Source: Nitratireductor sp. B36
GTDB taxonomy: Bacteria > Pseudomonadota > Alphaproteobacteria > Rhizobiales > Rhizobiaceae
Direction of reading: 5' to 3'
DNA: 64,000 nucleotides
Assembly (NCBI RefSeq): GCF_020833685.1
Contig: NZ_JACKZY010000001.1
Location: forward strand, 570,578 to 634,577
Shown: in pieces, positions 1 to 64,000 of the stretch
Layout: each line of letters starts with the position of its first letter
Numbering within the stretch: the stretch's first letter is position 1
Position numbers and translations under genes: made by a program
The notes under the pieces: model-generated
The model's input: only the letters and a program-made list of their open reading frames with translations
The model's database searches: none
What the model was told of the DNA's origin: nothing

Positions 1-1257
1 ATCAGCGGCGTCGATGAATGTGTGATTGATATGCTGATATACGTCCTCAGTGATCTTCTTTGGCAGCCGGATTACACTCCTCGCATCGAGGTTGGGTTGC
101 CCCAAATCAATCTTGATGCACCTCGCCTGTTAGCCCACTGCTTCCTCTACGAGCTAGATTCGTACCTTGCGAGCGATCCCGGACGAGACTTCGTGCGTTA
201 CATGGATGACATCGATATAGGTGTAGACACGATCGTGGATGCCAAACGGGCATTGAAGACCGTCGATCTCGTCCTTCAGACGAAGCAGGTTCGTTTGAAC
301 AGCGGCAAGACAGTCATTCTTACACGGTCCGAGGCTATTCGACATTTCCGAATTTTCGAGAACGCGCGGCTAGATTCGGTTCGGGCAAGCGTCGATCACC
401 GCGTGAAACACGGACTTCCGTTGGACCGGCAGCGAGTTCATGTTGAAGCCAGAATCAGGCAAGGACTTCGCAAAAAATCATTCGACGCAGGGAATGGCGA
501 AAAGGTTCTGAAGCGATGGCTGGGGCTTGCGGCTAAAACTGGCGCTGTGGTGAAGCCTGAAGTCCTCGAAGATCTCATCAAAAGAAGACCATCAGTTCGA
601 GAGAATGTTTATTCGTTTATAAGAAGTCGCCCCCTCACTCCATCGATTGCGGGCATTCTAGCAAGGGCAAGTCAGTCAGGCCTTCTTGTTGATGATGCCG
701 CGATGGTGGAGATGTCAAACTATCTTGTTGAAACATTTGTCAAGAATAAGCGATGTCACGCAATGCTTGAAGCGGTCATCGCGAGCAATGACCCACAAAG
801 CTATTTTGGACTCTATTCAAGGCTTTGGCTGCTGTCGAAATATGGGACGCCGGCCCAGATTCTCACAACTCTTCGAGACGCCCGAAACATTTGGTCGCCC
901 CATGAGCGGCTGGGTCGTCTGGCGGCTTCGTTCCTTCCCTTGTTTCACGGTTCGCCTGAAGAGAAGCCTCTTAAGCGGCTCCTCGCGGATACCTTAAATT
1001 CTGGGGTGCGCGACACATACAAATTCCATATGAAACTTGCGACCGATCTTCCAACATTTAAGGCAATGTTTGACGCGTTAAAGGCCCCAAATCCATCCCG
1101 TGGGACCGGCATTACACACGCAAAATTTCTATGCCTCCTATCCGCACTGAAAAATCCTGCCGCACCGGTCGCTCAGATTACAACCTTAAGAGCTAATCAC
1201 TCCCGAGCCTTTGAGGACGCTTACTACAAAGAGATAAGCAAGCGAGTCGGTGTCTAG
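1..1257 (+). CDS. Reverse transcriptase, 5'-truncated by window edge (possible defence-type RT)
   Basis: The frame is open from base 1, so the true start and the RT fingers lie to the left; the GTG at 22 is only the first start-like codon inside. Counted from that GTG, a GLPQ box (residues 25-28) is followed by the catalytic YMDD box (60-63, bases 199-210) and an LNSGKT stretch resembling the RT LNxxKT motif. About 300 further residues look mainly helical, with no maturase or HNH endonuclease motif recognised. RTs with a long helical C-terminal extension include the Abi/UG (DRT) antiphage group; group II intron RTs would show maturase and often HNH domains, and retrons usually carry YADD. GC is visibly lower than in the housekeeping genes, which suggests transfer. 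RT identity is firm; the defence role is inference. Confidence 0.85.
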   Translation: MSGVDECVIDMLIYVLSDLLWQPDYTPRIEVGLPQINLDAPRLLAHCFLYELDSYLASDPGRDFVRYMDDIDIGVDTIVDAKRALKTVDLVLQTKQVRLNSGKTVILTRSEAIRHFRIFENARLDSVRASVDHRVKHGLPLDRQRVHVEARIRQGLRKKSFDAGNGEKVLKRWLGLAAKTGAVVKPEVLEDLIKRRPSVRENVYSFIRSRPLTPSIAGILARASQSGLLVDDAAMVEMSNYLVETFVKNKRCHAMLEAVIASNDPQSYFGLYSRLWLLSKYGTPAQILTTLRDARNIWSPHERLGRLAASFLPLFHGSPEEKPLKRLLADTLNSGVRDTYKFHMKLATDLPTFKAMFDALKAPNPSRGTGITHAKFLCLLSALKNPAAPVAQITTLRANHSRAFEDAYYKEISKRVGV

Positions 1258-1604
1258 ACTAGCTCAAATGCAAAGAGAAAGCGGCGGCCACCTGCCGCCG
1301 TTGTCACGCTTACCTGATCTCGCAGAAGGTCGTTGGCGCAGCAAAGGCCACCGAAACCACCTGCGCCGATAGTCAGGCCAGTGCGCAAGAAACATCTTTA
1401 ATTTCAGAGAAGCTACTCCCTGTCAGCGAAGGCACATTTATAGGGCTATAGCGTAAACGTAGTTATCATCTTCGCCCGGTGCGGCGCGCCATTTTTCATT
1501 CGGACTCCTCATCGCCGCTATCTCGTTCGATAAGGTTTCGATCACCGCCAGCGCCCTTCAAGATCAAGGGCGCTGCGGCGCGAACACATCGCGATATCGT
1601 CAGA
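1258..1604. other. Non-coding gap between reverse transcriptase and autotransporter
   Basis: These 347 bases hold no convincing gene. Three perfect inverted repeats are visible: CGGCGG/CCGCCG at 1282-1300, GGCGCAG/CTGCGCC at 1335-1367 and a 9-bp stem at 1550-1574. The first could end RT transcription and the last autotransporter transcription, although neither is followed by a U-tract. An RNA partner of the RT could lie here, but RT-linked RNAs are more often upstream of the RT, which is outside the window. Confidence 0.5.
1550..1574 (-). terminator. 9-bp inverted repeat downstream of autotransporter
   Basis: The arms AGCGCCCTT and AAGGGCGCT are perfect complements around a 7-base loop, 30 bases past the autotransporter stop. 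No T-tract follows on the minus strand, so it may be a 3'-end-stabilising hairpin rather than a classical intrinsic terminator. Confidence 0.4.
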
Positions 1605-4600
1605 TTAGAAGCGGACGTTCAATGTGACGTTGCCTGAGTGGTCAGTCACTCCGGACCAAAACAGCCCGCCATAGGAAATGTCCAGAGTGGCGGCGCTGCC
1701 GAGCGTCATTTCAAGGCCGGCGTTTAGAACCAGTTGGTCACTGGCCAGCGGCACTCCCGCGATTGCTGCACTCTCGCCGCCGGAGGCAAACGATAGCTGA
1801 GAGGTCGGCGTCCCTCCAAAAGCGTGTCGCCACCCAATTGTTCCACTGAGAGACGCATTCGTGCTGCCCCATCCGATGTCCGTTTCGGCGCGTAGGCCAA
1901 GCGTGGTGAAAGTGGCGGAAACTCCATCCCCGGCCGCGCTCAGAGCCGCAGAGCCTCCACTCTCGGCAAACCCCTCGGTGGACAGCCGCACATGAGCAAG
2001 GTTGGCGAAGGGTTCCAGTCGCGCACCTCCGGCCTCAAGCTGGTAGGCTGCTTCACCCCACGCTTGCAGCGTCCGGGCATTGTAGCTGGCCGAGGTCTGA
2101 TCGGCGAAGCCGGAGAACGCCACTGCACGGCTGGTTTCCAGCCTATGCCAGCCGTGGGCAAGCCCGCCCTGCAGACTGAGCCCGTCCCAATGACCGCCGC
2201 CATAAATGCCAAGCGTATAGCTGTCGGCGGTGCCGGAGGAGGAACGCATATCAACCCCATAGCGAGAGCGGGAAAAGCCACCGAAGACGCCAAACCGATA
2301 TACATCCAGGAACGCTGCATCGCCGCCCACCAGCAAACCGCCAACGCTGCGGTCGAGCGGGGCGGCATTGCCGTCGCTATCCCATCGTCCCCATGCGCCA
2401 AATCCACGCGTCCACAGACCCGGACGTCCAAACATCGCATGGTCTGCTCCGGCAGCCGAATTGGCACCTGTTTCACCCAATTGATCCCGAAGCCGATCCA
2501 TCGCGCCATCGCGTGGGAAGCGACTGTCTTCCAGAAGCACCGTCTTCATGGAAGCGTGGATTTCTCCCGTGAGGCTGTCGAAGGCCGCGCGGGCGTCGTC
2601 CTCGTCGCCGGAAATTCCGAGCAACGCGTCGAAGACGGCATTTCCACTGCCCAGCGCCTCGAGCGGACCTGCTATCGCCATCTGATTGGGTGTGTCAGCA
2701 ATATCGGAGAAGAAGACTGCCTGTTCAGAGTGCAGATGGACATTGGTCGCATCATAGCCGAGCGTGAAGTCAAGGAACACGTAGTCATCGGTTGGGCGAG
2801 CCGTATCGAATGTTCCGCTTACGCTGCCGGCGGAGATGATGGTGTAGGTTCCGGGCGTATAGGTCGACCCGTCATCGGTGCCGTTCTCCGGCGAAACATG
2901 CACCACACCACCATTGATTGTAACCGGACCGGCAGCGTCCAAAAGGTCGTTGTGTGTGCCGGCAGTGAAGCCGCCGCCCGAAAGCTCGACCTCATAGACC
3001 GAACCCGGATTGAAGAGGACACTGGCCGCACTCAACGTTCCGATGGAGTTGCCGGGAGCAAGCCGTCCGCCCGATCCCACTGTGGCGGTCCCCGTCAATG
3101 TTCCTGTCCCTCCGACAATGCCCCCATTGAGGGAAACCACATTGCCCCCAAGGCTCCCATTGACCAGAAGCGCGCCCCCGGAGATTTGCGAAACTCCGGT
3201 AAATCCCGAGGAATCCCCCGTCAGGACAGTTTGGCCGGCGAGCTGGTAGAGCCGACCTTCGCCGATCATATCGACTGCGAACTCGTGAGCGCTCCCGGTG
3301 TGATTGAAGAACAGTTTTGCGTCCTCGTGGTCTCCGAACCACAGCTCCGGCGCGTCCAGGTGGCCCGGCGCAACTGCCGTCTGACCGGCGGCAGCACCGA
3401 TATTGAGCGTTCCTTCAGAGGTCGCGTTGAAGCCCAGATAGGTTCGATTGGCGACGGTCACCCGTCCGCCCTCCGCGATCGTCAGCGTGCCGGTGCCCTC
3501 TTCTGCAATGAAAAGGTGGTCGCCTGCCAGGTCGGCATTCGGACCGCTGACCAGAGCCTCCCCCTCGCCGGTGGGCGCATAGCCAAGGGTGATGGTTGAG
3601 GTGGCCGAGACTGTGCCGCCGGTGATGGCAAGCTCGCCCCTGCCTTCATCGCCCACAATCAACTCGCCATCGGCATTCAGTTCCGAATCCGCACCAGAAA
3701 CATTCACCGTTCCGACCGTGTCCTGCTGCGCACCGACATAGACGTCGGAGGTGCTCACCTCGCCGCCATCAGCGATGGTCAGCAGTCCAGTTCCCCCATC
3801 GGAATTGCCCAGGTAAACACCAAGATCTGTCGTGAGCTGCGAGCCGGGGCCGGTGACGAGCGTCGTGCCATCACCCAGATCGCCGATGAACAAATAGTCG
3901 GAAGATGAGAGTGTGCCCCCCGATGTCAGCGTGAGTGTTCCGCTCGCGCCGACATCCGCTCCCAGGGTTATCTCGCCCGCATCCGACCAGCTTGCATTGT
4001 CAACGATCAGGGTGCCCTGCCCCGAACTGTCATGGGATCCCAGATACAGATTGCCATGGTTCCCAAACACCACCGCATTGTCTGAGAGAGTAATCTGGCC
4101 GATACCGCCCGTGCCGACATAGGTGTCTGCGCCCATGGTCCAGTTCGAACCGGCTCCCGTGACGGTCAAAGTTCCCGTTCCGCCACCCTCACCGATCGTG
4201 ACATATCCGTGGGACAGGAACGTGGTCCCGTTTTGGATATTGAGTGCACCGGATTCGATGCGCCCCACTCTCGTGTCGCCTGTGACCGTCAAGTTGGCAT
4301 TGTCGAATGTGGCGAAGCTGCCGCCGCCACCGGACGAGTGGCCGATCAGGAAATCCGCTCCGGCAAAGACCGATGCTCCGTTGCTGGCTTCAAGCGCACC
4401 AAGTCCGGAAAAACCGACAATCATGTTCGCACTGTTGGCATTGAGTTGGGCTGTCGAACCGGTCAGGCGAACCGTCCCTTGCGTGCTGTTGCCCTGCGCG
4501 ATCAGAATGGCAGCAGCGTCTACGGTCGCATCCGTTATGTCGAGTGTGCCCGTCCCTTGCGAGCCCACGTAAAGTGTCGCGCTGTTAACCCATTGCGACG

Positions 4601-4928
4601 TGGCGCCTGTAATGATGACGTTCCCGATCCCCGTCGGCGTTGCGCCGAGCACCCCTTGCGTGTTGTTGACAACCCCGCCATCCGAAATGATCAGCGTTCC
4701 GAGGCCGAGATCCCCAACGGTCAGCGTATCCCCGATGTTCCAGCTATCCGGCTGGGTTCCGCCGCCCGTTCCGATGACGGTTTCCGTGGCACCTCCGTCG
4801 ATGACCGCCTGTGCCAGAGCCGCTCCAGGCAATGCGGTCGATGCCATCAGCGCCATGAACGAAGCCTGGACGGTCCGGCAAACCTGTTTGCGCTCTTTCA
4901 ACTCATCTTGGTTGGACTTTTCCTGCAC
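1605..4928 (-). CDS. Autotransporter with passenger repeats and C-terminal beta-barrel
   Basis: A 1107-residue surface protein of the type V secretion family. The N-terminus is charged (many K, E, R, Q) and followed by a hydrophobic stretch ending in an ALAQA-type cleavage site near residue 40, an extended signal peptide. Residues 45 to about 640 consist of degenerate repeats of roughly 35-45 residues around GTLTI-x-DGG or LxVG cores, typical of passenger-associated beta-helix repeats. The last ~270 residues form the autotransporter beta-domain, ending in an aromatic residue (NVRF) as barrel proteins do. It starts at GTG with an AAGGGGA ribosome site. The passenger ligand is unknown; adhesion or biofilm matrix is the usual role in the family. 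It shares an upstream 15-base motif with the next operon. Confidence 0.9.
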   Translation of the reverse strand: MQEKSNQDELKERKQVCRTVQASFMALMASTALPGAALAQAVIDGGATETVIGTGGGTQPDSWNIGDTLTVGDLGLGTLIISDGGVVNNTQGVLGATPTGIGNVIITGATSQWVNSATLYVGSQGTGTLDITDATVDAAAILIAQGNSTQGTVRLTGSTAQLNANSANMIVGFSGLGALEASNGASVFAGADFLIGHSSGGGGSFATFDNANLTVTGDTRVGRIESGALNIQNGTTFLSHGYVTIGEGGGTGTLTVTGAGSNWTMGADTYVGTGGIGQITLSDNAVVFGNHGNLYLGSHDSSGQGTLIVDNASWSDAGEITLGADVGASGTLTLTSGGTLSSSDYLFIGDLGDGTTLVTGPGSQLTTDLGVYLGNSDGGTGLLTIADGGEVSTSDVYVGAQQDTVGTVNVSGADSELNADGELIVGDEGRGELAITGGTVSATSTITLGYAPTGEGEALVSGPNADLAGDHLFIAEEGTGTLTIAEGGRVTVANRTYLGFNATSEGTLNIGAAAGQTAVAPGHLDAPELWFGDHEDAKLFFNHTGSAHEFAVDMIGEGRLYQLAGQTVLTGDSSGFTGVSQISGGALLVNGSLGGNVVSLNGGIVGGTGTLTGTATVGSGGRLAPGNSIGTLSAASVLFNPGSVYEVELSGGGFTAGTHNDLLDAAGPVTINGGVVHVSPENGTDDGSTYTPGTYTIISAGSVSGTFDTARPTDDYVFLDFTLGYDATNVHLHSEQAVFFSDIADTPNQMAIAGPLEALGSGNAVFDALLGISGDEDDARAAFDSLTGEIHASMKTVLLEDSRFPRDGAMDRLRDQLGETGANSAAGADHAMFGRPGLWTRGFGAWGRWDSDGNAAPLDRSVGGLLVGGDAAFLDVYRFGVFGGFSRSRYGVDMRSSSGTADSYTLGIYGGGHWDGLSLQGGLAHGWHRLETSRAVAFSGFADQTSASYNARTLQAWGEAAYQLEAGGARLEPFANLAHVRLSTEGFAESGGSAALSAAGDGVSATFTTLGLRAETDIGWGSTNASLSGTIGWRHAFGGTPTSQLSFASGGESAAIAGVPLASDQLVLNAGLEMTLGSAATLDISYGGLFWSGVTDHSGNVTLNVRF

Positions 4929-5025
4929 GTCGCATTCCCCTTGAAAAGACCTCGCGCTTCCCGGATCAGTTTCGAAATCAACTGTCGCGAGTCCGCTTTT
5001 TTTTACGCGTGGAAGCGGGATGCCA

Positions 5026-5040
5026 CATGCGACGTTTGTG
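5026..5040 (-). promoter_or_regulatory. 15-base motif upstream of the autotransporter, copy 1
   Basis: On the minus strand this reads CACAAACGTCGCATG and ends 97 bases upstream of the autotransporter start. An identical 15-mer lies 87 bases upstream of the DUF805 operon start. Similar distance, same strand and perfect identity suggest a site for a shared regulator. The regulator is not identified. Confidence 0.45.
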
Positions 5041-5076
5041 CGATCGTGAACGGTTTTTCGCCACCCGTTATGGCTG

Positions 5077-5700
5077 TCAGGGGGTTGGCAGAGCGATGGG
5101 CTCGTCCCAGAAGTAGTCGACGATCATCTCGATCCGTGATTCCATGATCTCGGCACGCGCATCACCTTGCTGGACCGTCTGCGCGGGTGTGGTGGTTTTC
5201 ATGTGGCGCTGAACCGGACGCATGGTTTCAGGATCAAGCAAGGTGGTCACTTGCGACACGGATCTCACAGGCTCCATTGTCTCCTGCGTATGTGAAAATC
5301 GCACAAGAGCGACGCCGTCGACTGTCTCCGTGTCGCAGGAGGCGTCCCGAATGGTTTCCCGCAGGGTTGCATTGCGCGCCAGCGTTTCCTCCAGCCAGTT
5401 CTCGTTGCGCATCCGGGAGGGCTGCCAGGTCTTCCCGTCGCGAGAGGTGTATTCCTCAGCCCCCAGCACCAGCCAATGAACACCGGTCTCCCGCACGGCC
5501 TGATGAAAATGACTGTAATCGCGAAACCATTGCTGCGTGTGCTGCACCGTCGCGCCACCCATGAGGGTACGGGTTTCTATCCGATAATTCTCCCATTTCT
5601 CGCCGGCAGAGAGCATGGCCTGGATATCTTCCGTGCAGCCGGCCCGCACCGGGGTGGCGAACGGGAAAATCACGAGTAGGCCGATGAGAATGCGGTACAT
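5077..5700 (-). CDS. Secreted protein of unknown function, last gene of membrane cassette
   Basis: A 207-residue protein with a signal peptide (hydrophobic residues 4-15, cleavage near VRAG). A cysteine right after the predicted cleavage site and a second one in the middle could form a disulfide in the periplasm. The body is soluble and Trp/Thr-rich; its overall look (LLDPETMRPVQRH and similar strands) is reminiscent of periplasmic LolA-like or outer-membrane-sorting folds, but I do not recognise a family. The ATG at 5700 is chosen because a GGATCC-type ribosome site precedes it and the signal peptide starts there; the longer open frame lacks one. It sits 10 bases after the two-helix membrane gene, so it is probably co-transcribed. 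Confidence 0.7.
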   Translation of the reverse strand: MYRILIGLLVIFPFATPVRAGCTEDIQAMLSAGEKWENYRIETRTLMGGATVQHTQQWFRDYSHFHQAVRETGVHWLVLGAEEYTSRDGKTWQPSRMRNENWLEETLARNATLRETIRDASCDTETVDGVALVRFSHTQETMEPVRSVSQVTTLLDPETMRPVQRHMKTTTPAQTVQQGDARAEIMESRIEMIVDYFWDEPIALPTP

Positions 5701-5710
5701 GACGAGGATC

Positions 5711-6049
5711 CTATTGCTGCATGAACCCGATGGCGAAAATCCAGAAACCGACCTGACCGGCCAGTCCGGCGAGGAGGAGATAAAAGAAGAACCTGCCCAC
5801 CCTGCCCTGCAACTGACGGGCTGCCACATGGCGCTTGAAAGGCCGATTGGCGAGGTAGCCCGGTAGTATGGTTTCACGCAGCCAGCTGTATTGAGGTACA
5901 GGTCCATCCTGCTCGATCATCGACTTTGCACCAGTGAAGAAAGAGCCGATCTTCCATCCGACAAATCCGATAAAAGCGATCATTGCCGAACCCAGCATCC
6001 ACCAGGTTGTCCATGCGACATCGGCAATGGGGATTCCATAAATTGTCAT
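5711..6049 (-). CDS. Small two-helix membrane protein
   Basis: A 112-residue hypothetical protein with one hydrophobic segment near residues 15-37 and a second near 84-108, joined by a basic loop. Its ATG overlaps the stop codon of the upstream DUF3592-like gene by four bases (ATGA), a sign of translational coupling. No catalytic motif is visible. Its position inside a cassette of membrane proteins suggests a structural or accessory role in the same envelope function, which is unknown. Confidence 0.7.
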   Translation of the reverse strand: MTIYGIPIADVAWTTWWMLGSAMIAFIGFVGWKIGSFFTGAKSMIEQDGPVPQYSWLRETILPGYLANRPFKRHVAARQLQGRVGRFFFYLLLAGLAGQVGFWIFAIGFMQQ

Positions 6050-6561
6050 CTACCGGTCCTCTTTTCAGACGTTCGGCTGCGTATGGTTCTGCGCGCCATG
6101 CCCAGGTTCGCGAAGCCGATAAACAGAAGCAGAGCAACGATGGTGAACGCGCTGCGCATGGATTGTCCACGCATGGCCGGGTCAATTGAGCGGACCTGCG
6201 GGTCTGTTGGCAGATATCGGATCGGAACGCGTTGAGGCGGGTCGTGACGCTCGTAAAAGCTGGAGGAGACCTGAACAAAACCCCGGCGCATGGTTTCGCC
6301 CACGGTAAAGCCGACTGTCATCTCATAATGATATCTCGGGCGGTCCGTGCCATGGCGCACCATGCGCTTGTCAAGGATGGTCGCCATTGTCTCGACACCA
6401 AACCTCTCGAGCGCACCATAGTGACGGTCAGTCGTTGAGAAACTCCAGAATCCATAAAGCAGCGCCGCGGCAAACGGAGCCAGCAGAACGGCGGCTTCGG
6501 CAAGGCGTCGCCAAGGTCCGGCAGGCGGTGCATCTCGCTTCGGGTGGGTCACCTCAGCCAT
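6046..6561 (-). CDS. DUF3592-like membrane protein (second of two)
   Basis: 171 residues: a hydrophobic segment near residues 24-41, an extracytoplasmic domain of about 90 residues, and a second hydrophobic segment near 138-155. The soluble part ends in VPIRYLPTDPQVRSID, the pattern of DUF3592 proteins, where a short beta domain is flanked by two helices (VxYxPxxPxxxR/I). It overlaps both neighbours by a few bases (6554-6561 with the upstream gene, ATGA with the downstream gene), so the cassette is tightly coupled. The biochemical function of DUF3592 is not established. Confidence 0.75.
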   Translation of the reverse strand: MAEVTHPKRDAPPAGPWRRLAEAAVLLAPFAAALLYGFWSFSTTDRHYGALERFGVETMATILDKRMVRHGTDRPRYHYEMTVGFTVGETMRRGFVQVSSSFYERHDPPQRVPIRYLPTDPQVRSIDPAMRGQSMRSAFTIVALLLFIGFANLGMARRTIRSRTSEKRTGR

Positions 6562-7087
6562 GATCTGCCATCCGTGGCGCTCTCAGCCACCGCAGAACGA
6601 GAAGGGCCGCAATGAGTGCCGGTATCAACAGCACCTGCCCGATTGCCGCTAAAGCCGCAGGCACGGCCCAGAGCTGTTCGAAATTGTTCTGACGAACATC
6701 CCGCTTGCGGTCCGGCGTAAAGAATATTTCGTGCTGCGAACCGACTGGAAAATTCCAGTTGGGGGAGGATTGACCGGTGCTTGCCTGGGTCATCTCACCG
6801 TCTGTGAAGCGGTATCGAAAAACCGGACTGTAGTCCGTGGTGGCGCCATCCCACGGATTCCAGCCTTCCCAGGCATAGACATGAACGACCTCCCCCACGG
6901 TGCGTTGTGCACGGTGGAGAAAGCTGCGGGTTTCCCATGCCATGGCAGCGGCAGCTCCCAAAAACAACACAGGAGCCAGAAAGACGAGAACCCAGATTCG
7001 CCACGACGCTTCACGTTTGCCGTCCGGTCCGGTTCGCAGCAGGTAGAGCTGCGTCATGTTCAGCCGGATCAGGGCGGTGTGTACCAT
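6554..7087 (-). CDS. DUF3592-like membrane protein (first of two)
   Basis: 177 residues with a hydrophobic segment near residues 32-50, a soluble domain (YSPVFRYRFTDG, then GSQHEIFFTPDRKRDVRQNN) and a hydrophobic C-terminal segment around 140-166. The topology and the xVFRYRFxDG/FTPDxKxDVR pattern match DUF3592 proteins. It is likely a paralogue of the next gene, which it overlaps by eight bases. The start is uncertain: MVHTAL at 7087 or MTQLYL ten codons later are both possible. Function unknown. Confidence 0.72.
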   Translation of the reverse strand: MVHTALIRLNMTQLYLLRTGPDGKREASWRIWVLVFLAPVLFLGAAAAMAWETRSFLHRAQRTVGEVVHVYAWEGWNPWDGATTDYSPVFRYRFTDGEMTQASTGQSSPNWNFPVGSQHEIFFTPDRKRDVRQNNFEQLWAVPAALAAIGQVLLIPALIAALLVLRWLRAPRMADHG

Positions 7088-7125
7088 TCTATGGTGCCTC
7101 TAATGCGTCAAAGCGCGTACCGGGT

Positions 7126-7605
7126 TCAGGTCGCCGAAGCTTTTTGCATTGCGCGGAGCGGGTCGGGGCCATAGGCATTGTCGCCTGCGGTTCCCTTCAG
7201 AAACCCCAGCTCAATGATCATCCAGATTGCAACCGCCATGGCGAACCACATCAAAGCCATGGCTCCAACGCCCGGGACCAGAATGCTGGTGCCAGCCAGT
7301 TCCACTTCCGAGTAGCCGAACTTAAAAATATTCAAAACCTGCGAAACCACACCGGGGGCGATGAAGACGACAGCCCATGGCAAGGCAGACTTCCCACGAT
7401 CATGCAGGCGTTTTACCACCACGGCCGTCCACAGGTAGACAATGGCGCCGGACAAGAGGATCTGCACAAGGGCCAGCACTGCCCCCTGCGGAAAAAGACT
7501 GACGATACCCAGGCTGGCGATCATCGCAATCGCCACAATACCGGCAAACCCAAGCCAGAAACGTCGACGCGAAATGCGCCCCTCAAAGGTGGTGAAAAGG
7601 TCCAT
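7126..7605 (-). CDS. DUF805 family membrane protein
   Basis: 159 residues. The N-terminal FEGRISRRRFWLG followed by three or four hydrophobic helices, the internal VKRLHDRGKS motif and the terminal GTAGDNAYGPDPL are hallmarks of DUF805 inner-membrane proteins (YhaH type). First gene of a five-gene minus-strand cassette ending at 5077, with 38 bases to the next gene. The molecular role of DUF805 is unknown; neighbours suggest an envelope-related task. A 15-base motif shared with the autotransporter lies 87 bases upstream. Confidence 0.88.
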   Translation of the reverse strand: MDLFTTFEGRISRRRFWLGFAGIVAIAMIASLGIVSLFPQGAVLALVQILLSGAIVYLWTAVVVKRLHDRGKSALPWAVVFIAPGVVSQVLNIFKFGYSEVELAGTSILVPGVGAMALMWFAMAVAIWMIIELGFLKGTAGDNAYGPDPLRAMQKASAT

Positions 7606-7692
7606 CGCTCCCCCAACCGCGGTGCCTGAACACCGTCTTTCAAGCTGATAGCGTCATCTATGCTGGATTTTAGGCAAGGGACCGTGACCGGT

Positions 7693-7707
7693 CATGCGAC
7701 GTTTGTG
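7693..7707 (-). promoter_or_regulatory. 15-base motif upstream of the DUF805 operon, copy 2
   Basis: Identical on the minus strand to the motif at 5026-5040 (CACAAACGTCGCATG). It sits between the stop codon of the LysR gene and the DUF805 start. The motif is followed by a short palindrome, ACCGGT. Regulatory function is inferred from repetition and position only. Confidence 0.45.
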
Positions 7708-7736
7708 TGAGGCCGGCGCATCAAACGCGCACCTGC

Positions 7737-8687
7737 TCAGACGGGCACGGGCCGTTCCCCTTCATTGAGCGGGAGCAGAATGTCCGCGATCACGCCGCGC
7801 ATCCAGCGATGCGCAGGATTGTCCGTCGACCGTTTGTGCCACACACCCACAATCAGTGCAGGTTCGATGGGCATCGGGGGTTTGTAGATCGCCAAATTCT
7901 GAGATGGCGCCAGTCTCTCGGCCAGTTGGCGCGGGATCAGCGATATCAACTCGCTTTCGCCCACCACGCGGCAGATGCCTGAAAAGACCGGCATTGTCAT
8001 GACCACCCGGCGGCTGCGTCCCACGCGCGCCAGTGCCGCGTCGCCGGCAGCGGCATGCTTGCCTTCAGGTGAAAACAGGAGATGCCCCATCTCACAGAAG
8101 AGATCCATGTCGAGCACATCGCCAGGCTGTGCTCCTGCCCCAGCCAGAACCGGATTGTCGGCCGCAGCAATGACTGCATAGCTGGAGTGAAAGAGTGGGC
8201 GACGATCCGTCCATTCGGGAAAGTCCAGATCCGGCATGAGCGCCATGTCCGCTTCATAGCGCTCCAACGAGTCCAGGTAGCTGTTGGGCACAAGGTCGAT
8301 GAGCTGCATCCGCATCTGTGGCGCCGTGATCCGAAGCTTCTGTGCAAGCTCGGGCATCAGCATCTCGGCAAAGAAATCCGCTCCCGCCAGCTTGAAACTC
8401 ATCGTGCTGGCGGCGGGATCGAAGGCCGCAGGTGCCAGAAGCGCTTCCAGGCGGGCAAGTTCTGCATTAAGCGGTAGAGAAAGGGACACCGCATAATCGG
8501 TGGGCCGCAAGCCCTGCCCGTGGCGAACAAAAAGTTGATCACCCAGTGCGTGGCGAAGCCTGGCGAGCGCGCCGGAGACCGCCGATTGCGACATCCCCAG
8601 CCGCTCACCGGCCTTGACCGTAGAACCTTCTCTCAACAATGCATCGAGGACACGCAGCAGATTGAGGTCGAATGTCGCAAAATTCAT
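7737..8687 (-). CDS. LysR-family transcriptional regulator (NodD-like subgroup)
   Basis: 316 residues. The N-terminal winged helix reads FDLNLLRVLDALLREGSTVKAGERLGMSQSAVSGALARLR (described here by its key parts: LNLLRVLDAL, the recognition helix SQSAVSGALARLR), typical of the NodD/NahR-like branch of LysR regulators. The remaining ~220 residues form the periplasmic-binding-protein-like effector domain. It is divergent from the small ORF and GST at 8801-9774, the usual arrangement for a LysR and its target, and a TAATC/GATTA inverted repeat lies between them. Effector unknown. Confidence 0.9.
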   Translation of the reverse strand: MNFATFDLNLLRVLDALLREGSTVKAGERLGMSQSAVSGALARLRHALGDQLFVRHGQGLRPTDYAVSLSLPLNAELARLEALLAPAAFDPAASTMSFKLAGADFFAEMLMPELAQKLRITAPQMRMQLIDLVPNSYLDSLERYEADMALMPDLDFPEWTDRRPLFHSSYAVIAAADNPVLAGAGAQPGDVLDMDLFCEMGHLLFSPEGKHAAAGDAALARVGRSRRVVMTMPVFSGICRVVGESELISLIPRQLAERLAPSQNLAIYKPPMPIEPALIVGVWHKRSTDNPAHRWMRGVIADILLPLNEGERPVPV

Positions 8688-8706
8688 TTTGCCAATAGAC
8701 TCTATC

Positions 8707-8729
8707 TAATCAAACGATTTTTCAGATTA
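8707..8729. promoter_or_regulatory. Inverted repeat in LysR/GST divergent promoter
   Basis: TAATC and GATTA are perfect complements separated by 13 bases; nested inside are AATC and GATT separated by AAAC. AT-rich dyads of this kind between a LysR gene and a divergent gene are typical LysR sites. It lies 20-42 bases upstream of the LysR start and about 70 bases upstream of the ORF at 8801. Confidence 0.4.
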
Positions 8730-8800
8730 ATTCCTCCCTGCTACAGATTGCAACAACGAGAGCGCTTTCGTTTCCTTGACCTGGGTTTATGGAGGAAGCG

Positions 8801-8950
8801 ATGCCTGACGCATTGACCGGTCCTGGCGTCATGACGAGGGATCGGGTTCGCTACAAGATTTCATTCTCCCCTGCCGAAACCGGCAGAGCCGTATCGATCA
8901 TCGACAGCGGGCCTCCCGCCTCGCGCGGTGAGCATGCAGGTCTGGAGTAG
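8801..8950 (+). CDS. Small 49-residue ORF preceding the GST
   Basis: ATG at 8801 is preceded by a strong GGAGGAAG ribosome site, and the stop at 8950 is two bases before the GST start, so the two would be translated together. The product is polar and basic with no hydrophobic segment and no recognised domain. It may be a real small protein or a leader that couples translation. Evidence is the ribosome site and spacing only. Confidence 0.42.
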   Translation: MPDALTGPGVMTRDRVRYKISFSPAETGRAVSIIDSGPPASRGEHAGLE

Positions 8951-8952
8951 CC

Positions 8953-9774
8953 ATGTCGTCCGCACATCACGAAAGACCGGTTGTCTATCACATCCCGGCC
9001 TGCCCTTTTTCGCAACGGCTGGAAATTCTTCTGACCCTGAAAGGACAGCTTGAAGCTGTCGAGTTTCGGGTGGTCGATATCACCCGGCCGCGCGATCCGG
9101 AACTGCTTGAGAAAACCCGTGGCACCACCGCGCTGCCGGTGCTCGAAACGCCGCAAGGTGGCATTCTCAAGGAAAGCCTGGTGATCCTCGATTATCTGGA
9201 AGAAATTGTCCCAGGGCCGCCGGTGCGGCGCATTGATCCTTTCGAGCATGCGATCGAACACATGCTGATTGCCAAGGAAGGCCCCTTCATCACGGCGGGA
9301 TACAGGCTCGTGATGAATCAGGATCGCGCGGCGCGTGAAGACAAACGCGGACAATTGCTTCAGCTTTATGCGGATCTCGATGATTTCCTGGTCGCCCATG
9401 AGGCTTCAGAAAATGAAGCCAGCAATTTCCTGTTCGGCAGGTTCGGGCTGGCCGAAGTGGTGTTCACACCGATCTTCGCGCGGTTCTGGTTCCTGGATTA
9501 CTATGAGGGCTTCCAATTGCCGGATGAGGCGCGCTTTGCCCGCGTCTCGGGTTGGCGCGAGGCCTGCCTTGCTCATCCTGCTGCCCAGCAGGTGAGCCGC
9601 GAGGAGATTGTCAAGCTCTACTATGACTATGCGCTTGGGTTCGGCAACGGCGCGCTGCCTCCCGGCCGGTCCATTTCCAGTTTCACGGCCCACCCCCACT
9701 GGCGGGACCGGCCCTGGCCGCCGGCCGACAAGTATGAGCGGGCAGCAAGCGATCGGGATCTGGGGCTTGCATGA
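8953..9774 (+). CDS. Glutathione S-transferase family protein
   Basis: 273 residues. The N-terminal thioredoxin-fold domain has the CPFSQR active-site motif (residues ~17-22), TALPVLE with the cis-proline, and KESLVILDYLEE, which binds glutathione in the family. Residues ~95-240 form the helical domain. The ~35-residue C-terminal tail rich in Pro and Trp (HPHWRDRPWPP) is longer than in standard GSTs. Substrate unknown; divergent LysR is the likely regulator. A cysteine rather than serine or tyrosine at the catalytic position places it with omega/beta-like forms. Confidence 0.85.
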   Translation: MSSAHHERPVVYHIPACPFSQRLEILLTLKGQLEAVEFRVVDITRPRDPELLEKTRGTTALPVLETPQGGILKESLVILDYLEEIVPGPPVRRIDPFEHAIEHMLIAKEGPFITAGYRLVMNQDRAAREDKRGQLLQLYADLDDFLVAHEASENEASNFLFGRFGLAEVVFTPIFARFWFLDYYEGFQLPDEARFARVSGWREACLAHPAAQQVSREEIVKLYYDYALGFGNGALPPGRSISSFTAHPHWRDRPWPPADKYERAASDRDLGLA

Positions 9775-9841
9775 GACGGGCACGACAACCAACACCGCCC
9801 GCCCGCCGTTCCGCAGCGCAAACACATCAATGGGAGACAAC

Positions 9842-10234
9842 ATGATGCGCGGTATAGCTTTTCTCTTTTTCCTGAGTGCCAGCCTCTATGCGCTGGCCGG
9901 CATGGCATTCGGCATCCACATGGCTTCGTCGCAGGATCATTCACTGGCTTCTGCCCATGCTCATCTGAACCTCATCGGTTGGGTGACGCTGGGCATGAGC
10001 GGACTTTATTATCACAACGTTCCTCAGGCAGCCGAGGGCTGGCTCGCATGGCTCCATTTCGCGATGGCCTCGCTCGGTTTGTGGATGATTGTGCCTGGGA
10101 TTGTGCTGGCGCTGAAAGGCGTCACCGAGGGACTGGCCATTGCCGGATCTTTGGTCACCATCCTGTCCATGATGTTGTTTGTTTTCATCGTCTTGAGGAG
10201 CAGAACTGACCGGCCTGTCAGCATGTCCGCCTGA
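9842..10234 (+). CDS. Small four-helix membrane protein resembling a cytochrome-oxidase subunit I fragment
   Basis: 130 residues with four hydrophobic helices. The segment SAHAHLNLIGWVTLGMSGLYY resembles the helix of heme-copper oxidase subunit I that carries heme-ligand histidines, and small proteins of this type are often labelled cytochrome-oxidase-like. It is far too short to be an oxidase and has no copper-site partners nearby. The ATG at 9842 is chosen for its GGGAGA ribosome site; upstream in-frame sequence lies in the GST tail. Could bind heme or act as an accessory membrane protein; function unknown. Confidence 0.72.
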   Translation: MMRGIAFLFFLSASLYALAGMAFGIHMASSQDHSLASAHAHLNLIGWVTLGMSGLYYHNVPQAAEGWLAWLHFAMASLGLWMIVPGIVLALKGVTEGLAIAGSLVTILSMMLFVFIVLRSRTDRPVSMSA

Positions 10235-10315
10235 CGCCGGTTGCAAAGCGATCAGGATTGACCGGAAACGAGAGTGGCGCCACACCACACGGCACCGCTC
10301 GGGGGAGCGAGCACC

Positions 10316-11410
10316 ATGGACAAAGCATCAAACCTTGTCGGACAGATTTATGACGCCGTCTTCGACACGGGGATTTGGCCGCAGCTCCTGTGCTCCCTTG
10401 CGGATTATTGCGGTGTCGACAACGCCGCGCTGGTCGTAACGGACCCGCACATCCAGTTCTCCTCGGTGGTTACACCACGCGCCGATCCTGAAGTTGTTTC
10501 ACATTACGCCGAAAGATGGTGGACCGAAGACCCGACAGCTGCAACGACAGCGTCCATGCCCGTGGGGCGGATAACGAGCCTCGCAGACACTGGTCGAGAA
10601 AAATTCTTTGCCAGCCGGTTCTACAATGACTATTGGCGCCATTCCGGCCTTGGAGCCGAGCGGCTGGCGAGCAATCTTTTCACTGACGGGGGCGGCTTTT
10701 CCAGCATTGTCCTGCAGGCGCCTGCGCGCCGGGATGAGATCGGGGCTGACACGGTCAAGCGATTTTCCTTCTTCATCCCCCATCTGGTGCGCGCCGTCAG
10801 CCTTGCGCGGAATCTTCAAAGAACGGCCCTTGAGACCGCGCTTCTGAAGACCGAGAGCCGCGTTCCCTCCCCGACCAGCACGGTTGTTGTTGATCATGAG
10901 CGACGTGTGCTTTTCGCCGACACCGAGGCGGAGCGCCTATTCTCACAAGACAGAGGGATTAGGGTGATCGGGGGCCGACTCTACCTTACTGGAGAGGGAG
11001 CCCATGCCGCATTTGATGCAGCCCTTTCCGGCTGTTGTGCAACAGCCCTGCCCGCAAGCCGGCGCATCACGGTGAGACGGAGCCTGGAGGCGCCTCCTTA
11101 TTCGGTGGAGGTTCGTCCCATCCGCATCCCGGGCAGTGTCCCCGGCGCACCAATTCCCGCCGCCGTACTCCGTATCAGCAATCCCGAATTGCATCGCGAT
11201 CGGCGCATGATGGTCCTTCAGGAGCGGTTTGGCCTCACTCCCGCTGAGGCCCGGCTTGCGTTGGAGATGCGCAGGGGAGATGGTCGCGCCGCCGCCGCCA
11301 GACGCTGCGGCATATCCATCAACACCGCCCGAACGCACCTCACAAGCATCTTTGGAAAAACAGGCGTCACGCGTCAGGCAGAGCTGATCAAGGTTTTACT
11401 GCAGCTGTAA
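10316..11410 (+). CDS. LuxR-type helix-turn-helix transcriptional regulator
   Basis: 364 residues. The last ~60 residues (FGLTPAEARLALEM, then CGISINTARTHLTSIFGKTGVTRQAELIKVL in outline) form a LuxR/GerE helix-turn-helix. The N-terminal two thirds resemble a PAS/GAF-like sensory region without a receiver Asp, so this is not a response regulator. The ATG at 10316 has a GGGGGAG ribosome site eight bases upstream; the GTG 14 codons earlier does not. Target genes are not evident; the convergent amidohydrolase operon ends downstream. Confidence 0.85.
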   Translation: MDKASNLVGQIYDAVFDTGIWPQLLCSLADYCGVDNAALVVTDPHIQFSSVVTPRADPEVVSHYAERWWTEDPTAATTASMPVGRITSLADTGREKFFASRFYNDYWRHSGLGAERLASNLFTDGGGFSSIVLQAPARRDEIGADTVKRFSFFIPHLVRAVSLARNLQRTALETALLKTESRVPSPTSTVVVDHERRVLFADTEAERLFSQDRGIRVIGGRLYLTGEGAHAAFDAALSGCCATALPASRRITVRRSLEAPPYSVEVRPIRIPGSVPGAPIPAAVLRISNPELHRDRRMMVLQERFGLTPAEARLALEMRRGDGRAAAARRCGISINTARTHLTSIFGKTGVTRQAELIKVLLQL

Positions 11411-11533
11411 CGAAGCCACTCGACCGAGACGTTGCTCTGTTTCGCATGGATATTGGTCCAGCGCTGCGCTCTTTGAAGGTTCAAGACGAATGGAACCGGT
11501 GGCTGCGAGCCCCATGGTGAGCCCGCCTTACGG

Positions 11534-11583
11534 CCGGGCCGCTATAGGCCATGCCCAGAAAGGCACGGCCGACAGCGGCCCGG
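11534..11583 (-). terminator. Long nested hairpin downstream of the amidohydrolase operon
   Basis: The outer arms CCGGGCCGCT and AGCGGCCCGG are perfect 10-bp complements, enclosing GGCC/GGCC and TGCC/GGCA around a CAGAAA loop. It begins 9 bases past the stop of the minus-strand amidohydrolase gene and also lies after the LuxR-type gene. It may serve as a terminator without U-tract or as a repeat element. Confidence 0.5.
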
Positions 11584-11592
11584 GAAGTTCGG

Positions 11593-13338
11593 TCAATCCT
11601 GGGCGTTGTAGATCGTGGCGCCTTCCTTGATGGTTTCCACGACCTTCACCTCCCGCAGAGAGCTTGGTTCGATCTTGAGAGGATTTTGATCCAGGATCAC
11701 AAAATCAGCCAGCTTTCCTGTTTTCAGGCTGCCCTTCTGATTTTCCTGGTATCCCTGATAAGCGGCCCAGATGGTGAGCGCACGCAGCCCGTCATAGGCA
11801 CTGACGCGCTGGTCGGGGCCGATGACATCGCCGGTGCGGCTGGTTCGATTGACCGCTGCGGACAGGACCGCCATGGCACTGGGAAGCGCCACTGGCGCAT
11901 CATGATGCTGGGAGAAGATCATGCCGCGCTTGAGCGCCGACTGGGCCGGCGAAATGCGATAGGCGCGTTCCTTGCCAAGCGTCACCTCGCGATGCAGATC
12001 ACCCCAGTAATAAGTGTGCATGGCGAAGAAGGACGGAAAAATGGCCAGTTCCTTCATGGCATCAAGTTGGTCCTCGCGCACGGTCTGTGCATGGATCATG
12101 ACCGTCCGGCGATCATCCATGCCACGCTCTTGCGTCACCGCGCGTACGGCATTGATCAGCTGGTCGCTGGTCTGGTCCCCATTGGTGTGGACCAGCAGCT
12201 GCCAGTTGTTCTTGTAGGCCGTGTCGACGATCTTCTGTACCTCGTCCACCTCTTCAATCGCCGGATAACCATTATAGTCCTCAGGCTGGCCGGGGAGCGG
12301 TTCCTTGTAGGGTTCGCTGAGCCATGCCGTGAAATTCTGAATGGCGCCATCGAGGCTGAGCTTCGCGCCGGCAATGCGGAAGCCATTGTTATAGATGTGC
12401 GATGTGCCCACCGCCTTCAGATAATCGAGGTCTCCGCGAATATCGGGATAAACATCGATGTCGAGAATGAGCTCGTCACTGTTGGCGAGGCTGCGCCAGG
12501 TCTCCGCGACGGGCTTGGTTGCCCGCCCCTCCTGGCCGGTGGTGAAGCCGTGGGCCGCATAGGCCTTCATTCCGGCTTTCGCGATGGTGAGGTTGGCTGT
12601 CTCGTCGAGCTGGGCCAGCACGGCAAAGAGCGGCGTGAACAGCGCCATTTCCTCCAGCACGCCATTGGGCTTCTGGCTGCCTTCCACGCGCTGGATTACA
12701 CCGCCTGCAGGATTCGGCGTTTCGGCCGTGTAGCCGGCCATTTCCAGCGCCTTGTCGTTCATCACGCCAAGATGCGTCGACTGATGCAGAAGGATGACGG
12801 GAATGTCCTCAGAGATCTTGTTGAGGTCTTCCGCGGTCGGATGACGTTTTTCCGCCAGCTGCGCGTCATCGTAGCCGAATCCAACGATCCAGCCCACCTT
12901 GTCGATGGCCGCCTGGTTCTCGCTCACCCATTTGTTCATGATGTCGATGATCGAGGCAATGTCATTCGCCTCGCCATCGGGGGGCGGCAGGAGATTGGCC
13001 GCGAGGGCCTGAAAACCGGTGTTCCAGATATGACCGTGGGCATCGAAGAAACCGGGCAACAGCGTCTTTCCGTCAAGGTCGACCTGCCGTGTTCCCTCGC
13101 CGATCAGAGCCGCGACGCCGGATTGGGGGCCCACATAGGCGATCTTGCCGTTCCGCACCGCAACGGCTTCTGCATATTCAGGGGCATCCCCCTCCATGGT
13201 TATGATATCGCCACCGGTGTAGACGATGTCGACGGATTTTCCCGCCTCGTCCGCCCAGGCCGTCAGGCCCGGCCCGAAGGACGCTGCCACGGTGATTGTC
13301 AGGGCTGCGACCAGTCCCTTACGTCTGTTGATCGTCAT
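11593..13338 (-). CDS. Exported amidohydrolase (YtcJ-like, Amidohydro_3 family)
   Basis: 581 residues. A signal peptide (hydrophobic residues 9-24, cleavage near AWA-DEA) is followed by a metal-dependent hydrolase: FFDAHGH (HxH metal site), HTNGD, HAQTV and SQHHDAP match the Amidohydro_3 pattern. YtcJ-like enzymes hydrolyse amides of unknown or varied substrates; export to the periplasm is unusual and suggests use on an external compound. The ATG at 13338 has an AGGAGT ribosome site, better than the one seven codons upstream. It is 40 bases after the M20 peptidase gene, so the two form an operon. Confidence 0.88.
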   Translation of the reverse strand: MTINRRKGLVAALTITVAASFGPGLTAWADEAGKSVDIVYTGGDIITMEGDAPEYAEAVAVRNGKIAYVGPQSGVAALIGEGTRQVDLDGKTLLPGFFDAHGHIWNTGFQALAANLLPPPDGEANDIASIIDIMNKWVSENQAAIDKVGWIVGFGYDDAQLAEKRHPTAEDLNKISEDIPVILLHQSTHLGVMNDKALEMAGYTAETPNPAGGVIQRVEGSQKPNGVLEEMALFTPLFAVLAQLDETANLTIAKAGMKAYAAHGFTTGQEGRATKPVAETWRSLANSDELILDIDVYPDIRGDLDYLKAVGTSHIYNNGFRIAGAKLSLDGAIQNFTAWLSEPYKEPLPGQPEDYNGYPAIEEVDEVQKIVDTAYKNNWQLLVHTNGDQTSDQLINAVRAVTQERGMDDRRTVMIHAQTVREDQLDAMKELAIFPSFFAMHTYYWGDLHREVTLGKERAYRISPAQSALKRGMIFSQHHDAPVALPSAMAVLSAAVNRTSRTGDVIGPDQRVSAYDGLRALTIWAAYQGYQENQKGSLKTGKLADFVILDQNPLKIEPSSLREVKVVETIKEGATIYNAQD

Positions 13339-13378
13339 TTCGATACTCCTGGCATGCAATATGCGGCTAAGGACGGGA

Positions 13379-14785
13379 TCACTTGCTTGCTTTGGTGACC
13401 TTCAGAAGCGGCGATCCCTTCCCCAAAAGCTCCAGGGTAGCCACGGTTGCGACCTCCGTACCGACCGGAATGGCCCGCAGATCAACGATGAAGTTGGGAT
13501 TGTGCGCGGAATAAGGGAACCCCTTGCCGGCTTCCATCGATGCGCGGAACACCTCCGGATCTGCAACACCGACGATCAGATAATTGAAGGCAACGTCTTC
13601 ATTGGGACCTTTCAGGAGGTGCACATCCTCCGAACCCGTTGCAGCAGGAAGCTGACTGACAACGCCTTCCTTGCCAACGAGCTTGGTGAGAGCGTCCGCG
13701 TGGCGTTCCGCCATTTCGTCATCATTCACGAGCGGAGTGGAATACCCCTTCATCGTGTATTCCGGCAGCATGTCCTCGGGCATGCCATAGGTGCGAGCGA
13801 TTCCATCGCTGATGGATTTGATGCCGGCGATCATCTGTTCACGCACCTTGGCGTCGTACCAGCGCAGATTGACCTTCACCAGCGCGCTGGCGGGAATCAC
13901 ATTGTTGTCGACACCGGCCTGGATCGAGCCAACGGTGAGGACCGCGGTCTGCTGCGGTTCGATCGTGCGGGCCACAATCGCCTGATACTGGGTCACAGCA
14001 TAGGCAGCCATGATAACCGGATCCTTGGTCATCTGCGGCATTGAGCCATGCCCGCCAACGCCCTTGAACAGGACATCGATCTGATCGGTTCCAGCCATCT
14101 TCGGACCGCCGGAACTAACCACCATGCCAACCGGGCCGGGGGCCGTATGGAGACCGATGAGATAGTCCGGCGTGGGCAGGTCGTAATCCGTCCACAGTCC
14201 ATCATCGACCATCGCCTGAGCGCCAAGGATCAACTCTTCGGCCGGCTGGGCGATGAGGATCAGCGTGCCGCTCCAGCTGTCTTTCTTCTCGGCCATGATC
14301 TTGGCCATGCCGAGCATCCAGGTGACGTGGGCATCGTGCCCGCACATGTGGGCAACGGGCGACACCGTTCCATCCTCACGTTCAACGCGGACAGTGCTGG
14401 CATAGGGGAGACCAGTTGCTTCCTCAACGGCGTTTGCATCCATGTCGGCGCGGTAGGCAAGCACCGGCCCTTCGCCGTTTTTCATGATCCCCACGACGCC
14501 GGTACCGCCAATGCCCGTCTTCACTTCAAAGCCGAGGCTTTCGAGTTCCTTGGCGATGATCTCGGCCGTGCGGGTTTCCATGAAACCGAGCTCGGGATTC
14601 TGATGGATGTCTTTGAAAATGGTTTCCAGCCGGGAAGCATCCTCTTTCACGGACGCCCTCACCTGCTCGATCATTTCAGCCGAAATATGGCTCTGCTGCT
14701 GGGCATGGGCGTGTCCTGCTCCCACAAACGATGCGCCCACGAGCAACATGGTTGCCGCTATGCCTGTCCGGTTCCAAATACCCAT
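13379..14785 (-). CDS. Exported M20 family amidohydrolase/peptidase (hippurate-hydrolase-like)
   Basis: 468 residues with a signal peptide (to about AHAQ, residue 29). The metal ligands of the family are present: YRADMDA, HMCGHDAHV, PAEE for the catalytic glutamate, and GLHTA. The central VGGHGSMPQ region is the lid/dimerisation domain. M20D enzymes remove acyl groups from amino acids or cleave small amides. GGAGGAAT ribosome site precedes the ATG. Co-transcribed with the exported amidohydrolase, so both likely degrade one extracytoplasmic amide or acyl-amino-acid substrate. Confidence 0.9.
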   Translation of the reverse strand: MGIWNRTGIAATMLLVGASFVGAGHAHAQQQSHISAEMIEQVRASVKEDASRLETIFKDIHQNPELGFMETRTAEIIAKELESLGFEVKTGIGGTGVVGIMKNGEGPVLAYRADMDANAVEEATGLPYASTVRVEREDGTVSPVAHMCGHDAHVTWMLGMAKIMAEKKDSWSGTLILIAQPAEELILGAQAMVDDGLWTDYDLPTPDYLIGLHTAPGPVGMVVSSGGPKMAGTDQIDVLFKGVGGHGSMPQMTKDPVIMAAYAVTQYQAIVARTIEPQQTAVLTVGSIQAGVDNNVIPASALVKVNLRWYDAKVREQMIAGIKSISDGIARTYGMPEDMLPEYTMKGYSTPLVNDDEMAERHADALTKLVGKEGVVSQLPAATGSEDVHLLKGPNEDVAFNYLIVGVADPEVFRASMEAGKGFPYSAHNPNFIVDLRAIPVGTEVATVATLELLGKGSPLLKVTKASK

Positions 14786-14922
14786 CTTATTCCTCCTGCA
14801 GCCCGCCTCTCAGGCGGCGTTTCACATGATGTGTTTCGTTGCCGCCCATGGACAAAGCCAGTCAGGCGGCGATGTTCATCGGAGCGCCCGCGCTTTCCTG
14901 CCATATCTGTCGTGTTGCGACT

Positions 14923-15732
14923 TCAAGACGAGATCTCCGCAAGCCGTAGAATGGCTTTTCCTTCCTCATCCAGCAGGACAAGCTTTCGAAAGGTCTGGTG
15001 GATCTCGAAACGCCGCGCTCTCCCCAATGCGTTCAGAAACGCTTGTTCCTGGTTCATCACGGCTGGCGGACACGCCATGTTGGTCGAAGCCAGTGGGGTG
15101 AAAAGGATCGAAGCGCCTTCGACCTTCACATTGCCCCGGAAGCGGTTGCAGCCTCCCGATCCGCTCACCGCACCGTCCTCTGACAAGGTCAGCGTGCTTC
15201 TCAGGCGATCCATCACGCCGCCGCCGTCAATGTCCTCCACAAGCCATTCACCAAACAGGGAGACACTCTGGCTCACACGTTGAACAAGAATTTCTGTCTG
15301 GTTGGGACCGTCGCCGAAAACAGCATGATTTTGGGTGGTGGTGAAAAGCAATCGGCCGCCCGCTGAAATCGTGGCGCGCAAAGCATAGCGATGCCCCGGC
15401 CTTACCTGCTGCGGATCGAAACCAAGCTGATAATTGATCGGGCTGCCGGCAGCTCCTGTGACCTTCTGCGAGGCAACAACAACGGCAGGAGCATCGGCGC
15501 GCGAAACATCCAGCAACTGAACTTCAACGACAGTCCCGGAAGGGAGCGCCATGCGCTCGCGATAAACAACCGTTCCGTGAATCTCGCCGGCTGAGTCAGA
15601 TCCGTGCGCAAGATTTGCAGGAACGAGCATACCGATGATGGCAAGAAGCACTGTTCTGCGGTCAACGCTCAACGCAGGGGCGAGTGCTTTGTCGTGGCCC
15701 GCCGGCCGCTCAAGATTACTCCCTAGCCCCAT
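14923..15732 (-). CDS. YbaY-like and META domain two-domain exported protein
   Basis: About 269 residues. A hydrophobic stretch (LLAIIGMLVPANLAHG) acts as a signal or anchor. Residues ~50-150 (VVYRERMALPSGTVVEVQLLDVSRADA) match the YbaY/YscW lipoprotein family, and residues ~165-265 (GEWLVEDI, SGSGGCNRFRG, ACPPAVMNQEQAF) match the META/HslJ domain. Both domains are tied to stress or secretion-related envelope functions in enterobacteria. The ATG at 15732 has a GGGAG site; the TTG at 15750 does not. It is 137 bases upstream of the M20 gene and may be in the same operon. Confidence 0.82.
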   Translation of the reverse strand: MGLGSNLERPAGHDKALAPALSVDRRTVLLAIIGMLVPANLAHGSDSAGEIHGTVVYRERMALPSGTVVEVQLLDVSRADAPAVVVASQKVTGAAGSPINYQLGFDPQQVRPGHRYALRATISAGGRLLFTTTQNHAVFGDGPNQTEILVQRVSQSVSLFGEWLVEDIDGGGVMDRLRSTLTLSEDGAVSGSGGCNRFRGNVKVEGASILFTPLASTNMACPPAVMNQEQAFLNALGRARRFEIHQTFRKLVLLDEEGKAILRLAEISS

Positions 15733-15964
15733 CTCAACTCCCGCCAACAATCGGATATGACCGGCAAAAACCTAGCCACACCGCCGGCAGAAGACTATCC
15801 AGATCACGCTGGTTTCTTGAAATCATTCAAGTTTGCTAAAGATTTCCCTCTCGTTCCTTTCGCAAGTTTATCCAAACTCAAGTTCTGGTTTCAATCTTGC
15901 GCGCCATTAAAACCGCAAGTGCTTTGCTGATTTAAGGAAACCTCGCAGATTTGTTGTACCCTCT

Positions 15965-17707
15965 CTATTCGGAGCCGGACAAAGACACGGCCTCCGCGTC
16001 CCTACGCGTCTGAAACTTCTCACGCGCCTCCGCCTCTATCTTTTTTTGAACCCGACCATCAAGAGACGAATCGCGGCTGAGATAAACTGTCTGACTGGGG
16101 AAAGCGAAACCGGAACCGCCCTTGGCAATGACTTCCTGAAGCTCAAGAAGCAGTTCCTCCTGCACTTCCAGAAACTGGCCGAAATCCGGCGTCATGACCG
16201 TGGCGCGAACTTCTACGTCGATGGAGGATGAACCAAAGCCGATCAGCCTGATGCGCGGCGTTCCGCTGCCCGTTTCCACCATGGGATGCGCGGCAATGGT
16301 TTTGCGCATTTCCTCCAGGATCCACATAAGCTGAAGGCGGGAGGTCTCGTAGCGCAGCCCAAGCACATGCCGGAAAAGACACTTGTTGCGCAGCGAGAAA
16401 TTCACAATGTGCATCTTCGCAAGATCAGAATTGGGAACCGTGGCCAACGTTCCGTCCAACCCGCGAATTCGTGCAGAACGCGGTCCGATCGCTTCGACCG
16501 TGCCACTGCTTGCGCCATACTGGATGTAGTCGCCTATCCGAAAGGGACGATCCGCGAAGAGTGAGACTCCGCCAAACAGGTTCTCCACCGTGGACTGCGC
16601 GGCAAGGGCAAGGGCAACACCGCCCACGCCCACACCTGCGATCAGACCAAGTGCAGGAATCCCGATCTTGTCGGCGCCATAGACCAGAACCGCACCAGCA
16701 GCAGCAAGACCACCCACGCGCGCCACCAGGCGCAGAAGATTGGCATCGTAACTCTGGTCCGGGATGGCCGGCAGCGCAATGATCAATTCAACCACCAGAT
16801 GGCAGACGAGCAGTACCAGCCACGCAAGGGCGAAATAGAGGAGAACGGTCGTGACCACGATCTCCATCGTCGCGAAGAAGCCGGCCAACCCCGTCTGGTA
16901 GCCTGCAAAATAGTGGGCGCCCCAAACCATTCCACCGAGCAGCAGCGGCACGGTTATCGATCGCAACAAGCCGCCGATCGAGCGGTGCCCCGTCTCGACG
17001 CCGCGCATCAGGATCCCCCAGCCGATGGTGATGACCCCGATGCCGATCCAGACCGCTGCAGTAAGAAGTGCTTTCCAAAGCTGAGTGCCCAGAAAGGGCT
17101 TCATCAGAACATCCGGCAAAGCATTGATGAAACCGTAGGGGAAAAAGGGGCCGGTAAAGGAGCGCACCTCATCGGTCCAGTTATCGTAAGCCGAGTGATG
17201 CAGTGGCGGTAATGCGATGATGCGCTCATGGAATTCCGGCAGGCGCTCAACCGTCGCGGCGGAAAACAGGAACTCCCCAGCGCGTGCGCCTTCTTCCTGC
17301 CGAACGATCTCCATCTCGGTGCCCGGGATGGTCCAGCCCTCGGGCAGGTCCTCGGTGCCGCCGGGAATCTGCTCCGCAGCGACGGAAGGCAGGCGCATGA
17401 GAATATCCACCAGTTGCGCCACGCGCAGGCTGGCCACTTCGGCGCGCTGGGCTTCAGGAATGGCGCTCATATCGAGAGCGCGGGCCGCGCGCGCAAAACT
17501 GTCGAACAGCTGATCAGCGCCTCGCGCACTCTTGCGCGCCCTGTAATCAAGATAGGTCTGCTCCACCTCCTCCGCGATCTCGATGAAGGAGTAATAGGTC
17601 GCCCTTGGTGACGAAGTATCGAGCGGGGCCAACGGTGAAACCGTCTGTTCCTGAGCGGTCGCCGATAAAGCGATGAAGAAGCTGAAGAACACAAGAATGA
17701 AACGCAA
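15965..17707 (-). CDS. MscS-family mechanosensitive channel
   Basis: 580 residues. A signal peptide (RFILVFFSFFIALSATAQ) leads a ~170-residue periplasmic domain, then four or more helices, the pore helix (GVGGVALALAAQSTVENLFGG in outline) and the MscS beta domain (FRIGDYIQYG, VEAIGPRSARIR). The start is TTG at 17707: GGAGGAA lies seven bases upstream and the signal peptide begins there, whereas the longer frame from 17809 has no such site. It would act as an inner-membrane emergency valve. The extended N-terminus is typical of larger MscS paralogues such as YbdG/MscM types. Confidence 0.88.
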   Translation of the reverse strand: MRFILVFFSFFIALSATAQEQTVSPLAPLDTSSPRATYYSFIEIAEEVEQTYLDYRARKSARGADQLFDSFARAARALDMSAIPEAQRAEVASLRVAQLVDILMRLPSVAAEQIPGGTEDLPEGWTIPGTEMEIVRQEEGARAGEFLFSAATVERLPEFHERIIALPPLHHSAYDNWTDEVRSFTGPFFPYGFINALPDVLMKPFLGTQLWKALLTAAVWIGIGVITIGWGILMRGVETGHRSIGGLLRSITVPLLLGGMVWGAHYFAGYQTGLAGFFATMEIVVTTVLLYFALAWLVLLVCHLVVELIIALPAIPDQSYDANLLRLVARVGGLAAAGAVLVYGADKIGIPALGLIAGVGVGGVALALAAQSTVENLFGGVSLFADRPFRIGDYIQYGASSGTVEAIGPRSARIRGLDGTLATVPNSDLAKMHIVNFSLRNKCLFRHVLGLRYETSRLQLMWILEEMRKTIAAHPMVETGSGTPRIRLIGFGSSSIDVEVRATVMTPDFGQFLEVQEELLLELQEVIAKGGSGFAFPSQTVYLSRDSSLDGRVQKKIEAEAREKFQTRRDAEAVSLSGSE

Positions 17708-17868
17708 TGGAAATTCCTCCAGATTGGCGCTGGATCGACCCGCCAAACACCGCGCGTTCGTGCGGTGGCAAAGCGCCTGTCCAACCGTACCGTTCGCTGG
17801 GTTGTGCAAGCGTAACCTCGACAGGCGTTAAGGGCGGTTTAACAATTGGCCTGCGCGGTGCCGCCGTC

Positions 17869-18459
17869 TTACGGCAAGGCGGAGCGGGCTACCTGCCGCA
17901 CATGCCAGGCCAGCAGCGCCATCGAAAAACCGACAGAAACGAGCTTGATCCCAAGAAGAAGACCGATCAGCCAGACCGCCACTTGCGGAAGGCTCCACCA
18001 CAGGATCAGTGAAAGGACAATTCCCAGCAATCCGCTTGCGAGTACCCAATGCCAGTTCGGAAACGGCCGAATGGTGAGCGCAAAAACCAGCTTTGCAATT
18101 CCTTCGATCATGAAGAACACGATCAGAAGCAATGTAATTGTCACAAGTCCCTGGCCGCTGTCCCTGAGGAACAGGAGGCCGATCAGGACCGCCAGAGCGA
18201 CGGAGATGAGCTGAAGCCAGAAATGCGGCACCTTGCTGGCGCCAATCAGACTGACGGCCTGCGCCAGCCCGCTGATGATGAGCAACCAGCCCAGAAGGCT
18301 GATGACCGCGACGGATGAAATCGCCGGATAGACGATTGCAAGCACGCCAGCGGCCATCAGCACGGCTCCCTGGAGGAAGTACCAGATCCAGTAGCGGCGC
18401 ACCGTGTCTCTGACTGCGTCGCGAAAGACTTCAGATGCTTCTTCAAGCGACAGCGACAT
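17869..18459 (-). CDS. HdeD-family membrane protein (DUF308)
   Basis: 196 residues with six predicted hydrophobic helices and the repeated GxLLxxxG topology of HdeD/DUF308 proteins (LLGWLLIISGLAQAV, IEGIAKLVFAL). In Escherichia coli HdeD helps acid resistance at high cell density; a similar stress role here is inferred by family only. It lies upstream of the MscS gene on the same strand, with a 160-base gap, so co-transcription is possible. Confidence 0.85.
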   Translation of the reverse strand: MSLSLEEASEVFRDAVRDTVRRYWIWYFLQGAVLMAAGVLAIVYPAISSVAVISLLGWLLIISGLAQAVSLIGASKVPHFWLQLISVALAVLIGLLFLRDSGQGLVTITLLLIVFFMIEGIAKLVFALTIRPFPNWHWVLASGLLGIVLSLILWWSLPQVAVWLIGLLLGIKLVSVGFSMALLAWHVRQVARSALP

Positions 18460-18535
18460 ATGCGTTCCTTCCGCGATGCGCGATCTCAGGCGGTATAACG
18501 ATTGTTACACCCTGGAGAGCCCCAACAACCTCGTC

Positions 18536-19465
18536 TCAGAACCGAGCTGTAATGCTCGCCATGGTCAGATGACCGTCAAAGCGGTTTTCGACACCAAATT
18601 CCCAGTAGTGGCGTAGCGCGAAACTATAGGGACGCCCATTGATCGCCGTGCTGTAGGACAGAGCCGGCCCGATGCCGAAATTCTGTCCCTTGAAGGCACC
18701 CAGCGAGGCGCCGCTTCCCGTGTCGTCGCTGACCTGCTTGTAGGCGAAACCTGCCACACCGAGCGTCAAGCCATTGTCAAACACCTTGCCGATGGCGGCG
18801 TCCAGGTTGAGGCCCACACCGTTGCGGTAGTCCGAAGCGGAGTTTTTGAACTCGCCCGTCACGCCGAAGCTGGCCGAAAGCTCTATTCCCGGATCCTTCC
18901 AGATCTTGGTGAACCCCCAGGAGACGTTCACACCGAGATGATTCTTGCCGGCATTGGGCGCGAAGCCCGTGTCGTAGCGCCCGGTCGGCAGCCAAAGCGT
19001 GGTCGACAACGTATGGGAGAAGCCATTCTCGTTGCTCCAGCCGAGCTGGCCTTTGAGGGTGATATCGCCCATGCCCCAGCCGCTGGTTTCGACGTTTTGA
19101 CCAAGCGCGTTGGAGCCGGCCCTGAGGCGTGTATAGCTCGCATAGGGCACGGAGACCGTCAGTCCCAGGCGGGCGTTTAAAATCTCCTGCTCGGGCACCC
19201 AGGTCAGATTGGCTATGAACGGCGAGGCCGTCTTGCGGGCGTTCAGATCGATGGTTCCGCCATCCACGGAGGCGGCTGCATACCCGTCATAATACATAAA
19301 CGCCTGGGTGACGTAGAGCCCAGGTGGGGGTGTCACGCCCGCTCCAAAGGCGCTCGTTCCGGGTACGTAGAGACCCGCACCGCTTTCACCAGCCATGGCG
19401 GGTGCGCCTGCAATCAGCGCGGCGAGCAGTGCGCCGGACAAAGAAAGTTTCCGGGTGTTGATCAA
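18536..19465 (-). CDS. Outer-membrane MetA-pathway (SphA-like) protein
   Basis: 309 residues. A signal peptide ends near PAMAG, followed by alternating amphipathic strands (YASYTRLRAGS, TLWLPTGRYDTG, ITARF at the C-terminus) characteristic of the Phenol_MetA_deg family of outer-membrane beta-barrels. The terminal ARF agrees with barrel assembly. These proteins are linked to aromatic-compound uptake. The start is TTG with a G-rich region upstream; no better in-frame start has a signal peptide. The gene stands alone upstream of HdeD. Confidence 0.82.
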   Translation of the reverse strand: MINTRKLSLSGALLAALIAGAPAMAGESGAGLYVPGTSAFGAGVTPPPGLYVTQAFMYYDGYAAASVDGGTIDLNARKTASPFIANLTWVPEQEILNARLGLTVSVPYASYTRLRAGSNALGQNVETSGWGMGDITLKGQLGWSNENGFSHTLSTTLWLPTGRYDTGFAPNAGKNHLGVNVSWGFTKIWKDPGIELSASFGVTGEFKNSASDYRNGVGLNLDAAIGKVFDNGLTLGVAGFAYKQVSDDTGSGASLGAFKGQNFGIGPALSYSTAINGRPYSFALRHYWEFGVENRFDGHLTMASITARF

Positions 19466-19684
19466 GACGGTAGCCCCCCGTTTCTAGTATTACGGCGTAC
19501 CGTTCCTGGCATGTCCCGCCGCCTTACCTCCGAAGGAAGGCCGCGACCGCCGCGAACCGGCACACAGTTGCTGTGGCAGATACAGATATGCTGTAGCCGT
19601 GCCTCACAGGTCGCACTTTGTCCGCCCGTCGACTATCCGAATCGCGCACGCTTTCCGGATTTTTCATTTGGTATCGGGAGCGTC

Positions 19685-20986
19685 TCAATCCACCGCACGG
19701 CCGGCGGCTCCCGCCGGGCCATAGCGAAGCAGAAAGGCTACAAACAGCATCAGAGTGGATGCCATAACCATGAACAACGCCGTCACCCCGTAGCCATGGA
19801 GAAGCGGAACCATGAGCAATGGGACAAGGGTGGCACCGAAACCGCGCACCCCCCACGACCAAGCGGTGGCGCGTGCGCGCTTGGCGGCCGGAACAGATTC
19901 GGCCGCATATACGACGAGGACGGGCAGAAAGATCGCGATAGACAAATTGACCAAAAAGCCTGTCGCCATAAGCCAGACCGCCTCTTGCGCAAGGCCAAAC
20001 AGGACACCGAGCAGCGCCATGGCAAAACCGGTGAAGGCCAGCACGCTCCGTCGTTCAAAACGATCCACAACCAACCCGGCCAGGATGGCTCCTACCACCG
20101 GTCCAATGCTGGATACGCCGACATACAGAAGAGACTCACTGAGGCTCACACCTTTCTTGATGAGAACGGCGCCGGAAAGAAGCGGAAAGCCAATGGTCGA
20201 CCAGGGCGTCAAGAAATAAAGAAACAGGAGAAAACGTATTCTGGCATCCAGAAAGCCTCCCTCGCCCAATTGTCCGGAATCCGAAGTGGCGTCACCTGGC
20301 TGTGCAACATCGCCCCCCGGCCCGTTTTCCGCTTCTGACAAATTACTGTCTTGATGCCGGGCGCGGCTTGCCAGCCAAGCTCTGGATTCCGGAAGGCGGA
20401 GAAATATCAAAGCTCCCAACACCGCAAGGACGCCGCAAAGGACAAATGCCCAGCGCCAGCCATCCAGGCCGAGCGGGGCGAGAGGTGTCAGCCACCGAAC
20501 CAGGAAGGTCAGGACAAGCGGGCCTGTGGCGCCGAGCGCAACAGTGATCATCAACATCGCCCCCCTCCGGGCCGGCGGCAATATGTCGGTCAGATACGCG
20601 GCCATGAGAGGAGGATAAGCACCCAGTGCCAGACCCGAGAGCGCCCGTACCGCCGTCAGAAACGCGATATTGGGAGAAGCCGCCGCGAGCGCGGAGGTGA
20701 AAGCAATCCACACCATGAGTACGACGATGGTCGGACGTCGTCCAAATCGGTCTCCCGCCCATCCAGCTACAAATGCACCTGCTATGGCACCCAGATAAAC
20801 AGCCGAAAGCAGCGTGGAGAGCTCGTGCGGAGCAACATTGTGAGGCGGCGCAGAGAAGACCGCTGAAAGAATATTGCCGAGTGCGAATTCTGCGAGATCG
20901 AACCACAGCCCCAAGGCGCAGGCCCCAACGCTTGCCAAATGTATTGGCTGCAGTTTCTGGGATTCTGGTTCGGTGGAGTTGGTCAA
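19685..20986 (-). CDS. MFS transporter (metabolite:H+ symporter type)
   Basis: 433 residues with 12 hydrophobic helices in two halves. WAGDRFGRRPTIV (residues ~75-87) and LVVDRFERRS (second half) are the MFS loop 2-3 and 8-9 motifs. A 50-residue hydrophilic loop in the centre is rich in Gly, Ser and Gln. The pattern fits the metabolite:H+ symporter or aromatic-acid symporter branch; the substrate cannot be told from sequence. It is downstream of a small basic protein gene and divergent from the LysR gene at 21440, which likely controls it. Confidence 0.87.
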   Translation of the reverse strand: MTNSTEPESQKLQPIHLASVGACALGLWFDLAEFALGNILSAVFSAPPHNVAPHELSTLLSAVYLGAIAGAFVAGWAGDRFGRRPTIVVLMVWIAFTSALAAASPNIAFLTAVRALSGLALGAYPPLMAAYLTDILPPARRGAMLMITVALGATGPLVLTFLVRWLTPLAPLGLDGWRWAFVLCGVLAVLGALIFLRLPESRAWLASRARHQDSNLSEAENGPGGDVAQPGDATSDSGQLGEGGFLDARIRFLLFLYFLTPWSTIGFPLLSGAVLIKKGVSLSESLLYVGVSSIGPVVGAILAGLVVDRFERRSVLAFTGFAMALLGVLFGLAQEAVWLMATGFLVNLSIAIFLPVLVVYAAESVPAAKRARATAWSWGVRGFGATLVPLLMVPLLHGYGVTALFMVMASTLMLFVAFLLRYGPAGAAGRAVD

Positions 20987-21136
20987 GGCCGCCCGCGATC
21001 AGATATGTTTAGCAACATTCGCCAATCGCTGCATAAGGCAGACGCTACAACGATACAACCAGATCACCAAAAAGGGTGCCTACCCGCCTACGGGAAAGTC
21101 TATGCACAACCATGGGCGCTCCAAATCACGCGGTTC

Positions 21137-21343
21137 TCATTGGCCAATACATGCACGGCAACCGGCTGACCGTCTCCCTGCAAATAGGCGTCCTAGGGCC
21201 AAACACCATTGACGAATGATTCTGGCCCGTTCGGCCCGCCCCCGCTGGCGGATCCGATCAATCATTTCCTGATCGATTCCGGTGGCTGTTGCCGGATGGA
21301 AGCATTTTTTCTCGCTTCTAATGTTAGAAAATTTTCTATCCAT
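21137..21343 (-). CDS. Small basic protein (68 residues), divergent from a LysR gene
   Basis: The ATG at 21343 is preceded by a GAGAGG ribosome site, three bases before it. The product is rich in arginine, with an amphipathic segment (IDRIRQRGRAERARIIRQ) and a more hydrophobic segment near WCLALGRLF, in the style of small DUF1127-like basic proteins of alphaproteobacteria, though I do not recognise a family. Its first codons carry a palindrome similar to the one directly upstream of the LysR gene, suggesting common control. It lies 150 bases upstream of the MFS gene on the same strand. Short length leaves doubt. Confidence 0.5.
   Translation of the reverse strand: MDRKFSNIRSEKKCFHPATATGIDQEMIDRIRQRGRAERARIIRQWCLALGRLFAGRRSAGCRACIGQ
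21316..21338. promoter_or_regulatory. Clustered palindromes at the 5' end of the small basic gene
   Basis: Two overlapping dyads: TTCTAA/TTAGAA separated by TG (21316-21329) and the perfect 14-base palindrome TAGAAAATTTTCTA (21325-21338). The latter lies in codons 2-7 of the small gene. The half-site TTAGA/TCTAA also forms the dyad at 21420-21438. Likely binding site of the LysR protein encoded at 21440. Confidence 0.5.
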
Positions 21344-21419
21344 AATCCTCTCTCTTTCTCCTTGCCTCGTTAAACTTAAAGATTTTATGGAGCTTTTGCT
21401 TGTCAGAAAATCTCTGCCT

Positions 21420-21438
21420 ATGTTAGATTTTCTAACAT
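21420..21438. promoter_or_regulatory. Palindrome directly upstream of the LysR start codon
   Basis: ATGTTAGA and TCTAACAT are perfect 8-base complements around TTT, ending two bases before the LysR ATG. No ribosome site fits between them, so the LysR mRNA may be leaderless or start translation with a weak site. The position implies autoregulation by blocking transcription or initiation. Confidence 0.55.
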
Positions 21439-21439
21439 T

Positions 21440-22345
21440 ATGAGAGAGATTGATATCGGCTGGCTGCCGTTGAATTCACTGCGGGCCCTGGCTGCATTTC
21501 ACGAAGCGGGGTCTGTGGGAGCGGCAGCGCGCGCGCTCAATGTCACGCATGGGGCGATCAGCCAACATTTGCGAAGCCTCGAAGATCGGCTGCAGAGAAA
21601 TTTGTTTGTCCGTTCAGGAAACCGGCTGGTCATGTTGCCGGAGGCCGCCAGCTTGGCCGAAAATTTGCTGCGCAGCTTTCGCAGCATAGGTGGAGATGTC
21701 GAACGCTTCAGGCGTGATGAGAATATCTTGAACATCACGGTCACCCCGCATTTCGCACAACATTGGTTGCTGCCTCGTCTCGGAGCCTTCCTCCAACGTC
21801 ACCCAGAAATCGACTTGCGCATCAACACCGATGCCACGGTACACGATCTCGTATCCGGCGATTTTGATGCCGCGGTGCGACACGGCGATGGAGACTGGCC
21901 GGGGTTAAACTGTGAAAAGTTGCTCGAGGGGTGGGATGTCGTCGTGGCAGCGCCTTCGGTCATCGAGAGCGGAAGCATTGAGACGCCCGCCGACCTGACA
22001 GAACTGCCTTGGGTGCTGGACGAGGACAGGGAAAAGGAAATGGCCCTGTGGTTTGCCGAACATGGCGTGGCATACGAAACCCACACACGCGTCACGCGCC
22101 TGCCGAGCGCCCTAACGCTCGTCGCGGCCCTCGATGGGTATGGCGTGGCATGGCTGCCTCATGTCTACGCAGCACCCTATCTGGCTTCAGGACGTCTGCG
22201 GCAACTGTTCAGTGGGGACAGGACAGGAGATCAAGCCATGCGTTACTATTATCTGTGCTGGGCCGACCACAAGAACCGCCCGGCCTTCAGAACGTTCCGG
22301 CAGTGGATCAAACGTCGGATTTCAGAGGAAGCCGACTCCATCTGA
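21440..22345 (+). CDS. LysR-family transcriptional regulator (GcvA-like)
   Basis: 301 residues. The N-terminus (LPLNSLRALAAFHEAGSV, THGAISQHLRSLEDRL) is the GcvA/AmpR-type winged helix, followed by the effector-binding domain (from ~residue 95). It is divergent from the small basic gene and the MFS permease, its probable targets, and shares TTAGA/TCTAA dyads with the small gene. The ATG at 21440 begins the family-typical WLPLNSLRAL segment and is the only sensible start. Ligand unknown. Confidence 0.9.
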   Translation: MREIDIGWLPLNSLRALAAFHEAGSVGAAARALNVTHGAISQHLRSLEDRLQRNLFVRSGNRLVMLPEAASLAENLLRSFRSIGGDVERFRRDENILNITVTPHFAQHWLLPRLGAFLQRHPEIDLRINTDATVHDLVSGDFDAAVRHGDGDWPGLNCEKLLEGWDVVVAAPSVIESGSIETPADLTELPWVLDEDREKEMALWFAEHGVAYETHTRVTRLPSALTLVAALDGYGVAWLPHVYAAPYLASGRLRQLFSGDRTGDQAMRYYYLCWADHKNRPAFRTFRQWIKRRISEEADSI

Positions 22346-22401
22346 TCACCTCTTGACCATTGGACCGCAGCAGAAAGCCGGCACAGGCACCGGCGGCAGG
22401 C

Positions 22402-23490
22402 CTACCCCAGCGCCCGCGCAAGGGTGACGGAAGGCGTTTCCCCATACACTGATCGGTATAACGCGGCGAACCGTCCAAGGTGGAGAAAACCGTTGTGCAT
22501 CGCGACCTTGGTCACAGTCATGCCCGGCTCAGGCTTTAGGAGACTCTCACGAGCAAACGCCAGATACCGACGCTGCAGATACTGCAACGCTGTCATGCCT
22601 GTTCGGTTGCGGATAATCGCCTCCACGGTTCGCAGCGCCAGCCCTGCTCCCTCACATAAACCGTGAAGCCCGATGGGATCTTCGCGATGCTCGTCGATGA
22701 GGCGCTCCATACGCGCCATACAGGCCGTCTGTCGTTGATGAGCCAGGTGGTCGCGCTTTGCTTCCCCCTCAACCAACACGCCGAGGAGCGTTGTAACAAC
22801 ATGTTCGCGGAGCAGCCTTAGTGCAGAAGCGCTCTCCACCGAGCACAGCGCATCTACCGAATGCGCCTGCAGCATCCGCGTGGCACTCAAATACACCTGA
22901 ACCAGCGCCCGAAACCGTTTGGGATCCGGCGCCATAAAGGATGCGGGATTGAGAAAGACTTCGGGGTGCTCACGCCCGTAGAGCATGGAGGCGGCTCTGC
23001 GAAATGCTTCGTGCCTGACGACCACCCCTCCTATTTCTGCCGGTCCGTTTGTGCGCACCAGCGGCGTTTGGCCCGGAACCCTTGAAACGACCCGACCTTC
23101 CAGAAAGTCCCGCCCATCAAACAGGATATTTTTTTCGTTCAGCACGGGAAACAGGAACGTGATTGAGGGTTTGGCTCCACCCATGAATTCCGATCTTAAC
23201 GCTACGGGATGGGAGAGAGAAACACCGCGAACTGCCACACCGTCGGTTAGGCTGCTGACCCTGACAGACGCCTCAAACGCCCCGTTTGCGGCGGGCACCA
23301 CGCCGAAACGGCCGCCGGGAATCGCCTGGGCGAAACGTTCGAGGTCCCGGAAGGTGTGAAAACAGGAATTCGCGGGGTTGTATGGATCAGATTCCCCGGC
23401 TTCAGCCGCGCCGCCGCCGGACCTGTCAGCCTGCTCCCGCACCACTTGTTCCCGCATGCGGCTTCCGCGATCCGCTTCTTCGCGCAGCAC
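22402..23490 (-). CDS. AraC-family transcriptional regulator
   Basis: About 362 residues from the GTG at 23490. The last ~100 residues form a double helix-turn-helix (LHGLCEGAGLALRTVEAIIRNRTG, VAMHNGFLHLGRFAALYRSVYGETP in outline), typical of AraC/XylS. The N-terminal part is an AraC-type ligand domain without a recognised cupin signature. The start is uncertain: GTG at 23490 follows GGGAGGG, ATG at 23457 has weaker support, and upstream sequence is not protein-like. It sits downstream of the choloylglycine-hydrolase family gene on the same strand and may respond to a related compound. Confidence 0.82.
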   Translation of the reverse strand: MLREEADRGSRMREQVVREQADRSGGGAAEAGESDPYNPANSCFHTFRDLERFAQAIPGGRFGVVPAANGAFEASVRVSSLTDGVAVRGVSLSHPVALRSEFMGGAKPSITFLFPVLNEKNILFDGRDFLEGRVVSRVPGQTPLVRTNGPAEIGGVVVRHEAFRRAASMLYGREHPEVFLNPASFMAPDPKRFRALVQVYLSATRMLQAHSVDALCSVESASALRLLREHVVTTLLGVLVEGEAKRDHLAHQRQTACMARMERLIDEHREDPIGLHGLCEGAGLALRTVEAIIRNRTGMTALQYLQRRYLAFARESLLKPEPGMTVTKVAMHNGFLHLGRFAALYRSVYGETPSVTLARALG

Positions 23491-23621
23491 CACAGCCCTC
23501 CCGATACGTTCACGGTGACGCGAGCATAACGAAAAACAGATCGACGCCCAAGCCTCAAGTTTCCACGAAACAACTGGCTGGGGGCAGACAGGCGCAAGAT
23601 GAAAATTCTTTGAGGAGGTCC

Positions 23622-23648
23622 GCCCACGGCTCGGTTTGGGCCGTGGGC
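23622..23648 (-). terminator. Hairpin downstream of the choloylglycine hydrolase gene
   Basis: The arms GCCCACGGC and GCCGTGGGC are perfect 9-bp complements around a 9-base loop, 11 bases past the hydrolase stop. Downstream on the minus strand no clean U-tract follows until AATTTT about 20 bases on. Confidence 0.5.
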
Positions 23649-23659
23649 ATTGCATATTC

Positions 23660-24715
23660 TTAGAAGGGAGCCTTTTCGCTCTTTTCGAATGCACCGGTTA
23701 CATCCCCGGCGAGGGAAATGTTATCCGGGTCGAGCATCATGACCGGCGAACCTTCGGAAAGGTCGAACTTCCCGAGCTCGGCCCAGATCACGTTCGGGCT
23801 TGTCGTCAGTTCGAAGAAGTAGCGCCCCTCAGACAGGTTGATAGCCGTGCGATACTCAGTGTTGTAGATACCAAACCCTCCATACGGCGCGCCGAACGGC
23901 ACAGAAACATTGCGGGCGATCGCCAAGACGCCGGCAACGGCCTGCTGCTCGTTTTCAGGCTCGGGAAGCATTGCCGAATAGTAAGCGGCGCGCTGGAAGC
24001 GGTCCGTCGCCTTCACGTTGCCCGGAAGAGGCGTGTTGCTGCTGGGCTCGCTGAAATCCATCTTGGCCAAAAGCGCCAATTGTTCATCATAGGCAGGATC
24101 GTTCGTGACAATGCGGTAATCCTTGCCGTGGTGAACCACCGCTTTGCCGTCGATATACTCGATCACGGCCGAATCGCCCGAAGCATCCTCCATCACCAGA
24201 TGGAGCGTGCCCTTGTGGCCGTTGACTTCCGCCATGACCACCTGAACCTTCTCGAGTTCGGCCAGCGCCTCGGCAACCGTAGCCGCATTGTCGAGCACAT
24301 ATTGCCCCCAAAGCGCAATTTGAAGACCCGGCTTGTTGGGGTCCCGCTCGGGAAGATCGGTAGCGCTCAGATAAAGCAGGTGAACGGCAAGACCCTTTTC
24401 GTTGAATCCGTCCACCGCTCCGACACCGTACACGGTGGTAACAATTGACCCATATTTCGACGTCCATTTGGCCGGGTTATCGGAAATCAGTCGTTCCTCG
24501 CCCACCAGGCCGCCATCGCGTTCCATCCCACGCGGAAACACGGTCAACACCGGTTCGGTCGTTTCGGGCCAATCCATGGTTCGGCTGACGAAAACACCGA
24601 GGCTGTTATCGTTCCACAGGACGCGCGAGCACGCCTGTGCTGATTGAAGAGGGATCGATACGATCGCGCTTGCAGCAAGAAGAATACTTACTGCGCGATG
24701 AAACCTGGTCTTCAT
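23660..24715 (-). CDS. Exported linear amide C-N hydrolase (choloylglycine hydrolase/penicillin V acylase family)
   Basis: 351 residues. The signal peptide ends at SAQA, and the next residue, Cys29 (CSRVLW), is the expected N-terminal nucleophile of the Ntn-hydrolase fold, released by signal cleavage. DWPE and the internal NLSEGRYFFELT region fit the family. Members hydrolyse bile salts, penicillin V or N-acyl-homoserine lactones; an exported enzyme in a soil or marine alphaproteobacterium is more likely an acyl-amide or AHL hydrolase than a bile-salt enzyme, but this is inference. The ATG at 24715 has a GGGA site and begins the signal peptide. Confidence 0.88.
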   Translation of the reverse strand: MKTRFHRAVSILLAASAIVSIPLQSAQACSRVLWNDNSLGVFVSRTMDWPETTEPVLTVFPRGMERDGGLVGEERLISDNPAKWTSKYGSIVTTVYGVGAVDGFNEKGLAVHLLYLSATDLPERDPNKPGLQIALWGQYVLDNAATVAEALAELEKVQVVMAEVNGHKGTLHLVMEDASGDSAVIEYIDGKAVVHHGKDYRIVTNDPAYDEQLALLAKMDFSEPSSNTPLPGNVKATDRFQRAAYYSAMLPEPENEQQAVAGVLAIARNVSVPFGAPYGGFGIYNTEYRTAINLSEGRYFFELTTSPNVIWAELGKFDLSEGSPVMMLDPDNISLAGDVTGAFEKSEKAPF

Positions 24716-25048
24716 CTCATTCCCTTTCTGTCCGAAATCGGCTTTGTGCGAGCAATGGGCGATCTGGACCAGAACCAGCGGCTCTCGTCCCCAAACCGGC
24801 CACAACAACGAGCGACAGCGCTTGACGACGCGACCGCAGCGGCGCGAAATAGACCGCGTTGTGTCCGATCCGACTATCCAATTCTCGCAAGATACTGGAA
24901 ATTGAGGTTCCTGCGTCTCGCAATGAGAGGAAAGACCAAAGCAGGGTTAACCGCATCATAAGCGCAGCGTTCACACGGGGCTTGGGTAGGATCTGTTGCC
25001 CGTGCGCCGAGCTGTAAGCCATGTGCCAGGAATGGACCCGATTGAAAC
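24716..25048. other. Intergenic region upstream of choloylglycine hydrolase
   Basis: No supported gene is seen in these 333 bases. It should hold the hydrolase promoter on the minus strand and the 3' trailer of tRNA-Arg. I found no strong palindrome. Confidence 0.4.
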
Positions 25049-25125
25049 TGGCGATCCCGGCAGGATTCGAACCTGCGACCATCGGCTTAGAAGGCCGGTG
25101 CTCTATCCAACTGAGCTACGGGACC
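25049..25125 (-). tRNA. tRNA-Arg(TCT)
   Basis: A 77-base cloverleaf is readable on the minus strand: acceptor GGTCCCG pairing with CGGGATC (one G-U pair), D-arm GCTCAGTTGGATAGAGC, anticodon loop CTTCTAA giving anticodon TCT, T-arm GCAGGTTCGAATCCTGC, and encoded CCA. It decodes AGA codons. Confidence 0.95.
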
Positions 25126-25141
25126 GAGGTGTGGCGCTAAT

Positions 25142-25447
25142 TCAGTGCGTCCACGGGGTCTTGCGGTCATAGCGGAAATTGTCCGCGTAGGAAACCTGGC
25201 GCCTTTTGGGCTTGTGGGGTTCTTCCACACGGAAGGGAATTCCGTTCCGCTCGGCGTAGGCGATAGCCTCTTCCCTGCTCTCAAATGTCAGGCGAACCTG
25301 ACTCTTCATGTCGGCCGAGGTGGTGTAACCCATGAGAGGATCGATCTTGCGCGGTATTTCGGGATCGAATTCAAGCACCCAAAGGCCGGTCTTGGCCTTG
25401 CCGGACTGCATGGCCGTCTTGGCCGGGCTGAAAATGCGCGCAGACAC
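25142..25447 (-). CDS. NADH-ubiquinone oxidoreductase accessory subunit, NDUFS4/ETC complex I type
   Basis: 101 residues. [20 protein letters not shown] at the N-terminus, [22 protein letters not shown] and [15 protein letters not shown] at the C-terminus define the ETC_C1 (NDUFS4-like) family, a small accessory subunit of respiratory complex I in alphaproteobacteria and mitochondria. The start is taken as GTG at 25447 since GAGG lies eight bases upstream and homologues begin with SARI; the ATG eight codons earlier is less likely. It is flanked by two tRNA genes on the same strand. Confidence 0.9.
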
Positions 25448-25518
25448 GTCGTAAACCTCGTTCCAGAGCATTTTTCAGTCAGGTGGTGCCACCTGACATC
25501 CGCACGAATGCGAAAGGG

Positions 25519-25595
<77 letters not shown>

Positions 25596-25678
25596 AGCGA
25601 ATGAACCCCTATAGTCTCAGAATTTTCCGCGCAAGCCCAAATCGTTGATTTCCGCATGAAGTGCGGCAACAAGTACGA

Positions 25679-25703
25679 CATCGCCCGGCGAGGCCGGGCG
25701 ATG
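25679..25703 (-). terminator. Strong hairpin after the small TM protein gene
   Basis: CATCGCCCGGC and GCCGGGCGATG are perfect 11-bp complements with a 3-base loop, starting 7 bases past the stop at 25711. No U-tract follows on the minus strand. Confidence 0.55.
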
Positions 25704-25710
25704 AAAGTAG

Positions 25711-25920
25711 TTATTCCGTTGGTTTGGGCGTTTCGATGGTGACCTTCTCCGGAACATCAATGTTCACGCCACCTCCGTCACCGCCGCCCAGCGCGCCGCC
25801 GAAAAGCAGAAAGCCTCCAAGAGCAAGAGCAACGACGAGCCCGCCTGCGATAAACCAGCCGGCACCGCCGCCACCCCCTGAGGTCACCACCGTGGTGCGA
25901 TCCTTGCGCTCATCAGTCAT
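25711..25920 (-). CDS. Small single-helix membrane protein
   Basis: 69 residues: an acidic/basic N-terminus, a Gly-rich linker (SGGGGGAG), one hydrophobic helix (WFIAGGLVVALALGGFLLFGG in outline), then a Gly/Asp-rich and Pro/Glu tail. This is a short anchored protein without recognised domain. The second of two adjacent ATG codons (25920) has AAGGAG at good distance. Such glycine-flanked small proteins are common and of unknown function. Confidence 0.62.
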   Translation of the reverse strand: MTDERKDRTTVVTSGGGGGAGWFIAGGLVVALALGGFLLFGGALGGGDGGGVNIDVPEKVTIETPKPTE

Positions 25921-26021
25921 CATGCACTCCTTTGTCACTTGTCTGACCTGTGGAGAGCAAAACTGAGATCGGCGAGAATGGTTCCCTCAGCCACACCCCG
26001 CACACGCGTCTCGAACACGGG

Positions 26022-26711
26022 CTAGTCTTCGAACATCCTTTCGCCCGCTTCCAGAGCCGCGACCATCTCGGCGGCGAGCGGACGGGTGATTCTGGTCTTT
26101 CGTTCGAGGGCTGCGCGGTCAATGGCGTCCACCGCGCGGATGGCGCTTGAAAGGGAGCGTTCGATGCGGCGGACGAGAAACTGCACCACATGCGGTTCCA
26201 CATCCACCTGCCGGTCGGCGAAAAGCTTCGTGATCACACCAGCAAGGAGCATATCGTCTGGCTCATCGATCTCCACCATCGCGGCAGCCCTGAGCCGCGA
26301 CAGGAGATCGGGAAGTTTGATGCCCCAGGCGCTGGGAAAGCTGCGCGCGGTCAGGAGCATAGCCTGCCCGCCCGAGCGCGCCGCATTGATGAGATGGAAG
26401 AGGCCGTGCTCGTCCACCGGGCCGCCGTCCACATTGTCGATCAAGACAGGCCGCAAACCTGCCTGCTCCATGGATTCGGCCTGGATCGCTTCGCGCGGCA
26501 CCGTCACCGCATTCGCCTCTTCCCGCCAGATGGCCGCAAGATGGGTCTTGCCGCTGCCAGCAGGACCAGCGAGGATCACCACAGGGGCCGGCCATGAAGG
26601 CCAGTTCTCGATCAGGGCGGCCGCGCGTGCGTTGGCAGGCGTCACCACCAGATCGTCACGGCTCAACGCTTCTCCGGGGGCCAAATCGAGCGGCAGCTGG
26701 CGCGACGGCAT
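26022..26711 (-). CDS. hdaA: HdaA, DnaA-related regulator of replication initiation
   Basis: 229 residues. QLPLDLAP at the N-terminus is the clamp-binding (QL-[SP]-L) motif expected in Hda proteins that bind the beta clamp; GPAGSGKTHLA is the Walker A; VLIDNVDGG stands at the Walker B position. The C-terminal lid has ERSLSSAIRAVDAIDRAALERK with the sensor region. Together with the clamp it stimulates ATP hydrolysis by DnaA after initiation (RIDA). ATG 26711 is four bases after the AI-2E permease stop, so it is co-transcribed with it, an arrangement common in Rhizobiales. Confidence 0.88.
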   Translation of the reverse strand: MPSRQLPLDLAPGEALSRDDLVVTPANARAAALIENWPSWPAPVVILAGPAGSGKTHLAAIWREEANAVTVPREAIQAESMEQAGLRPVLIDNVDGGPVDEHGLFHLINAARSGGQAMLLTARSFPSAWGIKLPDLLSRLRAAAMVEIDEPDDMLLAGVITKLFADRQVDVEPHVVQFLVRRIERSLSSAIRAVDAIDRAALERKTRITRPLAAEMVAALEAGERMFED

Positions 26712-26715
26712 GGTT

Positions 26716-27867
26716 TCAGCCCCGGGGTTTCGGCGTTTTGGCCGGCGCGCCTTCGTGCCCGCTATAGAGCGGCGAAGCGAGGTACTGGTTGATGGCGAAG
26801 CGCACCAGAACCGCAACGGCCGCCGCTGCCGGAACGGCAATGAGAAGACCCGCAAAGCCGAACAGATAGCCGAAGGCGAACAGCGCGAACATCAGCCACA
26901 CCGGATGAAGGCCCACGCTCTTGCCCACCAGTTTCGGCTGCAGAATGTTGCCTTCCAGGAACTGGCCGGAGAAGAAGATCGCCGCCACCGCGAGCACCCA
27001 CCACCATTCGGGCCAGAACTGCACCAGCGCGATGCCGATCGACAGGCCGAAGCCGACGAGAGAGCCCACATATGGAATAAAGCTGATCAGCCCCGCAAAA
27101 AGCCCGATCAACAGCCCGAAATTGAGCCCCACCAGCGACAGGCCGACGGCATAGAAAATGCCGAGAATGAGACACAGTGTGCCCTGCCCGCGCACAAAGC
27201 CCGCCGTTGCGACGTTGATGTCGCGCGCGATCTGGCGCACCGTCTCCACATGGTCGCGCGGCACCCAGCTGTCCACTTTCTCGACCATGTGGTCCCAGTC
27301 GAGAAGCATGTAAAACGCAACCACCGGCGTGACGATGAAAAGGCTCGCCACATTGACGATCGCCACGCCTGAACTCCAGACCGATTTAAAGAGCGTGCCC
27401 AGAAAACTCGATCCCTGAGCAAGGATCGAGCTCAGATTTTCGCGGACCGCGTCGGTCTCACCATTGATGACATTGTCGAGCCATGCCGGCTCGAGCTGGT
27501 TTGCCAGTTCCTGAAGACGTGTCAGATACTCGGGCAGGCGCCGGGCGAAATCGGCCAGCTGCGTTCCCAGAACCGGCAGAACGATCATCAGGCCCAGCAA
27601 GAGAGCGACAACAAAACTTATGAGGATCACAACGGTCGCAGCGATGCGCGACAGCCCCATCTTCTCCAGCCGGTCGGCGACAGGATCGAGAAAATACGCA
27701 AGCACCATGCCCGCCAGAAACGGCAGCAGGATGGAACTGAAAACATAAAGAAACAGGACGAGTCCCAGCCCCGCCAGCGCCCAGAAGGCGACATGGCGCG
27801 CCAGCGTCGGGCGGGCGATCACCGGCCCGGCCCCGTTTTCAGCGTCCTTCGGCGTCACTTTCTGCAT
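26716..27867 (-). CDS. AI-2E family transporter (PerM-like permease)
   Basis: 383 residues. Six to eight hydrophobic helices in the arrangement of the AI-2E/UPF0118 family: an N-terminal helical hairpin, a long soluble segment with LPEYLTRLQELANQLEP, then the helical core (FIPYVGSLVGFG, PVWLMFALFAFGYLFG). Family members include AI-2 exporters and Na+/H+ antiporter-like proteins; substrate unknown. Located between the CDP-alcohol phosphatidyltransferase gene and hdaA, overlapping the former by 29 bases. ATG 27867 follows GGGTGG; the earlier GTG at 27873 is possible. Confidence 0.85.
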   Translation of the reverse strand: MQKVTPKDAENGAGPVIARPTLARHVAFWALAGLGLVLFLYVFSSILLPFLAGMVLAYFLDPVADRLEKMGLSRIAATVVILISFVVALLLGLMIVLPVLGTQLADFARRLPEYLTRLQELANQLEPAWLDNVINGETDAVRENLSSILAQGSSFLGTLFKSVWSSGVAIVNVASLFIVTPVVAFYMLLDWDHMVEKVDSWVPRDHVETVRQIARDINVATAGFVRGQGTLCLILGIFYAVGLSLVGLNFGLLIGLFAGLISFIPYVGSLVGFGLSIGIALVQFWPEWWWVLAVAAIFFSGQFLEGNILQPKLVGKSVGLHPVWLMFALFAFGYLFGFAGLLIAVPAAAAVAVLVRFAINQYLASPLYSGHEGAPAKTPKPRG

Positions 27868-28396
27868 AACCACCCATATGCTTGATCCAAGCGATGAGAT
27901 AGGCTGCTCCGGAAGCCACGGTCAAGAGGCCGGTTGCGACGATCAGCGCGATCCGCACCGCACCCGAACTGTACCCGAATGCGAGTTCGGCCAGAACCAG
28001 CAGCGCCAGCAATATCTGCACAAGTGTGTTCGCTTTGGAGACGAAAAGCGGCTTCATTGCCACCGGGTGCCCCATCACGTTGGCCAGAAGCACGCCGCCG
28101 ACGATCAGCGCATCGCGCGAAACGACTGCGATCACCAGCCAGAGCGGCAATTCCCTCATATAGCCGAACACCACGAAAACGCTGACCAGCAGCAGCTTGT
28201 CGGCGATCGGGTCCAGATAGGCGCCAAGCTCGGTACGCTGGTCGAAATGCCGCGCGATGAAGCCATCCACCCCGTCAGATATGCCCGCTGCGAGAAAACC
28301 GGCGAATGCCCAGCCATACTCCCCCGTCAGAAGAGCGAAGACGACCCCCGGAACGAGGAAGAAGCGCATCAAGGTGATGATGTTGGGTATGGTCAA
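27839..28396 (-). CDS. CDP-alcohol phosphatidyltransferase family protein
   Basis: 185 residues, five or six helices. DGVDGFIARHFDQRTELGAYLDPIADK (here by its key residues DGxxAR-x8-G-x3-D-x3-D) is the CDP-alcohol phosphotransferase motif that binds CDP-DAG and the divalent metal. A second family member, pgsA at 40429, has the better match to phosphatidylglycerophosphate synthase, so this one may be a phosphatidylglycerophosphate or cardiolipin-type synthase paralogue. It is first in the operon with the AI-2E permease and hdaA and divergent from purM. Confidence 0.85.
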   Translation of the reverse strand: MTIPNIITLMRFFLVPGVVFALLTGEYGWAFAGFLAAGISDGVDGFIARHFDQRTELGAYLDPIADKLLLVSVFVVFGYMRELPLWLVIAVVSRDALIVGGVLLANVMGHPVAMKPLFVSKANTLVQILLALLVLAELAFGYSSGAVRIALIVATGLLTVASGAAYLIAWIKHMGGYAESDAEGR

Positions 28397-28614
28397 CTGA
28401 TATTCTCCACCCTAGCCGCCCCTTTGCTCCTGGCCGCCCCTTGCCTTGTCATTTCATTGTGGTCAAAGGCGTTTTCGGGACACACTTATCGCAGGCTTTC
28501 ACACATTGTAGGGTAAGGGCACGCTTTCAATAGGCCAGCCTGTTAATATCTCCCGCCTTGCAGAAGCGCCCCCTTCATGTCAGAAGCCGAAAAAAACGCG
28601 GCGGCGAGAACGAA

Positions 28615-29682
28615 ATGGCTCAGGACAGCAAAAATGGCCTCACCTATGCCGATGCGGGCGTCGACATCGATGCCGGCAGCCGGATGGTGGAAAAGATCAA
28701 GCCCATGGTGCGCGCCACGCGCCGGCCGGGTGCCGACAGCGAGATCGGCGGCTTCGGCGGTCTGTTCGATCTGAAAGCAGCCGGCTTCACCGACCCGATC
28801 CTCGTGGCCGCCAATGATGGCGTCGGCACCAAGCTCAAGATCGCCATCGACGCGAACCGACACGACACGGTCGGCATCGACCTCGTTGCCATGTGCGTCA
28901 ACGATCTCGTCGTTCAGGGTGCCGAGCCCCTCTTCTTCCTCGACTATTTCGCAACCGGCAAGCTCGACCCCGATCAGGGCGCGGCGATCGTTTCGGGCAT
29001 AGCCGAGGGCTGCCGGCAGGCCGGGTGCGCGCTCATCGGTGGCGAGACGGCGGAAATGCCGGGCATGTATCACGGCGATGACTACGATCTGGCCGGCTTT
29101 GCCGTGGGCGCGGCAGAACGGGACCGGCTTCTGCCCACCGGCGACGTGACCGAGGGTGACGTTCTTCTGGGCCTTGCCTCCTCCGGTGTTCATTCCAACG
29201 GGTTTTCGCTCGTGCGCCGCATTGTTTCCGATGCCGGTTTGGGCTGGGACGACAAGGCTCCTTTCGCGCCGGGCAAGACGATGGGCGAAGCGCTGCTTGA
29301 GCCCACCCGCATCTACGTCAAACCGATCCTTGAAACGCTCAAGGCCGCGTGGGGCATCAAGGCGCTCGCCCACATCACCGGCGGCGGCTTTCCCGAAAAC
29401 CTGCCACGCGTGCTGCCTGATCATCTGGCTGCCGAGATCGATCTCGACGCAATTGATGTTCCCGATGTCTTTTCCTGGCTTGCCAAAACCGGTGGTGTTG
29501 CCGAGAGCGAAATGCTCTCCACCTTCAATTGCGGCATCGGCATGGTTGTGGCCGTTGCCGCCGATGAGGCGGCGCAGATCGCGGCACTCCTCCAGCAGGC
29601 GGGCGAGCAGGTCACCATGCTTGGCCAGATCGTGCCGCGCCAGGCTGCCGGCGTCACCTATCGCGGTTCTCTCGCCCTATGA
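28615..29682 (+). CDS. purM: Phosphoribosylformylglycinamidine cyclo-ligase
   Basis: 355 residues, the normal length. [22 protein letters not shown] at the N-terminus, GIGGFGG-like ([10 protein letters not shown]), the [10 protein letters not shown] loop and [16 protein letters not shown] are PurM signatures. It makes 5-aminoimidazole ribonucleotide from FGAM with ATP in purine synthesis. ATG 28615 is chosen since homologues begin with this region; the first ATG in the frame (28558) lacks support. It overlaps purN by four bases (ATGA), so the two enzymes are translationally coupled. Confidence 0.97.
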
Positions 29683-30353
29683 CGCGCCGGACACGCAAAA
29701 AGGTCGCGATCCTTATTTCCGGCCGCGGGTCCAATATGGCGGCCCTCATCGCGGCCGCCATCGACCCATCATTCCCTGCCGAGATCGTTGGTGTCATTTC
29801 CAATCGGGCCGATGCGCGCGGGCTGGAGGTCGCCGCCACGCACAGCATCCCGACAACAGTGGTTTCATCGCGCGATTATGATGGGCGCGAGGCGCATGAC
29901 GCCGCCATCCATAAGGCTCTGACCGAGTTCAAGGCGGAAATCGTCTGTCTGGCTGGCTATATGCGCCTTCTGACACCGGATTTCGTGCAGAAATGGAAAG
30001 GGCGGATGATCAATATCCACCCTGCCCTCCTGCCAAGCTTTCGCGGGCTCGACACCCATGCCCGCGCCCTTGCGACGGGCGTGCGCGTCCACGGATGCAC
30101 GGTGCATTTCGTCACGCCGGAGATGGATGAAGGCCCGATCATCGCCCAGGCGGCCGTTCCCGTCCTCACCAGCGATACGGAAGAGACGCTGGGCGAGCGG
30201 GTTCTCAAGCTTGAGCACCGTCTTTACCCGCTGGCGCTTCGCCTTCTGGCGGAAGGCCGCGTGCGGATGTCCGATGGCGTGGCCGTGTTCTCCGGCGTCG
30301 AGGACGAACATCGAGATATCGCGATCGTTTCTCCCGGCGAACGCCGCGATTGA
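29679..30353 (+). CDS. purN: Phosphoribosylglycinamide formyltransferase
   Basis: 224 residues. [12 protein letters not shown] (phosphate loop), [10 protein letters not shown] and [17 protein letters not shown] with the catalytic Asn-His, plus [13 protein letters not shown], are the PurN motifs. It transfers formyl from 10-formyl-THF to GAR, the third step of purine synthesis. Overlaps the purM stop. The repeat-rich gap follows. Confidence 0.97.
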
Positions 30354-30376
30354 GGGGGAAGCCTCAATCTTCGTCA

Positions 30377-30397
30377 TCCTCGGACCTGATCCGAGGA
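30377..30397. repeat. REP-like palindrome after purN
   Basis: TCCTCGGA and TCCGAGGA, a perfect 8-bp stem with a 5-base loop, in the context GTCATCCTCGG...CCGAGGACCCATG. This form of small palindrome is scattered between genes in many rhizobial genomes. Placed just after purN, it could act as a 3'-end hairpin. Confidence 0.55.
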
Positions 30398-30488
30398 CCC
30401 ATGCCAAAGCGCCGGGGATAAACCGCAGTCCTTAAAGCGTCACGCAATTTTCCTCCGCCGCACCCCATCACCACCGCAACGGCATGGA

Positions 30489-30509
30489 TCCTATGGTCAA
30501 GCCATAGGA
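30489..30509. repeat. REP-like palindrome, inverted companion
   Basis: TCCTATGG and CCATAGGA, perfect 8-bp arms with loop TCAAG, flanked by GGA and GACGAC, a related intergenic palindrome in the opposite sense to the one at 30377. Confidence 0.5.
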
Positions 30510-30536
30510 GACGACGTTGGCGAAGCGCATTCCCTA

Positions 30537-30564
30537 CTCGCTATTCGCTCCTCGCTATTCGCTC
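30537..30564. repeat. Tandem duplication of a 14-mer
   Basis: CTCGCTATTCGCTC occurs twice in direct succession. Simple tandem duplication in non-coding DNA, probably by slippage. Confidence 0.7.
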
Positions 30565-30605
30565 TTTTCTCCCCACCCCCAAAACCTCCACTACACTCCC
30601 AGCCA

Positions 30606-30900
30606 TCACCCCTGTCGGGAACCGGGTCCGGAGCCGGGGATCAGGAGGGGCGACGGCAGCCTCCCCCTCGGGTTCGGTGACCCGAGGCCTGTGAGGGCCC
30701 GCGAAAGGCCGGCGGCCGGCATCATGTCGGTTGCGGAAAAGCCGCTAGGGCACAGATCGCCCGAGTGACCGGTCGGCAGTCGGGACAGCGGCCGGCGGGG
30801 CGCGCTTTTCGCGCCACTTACTTCACAACAGAGAGGCACGAAAAACGCGCCCCGTTTCCCGAACCGATGGCAAACCCCGGCGGCAACCCCGCGCGGCAAC
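30606..30900. other. GC-rich, highly structured non-coding block
   Basis: No convincing gene, but dense dyads: CCTCGGGT/ACCCGAGG around TCGGTG (30666-30687), GCGG/CCGC around AAAAG near 30734-30746, GGCGCG/CGCGCC near 30797-30815, and the self-complementary ACCGGT. An ORF on the minus strand spans it, but its composition and repetitive look argue against coding. Could be a structured RNA or a mosaic intergenic repeat of the rhizobial type; I cannot tell which. Confidence 0.45.
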
Positions 30901-30960
30901 GATGGAGCCTGCCCGAAATGTATCGCTGCCCAGCAAATTGCTCACCAACTTCAAACGCCC

Positions 30961-31107
30961 CCTTCTCCCCGCGGGCGGGGAGAAGGTGAGGATGAGGGGC
31001 GAGCGCCATCACCTGCAAGGAAACCGACAGAGGTGGAAAAGCTCGCAAGGCCTCGCCCGCTCCTCATCCCCCTGCCGGGACCTTCTCCCCTCAGGCGGGG
31101 AGAAGGA
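30961..31107. repeat. Pair of near-identical hairpins facing each other
   Basis: Hairpin 1 (30961-30986): CCTTCTCCCCGC/GCGGGGAGAAGG with a 2-base loop, a 12-bp perfect stem. Hairpin 2 (31081-31106): CCTTCTCCCC/GGGGAGAAGG with loop TCAGGC. They share the CTTCTCCCC core, with GATGAGGGGCGAG after the first and an inverted counterpart (CTCGCCC..CTCATCCCC) before the second. This CTTCTCCCCGC element is a known kind of rhizobial intergenic palindrome. Confidence 0.65.
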
Positions 31108-31170
31108 AGCCGTCATCCCGGGCCTGACCAGGAACCCATTGGAGGAACGCGCGGGCGCAGGGCCTGGAGT

Positions 31171-33273
31171 TCACAAAGCGCGCACCCAGACTTTCGTGTC
31201 GTGAAAGGCCGCACCGCCGTAAGGCGCAATGGAATCGGCACCCGTCAACACGTTGATGCCCTCACCGCGCTCATGCGCGCTGTTCGGCCAGATGCCCTCG
31301 GCGATCACCACGCCGCGTCGCACACCGTCGAAAAGCTTCACATGCAAAACCACCTCGCCGCGTTGATTGCCGATCTCCACGCGATCGCCTGCCTGAAGCC
31401 CGAGCTCTGCCGCATCGTCGGGGTGCAGCATCAGCTCTGGCCGCCCTTCCCGTTTCACCGAGCCCGGCGTTTCCGTAAAGCTCGAATTCAGGAAGGTGCG
31501 CGCCGGCGAGGTCGCCAGCCGGTAGGGATGCTCCGGATCGGCCACTTCAATAAAATCCATATGGTCGGGAAATTCCGGCATACGGGCGTGCGGTCCCTGC
31601 AGGCCGATAGAGGCCGGCGGACGGTTGGGCGCTGGCGTTCCGGTCCAGTCCGGCCGGAACCGATACTTGCCATCAGGATGACCGAAACCCTCGACAAAAT
31701 GCGCAGTGTCGAAATCAGGCTGCACATCAGCCCAGCGATCGGCCTTGAAGCTTTCGAACGTGCCGAGCCCGCGCTTCTCCAGCATGAATTCGACATGCTC
31801 GCGCGCCGTGAGCCCGAACCCCGGCTGTCCAGCGACACCAAGTCGTTTGGCGAGTTCCTCGATCACGAACAGGTTTTCGCGTGCTTCACCAGGCGCATCC
31901 ACGAGCTTGGGGCCGAGAATGATGTGCTGATGACCGCCACCGCGATAGATGTCGTCGTGTTCCAAAAACATCGTCGCCGGCAGAACCACATCGGCAAGCT
32001 TCGCCGTGTCGGTCATGAACTGCTCGTGCACGCAGGTGAAAAGATCCTCGCGCAGAAAACCCTTCTTCACCAGCCGCTGTTCCGGAGCGATGTTGGCCGG
32101 ATTGGTGTTCTGGATCAGAAGTGCCGTGACGGGCGGGCCGCCATGCAGCGCTTCGTCGTCATTGGTCAGAATGCGCCCGATCTGCGCCTGGTCGAGCGAA
32201 CGGATCGAGGGATCGCGCAGCGCACTGCCCTCGATCTGCGACTTGTCGAGGCGAAAAATGCCGGAATTGGAGTGAAACGCCCCTCCACCCTCATATTGCC
32301 AGCAGCCGGTAACGGCGGCAATGGAGAGGGCGGCGTGCATGTTCACAACGCCATTGCGATTGCGCGTGAACCCATAGCCCAGCCGGAAGAAGGTGCGCTT
32401 CGTCTCGCCCACCAGCCTGGCAAAGCCCTCGATTTCGTCAACCGAAAGGCCGGTGATGGCAGACGCCCATTCGGGCGTGCGGGTCTTCAGATGCGCTTCA
32501 AGTCCCTTCGGATCGTCCGTGTATTTGTCGAGAAACGCCCAATCCGCCAGACCATCGCGGAAAAGGACATGCATGACCGCGCAGGCAAGGGCAGCATCCG
32601 TGCCCGGCTTCAGAACGAGGCCGAGATCGGCCTGTTTCATGGTCGCATTGTCGTAGACGTCGATGACAATGATCTTCGCACCGCGCTCCTTGCGCGCCTT
32701 GATCGCATGGGTCATCACATTGACCTGGGTCGCAACGGCGTTGGTGCCCCAGATCACCACGCAGTCGGACTTGGCCATTTCGCGTGGATCGGGCCCGCGC
32801 AGGTCACCCGCACCCATGACAAAGCCGGTCCAGGCCGCATTGGTGCAGACCGTGCCGAAGAAGCCGGAATAGCGTTTGGCGTGCCGCAGCCGGTCGATGG
32901 AATCGCGCTGCACCAGTCCCATGGTTCCGGCATAGTAATAGGGCCAGACCGTCTCGGTCCCGTATTTTTCCTCCGCCTTCAGGAAGGCTTCGGCCACACG
33001 GTCGAGCGCGGCTTCCCAGCTCGCCTCCTTCCACTGCCCCTCACCCTTGGCGCCGGAACGAACCAGCGGCTTCAGCAGGCGGTCGGGGTGGTGGATGCGT
33101 TCGGCATAGCGGGCAACCTTGGCGCAGATCACGCCGGCGGTGTAACTGTTGTCCTTGGCGCCATGGACGCGACCAATGCGCCCGTCCTTTATTTCGACAT
33201 CGAGGGCACAGGTCGATGGACAGTCATGTGGACAGGCCGAATGGCCGATATGGATGTTTGCGTGTGTGTTCAT
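31171..33273 (-). CDS. Molybdopterin-dependent oxidoreductase with [4Fe-4S] site
   Basis: 700 residues. Cys14, Cys18, Cys22 and Cys50 (CPHDCPSTC ... VICAK) form the [4Fe-4S] motif of formate-dehydrogenase/DMSO-reductase family proteins. The remainder matches the Molybdopterin and Molydop_binding domains: WGTNAVATQVN, NTNPANIAPEQ, and the C-terminal HPDDAAELGLQAGDRVEI. There are no partner subunits (electron-transfer or membrane subunits) beside it, and no Tat signal is seen. Substrate unknown; annotated in relatives as a putative formate dehydrogenase or a BisC-like enzyme. Divergent from rlmJ. Confidence 0.88.
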   Translation of the reverse strand: MNTHANIHIGHSACPHDCPSTCALDVEIKDGRIGRVHGAKDNSYTAGVICAKVARYAERIHHPDRLLKPLVRSGAKGEGQWKEASWEAALDRVAEAFLKAEEKYGTETVWPYYYAGTMGLVQRDSIDRLRHAKRYSGFFGTVCTNAAWTGFVMGAGDLRGPDPREMAKSDCVVIWGTNAVATQVNVMTHAIKARKERGAKIIVIDVYDNATMKQADLGLVLKPGTDAALACAVMHVLFRDGLADWAFLDKYTDDPKGLEAHLKTRTPEWASAITGLSVDEIEGFARLVGETKRTFFRLGYGFTRNRNGVVNMHAALSIAAVTGCWQYEGGGAFHSNSGIFRLDKSQIEGSALRDPSIRSLDQAQIGRILTNDDEALHGGPPVTALLIQNTNPANIAPEQRLVKKGFLREDLFTCVHEQFMTDTAKLADVVLPATMFLEHDDIYRGGGHQHIILGPKLVDAPGEARENLFVIEELAKRLGVAGQPGFGLTAREHVEFMLEKRGLGTFESFKADRWADVQPDFDTAHFVEGFGHPDGKYRFRPDWTGTPAPNRPPASIGLQGPHARMPEFPDHMDFIEVADPEHPYRLATSPARTFLNSSFTETPGSVKREGRPELMLHPDDAAELGLQAGDRVEIGNQRGEVVLHVKLFDGVRRGVVIAEGIWPNSAHERGEGINVLTGADSIAPYGGAAFHDTKVWVRAL

Positions 33274-33357
33274 GGCGGGAACACTAGCGATTTTTCGCGT
33301 GGACGCGTAGAGCCAATCAACAGAAATTCAGATACAGCCATTACCAAAGCGGGAACG

Positions 33358-34206
33358 ATGAACTATCGCCATGCCTATCATGCGGGAAACTTCGCCGATG
33401 TGGTCAAGCACGCCATCGTGGCCCGCATCGTCGAATATCTGAAGCGCAAGGACAAGGCGTTCCGCGTGATCGACACCCATGCGGGAATCGGTTTTTACGA
33501 CCTCAGTTCAGAAGAAGCGCAGAAAACTGGTGAATGGCGCGACGGGATCGGTCGTCTGATCGAGGCTTCGCTCGATGAGAAAACATCAAACCTTTTGAAT
33601 CCCTTGCTGGAAGCGGTTGAGAAAGAGAATCACGGTCCGGGCCTCCAGCACTATCCCGGCTCGCCGCGCCTCGTGCGCCATCTTCTGCGCAAGCAGGATC
33701 GCCTGACAGCCATCGAACTGCACCCACAGGACGCCGCGCGGCTGAAGGAAATTTTTGCCGGCGATTTCCAGACACGGATCATCGAACTCGATGGCTGGCT
33801 GGCGCTGGGCGCGCATCTGCCACCGAAGGAAAAACGCGGACTGGTGCTGATCGACCCTCCCTTCGAGGAAGAAGACGAGTTCGGGCGCATCGTCACGAAA
33901 CTTGAAAAGGCACACCAGCGCTGGCCGGGCGGCATCTATGCGGTCTGGTACCCGATCAAGAACCATGACGCGGTTCAGGGTTTCCGCAGACGTCTTGCCG
34001 AAAGCGGCATTGCCGATGCGATCGACATCCGTCTCGAATTGCGTGCGCCCTCCAGTGAACCGCGCCTCGACGGGACCGGCATGATCGTGGTCAATCCGCC
34101 TTTCGTGCTGCGCGAGGAGATGGAAACACTGCTTCCGGTCCTTGCCGGCATTCTGGGCGAAGAGGGCAAGGGGCGCTGGGCACTCGAAAGGCTTACGGCA
34201 GAATAG
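33358..34206 (+). CDS. rlmJ: 23S rRNA (adenine(2030)-N(6))-methyltransferase
   Basis: 282 residues. MNYRHAYHAGNFADVVKHAI at the N-terminus and IDTHAGIGFYDL (SAM loop) with LIDPPFEEEDEF (DPPF catalytic motif) and YPIKN are RlmJ signatures. It modifies A2030 of 23S rRNA. The true start is ATG 33358; the far longer open frame to the left runs through the opposite-strand oxidoreductase and is not coding. Divergent from that oxidoreductase gene. Confidence 0.93.
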   Translation: MNYRHAYHAGNFADVVKHAIVARIVEYLKRKDKAFRVIDTHAGIGFYDLSSEEAQKTGEWRDGIGRLIEASLDEKTSNLLNPLLEAVEKENHGPGLQHYPGSPRLVRHLLRKQDRLTAIELHPQDAARLKEIFAGDFQTRIIELDGWLALGAHLPPKEKRGLVLIDPPFEEEDEFGRIVTKLEKAHQRWPGGIYAVWYPIKNHDAVQGFRRRLAESGIADAIDIRLELRAPSSEPRLDGTGMIVVNPPFVLREEMETLLPVLAGILGEEGKGRWALERLTAE

Positions 34207-34285
34207 CGTGACCATGCTTGACCCAAACCGCGCACTGGCGCAAAACTTTACCCCACTGCAGCGCAACAATCCGGGAGACAGACCT

Positions 34286-34711
34286 ATGGCGCGCTTTTTG
34301 GCTCTCGCAGCCGGCCTCGCCGCTTCATTCCTTTCGATGCAGGCGATGGCAGCCGATCCGGTCGGCTCGTATGGCGCGGTCGACGATGTCTGCGCGGATG
34401 CGCGCGTTCATTCGACCATTCAGAAGCGGTTCCGCTATCAGGTTACCCATGTGCCGAACCTGCCCAACGTCGACATCGTCGATTTCTACGGATCCTACCA
34501 GACGCGCTACAGCCCGTCCTCCTATGACAGCCCGATCGAGCGGCGCTATTGCCGCGCCACGGCGCGCCTCTCCGATGGGCGCGATCGGACGATCTGGTAT
34601 CTGATCGAGTATGGCCAGGGCTTTGCCGGACTCGGCAACAATGTTGAATTCTGCGTTTCCGGCTTCGACCGCTGGAACGTCTATGACGGCCACTGCCGCG
34701 TGCTGCGATAG
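34286..34711 (+). CDS. Secreted protein of unknown function upstream of RNase T2
   Basis: 141 residues with a signal peptide (LALAAGLAASFLSMQAMA, cleavage near AMAA). Four cysteines could make two disulfides, suiting the periplasm. No family recognised. The ATG at 34286 is preceded by GGGAG. The gap to the RNase T2 gene is 23 bases, so the genes may be co-transcribed. Whether it modulates the nuclease is speculation. Confidence 0.7.
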   Translation: MARFLALAAGLAASFLSMQAMAADPVGSYGAVDDVCADARVHSTIQKRFRYQVTHVPNLPNVDIVDFYGSYQTRYSPSSYDSPIERRYCRATARLSDGRDRTIWYLIEYGQGFAGLGNNVEFCVSGFDRWNVYDGHCRVLR

Positions 34712-34734
34712 ACGACGCGATTGCGGGGCGGACC

Positions 34735-35403
34735 ATGCGTATCGCAAAGCGGCTTTCCGCCGCCCTTCTGGCATGTCTTGTAACATTCCCTGCCCCGGCG
34801 ATTGCCGGCGAGCGCGGCGCGCCGGCGGGTGAGTTCGATTTCTATGTGCTGTCTCTGAGCTGGTCGCCCAGCTACTGCGCCGCCGAAGGTGCGGAGGCCA
34901 ACCGGCAGCAATGCGGACGCGAGCGCCCCTATGCCTTCGTGGTCCACGGGCTCTGGCCGCAATATGAGAAAAGTTACCCGGAATATTGCCAGTCGAAGCG
35001 CCCGCAGCGTGTGCCCAATGCGCTGGTTGATCAGTATCGAGACATCATGCCATCAGCCGGCCTGATGGGCCATCAATGGCGCAAGCACGGCATGTGTACG
35101 GGGTTTGCGCAGGAGGACTATTTCGCCCTCTCCCGCAAGGCGCGGGAACGTGTTGAAACGGCTCCCGAGTTCCGCCAGCTTGCAAAGCCGGAGATGGTTT
35201 CGCCGAAACGGGTCGAAGAGGCCTTTCTTGCAGCCAATCCCGGCCTGAAGAAAGATGCCATCGCCGTCACATGCGATAATCGCTATCTGCGCGAAGTGCG
35301 CATTTGCATGACCAAAGATCTGGAGTTCCGGTCCTGCGAGGCCGTCGATCGAAAGGATTGCAGGCGCGAGCGGGTTCTGATGCCGCCGGCGCGGGGCGGA
35401 TAA
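34735..35403 (+). CDS. Secreted ribonuclease T2
   Basis: 222 residues with signal peptide (to about AIAG). FVVHGLWPQY (catalytic histidine, CAS I) and HQWRKHGMC (CAS II with His, Lys and His) match RNase T2. It cuts RNA endonucleolytically via 2',3'-cyclic phosphates; in bacteria these enzymes act in the periplasm, mostly for nutrient scavenging. Six or more cysteines fit the disulfide-rich family. A bidirectional hairpin follows. Confidence 0.93.
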   Translation: MRIAKRLSAALLACLVTFPAPAIAGERGAPAGEFDFYVLSLSWSPSYCAAEGAEANRQQCGRERPYAFVVHGLWPQYEKSYPEYCQSKRPQRVPNALVDQYRDIMPSAGLMGHQWRKHGMCTGFAQEDYFALSRKARERVETAPEFRQLAKPEMVSPKRVEEAFLAANPGLKKDAIAVTCDNRYLREVRICMTKDLEFRSCEAVDRKDCRRERVLMPPARGG

Positions 35404-35408
35404 AGAAA

Positions 35409-35431
35409 AAGCCGGGCACAGGGCCCGGCTT
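35409..35431. terminator. Bidirectional terminator between RNase T2 and OMP genes
   Basis: AAGCCGGGC and GCCCGGCTT, perfect 9-bp arms with loop ACAGG, between the convergent RNase T2 and outer-membrane protein genes. The A run (AAAGAAAAA) before the left arm becomes a U-rich tail for minus-strand transcripts. Confidence 0.75.
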
Positions 35432-35455
35432 CTCCATTTCAGTCTGTCGCTTCGA

Positions 35456-36127
35456 TCAGAACTGCATACCAAGGCCGAACATGACCTTGTTGGAGCTGTC
35501 GCTGACTTCCTGCGCACCGCTGCCGGTGTTGAAGGCTTCGTCACCGAACTTGGTGTAACGGTATTCGACGCGACCAAAGACCTTGTCGGTCAGCTTGGCA
35601 TCGACGCCGGCACCGGCAGTCCAGCCCAGCATGGTGTTGGTGTCGGAACCGGCCGCATCGGTGATCTTCAGACGCTGCGCAGCGCCACCGGCCGTGCCGT
35701 AGATCAGGATGTTGTCGGTCGCGGCGACACCGAGACGGGCGCGCAGCGTACCGTCGACGCCATGCTTGGACTCGACACCTGCATTGGTGCCCTTCATGCC
35801 GTTGTAGCCCACATCACCTTCGACACCGTAGACGAAGCTGCCGGACTGGAAGTTCCAACCGGCAAAGCCGCCGCCCACAAAGCCATCGGTATCAATGTCG
35901 TTGCCGGCAACCGGCTGGTTTGCAGAGGTCTCACCGGAGAAACCATAGCCAAGCGCGATACCGGCGTAGCCACCTTCCCAATCGTTGATCGGGGTGGAGA
36001 TCACCGGAGCGGCGGGTGGTGCAGGCGGCTGCTCCATGACTGCATCGGCAGCCTGTGCGGCACCGGCCGCTGCAACAAAACCAACGGCTGCGGCCGCGGA
36101 AAGAATAACGTTCTTATGGGCTTTCAT
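35456..36127 (-). CDS. Outer-membrane beta-barrel protein (Omp25/Omp31-like)
   Basis: 223 residues. Signal peptide to AAQA, then a proline-rich linker (PPAPPAAP), and an eight-stranded barrel (WEGGYAGIALGYGF, RVEYRYTKFGDE, terminal MFGLGMQF) of the alphaproteobacterial Omp25/31 family. The final aromatic Phe is the barrel-assembly signal. AGGAGT lies before the ATG. It is a structural surface protein and in relatives is abundant. Confidence 0.9.
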   Translation of the reverse strand: MKAHKNVILSAAAAVGFVAAAGAAQAADAVMEQPPAPPAAPVISTPINDWEGGYAGIALGYGFSGETSANQPVAGNDIDTDGFVGGGFAGWNFQSGSFVYGVEGDVGYNGMKGTNAGVESKHGVDGTLRARLGVAATDNILIYGTAGGAAQRLKITDAAGSDTNTMLGWTAGAGVDAKLTDKVFGRVEYRYTKFGDEAFNTGSGAQEVSDSSNKVMFGLGMQF

Positions 36128-36427
36128 GGTCCATACTCCTTAAGCCACTAGCATTTTCGTAGCTGTGGGCGCCCCTCTTGGCATCATGCCCTTCAAACGC
36201 TCCACGCTGGCGAAACCGGTCTCCTGGGAGGAAGCGGGCCGATCTCGCATGAGCCCTATCTGGGCGCGAAATGAGGCTGAACGTGCCCGAAAAATGGGTC
36301 TTTCAGCGGCACCAATGAGGCGGAAAATTGACGTTGCAAATAGGCAACATCCCTGTTCCGGCACCTTGGGGTCACGGGTGCGAGCTCCTATATTCCCACA
36401 GCTGTTCCGATTCTCACGAGGTTCTTC
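36128..36427. other. Divergent promoter region of OMP and antiporter genes
   Basis: Three hundred bases without a supported gene. A minus-strand open frame (36140-36364) has no ribosome site and reads like a shadow. It should contain the omp promoter and a long 5' leader on the minus strand, and the antiporter promoter on the plus strand; GAGG precedes the antiporter ATG. Confidence 0.4.
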
Positions 36428-37369
36428 ATGCTCTTCAGCCTGCTCATCCTTGCAGCCGGTGTCGCTCTTCTGATGCTGGCCGGCGACATATTCGTCAAAG
36501 GCGCTGTGGGACTGGCTGAGAACCTTGGCATCTCGCCCCTCATCATCGGTCTGACCGTGGTTGCCTTCGGCACGTCTGCACCAGAACTTTTTACCTCGAT
36601 ACAGGCAGCCCTTTCAGGCGCGCCCGGCCTGGCGGTGGGCAATGTGGTGGGTTCCAACATCGCCAACATCCTTCTGGTGCTTGGCCTTCCGGCGATCATT
36701 TATCCCATCGTGTCAGAGGGGAAAGGACTCAAACGCAATCTTGTGGCAATGCTGCTGACCACCGTCATCTTCATGTGGATGCTTACGGGCGGGGTGATCT
36801 CTCGCCTTGAAGGCGCACTGCTTTTCGCAGGCCTCTGCGCCTTCATCGCCTGGCAAGCGCGCGATGCTGTGAACGGCAAGGCAGCGGCAGAGCAAGACTT
36901 TCACGACGAGATCGGTGAAGCTCCGCATGATCGCAAACGGGTGACCGCCTATCTGATGGCCGGTGTAATCGGTCTGCCCATAGCGGCGCAGTTGACTGTA
37001 GCCGGCGCTGTGAGGATCGCGGAAAGTTTTGGTGTGAGTGACGCCGTGATCGGCCTCACCATCGTTGCCATCGGCACTTCGCTTCCAGAGCTAGCCACAA
37101 GCCTGGCGGCGGCACTGAAGCGTCATTCCACCGTTGCGCTCGGAAATATCGTGGGGTCGAACATCTTCAACATCGCCTGCATTATGGGCCTGACAGCGCT
37201 CATTACGCCGATCGCTGTAGATCCGCGCATTGTGTCGATCGATATGTGGGTAATGCTCGCCGCTGCCTGTGTGCTTGCGCTGCTTGGCTTTCTGCGCATC
37301 GCGTCTGGCAAACTCATGGGCAGCGCAATGCTCGCGGGGTTTGCCGGTTATATCGTCACGGTCTTTTGA
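36428..37369 (+). CDS. Calcium/sodium antiporter (CaCA family, YrbG-like)
   Basis: 313 residues, ten hydrophobic helices in two inverted halves. The CaCA alpha-repeats are clear: GTSAPELFTSI with GNVVGSNIANI in the first half and GTSLPELATSL with GNIVGSNIFNI in the second; the Glu of each PEL motif coordinates the ions. It is an inner-membrane exchanger. The ~40-residue central loop contains Glu and His residues. Confidence 0.93.
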   Translation: MLFSLLILAAGVALLMLAGDIFVKGAVGLAENLGISPLIIGLTVVAFGTSAPELFTSIQAALSGAPGLAVGNVVGSNIANILLVLGLPAIIYPIVSEGKGLKRNLVAMLLTTVIFMWMLTGGVISRLEGALLFAGLCAFIAWQARDAVNGKAAAEQDFHDEIGEAPHDRKRVTAYLMAGVIGLPIAAQLTVAGAVRIAESFGVSDAVIGLTIVAIGTSLPELATSLAAALKRHSTVALGNIVGSNIFNIACIMGLTALITPIAVDPRIVSIDMWVMLAAACVLALLGFLRIASGKLMGSAMLAGFAGYIVTVF

Positions 37370-37534
37370 TCCTGCGCGAAAAGCGTATGTCGGACACAAC
37401 GCGCAACTGTCAGCAGTGAAAGGTCATTCACTTTGCGGGCTTGGACGTGATCGGCATTGGGCTTAAACAACTTTGTTGAACGCTTTGACGCGGCCACCAG
37501 GTTTCGCAGTTGAGTTAAACCAAACGAGAAAGAT

Positions 37535-38299
37535 ATGGCTCAATCGAGGGCAACGGCACTGATTACTGGAGGTTCAAAGCGCATTGGCGCAGCCATTGCG
37601 CGCGACCTCGCGGGGCACGGCTTTGCCGTTGCCATTCACTGCGGTCGGTCCCGTGAAGCTGCTGAGAGCCTGGCAGATGAGATCGTCAGGGCGGGCGGTG
37701 AAGCCCATGTGGTGCAGGCTGATCTGCAGGATGGCGCGGCCACCCGCGACCTGATCGGCCAGACACGCCGAGTGCTTGGCGTACCATCCATTCTCGTCAA
37801 CAACGCCTCGGTGTTTGAAGATGACGGAATTACCGACTTTACAGATGAAAGCTGGGATGCGCACTTCGACCTGCATGTGAAAGCCCCGGCTCTGCTCGCG
37901 CAAGCCCTTGCAGGAGCACTCAAGGGCGATCAGGAAGCGTTGATCGTCAACATGATCGATCAACGGGTGTGGCGTCTCAATCCTCGCTTCTTCAGCTACA
38001 CCCTCTCGAAGTCAGCGCTCTGGACTGCCACACGAACCATGGCACAAGCGCTCGGTCCGAACATACGCGTCAACGCCATCGGGCCCGGCCCCACCCTGCC
38101 CAACCAGCGCCAGCAGCAGGCGGATTTCGACCGTCAGACGGATGCACTGATTCTCGAGCGCGGCCCAGATCTTGCAGATTTTGGACGCACCATCCGCTAT
38201 CTTTGGGAGACACGCTCCATAACCGGTCAGATGATCGCGCTTGACGGGGGGCAACATCTTGCGTGGGAGACGCCCGACATTGCGGGAGTTCCCGAGTGA
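37535..38299 (+). CDS. SDR oxidoreductase, pteridine-reductase-like (FolM/PTR1 type)
   Basis: 254 residues. The coenzyme motif TGGSKRIG fits TGx3RxG, the variant seen in pteridine reductases, instead of TGx3GxG; NNAS, an SY-x-LSK (YxxxK) catalytic pair and [10 protein letters not shown] are SDR features. In relatives the gene lies just before uvrC, as here, and overlaps its GTG start by three bases (GTGA). A role in folate or pterin reduction is suggested by motif and not shown. Confidence 0.85.
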
Positions 38300-40263
38300 G
38301 CACCATCGTCAAATTGAAGGAGCCAGCGAACCTGGCCCTCGAGTGGGACAGCGGCGAAACAACAGACGGTGTTGTCGGGATTGAAGTCATTCAGTCAGCC
38401 GTAAAACGGCTGCCCAACGCCCCGGGCGTCTACCGCATGATGAATGCTGCAGGCGACGTGCTTTATGTCGGCAAGGCGCGCAACCTCAAGAAGCGCGTCA
38501 CCAACTACGCGCAAGGCCGCGGCCACACGAACCGTATCGGGCGCATGGTTCGCGAGACCGCGTCCATGGAATTCGTGGTCACGCGGACAGAAACCGAAGC
38601 GCTGCTTCTGGAAGCCAATCTTATCAAGCGGTTGCGCCCCCGCTTCAATGTGCTTTTGCGCGATGACAAGTCGTTTCCCTATATTCTCCTGACCGGCGAC
38701 CACCCGGCCCCCGGGATTTTCAAGCATCGCGGGGCGCGATCAAAGAAGGGCGATTATTTCGGTCCGTTCGCCTCGGCGGGGGCCGTTGGCCGCACAATCA
38801 ACTCTCTGCAGCGCGCCTTCCTTTTGCGCACCTGCACCGATTCTGTCTTTGAGAGCCGTACCCGCCCCTGCCTGCTGTTTCAGATAAAACGCTGTTCTGG
38901 ACCTTGCACGGGCGAGATCAGCGAAGAGGGCTATGCAGAGCTCGTTTCAGAAGCAAAGGCCTTTCTGTCAGGCCGCTCCAGCAAGGTGAAAGCGGAAATC
39001 GCCCAATCGATGCAGGAGGCATCCGAGGCCCTCGATTTCGAACGCGCTGCGATCTACCGTGACCGGCTTTCCGCCCTCAGCCATGTGCAAAGCCATCAGG
39101 GCATCAATCCACAAGGCGTTGAGGAAGCCGATGTGTTCGCTATTCACCAGGAGGGCGGGCAAAACTGCATTCAGGTCTTCTTCTTCCGCACCGGCCAGAA
39201 CTGGGGTAACCGTGCCTATTTCCCGAAGGCCGACCCGAGCCTTGAGGCGGGAGAAGTGCTCGGCGCATTTCTCGCCCAGTTCTACGACGACAAGCCCTGC
39301 CCCCGCATGGTTCTCCTCTCGCACGAGATCGAGGAACAGGAGCTTCTGGCCGACGCGCTTTCGACACGTGCGGGCAGAAAGGTGCAGGTTTCCTGCCCGC
39401 AAAGGGGGGAAAAGAAAGATCTGACCGACCATGCGCTGCAGAACGCGCGGGAGGCATTGGGGCGGCGGCTGGCAGAGACATCTTCGCAGGCGAAGCTTAT
39501 GGAAGGCTTTGCAGAGACATTCGGCCTTGAAAGCGCTCCACGGCGCATCGAGGTGTATGACAATTCGCATATCATGGGCACGAACGCGGTGGGCGGGATG
39601 ATCGTTGCCGGCGCCGAAGGCTTTGCGAAGAACCAGTACCGGAAATTCAACATCCGTTCGACCGACATCACGCCGGGCGACGACTACGGCATGATGCGCG
39701 AAGTCATGCAGCGGCGGTTTTCTCGGCTGATAAAGGAGAATGGGCTGCCAGGATCGGCGGCGCCATCCGATGCAGAAATCGATCAGGAGGAGGCAGGCGA
39801 AATGCCCGCCTGGCCTGATGTTCTTCTCATTGACGGCGGCCAGGGCCAATTGGCGGCGGTCACGCAAGTGCTGGAAGAGCTCGGAATTGCGGGGCTCGTC
39901 ACCGCCATCGGCGTGGCCAAGGGCGTCGATCGCGATGCCGGGCGGGAGCGCTTCTTCATAGCGGGCAGAAATCCGTTCAGTCTGCCGGTTCGCGATCCGG
40001 TTCTGTACTTTATCCAGCGCCTGCGCGATGAAGCGCACCGGTTTGCAATCGGCTCACACCGCGCCCGGCGAAAGAAGGAAATGGTAAAAAATCCGCTGGA
40101 CGAGATCAGCGGCATCGGCCCTGGCCGCAAGCGCGCGCTCCTGCATCATTTTGGAACCGCGAAAGCCGTCAGCCGCGCCGCCGTTGAAGACCTCATGACA
40201 GTGGATGGCATTTCTGAGGCCATCGCCCGGCAGATTTACAATCATTTTCACGAAAACGGGTGA
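38296..40263 (+). CDS. uvrC: Excinuclease ABC subunit C
   Basis: 655 residues. N-terminal GIY-YIG nuclease domain ([20 protein letters not shown]), UvrB-interacting UVR region ([18 protein letters not shown]), RNase-H-like endonuclease domain ([19 protein letters not shown]) and two helix-hairpin-helix motifs at the C-terminus ([29 protein letters not shown]). It makes both cuts in nucleotide excision repair with UvrA/UvrB. The GTG at 38296 overlaps the SDR stop and has GGGAG eight bases upstream; this replaces the longer open frame from 38263. Confidence 0.96.
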
Positions 40264-40428
40264 AGCGGCGTTGTTTCGTCGCGCCCCATCAGGTTGGCGC
40301 TTGCCGTATGCGCCTGGTTCTGATTTGACAGGAGATGATTGGCCCCTGCGCACGCAGACAGATGGGCCGGCTTCAACAGACTGGGGTGCCCAAAGCCCCC
40401 GCGGCAGACCGGAGCAGGATTGCGCTTC

Positions 40429-41028
40429 ATGGCCAGACGTAGCACACCGGCATTCAACATCCCGAACCTCCTGACCTACGGCAGAATTCTCGCGGTGCCA
40501 GCGATTGTCCTGTGCTTCTTCCTGGAAGGCAGGCTCCAGTCGAGCGATTTCGCCCGCTGGTCGGCCCTCGCGCTTTTCATTGCAGCAAGCATCACTGACT
40601 ACCTGGACGGCTATCTCGCTCGCATTTGGAAACAAACGTCCAACATCGGAAAAATGCTCGATCCCATCGCCGACAAATTGCTCGTTTCAACGTGCCTTCT
40701 GCTTCTTGCAGCCGACACGGACCGGACCATCGCCGGGTGGACCTTGTGGGCGGCGATTATCATCCTCTGCCGAGAAATTCTCGTTTCTGGCCTTCGGGAG
40801 TATCTGGCAGCTCTGAAAGTCAGCGTTCCTGTCACGCAACTGGCCAAATGGAAAACCACGATTCAGATGGTTGCCATCGGATTTTTGCTCGCCGGTCCCG
40901 CCGGTGACAAGGTCTTGCCCTATACCACACAGCTCGGCATCGCGCTCCTTTGGATTTCTGCCATCGTCACGCTTTATACGGGCTATGACTATTTCCGCGC
41001 CGGGCTGAAGCACATCGTGGAGGAATGA
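40429..41028 (+). CDS. pgsA: CDP-diacylglycerol-glycerol-3-phosphate 3-phosphatidyltransferase
   Basis: 199 residues. FNIPNLLTYGRILAVPAI at the N-terminus and DYLDGYLARIWKQTSNIGKMLDPIADK (DG-x2-AR-x8-G-x3-D-x3-D) make this the likely PgsA. It forms phosphatidylglycerophosphate for anionic phospholipids. The ATG at 40429 begins the conserved block. uvrC-pgsA-moaD-moaE order is common in Rhizobiales. Its TGA overlaps nothing, but an ATG two bases earlier begins the MoaD frame. Confidence 0.92.
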   Translation: MARRSTPAFNIPNLLTYGRILAVPAIVLCFFLEGRLQSSDFARWSALALFIAASITDYLDGYLARIWKQTSNIGKMLDPIADKLLVSTCLLLLAADTDRTIAGWTLWAAIIILCREILVSGLREYLAALKVSVPVTQLAKWKTTIQMVAIGFLLAGPAGDKVLPYTTQLGIALLWISAIVTLYTGYDYFRAGLKHIVEE

Positions 41029-41030
41029 CG

Positions 41031-41282
41031 ATGAAGCTGATTTATTTCGCATGGGTGCGCGAGCGCATCGGCCTGTCTGACGAGACTGTGGACCTGCCTG
41101 CTGAGGTGAAGACGGTGGCAGACCTGCTCAACTGGCTGAAAGGGCGGGGAGAAAACTACAGCGCCGCACTGGAAAGGCCTGATGTTATCCGTGTCGCCAT
41201 TAATCAGGAGCACGCGGACCATTCCACACGCCTGCCTGACCATGCCGAGATTGCTCTGTTCCCACCGATGACGGGAGGGTGA
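41031..41282 (+). CDS. moaD: Molybdopterin synthase sulfur carrier subunit
   Basis: 83 residues, ending in the di-glycine MTGG that carries the thiocarboxylate. MKLIYFAWVRERIGLSDE at the N-terminus and ALFPPMTGG at the C-terminus are MoaD motifs. GGAGG eight bases before 41031 supports the second ATG. It feeds sulfur to MoaE for molybdopterin synthesis, relevant for the molybdopterin oxidoreductase at 31171. Located two bases after pgsA. Confidence 0.93.
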   Translation: MKLIYFAWVRERIGLSDETVDLPAEVKTVADLLNWLKGRGENYSAALERPDVIRVAINQEHADHSTRLPDHAEIALFPPMTGG

Positions 41283-41284
41283 GA

Positions 41285-41755
41285 ATGTCGCCGACGTGCG
41301 ATCCCCTGGTACGCGTACAGGCGGATGATTTCGACCCCGCCACAGAAACCCGGCGGCTGACGGCTGGGAGACGCGACGTCGGCGCTGTGGTAAGCTTCAC
41401 AGGGCTTTGCAGGGACGAGAACGGCCGTCTTGAGGCACTTGAACTCGAACATTACCCTGGCATGGCAGAGGCGGAGATTGCCCGGATCGCCAATGAGGCA
41501 ACGGGACGCTGGCCGCTTACCGGGCTGACGGTTATCCACCGTTTCGGAAAGATTGCGCCGGGCGAGAACATCGTCCTCGTGGTGGCCGCTTCTTCCCACA
41601 GGCGTGCCGCGTTCGACGCCGCCGACTTCCTGATGGATTTTCTCAAGTCCCGCGCACCTTTCTGGAAAAAAGAGCATGTGGCGGGCTCAACCGAGGCAGG
41701 CTGGGTCGAAGCAAAAGATTCGGATCTCGAGGATCTAAAACGCTGGGAAGGCTGA
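41285..41755 (+). CDS. moaE: Molybdopterin synthase catalytic subunit
   Basis: 156 residues. VGAVVSFTGLCRDENGR, LEHYPGMAE, VIHRFGKIAPGE and FWKKEHV carry the catalytic Arg and Lys of MoaE. It inserts two sulfurs into precursor Z using thiocarboxylated MoaD. GGGAGGG precedes the ATG at 41285, two codons inside the longer frame. It is directly after moaD. Confidence 0.93.
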   Translation: MSPTCDPLVRVQADDFDPATETRRLTAGRRDVGAVVSFTGLCRDENGRLEALELEHYPGMAEAEIARIANEATGRWPLTGLTVIHRFGKIAPGENIVLVVAASSHRRAAFDAADFLMDFLKSRAPFWKKEHVAGSTEAGWVEAKDSDLEDLKRWEG

Positions 41756-41865
41756 ACCGGGAGCCTTTACGCCTCGCTAACGATAGCGTTGATTTCTCTC
41801 AAGACTAGACGTTTCGACAAACCATTCGGGGTTATAGCTTCCTTCAGGTAAAGCCGGGGAGCGCA

Positions 41866-44115
41866 ATGTCGGAATCCTTCCAGACGATGCTGGTTGCGGG
41901 AACGAATCCCGCCTGGTTGGTCGCAGCAGCAAGCCTTTTGGGATGCTTGGGGCTTGGATATCAACTGGCCCGTGTCAGCCGGCGTTATCGGGACGTGCGG
42001 GAGGAGCAGAAGAACCATCGGGAACTGATCGACAATCTTTCCGAGGGGATCTATCGCTCTTCACCCGACGGGCGGCAGCTCAGCGCCAATCCAGCTCTTG
42101 TGCGCCTTAACGGCTACGAGAGTGAGGCAGCGCTCCTTGCAGGGGTCAAGGATATTGCCAAGGAATGGTATGTTGACCCCACCCGACGCGACGCATTCCG
42201 GGCCGAGCTTGAGACCAATGGCAAGGTCGAAAATTTTATCTCCGAGGTCTATCGTCACAAGACGCGGGAGCGCATCTGGATCAGCGAATCGGCGCGCCTG
42301 GTGCGTGATCGCCGCACCGGCAAGCCTGTCTATTATGAAGGCTCCGTGCGCGAAATCACCGAAACGATGAAGCGCCTGAAACTTCAGGACATGTTCGAGA
42401 AGCTCACCTCCCAACTGCCTGGGGGACTCTTCCAATTGCTGCGACACGACAATGGCGCGTTTTCCGTTCTGTATGTGTCCAAGGGTTTACGGGAATTGCT
42501 CGGCTATGACGATCGCACAGTGCCGGACAATCCGAATACCGTTCTCCACATGGTGCATAATGATGACCGCGCACACTATCTGGAAACATTGAAGGATTCG
42601 GGACTCAAGCTTCAGCCCTGGGAATGTGAGTTTCGCATTCATGCGGTGGACGGGGTGGAAAAATGGCTGCGGGTCGCTGCCATGCCTGAAACGACGAAAG
42701 AGGGCATTGTCTGGCACGGATATCTCTCGGACATCTCCCTGCGCAAGAAGACTGAAATGGAGATCGAACGCCTGGCGTTCTACGACCCGTTGACCCGGCT
42801 TCCCAACCGGCGGCGGCTCTTCGATCAGGTCGGGCGGCAGATGGCGTTATGCAAGAAGAGCGGACATCGCGGCGCAATCCTCTTCATCGATCTCGACAAT
42901 TTCAAGACCCTGAATGACACGATGGGCCACGATGTCGGGGATGTCTTTCTCAAGCAAGTCGCCGATCGCCTGCAGGCTGCCGTCGGCCCCCAGGACTCGG
43001 TGGGCAGGATCGGCGGCGACGAGTTCGTTATCGTCCTGTCCCTGAATGACACCGCGGCTGCGACGGCGACACGCAACGCCATCGTGGCAGCCAACAGGGT
43101 TCTTGCTGCTCTGCGTCAGGAATTCGTCCTGGGGCATATGATCCATCACACTTCGGCGAGCGTTGGCGTGCTCGTGTTCGACGGCAGCGAGAAGGGCCCC
43201 GAAGTGCTGATGAAGAATGCCGACATGGCGATGTATCAGGCGAAGAGTCTGGGACGAAACAATGTCGCGCTATTCGATCCGAAAGTGTTGCGGAAGGAGC
43301 GTAAGCGTTTTCGTCTGCTCAACGATATGCGCAGTGCGCTGGTGGACAACAATCTCGAGCTGCACTACCAGCCCCAGGTGAATGCTGCCGGCCATGTGGT
43401 GGGGGCAGAGGCGCTGCTGCGCTGGAACCATGCGGAGCACGGCGCGCTTTCGCCAAGCGATTTCGTGGGGCTCGCCGAACAGCACGGGCTTGCGGAACTC
43501 CTGGGACGCGGTGTGATCGACACCAGCGTGCGAACCCTTGCCCAATGGAAAGACAATCCACGGCTTGCAGGGCTGAGGATGGCCGTGAACATCAGCCTCA
43601 AGTCGCTGCGCGATCCGGATTTTCTCGATTTCCTGCATGACCGGCTCATTGCGCATGGCCTCGATCCGCAGCGGCTTACCCTGGAAATGACGGAGCGTGT
43701 CCTGACCAGCGATCAGATGCAGATTACCCGGCGCATGCATGAGCTGAAGGCACTTGGAGTGCGGCTTTCGCTCGACGATTTCGGAACGGGATACTCCTCC
43801 ATCGCCTATCTGAAGAAATTGCCCTTTGACGAATTGAAGATCGATGGGAGCTTCATCGCAGATATTGAAAGCAGCGAAAGCAACCGGGCACTTGTTCAAA
43901 CCATGCTCGACATGGCGTCCACGCTCGGTCTATCGGCTGTGGCGGAACATGTGCAGACCCAGCAGCAAGAACTGCTCCTGAAATCTTCAGGCTGCGCATA
44001 TTTTCAGGGCTGGCTCTATGGTCGCGCCATGACGGTGACCGATTTTGCCAGTTACGTGCTGGACCGCAATCCCGCTTCCGTCCTCAAATTCCCAAACTCG
44101 CGCCAAGGCGCATGA
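41866..44115 (+). CDS. Membrane PAS-GGDEF-EAL cyclic-di-GMP signalling protein
   Basis: 749 residues. A short N-terminal hydrophobic segment (~10-30), two PAS domains (about 45-165 and 175-305), a GGDEF domain (GRIGGDEF intact, so likely active) and an EAL domain (VGAEALLRW, LEMTERVL, DDFGTGYSS, ELKIDGSFI) with all expected metal residues. The inhibitory I-site RxxD before GGDEF is not present (GPQD). Both synthase and phosphodiesterase activities are thus possible. The ribosome site is weak. A bidirectional terminator follows. Confidence 0.93.
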   Translation: MSESFQTMLVAGTNPAWLVAAASLLGCLGLGYQLARVSRRYRDVREEQKNHRELIDNLSEGIYRSSPDGRQLSANPALVRLNGYESEAALLAGVKDIAKEWYVDPTRRDAFRAELETNGKVENFISEVYRHKTRERIWISESARLVRDRRTGKPVYYEGSVREITETMKRLKLQDMFEKLTSQLPGGLFQLLRHDNGAFSVLYVSKGLRELLGYDDRTVPDNPNTVLHMVHNDDRAHYLETLKDSGLKLQPWECEFRIHAVDGVEKWLRVAAMPETTKEGIVWHGYLSDISLRKKTEMEIERLAFYDPLTRLPNRRRLFDQVGRQMALCKKSGHRGAILFIDLDNFKTLNDTMGHDVGDVFLKQVADRLQAAVGPQDSVGRIGGDEFVIVLSLNDTAAATATRNAIVAANRVLAALRQEFVLGHMIHHTSASVGVLVFDGSEKGPEVLMKNADMAMYQAKSLGRNNVALFDPKVLRKERKRFRLLNDMRSALVDNNLELHYQPQVNAAGHVVGAEALLRWNHAEHGALSPSDFVGLAEQHGLAELLGRGVIDTSVRTLAQWKDNPRLAGLRMAVNISLKSLRDPDFLDFLHDRLIAHGLDPQRLTLEMTERVLTSDQMQITRRMHELKALGVRLSLDDFGTGYSSIAYLKKLPFDELKIDGSFIADIESSESNRALVQTMLDMASTLGLSAVAEHVQTQQQELLLKSSGCAYFQGWLYGRAMTVTDFASYVLDRNPASVLKFPNSRQGA

Positions 44116-44117
44116 AA

Positions 44118-44141
44118 AAACCGGGGCCAGGGCCCCGGTTT
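44118..44141. terminator. Strong bidirectional hairpin between GGDEF-EAL and ndk genes
   Basis: AAACCGGGGCC and GGCCCCGGTTT, an 11-bp perfect stem with a 2-base loop, preceded by A6 and followed by TTTC. It serves both convergent genes. Confidence 0.8.
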
Positions 44142-44172
44142 CAAACAATAACGGTCCTTGAAGGAGCGTTGA

Positions 44173-44595
44173 TCAGCCGACGATCTCGGTGTCGGAGAAC
44201 CAATAGCGGATCTCTTCGGCGGCGGTCTCAGGCGCATCGGAACCGTGAACGGAGTTTTCACCGATCGAGGTGGCAAATTCCTTGCGGATCGTGCCCTCCG
44301 CAGCTTCAGCCGGGTTGGTGGCGCCCATAACCTCACGATTCTTGAGAATGGCGTTCTCGCCTTCGAGCACCTGAACGACGGTCGGGCCCGACGACATGAA
44401 CTCGCACAGCTCGTCGAAGAACGGCCGCTCCTTATGCACAGCGTAGAAGCCCTCAGCCTGGCGGCGGCTCATCCATACGCGCTTCGATGCCACAACACGC
44501 AGGCCGGCATCCTCGAGCTTCTTGGTGATGGCGCCAGTCAGGTTGCGCTTGGTGGCATCCGGCTTGATCATGGAAAATGTGCGTTCGATCGCCAT
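44173..44595 (-). CDS. ndk: Nucleoside diphosphate kinase
   Basis: 140 residues, standard length. [18 protein letters not shown] at the N-terminus and His117 in NSVHGSD (phosphate-accepting histidine) identify Ndk. It exchanges phosphates between NTPs and NDPs. ATG 44595 has AAAGGA. The longer frame to 44700 is not supported. Confidence 0.97.
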
Positions 44596-44693
44596 GGTCG
44601 GTCCTTTAATTGTCTGGATTTTGAGCGACAGCTCATTTTTGGAGATGGCGCGCTCTATAGCGGTCTCGAAGGCACATGGGAAGGCCCTTCCCT

Positions 44694-45386
44694 TCAGCAA
44701 GCCGCCGGGACACGCCTACCAATTCCGTCGTGCAGGTCCAGGCAGCGTTCGAACCAAGCCGCAACCGGATCATCCGCCGCGAGAAGCGGGAACGGAGAGA
44801 TAACGCGCGCCCACTGGAAAAAGCCTGCGACGATATAATCGGCAAAAAGAGGCGTCTGCCCACCGATGAATGGCTGCCCTGAAAGCATCAGGCGCAACGG
44901 CAGGAGGCTTGCCCGAAACCCTTCGAGACGATCCTCCCTCCCCTTTGCCGTTTCCTCCAAGGTGCGCCCGAACCGTTTTTCCCGACTGTCGCGGAAATAG
45001 GCCTGGTCGGCGGGATCAAGTGCAGCATGGATTTCAAGAAGCAATGAAGGGCCGATATAGCCGGTGAGGGTGGCCTGCGCCCATTTCTCGACAAAACGCG
45101 AGAGAGCCTTGCCCCCCTCCCCCCCGAAAAGCGAAGGTCGGTCGGGATAGGCATCTTCGAGGTAAAGTGCGATCTCGAAAGAATCGACGCACAGGCGCTC
45201 ACCGTCCCGGATAACCGGAACGGTCTTGAACGCACCGGTCTCAATCTTCCCGATTTCCGTAAAACGTACGGGCATCGACTTGAACTCAAGCCCCTTGTGG
45301 GCGAGCGCAAAGGCAATTTTCCAGCAATGCGGACTGAAGGGACGCGCTTCGTCTGCGCCCACGAGATCGTACAATGCAATCGTCAC
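44694..45386 (-). CDS. Glutathione S-transferase family protein
   Basis: 230 residues. N-terminal thioredoxin-like domain ([37 protein letters not shown] with Pro and Ser that contact glutathione) and a C-terminal helical domain ([15 protein letters not shown]). The start is GTG at 45386 with AAGGA upstream. The substrate is unknown. Upstream of ndk on the same strand with 98 bases between. Confidence 0.86.
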
Positions 45387-45501
45387 GCCTGGTCCTTTCG
45401 ATTACGGATGAGACCTGAGAGATTTCTCACGATTGCATATTCACTGCTTAAGGCAATGCTCCAAACGCAGGATTATCTGCTCCAGACCGCGGAGAAAAAC
45501 A

Positions 45502-46014
45502 ATGAAACAACATTTTGAGATGTTCGCCTCCTATAACCTTTGGGCCAATGCAAAAATCTATGAAGCTGCACAGGTCCTCGATGCGGAAGCTCTCAATCGA
45601 GACGTGGGCATCTTCTTCAAATCTCTGATGGGCACACTGAACCACATCCTGGTGGCAGATCTCATCTGGATGAAACGCTTTACAGGTGAAGGCGCGGCCC
45701 CCGCCCGGCTGGACACGATCCTGCACTCTGCCCTTCCTGCCCTGCGTATCGCGCGCGAAAACGAGGACAGGCGCATTCTGGACTGGATAGAAAGTCATGA
45801 AGAAGAGGCTTTTTCCGGTCGCTTCACCTATGTCACAGTCACTGACGTTCGAACAATTTCGCAACGCCTTGCGCCTGCATTGAGCCATTTCTTCAATCAT
45901 CAAACACACCATCGCGGACATGCCCATGCGGCATTGTCGATCCTTGGAATAGACGCACCATCGATTGATCTGATATACTTCCAAAGGACAAAACAAGGTT
46001 CTCGCTTTGGTTGA
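45502..46014 (+). CDS. DinB family protein
   Basis: 170 residues, the four-helix bundle of the DinB family. Metal-type histidines: HILVADLIW (near residue 50) and HHRGHAHAAL (near 140-150). YNLWANAKIYE at the N-terminus is typical. Such proteins form metal-dependent thiol transferase-like folds with often unknown substrates. GGAGA precedes the ATG at 45502. An inverted repeat overlaps the stop codon. Confidence 0.85.
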   Translation: MKQHFEMFASYNLWANAKIYEAAQVLDAEALNRDVGIFFKSLMGTLNHILVADLIWMKRFTGEGAAPARLDTILHSALPALRIARENEDRRILDWIESHEEEAFSGRFTYVTVTDVRTISQRLAPALSHFFNHQTHHRGHAHAALSILGIDAPSIDLIYFQRTKQGSRFG

Positions 46015-46037
46015 AATATTATATACATATTTCAACC
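46009..46037. repeat. AT-rich inverted repeat at the end of the DinB gene
   Basis: GGTTGAAATA and TATTTCAACC are perfect 10-bp arms separated by 9 bases. The DinB stop (46012-46014) is inside the left arm. It may end dinB transcription or form an operator in the AT-rich leader of the glycine-rich gene. Confidence 0.55.
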
Positions 46038-46190
46038 AATAAGTATCTTCGTGAATAGTATTTTATTACAATTTTTTCATTTTTGTTTTCTTGAATAAAC
46101 TCTATCGTAAATACGGGTATTTAATATTCCATAGCTGCCCTACCTTTCTCCTTGTCGGAAATTACTTCGATCCAACTAAGGAGGACGATG

Positions 46191-46892
46191 ATGAGCAGGA
46201 AGTATCAAAAAGTATACGCCAATCTGGCGTGTGGAGTTGTTATGCTCAGCATGTCACTGCCCGCAGCGGCAATCGACCTTGGCGGCGTCAGCATCGGCGG
46301 AAATGACCGTGGCGGTGTCAGCGCCAGCGTAGGTGGCGTGTCCGCGTCGGTGGGTACGAGCAATGGCGTCTCGGCAGATGTGAATGCGGACCTGGGCTCG
46401 ACATCCGCCAATGTGGGGGCTTCTGTCGGAGGCGGCAGCGTTGCTGGCGTCAATGCAGACGCGAATGTTGGGGGAGCTCTCGGCGCCCAGAGCAGCACAA
46501 CGGTCGGTGGAGGCGGTGGAAGCCTTTTCGGCTCCGAAACCACAGCATCGATTGGCGGCAGCAACGGTTTAAACGCAGGCGTCAACGCGAATGTCGGTAA
46601 AGATGGCGTCGGTGCCGGTCTCAGGCTGAGATTGGGCGGCGACCGCCCAGGAACCGGTGGTCCCGGCACAGGGGGGCCTGGCACAGGTGGGCCCGGTGTT
46701 GGGGGACCCGGTGTTGGGGGACCTGGCAACGGGGGTGGCGGCAATTTGGGACGCCGAGCGCTCAGCGGCTTGAGCGACCAGCAAATCGCGATTTACCGCA
46801 AACGTTGCGTCAACATCCTGCGCAATCCAAACGCATGGGAATACGATCTCGTGCAACTGTGCAAACTTCTGCGCCAAGCGGCCGCACGTTAA
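46191..46892 (+). CDS. Secreted glycine-rich repeat protein
   Basis: 233 residues. A signal peptide (VYANLACGVVMLSMSLPAAA, cleavage near AAIDL) precedes a low-complexity region: repeats of GVSASVGG/GVNADANVGG type to residue ~145, then six PGxGG pentapeptide units (bases 46647-46736). The last ~45 residues (GLSDQQIAIYRKRCVNIL ... LCKLLRQAAAR) are a compact basic domain with two Cys. ATG 46191 has AAGGAGG seven bases upstream. The leader is much more AT-rich than the rest of the window. Role unknown; glycine-rich surface or matrix proteins of this kind are known. Confidence 0.68.
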   Translation: MSRKYQKVYANLACGVVMLSMSLPAAAIDLGGVSIGGNDRGGVSASVGGVSASVGTSNGVSADVNADLGSTSANVGASVGGGSVAGVNADANVGGALGAQSSTTVGGGGGSLFGSETTASIGGSNGLNAGVNANVGKDGVGAGLRLRLGGDRPGTGGPGTGGPGTGGPGVGGPGVGGPGNGGGGNLGRRALSGLSDQQIAIYRKRCVNILRNPNAWEYDLVQLCKLLRQAAAR

Positions 46893-46910
46893 CAGGCGCT
46901 TTATGAACAC

Positions 46911-46939
46911 GGTGTGGCCCATCTTAGCTGGGCCACACC
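46911..46939 (+). terminator. Terminator after the glycine-rich gene
   Basis: GGTGTGGCCCA and TGGGCCACACC, an 11-bp perfect stem with loop TCTTAGC, 18 bases after the stop, followed by a U-rich stretch (CTGTCTGCTTTT). Confidence 0.75.
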
Positions 46940-47039
46940 TGTCTGCTTTTGGCAACACCCGCCATTTTCTGATCGCCTGCAGCTTCCGGGGCGACAGTCG
47001 CGGCTTGCAAGGCTGACGACGACCCGTCAAAACGCCGTC

Positions 47040-48917
47040 ATGTTGACGATTTCAAACTTATCGCTGCGCATTGCAGGTCGACTTCTCATCGACCAGGCTT
47101 CGCTTACTCTTCCTGCCGGAACGAAGGCAGGCCTGGTCGGCAGGAACGGAACCGGCAAAACAACGCTGTTTCGTGCGATTACTGGAGATTTAGTCTCTGA
47201 AAGCGGCACTGTAAGCGTGCCAAAGGGGACGCGGATCGGTCAGGTTGCCCAGGAGGCGCCGGGCACGGACGAGCCGCTGATCGATATCGTCCTGAGGGCC
47301 GATACGGAACGGGAAGCGCTTTTGACCGAGGCCAAGACGGCCACCGATGCGCATCGAATTGCGGAAATACAGACACGCCTTACCGATATCGACGCCCATT
47401 CTGCGGAAGCGCGCGCGGCCTCCATCCTCTCGGGCCTCGGATTTGATGCGGACGCGCAGAAGCGTCCGGCCTCCTCGTTTTCGGGCGGCTGGCGAATGCG
47501 CGTGGCGCTTGCGGCGGTGCTCTTCACCCAGCCTGACCTTCTCTTGCTCGACGAACCGACGAACTATCTGGATCTCGAGGGCACACTCTGGCTTGAAAAC
47601 TACCTGTCTCGCTATCCGCACACGGTTCTTCTCATCAGCCATGATCGCGACCTTCTGAACCGGGCCGTCTCGTCCATCGTGCATCTGGAACGCAAGAAAC
47701 TCACCTTCTGGCGCGGGGGATATGACCAGTTTGCGCGTCAATATGCCGAGAAGGCGGAACTGCAGGAAAAGATGCGCGTCAAGCAGGAAGCACAGCGCAA
47801 GCACATGCAGTCCTTTGTCGATCGCTTTCGCTACAAGGCGTCAAAGGCCCGCCAGGCGCAGTCACGCCTGAAAGCGCTGGAACGCATGTCGCCCATGGCC
47901 GCGGTGGTGAACGAGACAGTGCTGCCGTTCCGCTTTCCCAATCCGGAGAAAGCGGTCGCCTCCCCGATCATCGCGCTCGACGGCGGCGCGGTCGGCTATA
48001 CGCCCGGCAAGCCCGTTCTGCGCGGTCTGACGCTGCGCATCGACAATGACGATCGCATTGCCCTTCTTGGGGCAAACGGCAACGGCAAATCGACATTCGC
48101 GAAACTGATCGCCGACCGGCTGACGCTCGAAAAGGGCACCAAGACGGTTGCGCCCGGACTGAAAGTCTCGATCTTCGCCCAGCATCAGCTTGACGACCTG
48201 CGCCCGGACGAGGACGCCTATCAGCATTTGCGCCGTCTGATGCCCGATGCCCCGGAAGCGAAAGTGCGGGCGCGGGTGGCGCAGTTCGGCCTGACCACCG
48301 AAAAGATGTCGACACCCGCCCGCGACCTGTCAGGCGGGGAGAAGGCACGGCTTCTGATGGGGCTTGCCACATTCGAGGCTCCGCATCTGCTTATTCTCGA
48401 CGAGCCGACCAACCACCTCGACATCGACAGCCGCGAGGCGCTTGTCGAGGCGCTCAATATGTTCGACGGAGCGGTGATCCTCATCAGCCACGACCGTCAT
48501 CTGATCGAGGCAACTGCGGACCGGCTGTGGCTCGTCGGTGACGGGACCGTCTCGTCCTATGAAGGTGATATGGACGATTACCGCGCCCGCATGACGGGCG
48601 GCGCCAGCCGCAACCGGGAGAAGCGGGAAACGGACAAGGCCTCCAAGGCGGACAAGCGCAAGGAGGCAGCCCGCAAGCGCGCGGCCCTCGAACCGCTTGC
48701 CAAGGAAATCAAGGCTACCGAGGGACTGATCGAGAGAACCCGCAAGCGGATCGACGCCATCGAGGCGCGGCTTGCCGATGCGAGCCTTTACGACAAGGAG
48801 CCGAAAAAGGTTTCGGAGTTGGCCAAGGAGCGCTCCGATCTTGCCACAATGCTGGCAAAGCACGAAGACCGCTGGCTCGCACTCTCCAGCGATTATGAAG
48901 AAGGGATGGCTTCGTGA
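47040..48917 (+). CDS. ABC-F family ATP-binding protein (Uup-like)
   Basis: 625 residues with two ABC domains: Walker A GRNGTGKTT and GANGNGKST, signatures SGGWRMR and SGGEKAR, and Walker B DEPTNYLDLEG and DEPTNHLDIDS. The linker between them (KAELQEKMRVKQEAQRKH) and a charged C-terminal coiled coil (residues ~555-625) match Uup/EttA-type proteins. These act on ribosomes or DNA and do not transport. No ribosome site is seen; the ATG at 47040 starts the conserved domain. It overlaps the HAD gene by four bases. Confidence 0.93.
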   Translation: MLTISNLSLRIAGRLLIDQASLTLPAGTKAGLVGRNGTGKTTLFRAITGDLVSESGTVSVPKGTRIGQVAQEAPGTDEPLIDIVLRADTEREALLTEAKTATDAHRIAEIQTRLTDIDAHSAEARAASILSGLGFDADAQKRPASSFSGGWRMRVALAAVLFTQPDLLLLDEPTNYLDLEGTLWLENYLSRYPHTVLLISHDRDLLNRAVSSIVHLERKKLTFWRGGYDQFARQYAEKAELQEKMRVKQEAQRKHMQSFVDRFRYKASKARQAQSRLKALERMSPMAAVVNETVLPFRFPNPEKAVASPIIALDGGAVGYTPGKPVLRGLTLRIDNDDRIALLGANGNGKSTFAKLIADRLTLEKGTKTVAPGLKVSIFAQHQLDDLRPDEDAYQHLRRLMPDAPEAKVRARVAQFGLTTEKMSTPARDLSGGEKARLLMGLATFEAPHLLILDEPTNHLDIDSREALVEALNMFDGAVILISHDRHLIEATADRLWLVGDGTVSSYEGDMDDYRARMTGGASRNREKRETDKASKADKRKEAARKRAALEPLAKEIKATEGLIERTRKRIDAIEARLADASLYDKEPKKVSELAKERSDLATMLAKHEDRWLALSSDYEEGMAS

Positions 48918-49612
48918 AAGCGTCGTTCACCATTGGCTTCGATGCCGACGACACGCTCTGGCACAATGAGCGCTTCTACCGCTTGACGGAGGCACGCTTT
49001 GCGGAATTCCTTGCCGATTTTGCGGAGGCCGGGCATCTGACGGAGCGCCTTCTCGAGGCAGAAAAGCGCAATCTTGGGAAATATGGGTTCGGCATCAAGG
49101 GATTTACCCTCTCGATGATCGAGACCGCCATCGAGGTGACGAACGGGCAGGTGCCAGCGACAACAATCCGTGACATTCTCGACGCAGGCAGGGAAATGCT
49201 TGACCATCCAGTGGAGACTCTTCCCCACGCGCGAGAGGCCCTGGAGGCGCTTGCCGGGCGTTATCGGCTGGTGCTGATAACCAAGGGCGACCTGTTCGAT
49301 CAGGAACGCAAGCTGGCAGCATCAGGCCTTGGCGATTATTTCGACGCCGTCGAGATTGTCAGCGACAAGTCTCGTGGAACCTATCAGCGAATTTTCGCAG
49401 CGCATGGCGAGGGGCCGGATCATGCGATGATGATCGGCAATTCACTCAAATCCGACGTGATCCCGGCAATCGAGGCTGGATCATGGGGCGTGTTCGTGCC
49501 GCATGACCTGACCTGGGCGCACGAACACGCGGATGAACCGGACAACAAACCCCGCTTCCGAAAGGTCGCGCATCTGGGTGAGATCGAAACTGTTCTGGCG
49601 GAAATCAGCTAA
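48914..49612 (+). CDS. HAD-family hydrolase
   Basis: 232 residues. GFDADDTLWHNE is motif I with the nucleophile Asp; LVLITKGD motif II; KSRGTYQRIF and MMIGNSLKSDV motifs III and IV. Probably a phosphatase of small substrates. The GTG start overlaps the ABC-F stop (GTGA), so it is co-translated with that gene. Confidence 0.88.
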   Translation: MKASFTIGFDADDTLWHNERFYRLTEARFAEFLADFAEAGHLTERLLEAEKRNLGKYGFGIKGFTLSMIETAIEVTNGQVPATTIRDILDAGREMLDHPVETLPHAREALEALAGRYRLVLITKGDLFDQERKLAASGLGDYFDAVEIVSDKSRGTYQRIFAAHGEGPDHAMMIGNSLKSDVIPAIEAGSWGVFVPHDLTWAHEHADEPDNKPRFRKVAHLGEIETVLAEIS

Positions 49613-49630
49613 CGGATTCGGTGAATTTCT

Positions 49631-49680
49631 GGTGCCAGGCACCCTCGCCTTTCGACAAGCTCAGAGTGCGGGCGGCAAGC
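49631..49680. repeat. Short palindrome and intergenic repeat-like segment
   Basis: GGTGCCAGGCACC is a perfect palindrome with one central base, followed by a TTCGACAAGCTCAG element that resembles scattered intergenic repeats of proteobacteria. It lies between convergent HAD and holC genes. Confidence 0.4.
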
Positions 49681-49735
49681 GCAGAGTGAGCGCTATTGCA
49701 GCAAGGTGCTCCACGCGCCGAAAACGAGCGTCCGT

Positions 49736-50182
49736 CTAGGCCTTCTTCTGCCAGCGCCTGTCTGGCCCCTGCTGCCAGTAGGTGACGGAATGGCCTGCAG
49801 ATTTAAGCGCTTTCCAGTATCCGCGCGCCGCGTCGAGCTGGGAAGCGTCATGACCGTCGAACATCACGACAACGCGCTCATATCCGTCCACGCCGGTTGG
49901 ATCGGCTCCGTCCACGAAAAAGCGGATCTGCGCGCCATTCGGATTGACGGCTGCATCGGTCAAGAGGACTGGTTGTTGCTCGGGATGCGCGTCCCGATCC
50001 GTACCGTGGGCGAGGAAGGCCTCCTCGCGCCACGTCCACAGCCAGTTGTCGAGCGCGTCGCAACGCTCGCGGGAGCCCGTCTGGATCACCACCCTCCACC
50101 CCCGTTCGAGGCTTTTCTCCACCAGAGGCGGCAATGCCTCCTCCAGTGTCGATTCGGTCAGATGGTAGAAGAGAACATCCAT
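49736..50182 (-). CDS. holC: DNA polymerase III chi subunit
   Basis: 148 residues. MDVLFYHLTESTLEEALPPLVEKS at the N-terminus, WLWTWREEAFLAHGT, QPVLLTD and YERVVVMFDG match HolC, which links the clamp loader to SSB. It is four bases after the pepA stop on the same strand, the usual pepA-holC pair. Confidence 0.93.
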   Translation of the reverse strand: MDVLFYHLTESTLEEALPPLVEKSLERGWRVVIQTGSRERCDALDNWLWTWREEAFLAHGTDRDAHPEQQPVLLTDAAVNPNGAQIRFFVDGADPTGVDGYERVVVMFDGHDASQLDAARGYWKALKSAGHSVTYWQQGPDRRWQKKA

Positions 50183-50186
50183 CGGC

Positions 50187-51677
50187 CTATTCGTAATGAT
50201 CCGCTACAAGGCGGTCGAGCAGGCGCACACCGAAACCCGACCCCCAGGATCGATTGATTTCGTCAAGCGGCGCGCCCATGGCGGTGCCGGCGACATCCAG
50301 ATGCGCCCATGCCCCATCCTTGACGAAACGCTTCAGGAACTGTGCTGCCGTGATGGAACCGGCCAGACGGCCGGCAGAGTTCTTCATGTCTGCGTTCTTG
50401 GAATCGATCTGCTTGTCATATTCTTCGCCAAGCGGCAGGCGCCAGACTTTCTCGCCCGTTGCCTCGCCGGCAGAGAAAAGCCGCTCGGCCAGCGTGTCGT
50501 CGTTGGAAAACAGGCCCGCCCGGTGGTGACCGAGCGCCACCATGACCGCGCCGGTAAGCGTGGCGAGATCAACCATGAACTGCGGCTTGTAGCGTTCATT
50601 GCAATACCAAAGCACATCGGCGAGCACGAGACGCCCTTCCGCATCCGTGTTGATGACTTCAATGGTCTGGCCGGACATGGATGTGACGATGTCACCCGGG
50701 CGCTGGGCATTGCCATCAGGCATGTTTTCGACAAGGCCAATCAGGCCGACGGCATTGACCTTTGCCTTGCGGGCGGCGAGCGCATGCATGACGCCCACCA
50801 CGGCAGCCGCGCCGCCCATGTCGCCCTTCATGTCTTCCATACCGCCAGCCGGCTTGATGGAGATGCCACCTGTATCGAAGACAACGCCCTTGCCAACGAA
50901 GGCGACAGGTTTCTCCTTCGCCTTGCCGCCGTTCCACTGGATGATGGCGAGACGTGGAGGCCGGACAGAGCCCTGTGCAACGCCGAGCAACGCGCCCATG
51001 CCGAGCTTCTTCATTTCCTTCTCGGTCAGAATTTCGACCTTGGCGCCGAGCTTTTCCAGCTCTTTCGCCTTTGCAGCAAACTCGACCGGGCCAAGGACAT
51101 TGGCGGGTTCATTGACAAGGTCGCGCGCCAGCAGAACACCGTTGGCCACAGCTTCGGCACGGACAAATGCCTTTTTTGCTGCTGTTGGGTCCGCACACTG
51201 AATGACGATTTTCAGTTTCTTGGCGGGTTTGTCGTTTCCATTCTCTCGGCTTGTGGTTTTGTATTTGTCAAAGCTGTAAGCGCGCAACAGCATGCCAAGC
51301 GCCAGATTGGCTGCAGCCGCAGCATCGATTTCGGCGCCGTCGACATCCGCCACGACAGTGATCTCGGAAGCGGACTTGCCAGCGGCCAGCGCCGCACCGC
51401 CGATTTTTAAAAGTGCCTCCTCAGCAAGCTCATCGGGCTTGCCGACGCCGACGGCCGTCAACCGATCGAGCTGCGAGCCGGACGGCGCCAGAACCTCGAC
51501 ACTTTTTGCCAGCTTACCCGAGAAGCCTGACACCTCGAAGGCCCGCGCAAGCACACCTTCTGGATCACAAGCCTTCGCTTGCTCCCCCAGACTGCCGCCT
51601 TCGCTTGCCAGAACGACAACGGTGCCCTTGCCGGGCATTGCAAATTTGGCGAAGGAGACACTCGGTCTGTCGGTCAT
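50187..51677 (-). CDS. pepA: Leucyl aminopeptidase
   Basis: 496 residues. The M17 signature [29 protein letters not shown] with the metal-binding Lys and Asp, and [10 protein letters not shown] are present. It is a hexameric Zn/Mn enzyme cutting N-terminal residues from peptides, and in enterobacteria also acts as a DNA-binding factor. Divergent from lptF, and followed by holC. Confidence 0.96.
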
Positions 51678-52005
51678 GATATTTCCCAGATTTCCGTGAT
51701 TGGTCGATAAAGGGCGCCGGCGATCTTGGAGGTTTTATGCAAATTGGCAAGGCCCGCACACAGGGGGATCCCGAATTTTCACCGGTGGGTGCGCCCTGCA
51801 CGGCTCGATTATCGCCCCATAAGCAAGCTGTTAACCGCGTTTGTTTCGCATTTTCTAACCAATCCCACCCACAGTCACCCGTGGGACAAGAAATGGTGGG
51901 CCGCCCTTCAAAGCCGGCAGTTGCGCATTGTGCGCGCGTGTCAGGACCGTTAGGTTCGCGCGCGCCTTTAAAGGGCTGTTCCAACGAAACGGATTGTCAA
52001 TATCC
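51678..52005. other. Divergent promoter region of pepA and lptF
   Basis: These 328 bases hold no convincing gene. A 92-residue frame starting at 51737 after a good GGAGG is present, but its composition looks like non-coding sequence. The gap should hold the pepA and lptF promoters. Confidence 0.4.
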
Positions 52006-53211
52006 ATGCGGGTGATCGAACTTTACATCATGCGTCGCACCTTCGCGCTGTTCGCGGCGGCGTTGCTGTGGGTGCTCGCGCTGGTGTGGACGACGCAGGT
52101 CCTCAACCGGATCGATCTCGTGACCGATAGCGGCCAGTCCGCCGGCACGTTCTTTTTCGTTGCGGCCCTCGTTCTGCCGTCCGTCATCCCCATTGTGATC
52201 CCCTTTGCGCTCGGCATCGCTGTGGCTCAGACGCTCGCCACGATGAACTCGGATTCCGAGCTTGTGGTCATCAACGCGTCGGGCGCGCCGCGCGCCACCA
52301 TCATCCGGCCGATCCTCATCATCGCCATCGGTGCCAGCCTTGCCTCCTTCCTGATCAACAACACGCTTGAGCCGGCCTCGCGCCAGGCTTTCCGGTCGGT
52401 GCTCGCCAATGCCCGCGCGGATCTGATTACCACAGTGCTGCAGGAAGGCTCTTTCCAGAAGGTCGATGACGGGCTTTTCGTGCAGGTTTCGGAGCGTCTG
52501 CCCAACGGCCTTCTGGGCGGTATTTTCGTGGCCGATTCGCGCGATGAGAACACCAAGCTCGTCTACCACGCACGAACCGGCGCGGCAGTGGAACGCGAGG
52601 GAGGCTCAATCCTGGTAATGCAGGATGGGATGGTACAGCGCCAATCGGTGAATGGCGACGTCTCGACGATCCGCTTCGATTCCTATGCGTTCGACCTTTC
52701 GCAGTTCACGAGCGGAGGTGGGGGAGAACCGACACTGCATCCAAAGGATCGGTCACTCCGCTTTCTTTTGAATCCGGATGTGAATGACACGTTCTACAAG
52801 AAGTCGCCCCAGATCATCCGCGCGGAACTGCATATGCGGCTTTCGGAATGGTTGTATCCGCTCGTTTTCGCCATGGTCGCGCTTGCCGTCGCCGGCGATG
52901 CGCGGTCGTTCCGCGAGGCCCGGCTCCATCCGATTGTGACCACAATGGCGATTTCGCTGATCGTGCGGTGGGTCGGGTTTTATTCGGGCACGGAAGCCGA
53001 AAGCTCCCCATTCTTCTCCTTCGTGCTTTATGCCGCTCCCCTTTTGATGATTGGACTATGTGCATTCTTCATCCTCACCAATCGCGTGATGGAATTGCCA
53101 ACGCACTGGGTTGAGAAGCTGAACGCGCGCATGCAACGACTTACCGAGAGCATGACGCATTGGCGCGTCAAGCTCGCAAACAGGCGGACACCGGCCGGGA
53201 GGCGCGGATGA
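52006..53211 (+). CDS. lptF: LPS export ABC transporter permease LptF
   Basis: 401 residues. Hydrophobic helices at the N- and C-terminal ends enclose a periplasmic beta-jellyroll region, the LptF/G (YjgP/YjgQ) topology: MRRTFALFAAALLWVLAL, then LVVINASGAPRATIIRP coupling helix, and C-terminal helices near residues 300-390. It is the permease partner of LptG and LptB that extracts LPS. The ATG at 52006 lacks a clear ribosome site; it is chosen since the family begins here. Confidence 0.94.
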   Translation: MRVIELYIMRRTFALFAAALLWVLALVWTTQVLNRIDLVTDSGQSAGTFFFVAALVLPSVIPIVIPFALGIAVAQTLATMNSDSELVVINASGAPRATIIRPILIIAIGASLASFLINNTLEPASRQAFRSVLANARADLITTVLQEGSFQKVDDGLFVQVSERLPNGLLGGIFVADSRDENTKLVYHARTGAAVEREGGSILVMQDGMVQRQSVNGDVSTIRFDSYAFDLSQFTSGGGGEPTLHPKDRSLRFLLNPDVNDTFYKKSPQIIRAELHMRLSEWLYPLVFAMVALAVAGDARSFREARLHPIVTTMAISLIVRWVGFYSGTEAESSPFFSFVLYAAPLLMIGLCAFFILTNRVMELPTHWVEKLNARMQRLTESMTHWRVKLANRRTPAGRRG

Positions 53212-54293
53212 TCGGCCTGACGCTGGGCGGCTACTTCTTTCGCCGATACGCCTCGATTGCGGCATGGAACTTCTTCGGCATCGGCCTGCTGATCTTCATC
53301 GTGACGTTCGCTGAAGTGTCGAGCCGCTCGGCCGGTTTGCCCGGCTATACGGCTCAATGGGCATTTTCTCTTGCCGCGCTGCAGACGCCGATCATCCTGT
53401 TGCAGGCTATACCCTTTATCGGGCTCATCGCCGCGATGGCGACGCTGATCAGCCTGAACCGCAAGTATGAACTCGTTGTGGCCCGCGCCGCCGGTGTGTC
53501 CGCCTGGCAGTTCCTGACGCCGATCGCGTTCGGCTCGTTTTTGTTCGGTGTTCTGGCGGTGGCGGCGCTTAATCCGCTTGCCGCCAACGGATTCGCCCAG
53601 GCACAGAGCGTTGAAGCCGAAGTGCGCGGCGCCAAGAGCAGCACCAATTCCGAGGCTGAGCAGTGGATCAAACAGCGCTCGGGCGATGAGGAAACCATCA
53701 TCGGATCAAGCTCTGTTTTGAACGGCGGCCAGGTGCTGGTGCGCCCGACATTTTTCCGAATCGACGCCGACGGCCGCATCTTCGAACGACTTGACGCCGC
53801 GCGAGCGTTCCTCCGCGACGGCTACTGGGATCTCCAGGACGTGGCACGTCGACGCGGTACCGCTGCGGCAGAAAAGATCAGGAACATCCAGATCGAAACC
53901 AACCTGCAGCCGGAGTTCGTTGGCGAGCAGCTTGCCCGCCCCGAAGCAACATCGATCTATGCACTGCCTGGAAAGATTGAAGTTGCGCGCTCTTTCGGGC
54001 TCAAAGCGAACGCGTTTGCCACGCATTTTCATTCACTTGTGGTGTTGCCCCTATTGCTGGTCGCCATGACCCTGATTGCCGCTACGGTATCGATGAGATT
54101 TACCAGAATGGGACAGTCAGCAACGGTGATTCTGGGTGGAATCCTCGCCGGGTTTCTGCTTTATGTGGTTTCGGTCCTGGTCAAGGCGTTCGGCAGCGCT
54201 GGAGTTGTTCCTCCGGTGGTGGCTGCATGGACGCCTGTGGTCGTGGCGATGTTCTATGGGGTGACTTTCCTATTGTACAAGGAGGACGGTTAG
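53208..54293 (+). CDS. lptG: LPS export ABC transporter permease LptG
   Basis: 361 residues with the same layout as LptF: N-terminal helices (GGYFFRRYASIAAWNFFG), ELVVARAAGVSAWQFLTP coupling segment, periplasmic jellyroll, C-terminal helices. ATG 53208 overlaps the lptF stop by four bases. Works with LptF and LptB to drive LPS transport to the LptA bridge. Confidence 0.94.
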   Translation: MIGLTLGGYFFRRYASIAAWNFFGIGLLIFIVTFAEVSSRSAGLPGYTAQWAFSLAALQTPIILLQAIPFIGLIAAMATLISLNRKYELVVARAAGVSAWQFLTPIAFGSFLFGVLAVAALNPLAANGFAQAQSVEAEVRGAKSSTNSEAEQWIKQRSGDEETIIGSSSVLNGGQVLVRPTFFRIDADGRIFERLDAARAFLRDGYWDLQDVARRRGTAAAEKIRNIQIETNLQPEFVGEQLARPEATSIYALPGKIEVARSFGLKANAFATHFHSLVVLPLLLVAMTLIAATVSMRFTRMGQSATVILGGILAGFLLYVVSVLVKAFGSAGVVPPVVAAWTPVVVAMFYGVTFLLYKEDG

Positions 54294-56680
54294 TGGGGGT
54301 TGCGGCAAAGAGAGCCGGCATGTCCACACGGTTAGCGCATTTGATGGGCGCGACCGCGTTGGCAACCTTGTGCACCTATACATTGCTTCCACAGGCCCCT
54401 GCCCTTGCGCAGACGGGCGGCCTGGACGTTTCCGATTTGCCGCAGGGCGCGCAGATGCTCCTGACTGCGGACAACCTGATTTACGACAACGATCTCAATA
54501 CAATCACCGCTGCTGGCGGTGTGCAGATAGAATATGCAGGCAACAGCCTCGTCGCAGACCGCGTCGTCTATGACCGCAGGACATCGCGCGTGGTGGCTCG
54601 CGGGCGCGTGCAGATAATCGAAGAAGACGGCAACAAGATCTTTGCCGACGAGATCGATGTCACCGACGACTTCCGTGACGGTTTTGTCAACGCACTGCGG
54701 ATCGAAACTGTCGACAAGACCTATTTCGCTGCTGAAAGCGCGGAGCGTTCCGGCGGACAACTGACGACGTTTAACAACGGTGTCTACACCGCGTGTGAAC
54801 CGTGCCGCGAGAAGCCCGGCAAGCCACCGATCTGGCAGATCAAAGCCCAGAAGATCATCTGGAACGGCGAATCAAAAACCGTTCGCTTCGAAGGTTCGCG
54901 ATTTGAATTCTTCGGCATGCCGATCGCCTACCTTCCCTTCTTCGAAGTCGCCGATCCGACCGTGAAGAGAAAGTCCGGCTTTCTCATTCCCGGAGCGACC
55001 TACAAGGAGGAAATGGGGGTCGGCATCAGTGTCCCCTATTATTTCGCCTTTTCACCGACCTACGACCTGACCGTAACGGGCACCTATTATACCAAGCAGG
55101 GTTTCCTCGGTGAGGCCGAATGGCGCCAGCGTTTCGACAATGGCCAATACAGCATCAAGATCGCCGGCATCAAACAACAGGATCCGGAAGCCTGGGATGC
55201 GAATACGGTCAACAGAAGCGAAACCGGTCGTGGCATGATCGGTTCGAAGGGCCAGTTCCGCATCAATCCCCGCTGGACGTTCGGCTGGGATGTGCTGGCG
55301 CAGACCGACAAGAATTTTTCACGCACCTATGGCATCGACGGGTTTTCCGACACGGTGCAGACATCGCAGCTCTATCTGACAGGTCTCGACGACCGGAACT
55401 TCTTCGATCTCAGAGCCTATCATTTCGATGTTCAGGAAAACGTTCTCGATAGCTCGAACAAGGCGCGGAACGACAAGCAGCCCTGGGTTCTGCCCAGCTT
55501 CGATTATTCCTACACGCCTGATGAAGCGGTTGTCGGGGGCGAGCTGAATTTCGATGTGAATGTTCAGAATATTTACCGGGACAGCCTCAGCCAATCCATC
55601 GTCAATGGGGATTCGACAAGAATCGACGGCATCGAGGGATTGGCCAGCCGAATGACGGCGGAGGCCGAATGGAAGCGTTCCTTCGTAAGCGCCGGCGGCC
55701 TTGTTGTGACGCCGATCCTGCAGGCGCGGGGCGATGCGATCTACACCGACTACGATGCCAACACCGTTAATGGTGTTACCAGTTTCGAGCTCAACAGCAC
55801 GGCTGTCGGCAGTGACGTTCGCTCTTCCTATTATCGCTACATGGCCACGGCCGGCCTGGAAGCGCGCTGGCCCATCCTGTTCTCCACCTCGAGCGCCAGC
55901 CATGTTCTGGAGCCGATGGCGCAGATCTTCCTGCGTCCCGATGCATCCCATCAGGACAGGCTGGGCATTCCGAACGAAGACGCGCAGTCGCTTGTTTTCG
56001 ATGCGACGACCTTGTTCGAGCGCGACAAGTTCTCCGGCTATGACCGGATTGAGGGCGGCACACGCGCCAATGTGGGCGTCCGCTATTCAGGCAGTTTTGC
56101 CAATGGATGGACCACCCAGGGGCTGTTTGGACAATCCTATCATCTGGCCGGTGCCAACCCATATGCCCAGACGGACCTCGTCCATGCGGGTGCCTATTCG
56201 GGCCTGGAAACGGACGTCTCCGATTTTGTGGGTATGATCGGCATTGCCAGCCCGAATGGTTTTGCGTTTTCGGCCGGAGCACGCTTCGACGAAAAGACAT
56301 TCGACATTCGCCGCACCGATCTGAAGACGGCCGCGACGTTCGGCCAGCTCACGACGTCGCTGCAATATGCCTACATCGAAGCACAGCCACTCTACGGGTT
56401 TGAAGAGGACCGGCAGGAAGTTACCGGTGTTGCCAAAGTTCGCTTTGACGAAAACTGGAGCGGCTTCGCCTCGGGTACATATGATGTCGAGAGCCAGACC
56501 CTCGTGAAGAACGATTATGGGTTCTCCTACGGCGACGAATGTTTCATCTATTCGATGACCTATTCCCGCAGCAAGAACCGCGACACGCAGGAAGTCAGCC
56601 AGTCTTTCGGTTTCCGTATTTCGCTGCGGACAATCGGCGACTTCGGCACCAGCAGCGGCGAGCTGAACACCAGCTTCTAG
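54293..56680 (+). CDS. lptD: LPS-assembly protein LptD
   Basis: 795 residues. Signal peptide to ALAQ; N-terminal OstA/LptA-like jellyroll (MLLTADNLIYDNDLNTITAAGGVQ in outline); the rest is the large beta-barrel, ending in an aromatic residue (ELNTSF). The mature protein has a CxxC pair (TACEPC) and one C-terminal Cys (DECFIY), three cysteines instead of the four in Escherichia coli. It is the outer-membrane LPS translocon with LptE. GTG 54293 overlaps the lptG stop and has AGGAGG eight bases upstream; a later ATG at 54320 is possible. Confidence 0.93.
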   Translation: MGVAAKRAGMSTRLAHLMGATALATLCTYTLLPQAPALAQTGGLDVSDLPQGAQMLLTADNLIYDNDLNTITAAGGVQIEYAGNSLVADRVVYDRRTSRVVARGRVQIIEEDGNKIFADEIDVTDDFRDGFVNALRIETVDKTYFAAESAERSGGQLTTFNNGVYTACEPCREKPGKPPIWQIKAQKIIWNGESKTVRFEGSRFEFFGMPIAYLPFFEVADPTVKRKSGFLIPGATYKEEMGVGISVPYYFAFSPTYDLTVTGTYYTKQGFLGEAEWRQRFDNGQYSIKIAGIKQQDPEAWDANTVNRSETGRGMIGSKGQFRINPRWTFGWDVLAQTDKNFSRTYGIDGFSDTVQTSQLYLTGLDDRNFFDLRAYHFDVQENVLDSSNKARNDKQPWVLPSFDYSYTPDEAVVGGELNFDVNVQNIYRDSLSQSIVNGDSTRIDGIEGLASRMTAEAEWKRSFVSAGGLVVTPILQARGDAIYTDYDANTVNGVTSFELNSTAVGSDVRSSYYRYMATAGLEARWPILFSTSSASHVLEPMAQIFLRPDASHQDRLGIPNEDAQSLVFDATTLFERDKFSGYDRIEGGTRANVGVRYSGSFANGWTTQGLFGQSYHLAGANPYAQTDLVHAGAYSGLETDVSDFVGMIGIASPNGFAFSAGARFDEKTFDIRRTDLKTAATFGQLTTSLQYAYIEAQPLYGFEEDRQEVTGVAKVRFDENWSGFASGTYDVESQTLVKNDYGFSYGDECFIYSMTYSRSKNRDTQEVSQSFGFRISLRTIGDFGTSSGELNTSF

Positions 56681-56693
56681 CCTGCCTCTTTTC

Positions 56694-56722
56694 AGGCCCC
56701 GTTCAGGTGACGGGGCCTTTTC
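56694..56722 (+). terminator. Intrinsic terminator after lptD
   Basis: AGGCCCCGT and ACGGGGCCT, 9-bp perfect arms with loop TCAGGTG, followed by TTTTC, 14 bases after the lptD stop. Confidence 0.85.
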
Positions 56723-56853
56723 ACTTGGCATTTGCGCCTTCTCTCATGGCAAAAGGCCATGTTTTTGCCCCACCCGATGACGATAAAACAGCTTAAGGGA
56801 CTGTAGCTCCCGTGCATTTGCTGTTATCTCAGGCGCAATTGCGGGGTGCAAAG

Positions 56854-57804
56854 ATGAGATCAATGACGATGTTTAGCAATTGCAGGCGGTTTCTGAGCGC
56901 GGGTGTTCTTACGGTAGCCATGGCAACGGCCCTACCGTTTTTCGCCGGTGCGAGCGCACAGGCGACGGAAATCCGCTATGTGGTGAACAACGCGCCGATC
57001 ACCAGTTACGATATCGACCGTCGCGTGGCGTTCCTCAAACTGCAGCGTGAAGGTGGCAATCTGCGCCAGAAAGCGACCGATCAAATGATCGAGCAGACGC
57101 TGAAAATGCAGGAAATGCAGCGGCGCAACATCAACATTCCCGATGAGATGGTGAACCAGGCCTATGCCCGCTTCGCCAGCGGCAACCGTATGTCGACCAG
57201 CCAGCTGAATACGGTTCTGGCGCAAAGTGGCGTTACAGCCGATCATTTCAAGGAATTCATCCGTTCACAGATCGGCTGGGGGCGTGTCATGCAGGCGCGC
57301 TCCAATTCGGCGGGTCGCATGAGCGAGCAGGATGTCGTTGCCAAAATGCTCCAGCAGGGCGGCAGCAAACCAAGCGCCACCGAATACATGCTCCAGCAGG
57401 TGATCTTCGTGGTCCCGTCGGGGGAACGTTCCAGCCTTCTGGGCAAGCGCAAACGTGAGGCGCAAGCCATGCGCGATCGCTTCCGCGGTTGCGATAGCAC
57501 GCGTCAGTTTGCCAAGGGCCTGATTGACGTGACGGTGCGCGACCTTGGCCGCATTCTTGAACCGGAGCTTCCAGCGGACTGGAAGGATCAGGTCAAAAAC
57601 ACCTCTCCCGGAAATGCCACGGGCGTGCGTGAAACCGAGCGCGGAGTCGAATTCATCGGTGTGTGCAGCACACGCGAGGTTTCCGATGATCGCGTGGCAC
57701 AAATGGTCTTCCAGAATGAAAATTCTGGCAATGACGCAATGGAAAAGGAAGCTCAGTCCTTCCTGGCAGAGTTGCGCAAGAACGCGCGTATCAGCCAGCG
57801 CTGA
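56854..57804 (+). CDS. surA: SurA-like periplasmic chaperone/peptidylprolyl isomerase
   Basis: 316 residues with a signal peptide (VLTVAMATALPFFAGASAQA). The N-terminal region (IRYVVNNAPITSYDIDRRVAFL, QKATDQMIEQTLKMQEMQR) is the SurA_N chaperone domain; the C-terminal half is a degenerate parvulin-type PPIase region (LQQVIFVVP). SurA delivers outer-membrane proteins such as LptD to the BAM complex. The start is not certain: ATG 56854 or 56863. Order lptD-surA-pdxA-rsmA is common in proteobacteria. Confidence 0.85.
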   Translation: MRSMTMFSNCRRFLSAGVLTVAMATALPFFAGASAQATEIRYVVNNAPITSYDIDRRVAFLKLQREGGNLRQKATDQMIEQTLKMQEMQRRNINIPDEMVNQAYARFASGNRMSTSQLNTVLAQSGVTADHFKEFIRSQIGWGRVMQARSNSAGRMSEQDVVAKMLQQGGSKPSATEYMLQQVIFVVPSGERSSLLGKRKREAQAMRDRFRGCDSTRQFAKGLIDVTVRDLGRILEPELPADWKDQVKNTSPGNATGVRETERGVEFIGVCSTREVSDDRVAQMVFQNENSGNDAMEKEAQSFLAELRKNARISQR

Positions 57805-57872
57805 TTTGCTACGGGTCCGGCGCAACCGGGCCCCTTCTTTCCACCAGCTGTTTGTCCAGAAGGAGATAGGTC

Positions 57873-58883
57873 GTGCTCCCGCTCGCGCTCAGCATCGGCG
57901 ATCCTTCCGGGATAGGTCCCGAAATCATCCTCAAGGCCTGGCTGGAAAGACGCAGGCATGAGTTGCCTCCATTTTACCTCCTTGGGGATCCGGCGCTTGT
58001 TTCGGCGCGTGCGCGGTCCCTGGGACTGGATGTTCCGATTGCGGAAACCGAACCGGAACAGGCGGTGGTCGGCTTTGCTACACACCTGCCAATTTCGCCG
58101 CTCGACAACAGGCTGTCCGACAATCCGGGACATGCAGAAACGGTGAATGCTGCTGGCGTCATCGAGGCGATTTCGCGGGCCGTGGATGATACGATGCAGA
58201 TGCGCTCTGCAGCGGTGGTGACAGCTCCCATAGCCAAGAAGCCACTCTATGACGCGGGTTTCCGCTATCCAGGCCATACGGAGTTTCTCGGTCATCTGGC
58301 AGTAGAGAATACCGGCGCTCCAGCAAAGCCTGTGATGATGCTGGCAGGCCCTGAATTGCGCACCATACCGGTGACTGTTCATGAGCCGCTGGCAACGGTT
58401 CCTTCAACACTTACACGGGAGCTTGTCGAAGAAACGGCGAGGATTGCCGCACACGATCTGCGCGCGCGCTTTGGCATTGCCGCCCCCCGGCTTGCGATCG
58501 CCGGCCTCAATCCCCATGCAGGCGAAGGTGGGGCAATGGGAACCGAGGACAACGATATCATCGCACCCGCAATCCAGACGCTGCAGGCGGAAGGCATCGA
58601 CGCATTTGGCCCTCTACCCGCCGACACGATGTTTCATGCTCGCGCTCGACAAGGCTATGACGCAGCGCTTTGCATGTATCACGACCAGGCATTGATTCCC
58701 GTTAAAACCGTTGCGTTTGATGAGACAGTGAATGTCACCCTTGGCCTCCCCTTCATTCGCACCTCTCCCGATCATGGCACAGCGTTTGATATTGCTTCCA
58801 AAGGCATTGCGCGAGCTGACAGCATGATTGCGGCGATCAGGCTTGCGCGTGAGCTGGCGAACAACGCCGGTGGCGTGCGATGA
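57873..58883 (+). CDS. pdxA: 4-hydroxythreonine-4-phosphate dehydrogenase
   Basis: 336 residues. [12 protein letters not shown] at the N-terminus, GHTEFLGHL and [11 protein letters not shown] with metal-binding histidines identify PdxA. It oxidises 4-phosphohydroxythreonine in pyridoxal phosphate synthesis. Start GTG has AAGGAG at proper distance. Its stop overlaps the rsmA ATG by four bases. Confidence 0.96.
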
Positions 58884-59710
58884 GCGCCGACGGCCTGCCG
58901 CCGCTGCGCGAGGTGATCGCCGCTCATGGCCTTGCCGCGAAGAAATCGCTCGGTCAGAATTTTCTTCTCGATCTCAATTTGACGGCGAAGGTGGCGCGCG
59001 CTGCCGGAAACCTCGAAGGCACGACGGTGATCGAGGTTGGCCCCGGCCCTGGAGGCCTGACGCGAGCACTTCTCATGGCAGGCGCCGAACGTGTCATAGC
59101 TGTCGAGCGCGATGAACGCTGCCTTGACGCCCTGGCTGAAATCGCCGGTCACTATCCGGGCCGGCTTGACGTTGTCAGTGGCGATGCCATGGAAACGGAT
59201 TTCGCCGCTCTGGCACCGCATGCGGCAGGTGATGTGCGGATCGTGGCGAACCTGCCCTATAACATCGGCACCGAGCTTCTGCTGCGCTGGCTGACGCCGG
59301 AAAGCTGGCCGCCCTTCTACGCCTCCATGACATTGATGTTTCAACGCGAGGTGGCGCAACGGATCGTCGCGCAGCCTGGCGACAAGGCCTACGGCCGGCT
59401 TGGGGTTTTGGCCGGGTGGCGCACGGAGGCAAAGATCGCTTTCGACCTGCCTCCACAAGCCTTCACCCCGCCGCCCAAAGTGACCTCGTCGGTGGTGCAT
59501 ATCGTCCCGCGTACGGCACCGCTGGCCGTCGAACCGGCGAAGCTGGCGAAAATCACCGAAGCGGCCTTCGGACAACGTCGCAAAATGCTGCGCCAGAGCC
59601 TGAAATCGCTCGGTGGGGAGACGCTTCTGGCACGGGCGGGGATTGATGCCACGCGCCGGGCAGAGACGCTTTCGGTGGCTGAATTCGTCACGCTGGCAAA
59701 CAACGCCTAA
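58880..59710 (+). CDS. rsmA: 16S rRNA dimethyladenosine transferase
   Basis: 276 residues. [11 protein letters not shown] at the N-terminus, [10 protein letters not shown] (SAM motif I) and NLPYNI (catalytic motif IV) are KsgA/RsmA features. It dimethylates A1518 and A1519 of 16S rRNA. Co-translated with pdxA and convergent with gmk, three bases between stops. Confidence 0.97.
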
Positions 59711-59713
59711 GCG

Positions 59714-60379
59714 TCAGTTCGCCTCTTCTGCCAAAAGCCCTGCCACGAAATCGAACAGGCCGGGACGCCGGTCGCGGCGAAGGCGTTCTGCCTCGACGAT
59801 CGAGCGTACTGAAGAAAAGGCCCGATCAAGCTGGTCATTGATGACCACGTAATCGTAGTCGATCCACTTTTCGATCTCGGTGCGTGCGTTTTTCAGACGT
59901 GTTTGAATGATCTCCGGCGTATCTTCTGCGCGCCGTGTGAGTCGGCCGAGAAGCTCTTTCATGGTCGGCGGCAGAATGAAGATCGACACGACATCGCCGC
60001 GCATCTTCTCGCGCAATTGCTCTGCTCCCTGCCAGTCTATGTCAAAGAGCATATCGCGGCCCTCTGTGAGCGCCCTCTCCACCGGGCCGCGTGGGGTGCC
60101 GTAAAAATTGCCGTGAACTTCGGCCCATTCGAGCAGCTCGTCATTGTCGCGCATGATTTCGAATTCGCGCTGCGACTTGAAATGGTAATGGACCCCTTCG
60201 ATCTCGCTGCCTCTACGCGCGCGCGTCGTCACGCTGACAGAAAGCTCGAAACCTGGCACCTGCGCCAGCAATGTGCGCGCGATGGTGGATTTTCCCGCCC
60301 CCGAGGGCGATGACAGTACCAGCATAAGACCGCGCCGCGAGACGTCGGTGGAAACGGCAGGCGAGAATTCCGAGGACAT
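59714..60379 (-). CDS. gmk: Guanylate kinase
   Basis: 221 residues. P-loop [10 protein letters not shown] at residues 23-32 (SGAGKST), [16 protein letters not shown]-binding segment and SVTTRARRG. Converts GMP to GDP. It lies three bases after yicC and shares its operon. Confidence 0.97.
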
Positions 60380-60382
60380 GGT

Positions 60383-61273
60383 CTACTCCAGATTTTGCAC
60401 CTGCTCGCGAAACTGATCCACCACGGCCTTCAGCTCCAGGCCAATGGCCGTCACGGTTGCCGCATTGGATTTTGAGCAAAGCGTATTGGATTCGCGGTTG
60501 AACTCCTGGCCCAGAAAGTCGAGCTTTCGCCCGACGGGGCCGCCTGCGGCGATCAGCGCCCGCGCCGATGCAATGTGCGTGCGCAGACGGTCAATTTCCT
60601 CGCGTATGTCGGCTTTTGCCGCGAGAATGGCTGCTTCCGCATGCAAACGATCCGAATCGAAGCCGGTGGTTGCATCGAGAAGTCGCGCTACCTGCTCCCG
60701 CAGTCGCTCCCGAATAGCCTCGGGAGAGCGCGAAGCATCTGCTTCCACCTGATCGGTCAAGGCCTCGATACGCGCCACATGATCGAGCATTATTGCTTGC
60801 AACGCACTGCCCTCATCCCGTCGGGCTTCCTCAAGGCCCTGCAGCGCTTCGTCGAAGGCCGCAAGGATCGCCTCATCCAGGGACGCGCGCATCTCTTCAT
60901 CCGCGACTGGATCGGCGAAATCGAGAACCCCACGCAGACCCAGCAGCCCATCGGCTGTTGCCGGCCCCGTGCCGAACTGGTCCTGCAACCGTCCGGCAAG
61001 AGCCGCTATCTCTTTTAGAAAGTCCTCGTCGACGACAGGGCGGCGCAAAGCGGCGCTCTGCGTGAAAGTGAGTGAAGCCTGAACATTGCCGCGGGAAAAT
61101 CGCTTCTGCAGGCGCTGACGCGCCGTCTGCTCGATGCGCTCGAAGCCTGCCGGCAGACGAAAGCGCGCTTCGAGGCTACGCCCGTTGACCGACTTCACCT
61201 CCCAGGCGACGCTTCCTGCATCGTGGTCGTGTGCGGCACGGGCAAAACCCGTCATGCTCTGGAGCCTGCTCAT
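60383..61273 (-). CDS. YicC family endoribonuclease-type protein
   Basis: 296 residues. LQSMTGFARA at the N-terminus (YicC_N) and the C-terminal DUF1732 (KLDFLGQEFNRESNTLCSKS) define the YicC family. Homologues have RNase activity on small RNAs in Escherichia coli. GGGAGG precedes the ATG. It is followed by gmk and preceded by mltG with 39 bases between. Confidence 0.92.
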   Translation of the reverse strand: MSRLQSMTGFARAAHDHDAGSVAWEVKSVNGRSLEARFRLPAGFERIEQTARQRLQKRFSRGNVQASLTFTQSAALRRPVVDEDFLKEIAALAGRLQDQFGTGPATADGLLGLRGVLDFADPVADEEMRASLDEAILAAFDEALQGLEEARRDEGSALQAIMLDHVARIEALTDQVEADASRSPEAIRERLREQVARLLDATTGFDSDRLHAEAAILAAKADIREEIDRLRTHIASARALIAAGGPVGRKLDFLGQEFNRESNTLCSKSNAATVTAIGLELKAVVDQFREQVQNLE

Positions 61274-61312
61274 GCCTCCCCCTCGTGCAGTCGTGTCAAC
61301 GCGCGCACCGGC

Positions 61313-62479
61313 TCAGTTCGAGCCGTTCTCGCCGGCGCTCTCACCCCCCGCCCGCCGCTCGCGTTCCACCTTGCGCCAGCGAGCGACATTTTCGTTGTGT
61401 TCCTTGAGCGTCTTGGCGAAAACGTGCCCGCCTGTTCCATCGGCGACGAAATAGAGCTCATCCGTCTGAGAGGGATTGGCCACGGCCTCAAGTGCCGCGC
61501 GGCCAGGATTGGCAATGGGTGTGGGCGGCAAACCATCGATCAAGTAAGTGTTGTAGGGCGTTTTCTTGTCGAGATCGGATCGATAAATCGGTCTATCAGA
61601 TGGTTTACCCTGACCACCGAACAACCCGTAAATGATCGTGGGATCCGACTGCAGACGCATGCCTTTGCGCAAACGGTTGATGAACACGGCGGCAACCCGC
61701 GGGCGTTCGTCAGCTATGCCCGTCTCCTTCTCCACGATGGAAGCGAGTGTCACGAATTCGTTCTTGTCCTGAATGGGCAAGTCTTCGTCGCGACGTTCCC
61801 AGATGCTGTCGACAAGCTCTCGCTGATCCTCGAGCAGTTTCTCCACGACCGCCGTCCGGTCCATCCCGCGCGTGAAACGTAGCGTATCGGCGGCAAGACT
61901 GCCTTCGGGCGGGAGTTCCTCGGGCAGAGTGCCAGAAAGCTCTTCGGTTTCACGGATCCGCTCGAACACCTGGAACACGGTTTGGCCCTCAGGAATGGTG
62001 AGCGAGTAAAGAACGCTTTTGCCGCTCTTCAACAATTCCATGATCTCATGCATGGAAGCGCCGGCATCGATGGCGTACTCGCCCGCCTTCAACTCGGAAT
62101 CCGCGCCATAGGCACGAACGCCGAGCGAGAATATCCGGGCATCGGAGATAACGCCTTCCCGCTCAAGCAGGCTTGCTATCTGACGAACACCGGTGTTCGG
62201 CTTGATCATAACGGTCTCAGCCGTCCGCGAAGGGCCTGGCTGATGGAATTCCCGCTTGCCAAAGTAAAATGCGAAACCGGCAAGAATGACCAGAAACACG
62301 ATGGATGAGAACACGAAGTTCAGGAAAACCACAAACTGGCTGCGCGCACGCTTCGAGCGCCGCGGAGGCGGTGTGCCCGCCTCTGGCCGCAAGGTTTGGT
62401 TGGCCGATTTGAACGCACGACCGCGTTCCTCGCCCGCCTGACGGCCGTAGCCCGTATTGTCTCCGGAAGTCCCTGTCAT
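61313..62479 (-). CDS. mltG: Endolytic transglycosylase MltG
   Basis: 388 residues. A single hydrophobic helix (FVVFLNFVFSSIVFLVILAG in outline, ~50-75), then the YceG domain with the catalytic glutamate in ASIVEKETG and RLQSDPTIIYG. It cuts nascent glycan strands and so sets their length in the peptidoglycan. The N-terminal cytoplasmic region is basic and rich in polar residues. Between fabF and yicC, typical for the group. Confidence 0.95.
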   Translation of the reverse strand: MTGTSGDNTGYGRQAGEERGRAFKSANQTLRPEAGTPPPRRSKRARSQFVVFLNFVFSSIVFLVILAGFAFYFGKREFHQPGPSRTAETVMIKPNTGVRQIASLLEREGVISDARIFSLGVRAYGADSELKAGEYAIDAGASMHEIMELLKSGKSVLYSLTIPEGQTVFQVFERIRETEELSGTLPEELPPEGSLAADTLRFTRGMDRTAVVEKLLEDQRELVDSIWERRDEDLPIQDKNEFVTLASIVEKETGIADERPRVAAVFINRLRKGMRLQSDPTIIYGLFGGQGKPSDRPIYRSDLDKKTPYNTYLIDGLPPTPIANPGRAALEAVANPSQTDELYFVADGTGGHVFAKTLKEHNENVARWRKVERERRAGGESAGENGSN

Positions 62480-62669
62480 GCCTGTTGGACCGCTCCCTCA
62501 GAACGGCGCCAATGGTCGCCGGTCCTGTCCTAATCTGTATAAACACCCTGAGCAATCACGCTGGCTTCAGAAGATCGATCTTCCAGAGCCTGGTGACCAC
62601 CGTTTCGATTCGTGACTGCCAGACTGAATTGCGAAAATGGCAAAACTGCAAGCCTGTTGTTGCAAAGCC

Positions 62670-63926
62670 TCAGGCGTCATACCGTTTGAATACGAGAGAC
62701 GCATTGGTGCCACCAAAGCCGAAAGAGTTGGACAATGCCACGTCAATCTGTCGCTCGCGCGGCTGATTGGGTACCAAGTCTATGGGTGTTTCCACCTGTG
62801 GATTGTCGAGATTGATGGTCGGCGGGGCGATGTTATCGCGAATGGCCAAAACCGAGAAAATGGCTTCTGCCGCGCCGGCTGCACCCAGAAGATGACCGAT
62901 CGACGACTTGGTGGACGACATCGACACCTTGCTCGCGGCATCGCCCAGAAGACGCTCCACGGCACCGAGTTCAATCGTATCCGCCATGGTCGACGTGCCA
63001 TGCGCGTTGATGTAGTCCACATCGGCGGCGGAAAGACCTGCGCGCTTCAGTGCAGCCTTCATGCAGCGATAGGCGCCGTCACCATCCTCGGCCGGAGCCG
63101 TGATGTGGTAAGCGTCGCCCGTCAGGCCGTAGCCGACCACTTCCGCATAGATCTTTGCGCCACGCGCCTTTGCGTGTTCCAGTTCTTCCAGAACGACAAC
63201 GCCGGCGCCCTCGCCCATGACAAAACCGTCACGGTCGCGGTCATAGGGCCGGGAAGCCTTTTCCGGCGTGTCGTTGAAACTGGTGGAAAGCGCCTTGCAG
63301 GCCGAAAAGCCGGCAATGGAAAGGCGGGTGATCGGTGCTTCCGCACCACCCGCCAGCATGACGTCTGCGTCGCCGAGCATGATGAGACGGGCAGCGTCGC
63401 CGATGGCATGCGCGCCTGTGGAACAGGCGGTCACCACCGCATGGTTCGGTCCCTTCAACCCGTGGCGGATCGACACCTGGCCCGAGACCAGATTGATGAT
63501 GTTGCCGGGGATGAAGAAGGGGCTGATGCGGCGCGGGCCGCGCTCAGCAAGCGTCAAGGCGTTTTCAGCAATGCCCTCGATGCCGCCGATTCCCGAGCCG
63601 ATGAGCACGCCGGTGGCGTATTTCTCATCGTCGGTTTCCGGTTTCCAGCCCGAATCCTCAAGCGCCTGGTCTGCCGCAGCAATGCCGTAGGTGATGAACT
63701 CACCGATCTTGCGCTGCTCGCGCGGCTCCAGAAAGGCATCGGGGTCGAATGCCCCCTCGCCTTCACGCGGGATCGAATTGGCGATCTTGCAGGCCAGGTC
63801 ATCGACCTCGAAACGATCGATGCGGCTGGCCGCACTCTTGCCCGAAAGCAGGCTCTTCCACCCATGTTCAACACCGAGGCCGAAAGGTGAAAGAAGCCCC
63901 ATACCGGTGACGACAACGCGTCTCAT
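62670..63926 (-). CDS. fabF: 3-oxoacyl-[acyl-carrier-protein] synthase II
   Basis: 418 residues. Catalytic Cys168 in TACSTGAHA, His in NAHGTST and His in SSIGHLLGAAG complete the KAS triad. It elongates acyl-ACP in type II fatty acid synthesis. The ATG at 63926 begins RRVVVTGMG. It is 52 bases after the acpP end and 190 bases upstream of mltG, the acpP-fabF-mltG order typical in alphaproteobacteria. Confidence 0.97.
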   Translation of the reverse strand: MRRVVVTGMGLLSPFGLGVEHGWKSLLSGKSAASRIDRFEVDDLACKIANSIPREGEGAFDPDAFLEPREQRKIGEFITYGIAAADQALEDSGWKPETDDEKYATGVLIGSGIGGIEGIAENALTLAERGPRRISPFFIPGNIINLVSGQVSIRHGLKGPNHAVVTACSTGAHAIGDAARLIMLGDADVMLAGGAEAPITRLSIAGFSACKALSTSFNDTPEKASRPYDRDRDGFVMGEGAGVVVLEELEHAKARGAKIYAEVVGYGLTGDAYHITAPAEDGDGAYRCMKAALKRAGLSAADVDYINAHGTSTMADTIELGAVERLLGDAASKVSMSSTKSSIGHLLGAAGAAEAIFSVLAIRDNIAPPTINLDNPQVETPIDLVPNQPRERQIDVALSNSFGFGGTNASLVFKRYDA

Positions 63927-63978
63927 ATGCTGATTATCCGCCTTGACTACGTTTCGTAGCGAGAACGCCGGACGGGCG

Positions 63979-64000
63979 TCAGGCGGTCGCCTTGTCGATG
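63979..64000 (-). CDS. acpP: Acyl carrier protein, 3' end only (partial)
   Basis: Reading leftward from the window edge, the minus strand encodes IDKATA followed by TGA, which agrees with the C-terminus of alphaproteobacterial AcpP (FIxKATA/FIEKAxA types). The order acpP then fabF is conserved. Only 7 codons are visible, so the call relies on context. A 5-bp dyad (ACGCC/GGCGT, 63965-63979) lies at the stop. Confidence 0.6.

Follow-up and report, generated by a model that had tools for sequence, protein, structure and literature searches.

At the left edge of the 64,000-nucleotide stretch of the Nitratireductor sp. B36 genome considered here (the window; contig positions 570578-634577), a reading frame already open at base 1 encodes the catalytic boxes of a reverse transcriptase (RT), which raises the questions of whether the gene is intact, to which kind of RT its product belongs, and what that product does. 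The frame (frame 1) remains open until a TAG at 1255-1257, as a sequence-only reading of the window had noted, and bases 1-1257 (+) hold the final 418 codons (codons 182-599, plus the stop) of a 599-codon gene, as judged from the frame, the same-genome sequence and the family profile. Extension of the contig to the left, recommended in that reading, recovered the remaining 543 bases: on L002, the stretch read from the same contig (window position = L002 position - 15000), the full gene is located at L002:14458-16257 and encodes 599 amino acids. The gene is intact, and its truncation at the left is that of the window edge only. The low GC content that had also been remarked upon is confirmed, with 49% for the RT gene vs 59-62% just to its right. 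Along L002, the profile falls from ~65% (63-66% at the left end) to ~50% over the defence block, whose genes directly upstream of the RT gene have ~50-60% GC, and then returns to 59-62% beyond it.

Three short motifs from which the RT had been recognised were recovered by both sequence and alignment on the forward strand: GLPQ (94-105), which we take to be RT motif B, YMDD (199-210), which contains D250 and D251, and LNSGKT (295-312), in which N281 and K284 are invariant. Together with D162 of motif A, the catalytic triad is intact; in a 26-row alignment, one row of which is the window protein itself, D250 and D251 are invariant and D162 is nearly so. Based on an AlphaFold2 model and the alignment, the part of the RT core that lies in the window, i.e., the palm with the catalytic motifs (residues 182-296), corresponds to bases 1-345 (+).

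Based on profile searches, the protein is a member of a known family, RT_UG13a (PADLOC PDLC03749, a candidate DRT family), which was its best profile with 730 bits. The match is full-length, covering residues 1-595 of 599 in the protein and 1-587 of 589 in the profile, and its E-value of 5.8e-220 excludes a chance match; the next-best PADLOC family, UG21, reached 124 bits. RT_UG13a was also the best family for each of ten diverse homologs (30-45% identical to the window RT) that were checked singly, with 581-731 bits and a runner-up of at most 172. The observation that all 26 members of the alignment match RT_UG13a was discarded as evidence, because many other UG families match all 26 as well. 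In its own genome, the window RT is the sole match to the general RT model of PADLOC (E 0.001). Two other kinds of RT were considered and rejected. As a group II intron maturase, the protein scored 76 bits with NCBIfam TIGR04416 against a cutoff of 300, and no intron RNA was found at the Rfam gathering threshold; as a retron RT, it scored 19 bits with the retron model among the matches listed, against a cutoff of 235, and no Rfam retron match was obtained. No maturase or endonuclease domain was matched in the RT by Pfam or NCBIfam at their cutoffs. Judged by title and the start of the abstract, no experimental study of RT_UG13a was found in the open-licence literature, and the open-licence texts examined do not state whether UG13 belongs to Class 1 or Class 2 of the DRTs.

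The predicted fold bears on the class. The model was computed for the Paracoccus protein, 98% identical to the window RT, from 26 aligned sequences, and has a mean pLDDT of 89.2. Its C-terminal 303 residues (297-599; bases 346-1254 (+)) consist of helices and loops only, in agreement with the roughly 300 further helical residues described from the sequence. In terms of rank, the fold comparisons favour other RTs: the top Foldseek ranks are group II intron RTs aligned on the RT core, the Z ranking in a structural second look likewise begins with group II and DGR RTs, and by sequence the RT core is nearest to group II intron RTs among PDB entries. The aligned length, however, tells the groups apart. 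In the second look, 9 of the 50 structures listed align over 378-466 residues with the full-length model: DRT6 (447), DRT4 (447 and 445), UG15 (444), AbiK (458, 466 and 455), Abi-P2 (387) and AbiA (378). These long alignments span both the RT core and the helical domain, whereas the other 41 structures listed, including group II, DGR and retron RTs and the ncRNA-dependent DRT2 and DRT9, align over at most 307 residues; the superposition was made with the full-length model, and helical repeats resemble many folds. With this limit, we read the C-terminal domain, from the structural comparison, as alphaRep/HEAT-like, as in the Abi and Class 1 DRT polymerases. The profile and the modelled fold together support the placement of the RT in the UG/Abi (DRT) group that the sequence-only reading had suggested. 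The features by which that reading could have failed, a group II intron RNA or a maturase, did not appear: Rfam at the gathering threshold gave neither an intron nor a retron RNA at the six loci searched, and the maturase families stayed below their cutoffs. Compared with group II intron RTs (GsI-IIC and others), the UG13a RT has the helical domain in place of a maturase or endonuclease domain, neither of which was matched, and no intron RNA was found with it. Its identity to DRT6 and to DRT4/UG15, which are single-gene and untemplated, is 13-14% over the structural alignment.

According to PMC13174585, an alphaRep domain is typical of Class 1 DRTs, and the members studied make untemplated DNA. 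As far as they have been studied, the structures that align over long lengths are of this untemplated kind, and this is the ground for the mechanism that we prefer for UG13a. By analogy with AbiK and DRT4, we consider it probable, at roughly 0.6, that the RT is a DNA polymerase of the single-gene kind, which is primed by protein, needs no template and aborts phage infection; the intact UG13a RT is best read as a solitary polymerase similar to those of Class 1. In the proposed mechanism, the RT would act alone, like AbiK and DRT4, and would oligomerise; DNA synthesis would be primed on a hydroxyl residue of the RT itself and would yield single-stranded DNA, with no RNA serving as template. Upon phage infection this DNA would be stabilised or triggered, and both cell growth and phage replication would stop. 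We infer the defence function itself together with these steps.

In AbiK, the priming residue is Tyr44 (PMC9508834). By helix order, the AbiK priming loop corresponds to the loop of residues 36-45 in the UG13a RT, which contains no Tyr, Ser or Thr; the UG13a RT differs from AbiK, Abi-P2 and AbiA in having no visible counterpart of the AbiK Tyr44, and also in having no HEPN match (Pfam, E 0.1). For DRT3b, priming on Y666 has been reported. By analogy with DRT3b Y666, a speculative candidate in the UG13a RT is Tyr590 (bases 1225-1227), the last residue of a C-terminal DAYY (1216-1227 (+)) identified in the homolog alignment. In the corresponding DxYY, Tyr590 is kept in 20 of the 24 homologs that have a letter at this position and is replaced by Phe or His in the other four, so its role in priming stays a guess.

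An alternative is that UG13a resembles the Class 2 DRTs (DRT2, DRT9 and DRT10) and produces repetitive DNA by reverse transcription of a structured non-coding RNA, whose gene would lie beside or within that of the RT. We consider this unlikely from the following comparisons. Searches with Rfam at the gathering threshold over 132,985 bases from six loci revealed two tRNAs only, and neither a group II intron nor a retron RNA; at a relaxed threshold, Rfam gave nothing of note around the RT gene. The orthologs in L012, L013 and L015 share 86-89% of amino acids and 77-82% of coding bases with the window RT, and their 600-base flanks have no detectable similarity to those of the window gene, in a comparison made without a positive control. 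Among the 17 of 36 loci that were taken for flank comparison, the flanks are alike in near pairs (on both sides for L002/L011 and L012/L015, and over 92 bases upstream for L023/L024) and otherwise only in two weak, apparently incidental pairs (L020/L021, in opposite orientation, and L007/L015). Since close orthologs would be expected to share a cis-encoded RNA template, the difference in their flanks argues against such an RNA, without being decisive in the absence of a positive control. The spacing between the preceding gene and the RT gene is just 45 bases at the window locus. An RNA overlapping the RT gene gained no support either: codon identity at conserved residues is nowhere above the shuffled expectation, the best 20-codon window in nine sequences having a synonymous conservation of 0.50 vs a shuffle 95% point of 0.54. 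The long structural alignments described above, which match the untemplated group over the full length, point in the same direction. As a possible control for RNA detection, relatives of DRT10 (UG17) were searched for: one homolog was found in 349 genomes, seven relatives on plasmids were too distant for this use at ~30-35% identity, and viral contigs and phages had none. A structured RNA within 500 bases of the RT start, proposed earlier as something to look for, was accordingly found neither in these flanks nor by Rfam, again without a positive control.

The RT gene is the last of five genes on the same strand: a Type ISP/IIG restriction-modification enzyme of 1629 codons, identified by profile (L002:4860-9749); SIR2, 473 codons (L002:9746-11167; PDLC04085, 740 bits); HerA, 695 codons (L002:11164-13251; PDLC04106, 1048 bits); ORF4, an unnamed open reading frame of 354 codons (L002:13348-14412); and the RT. 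The SIR2 and HerA matches to PADLOC are both full-length, and the two genes lie side by side with a 4-base overlap, so that a SIR2-HerA two-gene system is present upstream of the RT. The ISP and SIR2 genes likewise overlap by 4 bases, and gaps of 96 and 45 bases separate HerA from ORF4 and ORF4 from the RT gene. Neither Pfam nor PADLOC matched ORF4, and its single match in NCBIfam did not reach the cutoff.

Such a compact row would be consistent with a layered system of five genes in which the RT is, for example, the last abortive layer when restriction fails. This reading gains from the common direction and close spacing of the genes, and from a comparison with Paracoccus aurantiacus: SIR2, HerA, ORF4 and the RT are 97-98% identical in both carriers, and the DNA is 94-96% identical except for a stretch of the ISP gene (L002:8024-9327) that overlaps the specificity domain and appears replaced. 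Because the divergence is confined to this stretch, the target-recognition part of the Type ISP enzyme has likely been exchanged between hosts, as far as the two sequences indicate. Nevertheless, we judge the five-gene system quite unlikely. Among the 36 loci compared, the complete row occurs at the window locus and in Paracoccus only (one of the 35 other loci), and these two carriers seem to go back to a single recent transfer. None of the four upstream genes was found at any of the 28 other UG13-family loci, among the 34 besides these two, whose upstream sequence extends for at least 8 kb. The genes upstream would thus be defence-island neighbours and not obligate partners. The sequence-only reading had allowed for an RNA or a partner gene upstream; genes that resemble partners are indeed present, but they are not conserved among the loci compared, and the RNA was not found.

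The upstream genes were followed on their own. Four other close relatives of SIR2 were found in 385 genomes (E 1e-60), all with HerA, and none of these four SIR2-HerA loci has the UG13a RT in the 16-19 kb fetched. In one of them (L060:5715-10069), a Type III restriction gene directly precedes the SIR2-HerA pair and overlaps SIR2 by 4 bases, a junction that resembles the one between ISP and SIR2 at the window locus and that also speaks for the five-gene system; restriction systems may carry SIR2-HerA as an add-on. ORF4 is present in 3 of 372 genomes, including that of the window, and also on a Paracoccus plasmid. Its relatives lie among restriction-modification genes, which likewise counts in favour of the five-gene reading: a Type III methyltransferase in L063 (profile), Type I restriction genes in L064 (by eye) and a cytosine methyltransferase in L010 (annotation). 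The UG13a RT was not found with these three ORF4 relatives in the fetched stretches, and viral contigs contained no relatives of ORF4. ORF4 is a candidate accessory of restriction systems, and ISP, SIR2-HerA and ORF4 are most likely separate defence modules on the same integrative element. A combined reading, in which UG13a is a separate self-priming, template-free line that starts DNA on Tyr590 as is reported for DRT3b on Y666, and in which the window copy has been recruited by a restriction-SIR2-HerA operon to act as its final, abortive layer while the target-recognition part of that operon is swapped from host to host, is in our estimate very unlikely.

We read the element that carries the defence block and the RT as an integrative conjugative element. 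By eye, genes further upstream presumably encode type IV secretion, a relaxase and plasmid-type replication, and a gene for a large serine recombinase is located ~42 kb to the left of the window. Beyond the RT stop, a stretch of 236 bases (1258-1493, no strand) is ~98% identical to Paracoccus aurantiacus, and the identity stops sharply at base 1493, where, from this comparison, we place the element's right end. A search for exact words of 12-14 bases did not reveal a repeat marking the ends: two 12-base matches were obtained, neither of them at the expected left end. Just beyond the right end, window bases 1605-4928 (-) encode a long beta-repeat protein with an autotransporter-like C-terminus, as judged by eye. 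For a member of the RT_UG13a family it is unusual to close a defence operon, here on a presumed integrative conjugative element.

Relatives of the window RT were identified on plasmids of Azospirillum sp. B510 (72.5% identity), Sinorhizobium (40.5%) and Leptospira weilii (29.8%), and a profile built from four sequences identified 38 loci when genomes were scanned with it, from Paracoccus aurantiacus at 98% down to distant RTs. The 36 loci compared throughout are the window's own, the three plasmids and L011-L042; the six weakest (L043-L048) were left out. Homologs best assigned to UG13a occur in Alphaproteobacteria, Betaproteobacteria, Cyanobacteria, Firmicutes and Cloacimonadota. At 1e-10, no UG13-like RT was found in phage records, and viral contigs contained four UG13-like matches, two of them weak. 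A conserved partner protein was rejected on the basis of an all-against-all comparison of the open reading frames at the 36 loci, in which no defence neighbour recurs; what does recur is UvrB, RpoD, UvrA together with further ABC ATPases, a few small clusters found at three loci each, and shadow frames. In Leptospira the RT does have a defence-like neighbour, a gene of 197 codons annotated as a restriction endonuclease that lies 162 bases upstream of it.

Several of these neighbours lie close to the RT gene. In L022, uvrA is convergent with the RT gene at a distance of 151 bp; it ends 112 bp upstream in L024, and is at 654 bp in L023 and ~1.5 kb in L028. In L026, uvrB abuts the RT gene and is convergent with it, the RT being at the uvrB 3' end. 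The orientation of uvrA differs between L022 and L024, whose RTs are 53% and whose uvrA genes are 82% identical; this suggests a hotspot into which the RT gene has been inserted more than once. Related RTs lie downstream of rpoD, at 174 bp in L021, 3.4 kb in L020 and 8.7 kb in L008. At 3 of the 19 loci scanned, a tRNA gene is located 0.2-0.6 kb from the RT gene (L013:9683-9757, L014:9318-9408 and L016:12002-12078), an arrangement that recalls tRNA-targeted islands. The RT of five loci (L017, L033, L038, L040 and L042) is split over frames or partly open, and the gene may thus often be lost.

Such positions could also be taken to indicate a role outside phage defence, either as a mobile retroelement or as a housekeeping gene near DNA repair genes, a reading to which we assign a very low probability. 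It is compatible with the homologs that, in several genomes, directly adjoin the 3' end of uvrA, uvrB or rpoD, and some homologs are single genes amid metabolic genes, as in L007. In L013 the RT is flanked by a direct repeat of 11 bases, compared with a control maximum of 10, a difference attainable by chance in 14 trials; at the 13 other loci of these 14, no direct repeat was longer than those in shuffled controls, so no target-site duplication is apparent there, and L007 has an inverted repeat of 12 bases, set against a direct-repeat control maximum of 11. This reading is further disfavoured by the absence, in the searches described above, of an intron RNA and of a match to an endonuclease or maturase domain, and by the patchy distribution: among 385 genomes of the class, a UG13a RT at full strength is found in one, that of the window itself, and three more genomes have matches at 7e-25 to 3e-37. 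A solitary defence polymerase remains our preferred reading.

The UG13a RT is ordinary in kind, and its interest lies in a family that, in the open-licence literature, is apparently unstudied experimentally. Because the DRT families studied make differing kinds of DNA, the intact UG13a family is a promising one in which to seek a further chemistry. It is also convenient, since it has a single gene, neither an RNA nor a partner is obvious, the fold is predicted with confidence and homologs occur in several phyla. As the RT occurs both alone and, at this locus, behind SIR2-HerA, the Nitratireductor locus gives a clean test of whether defence genes cooperate.
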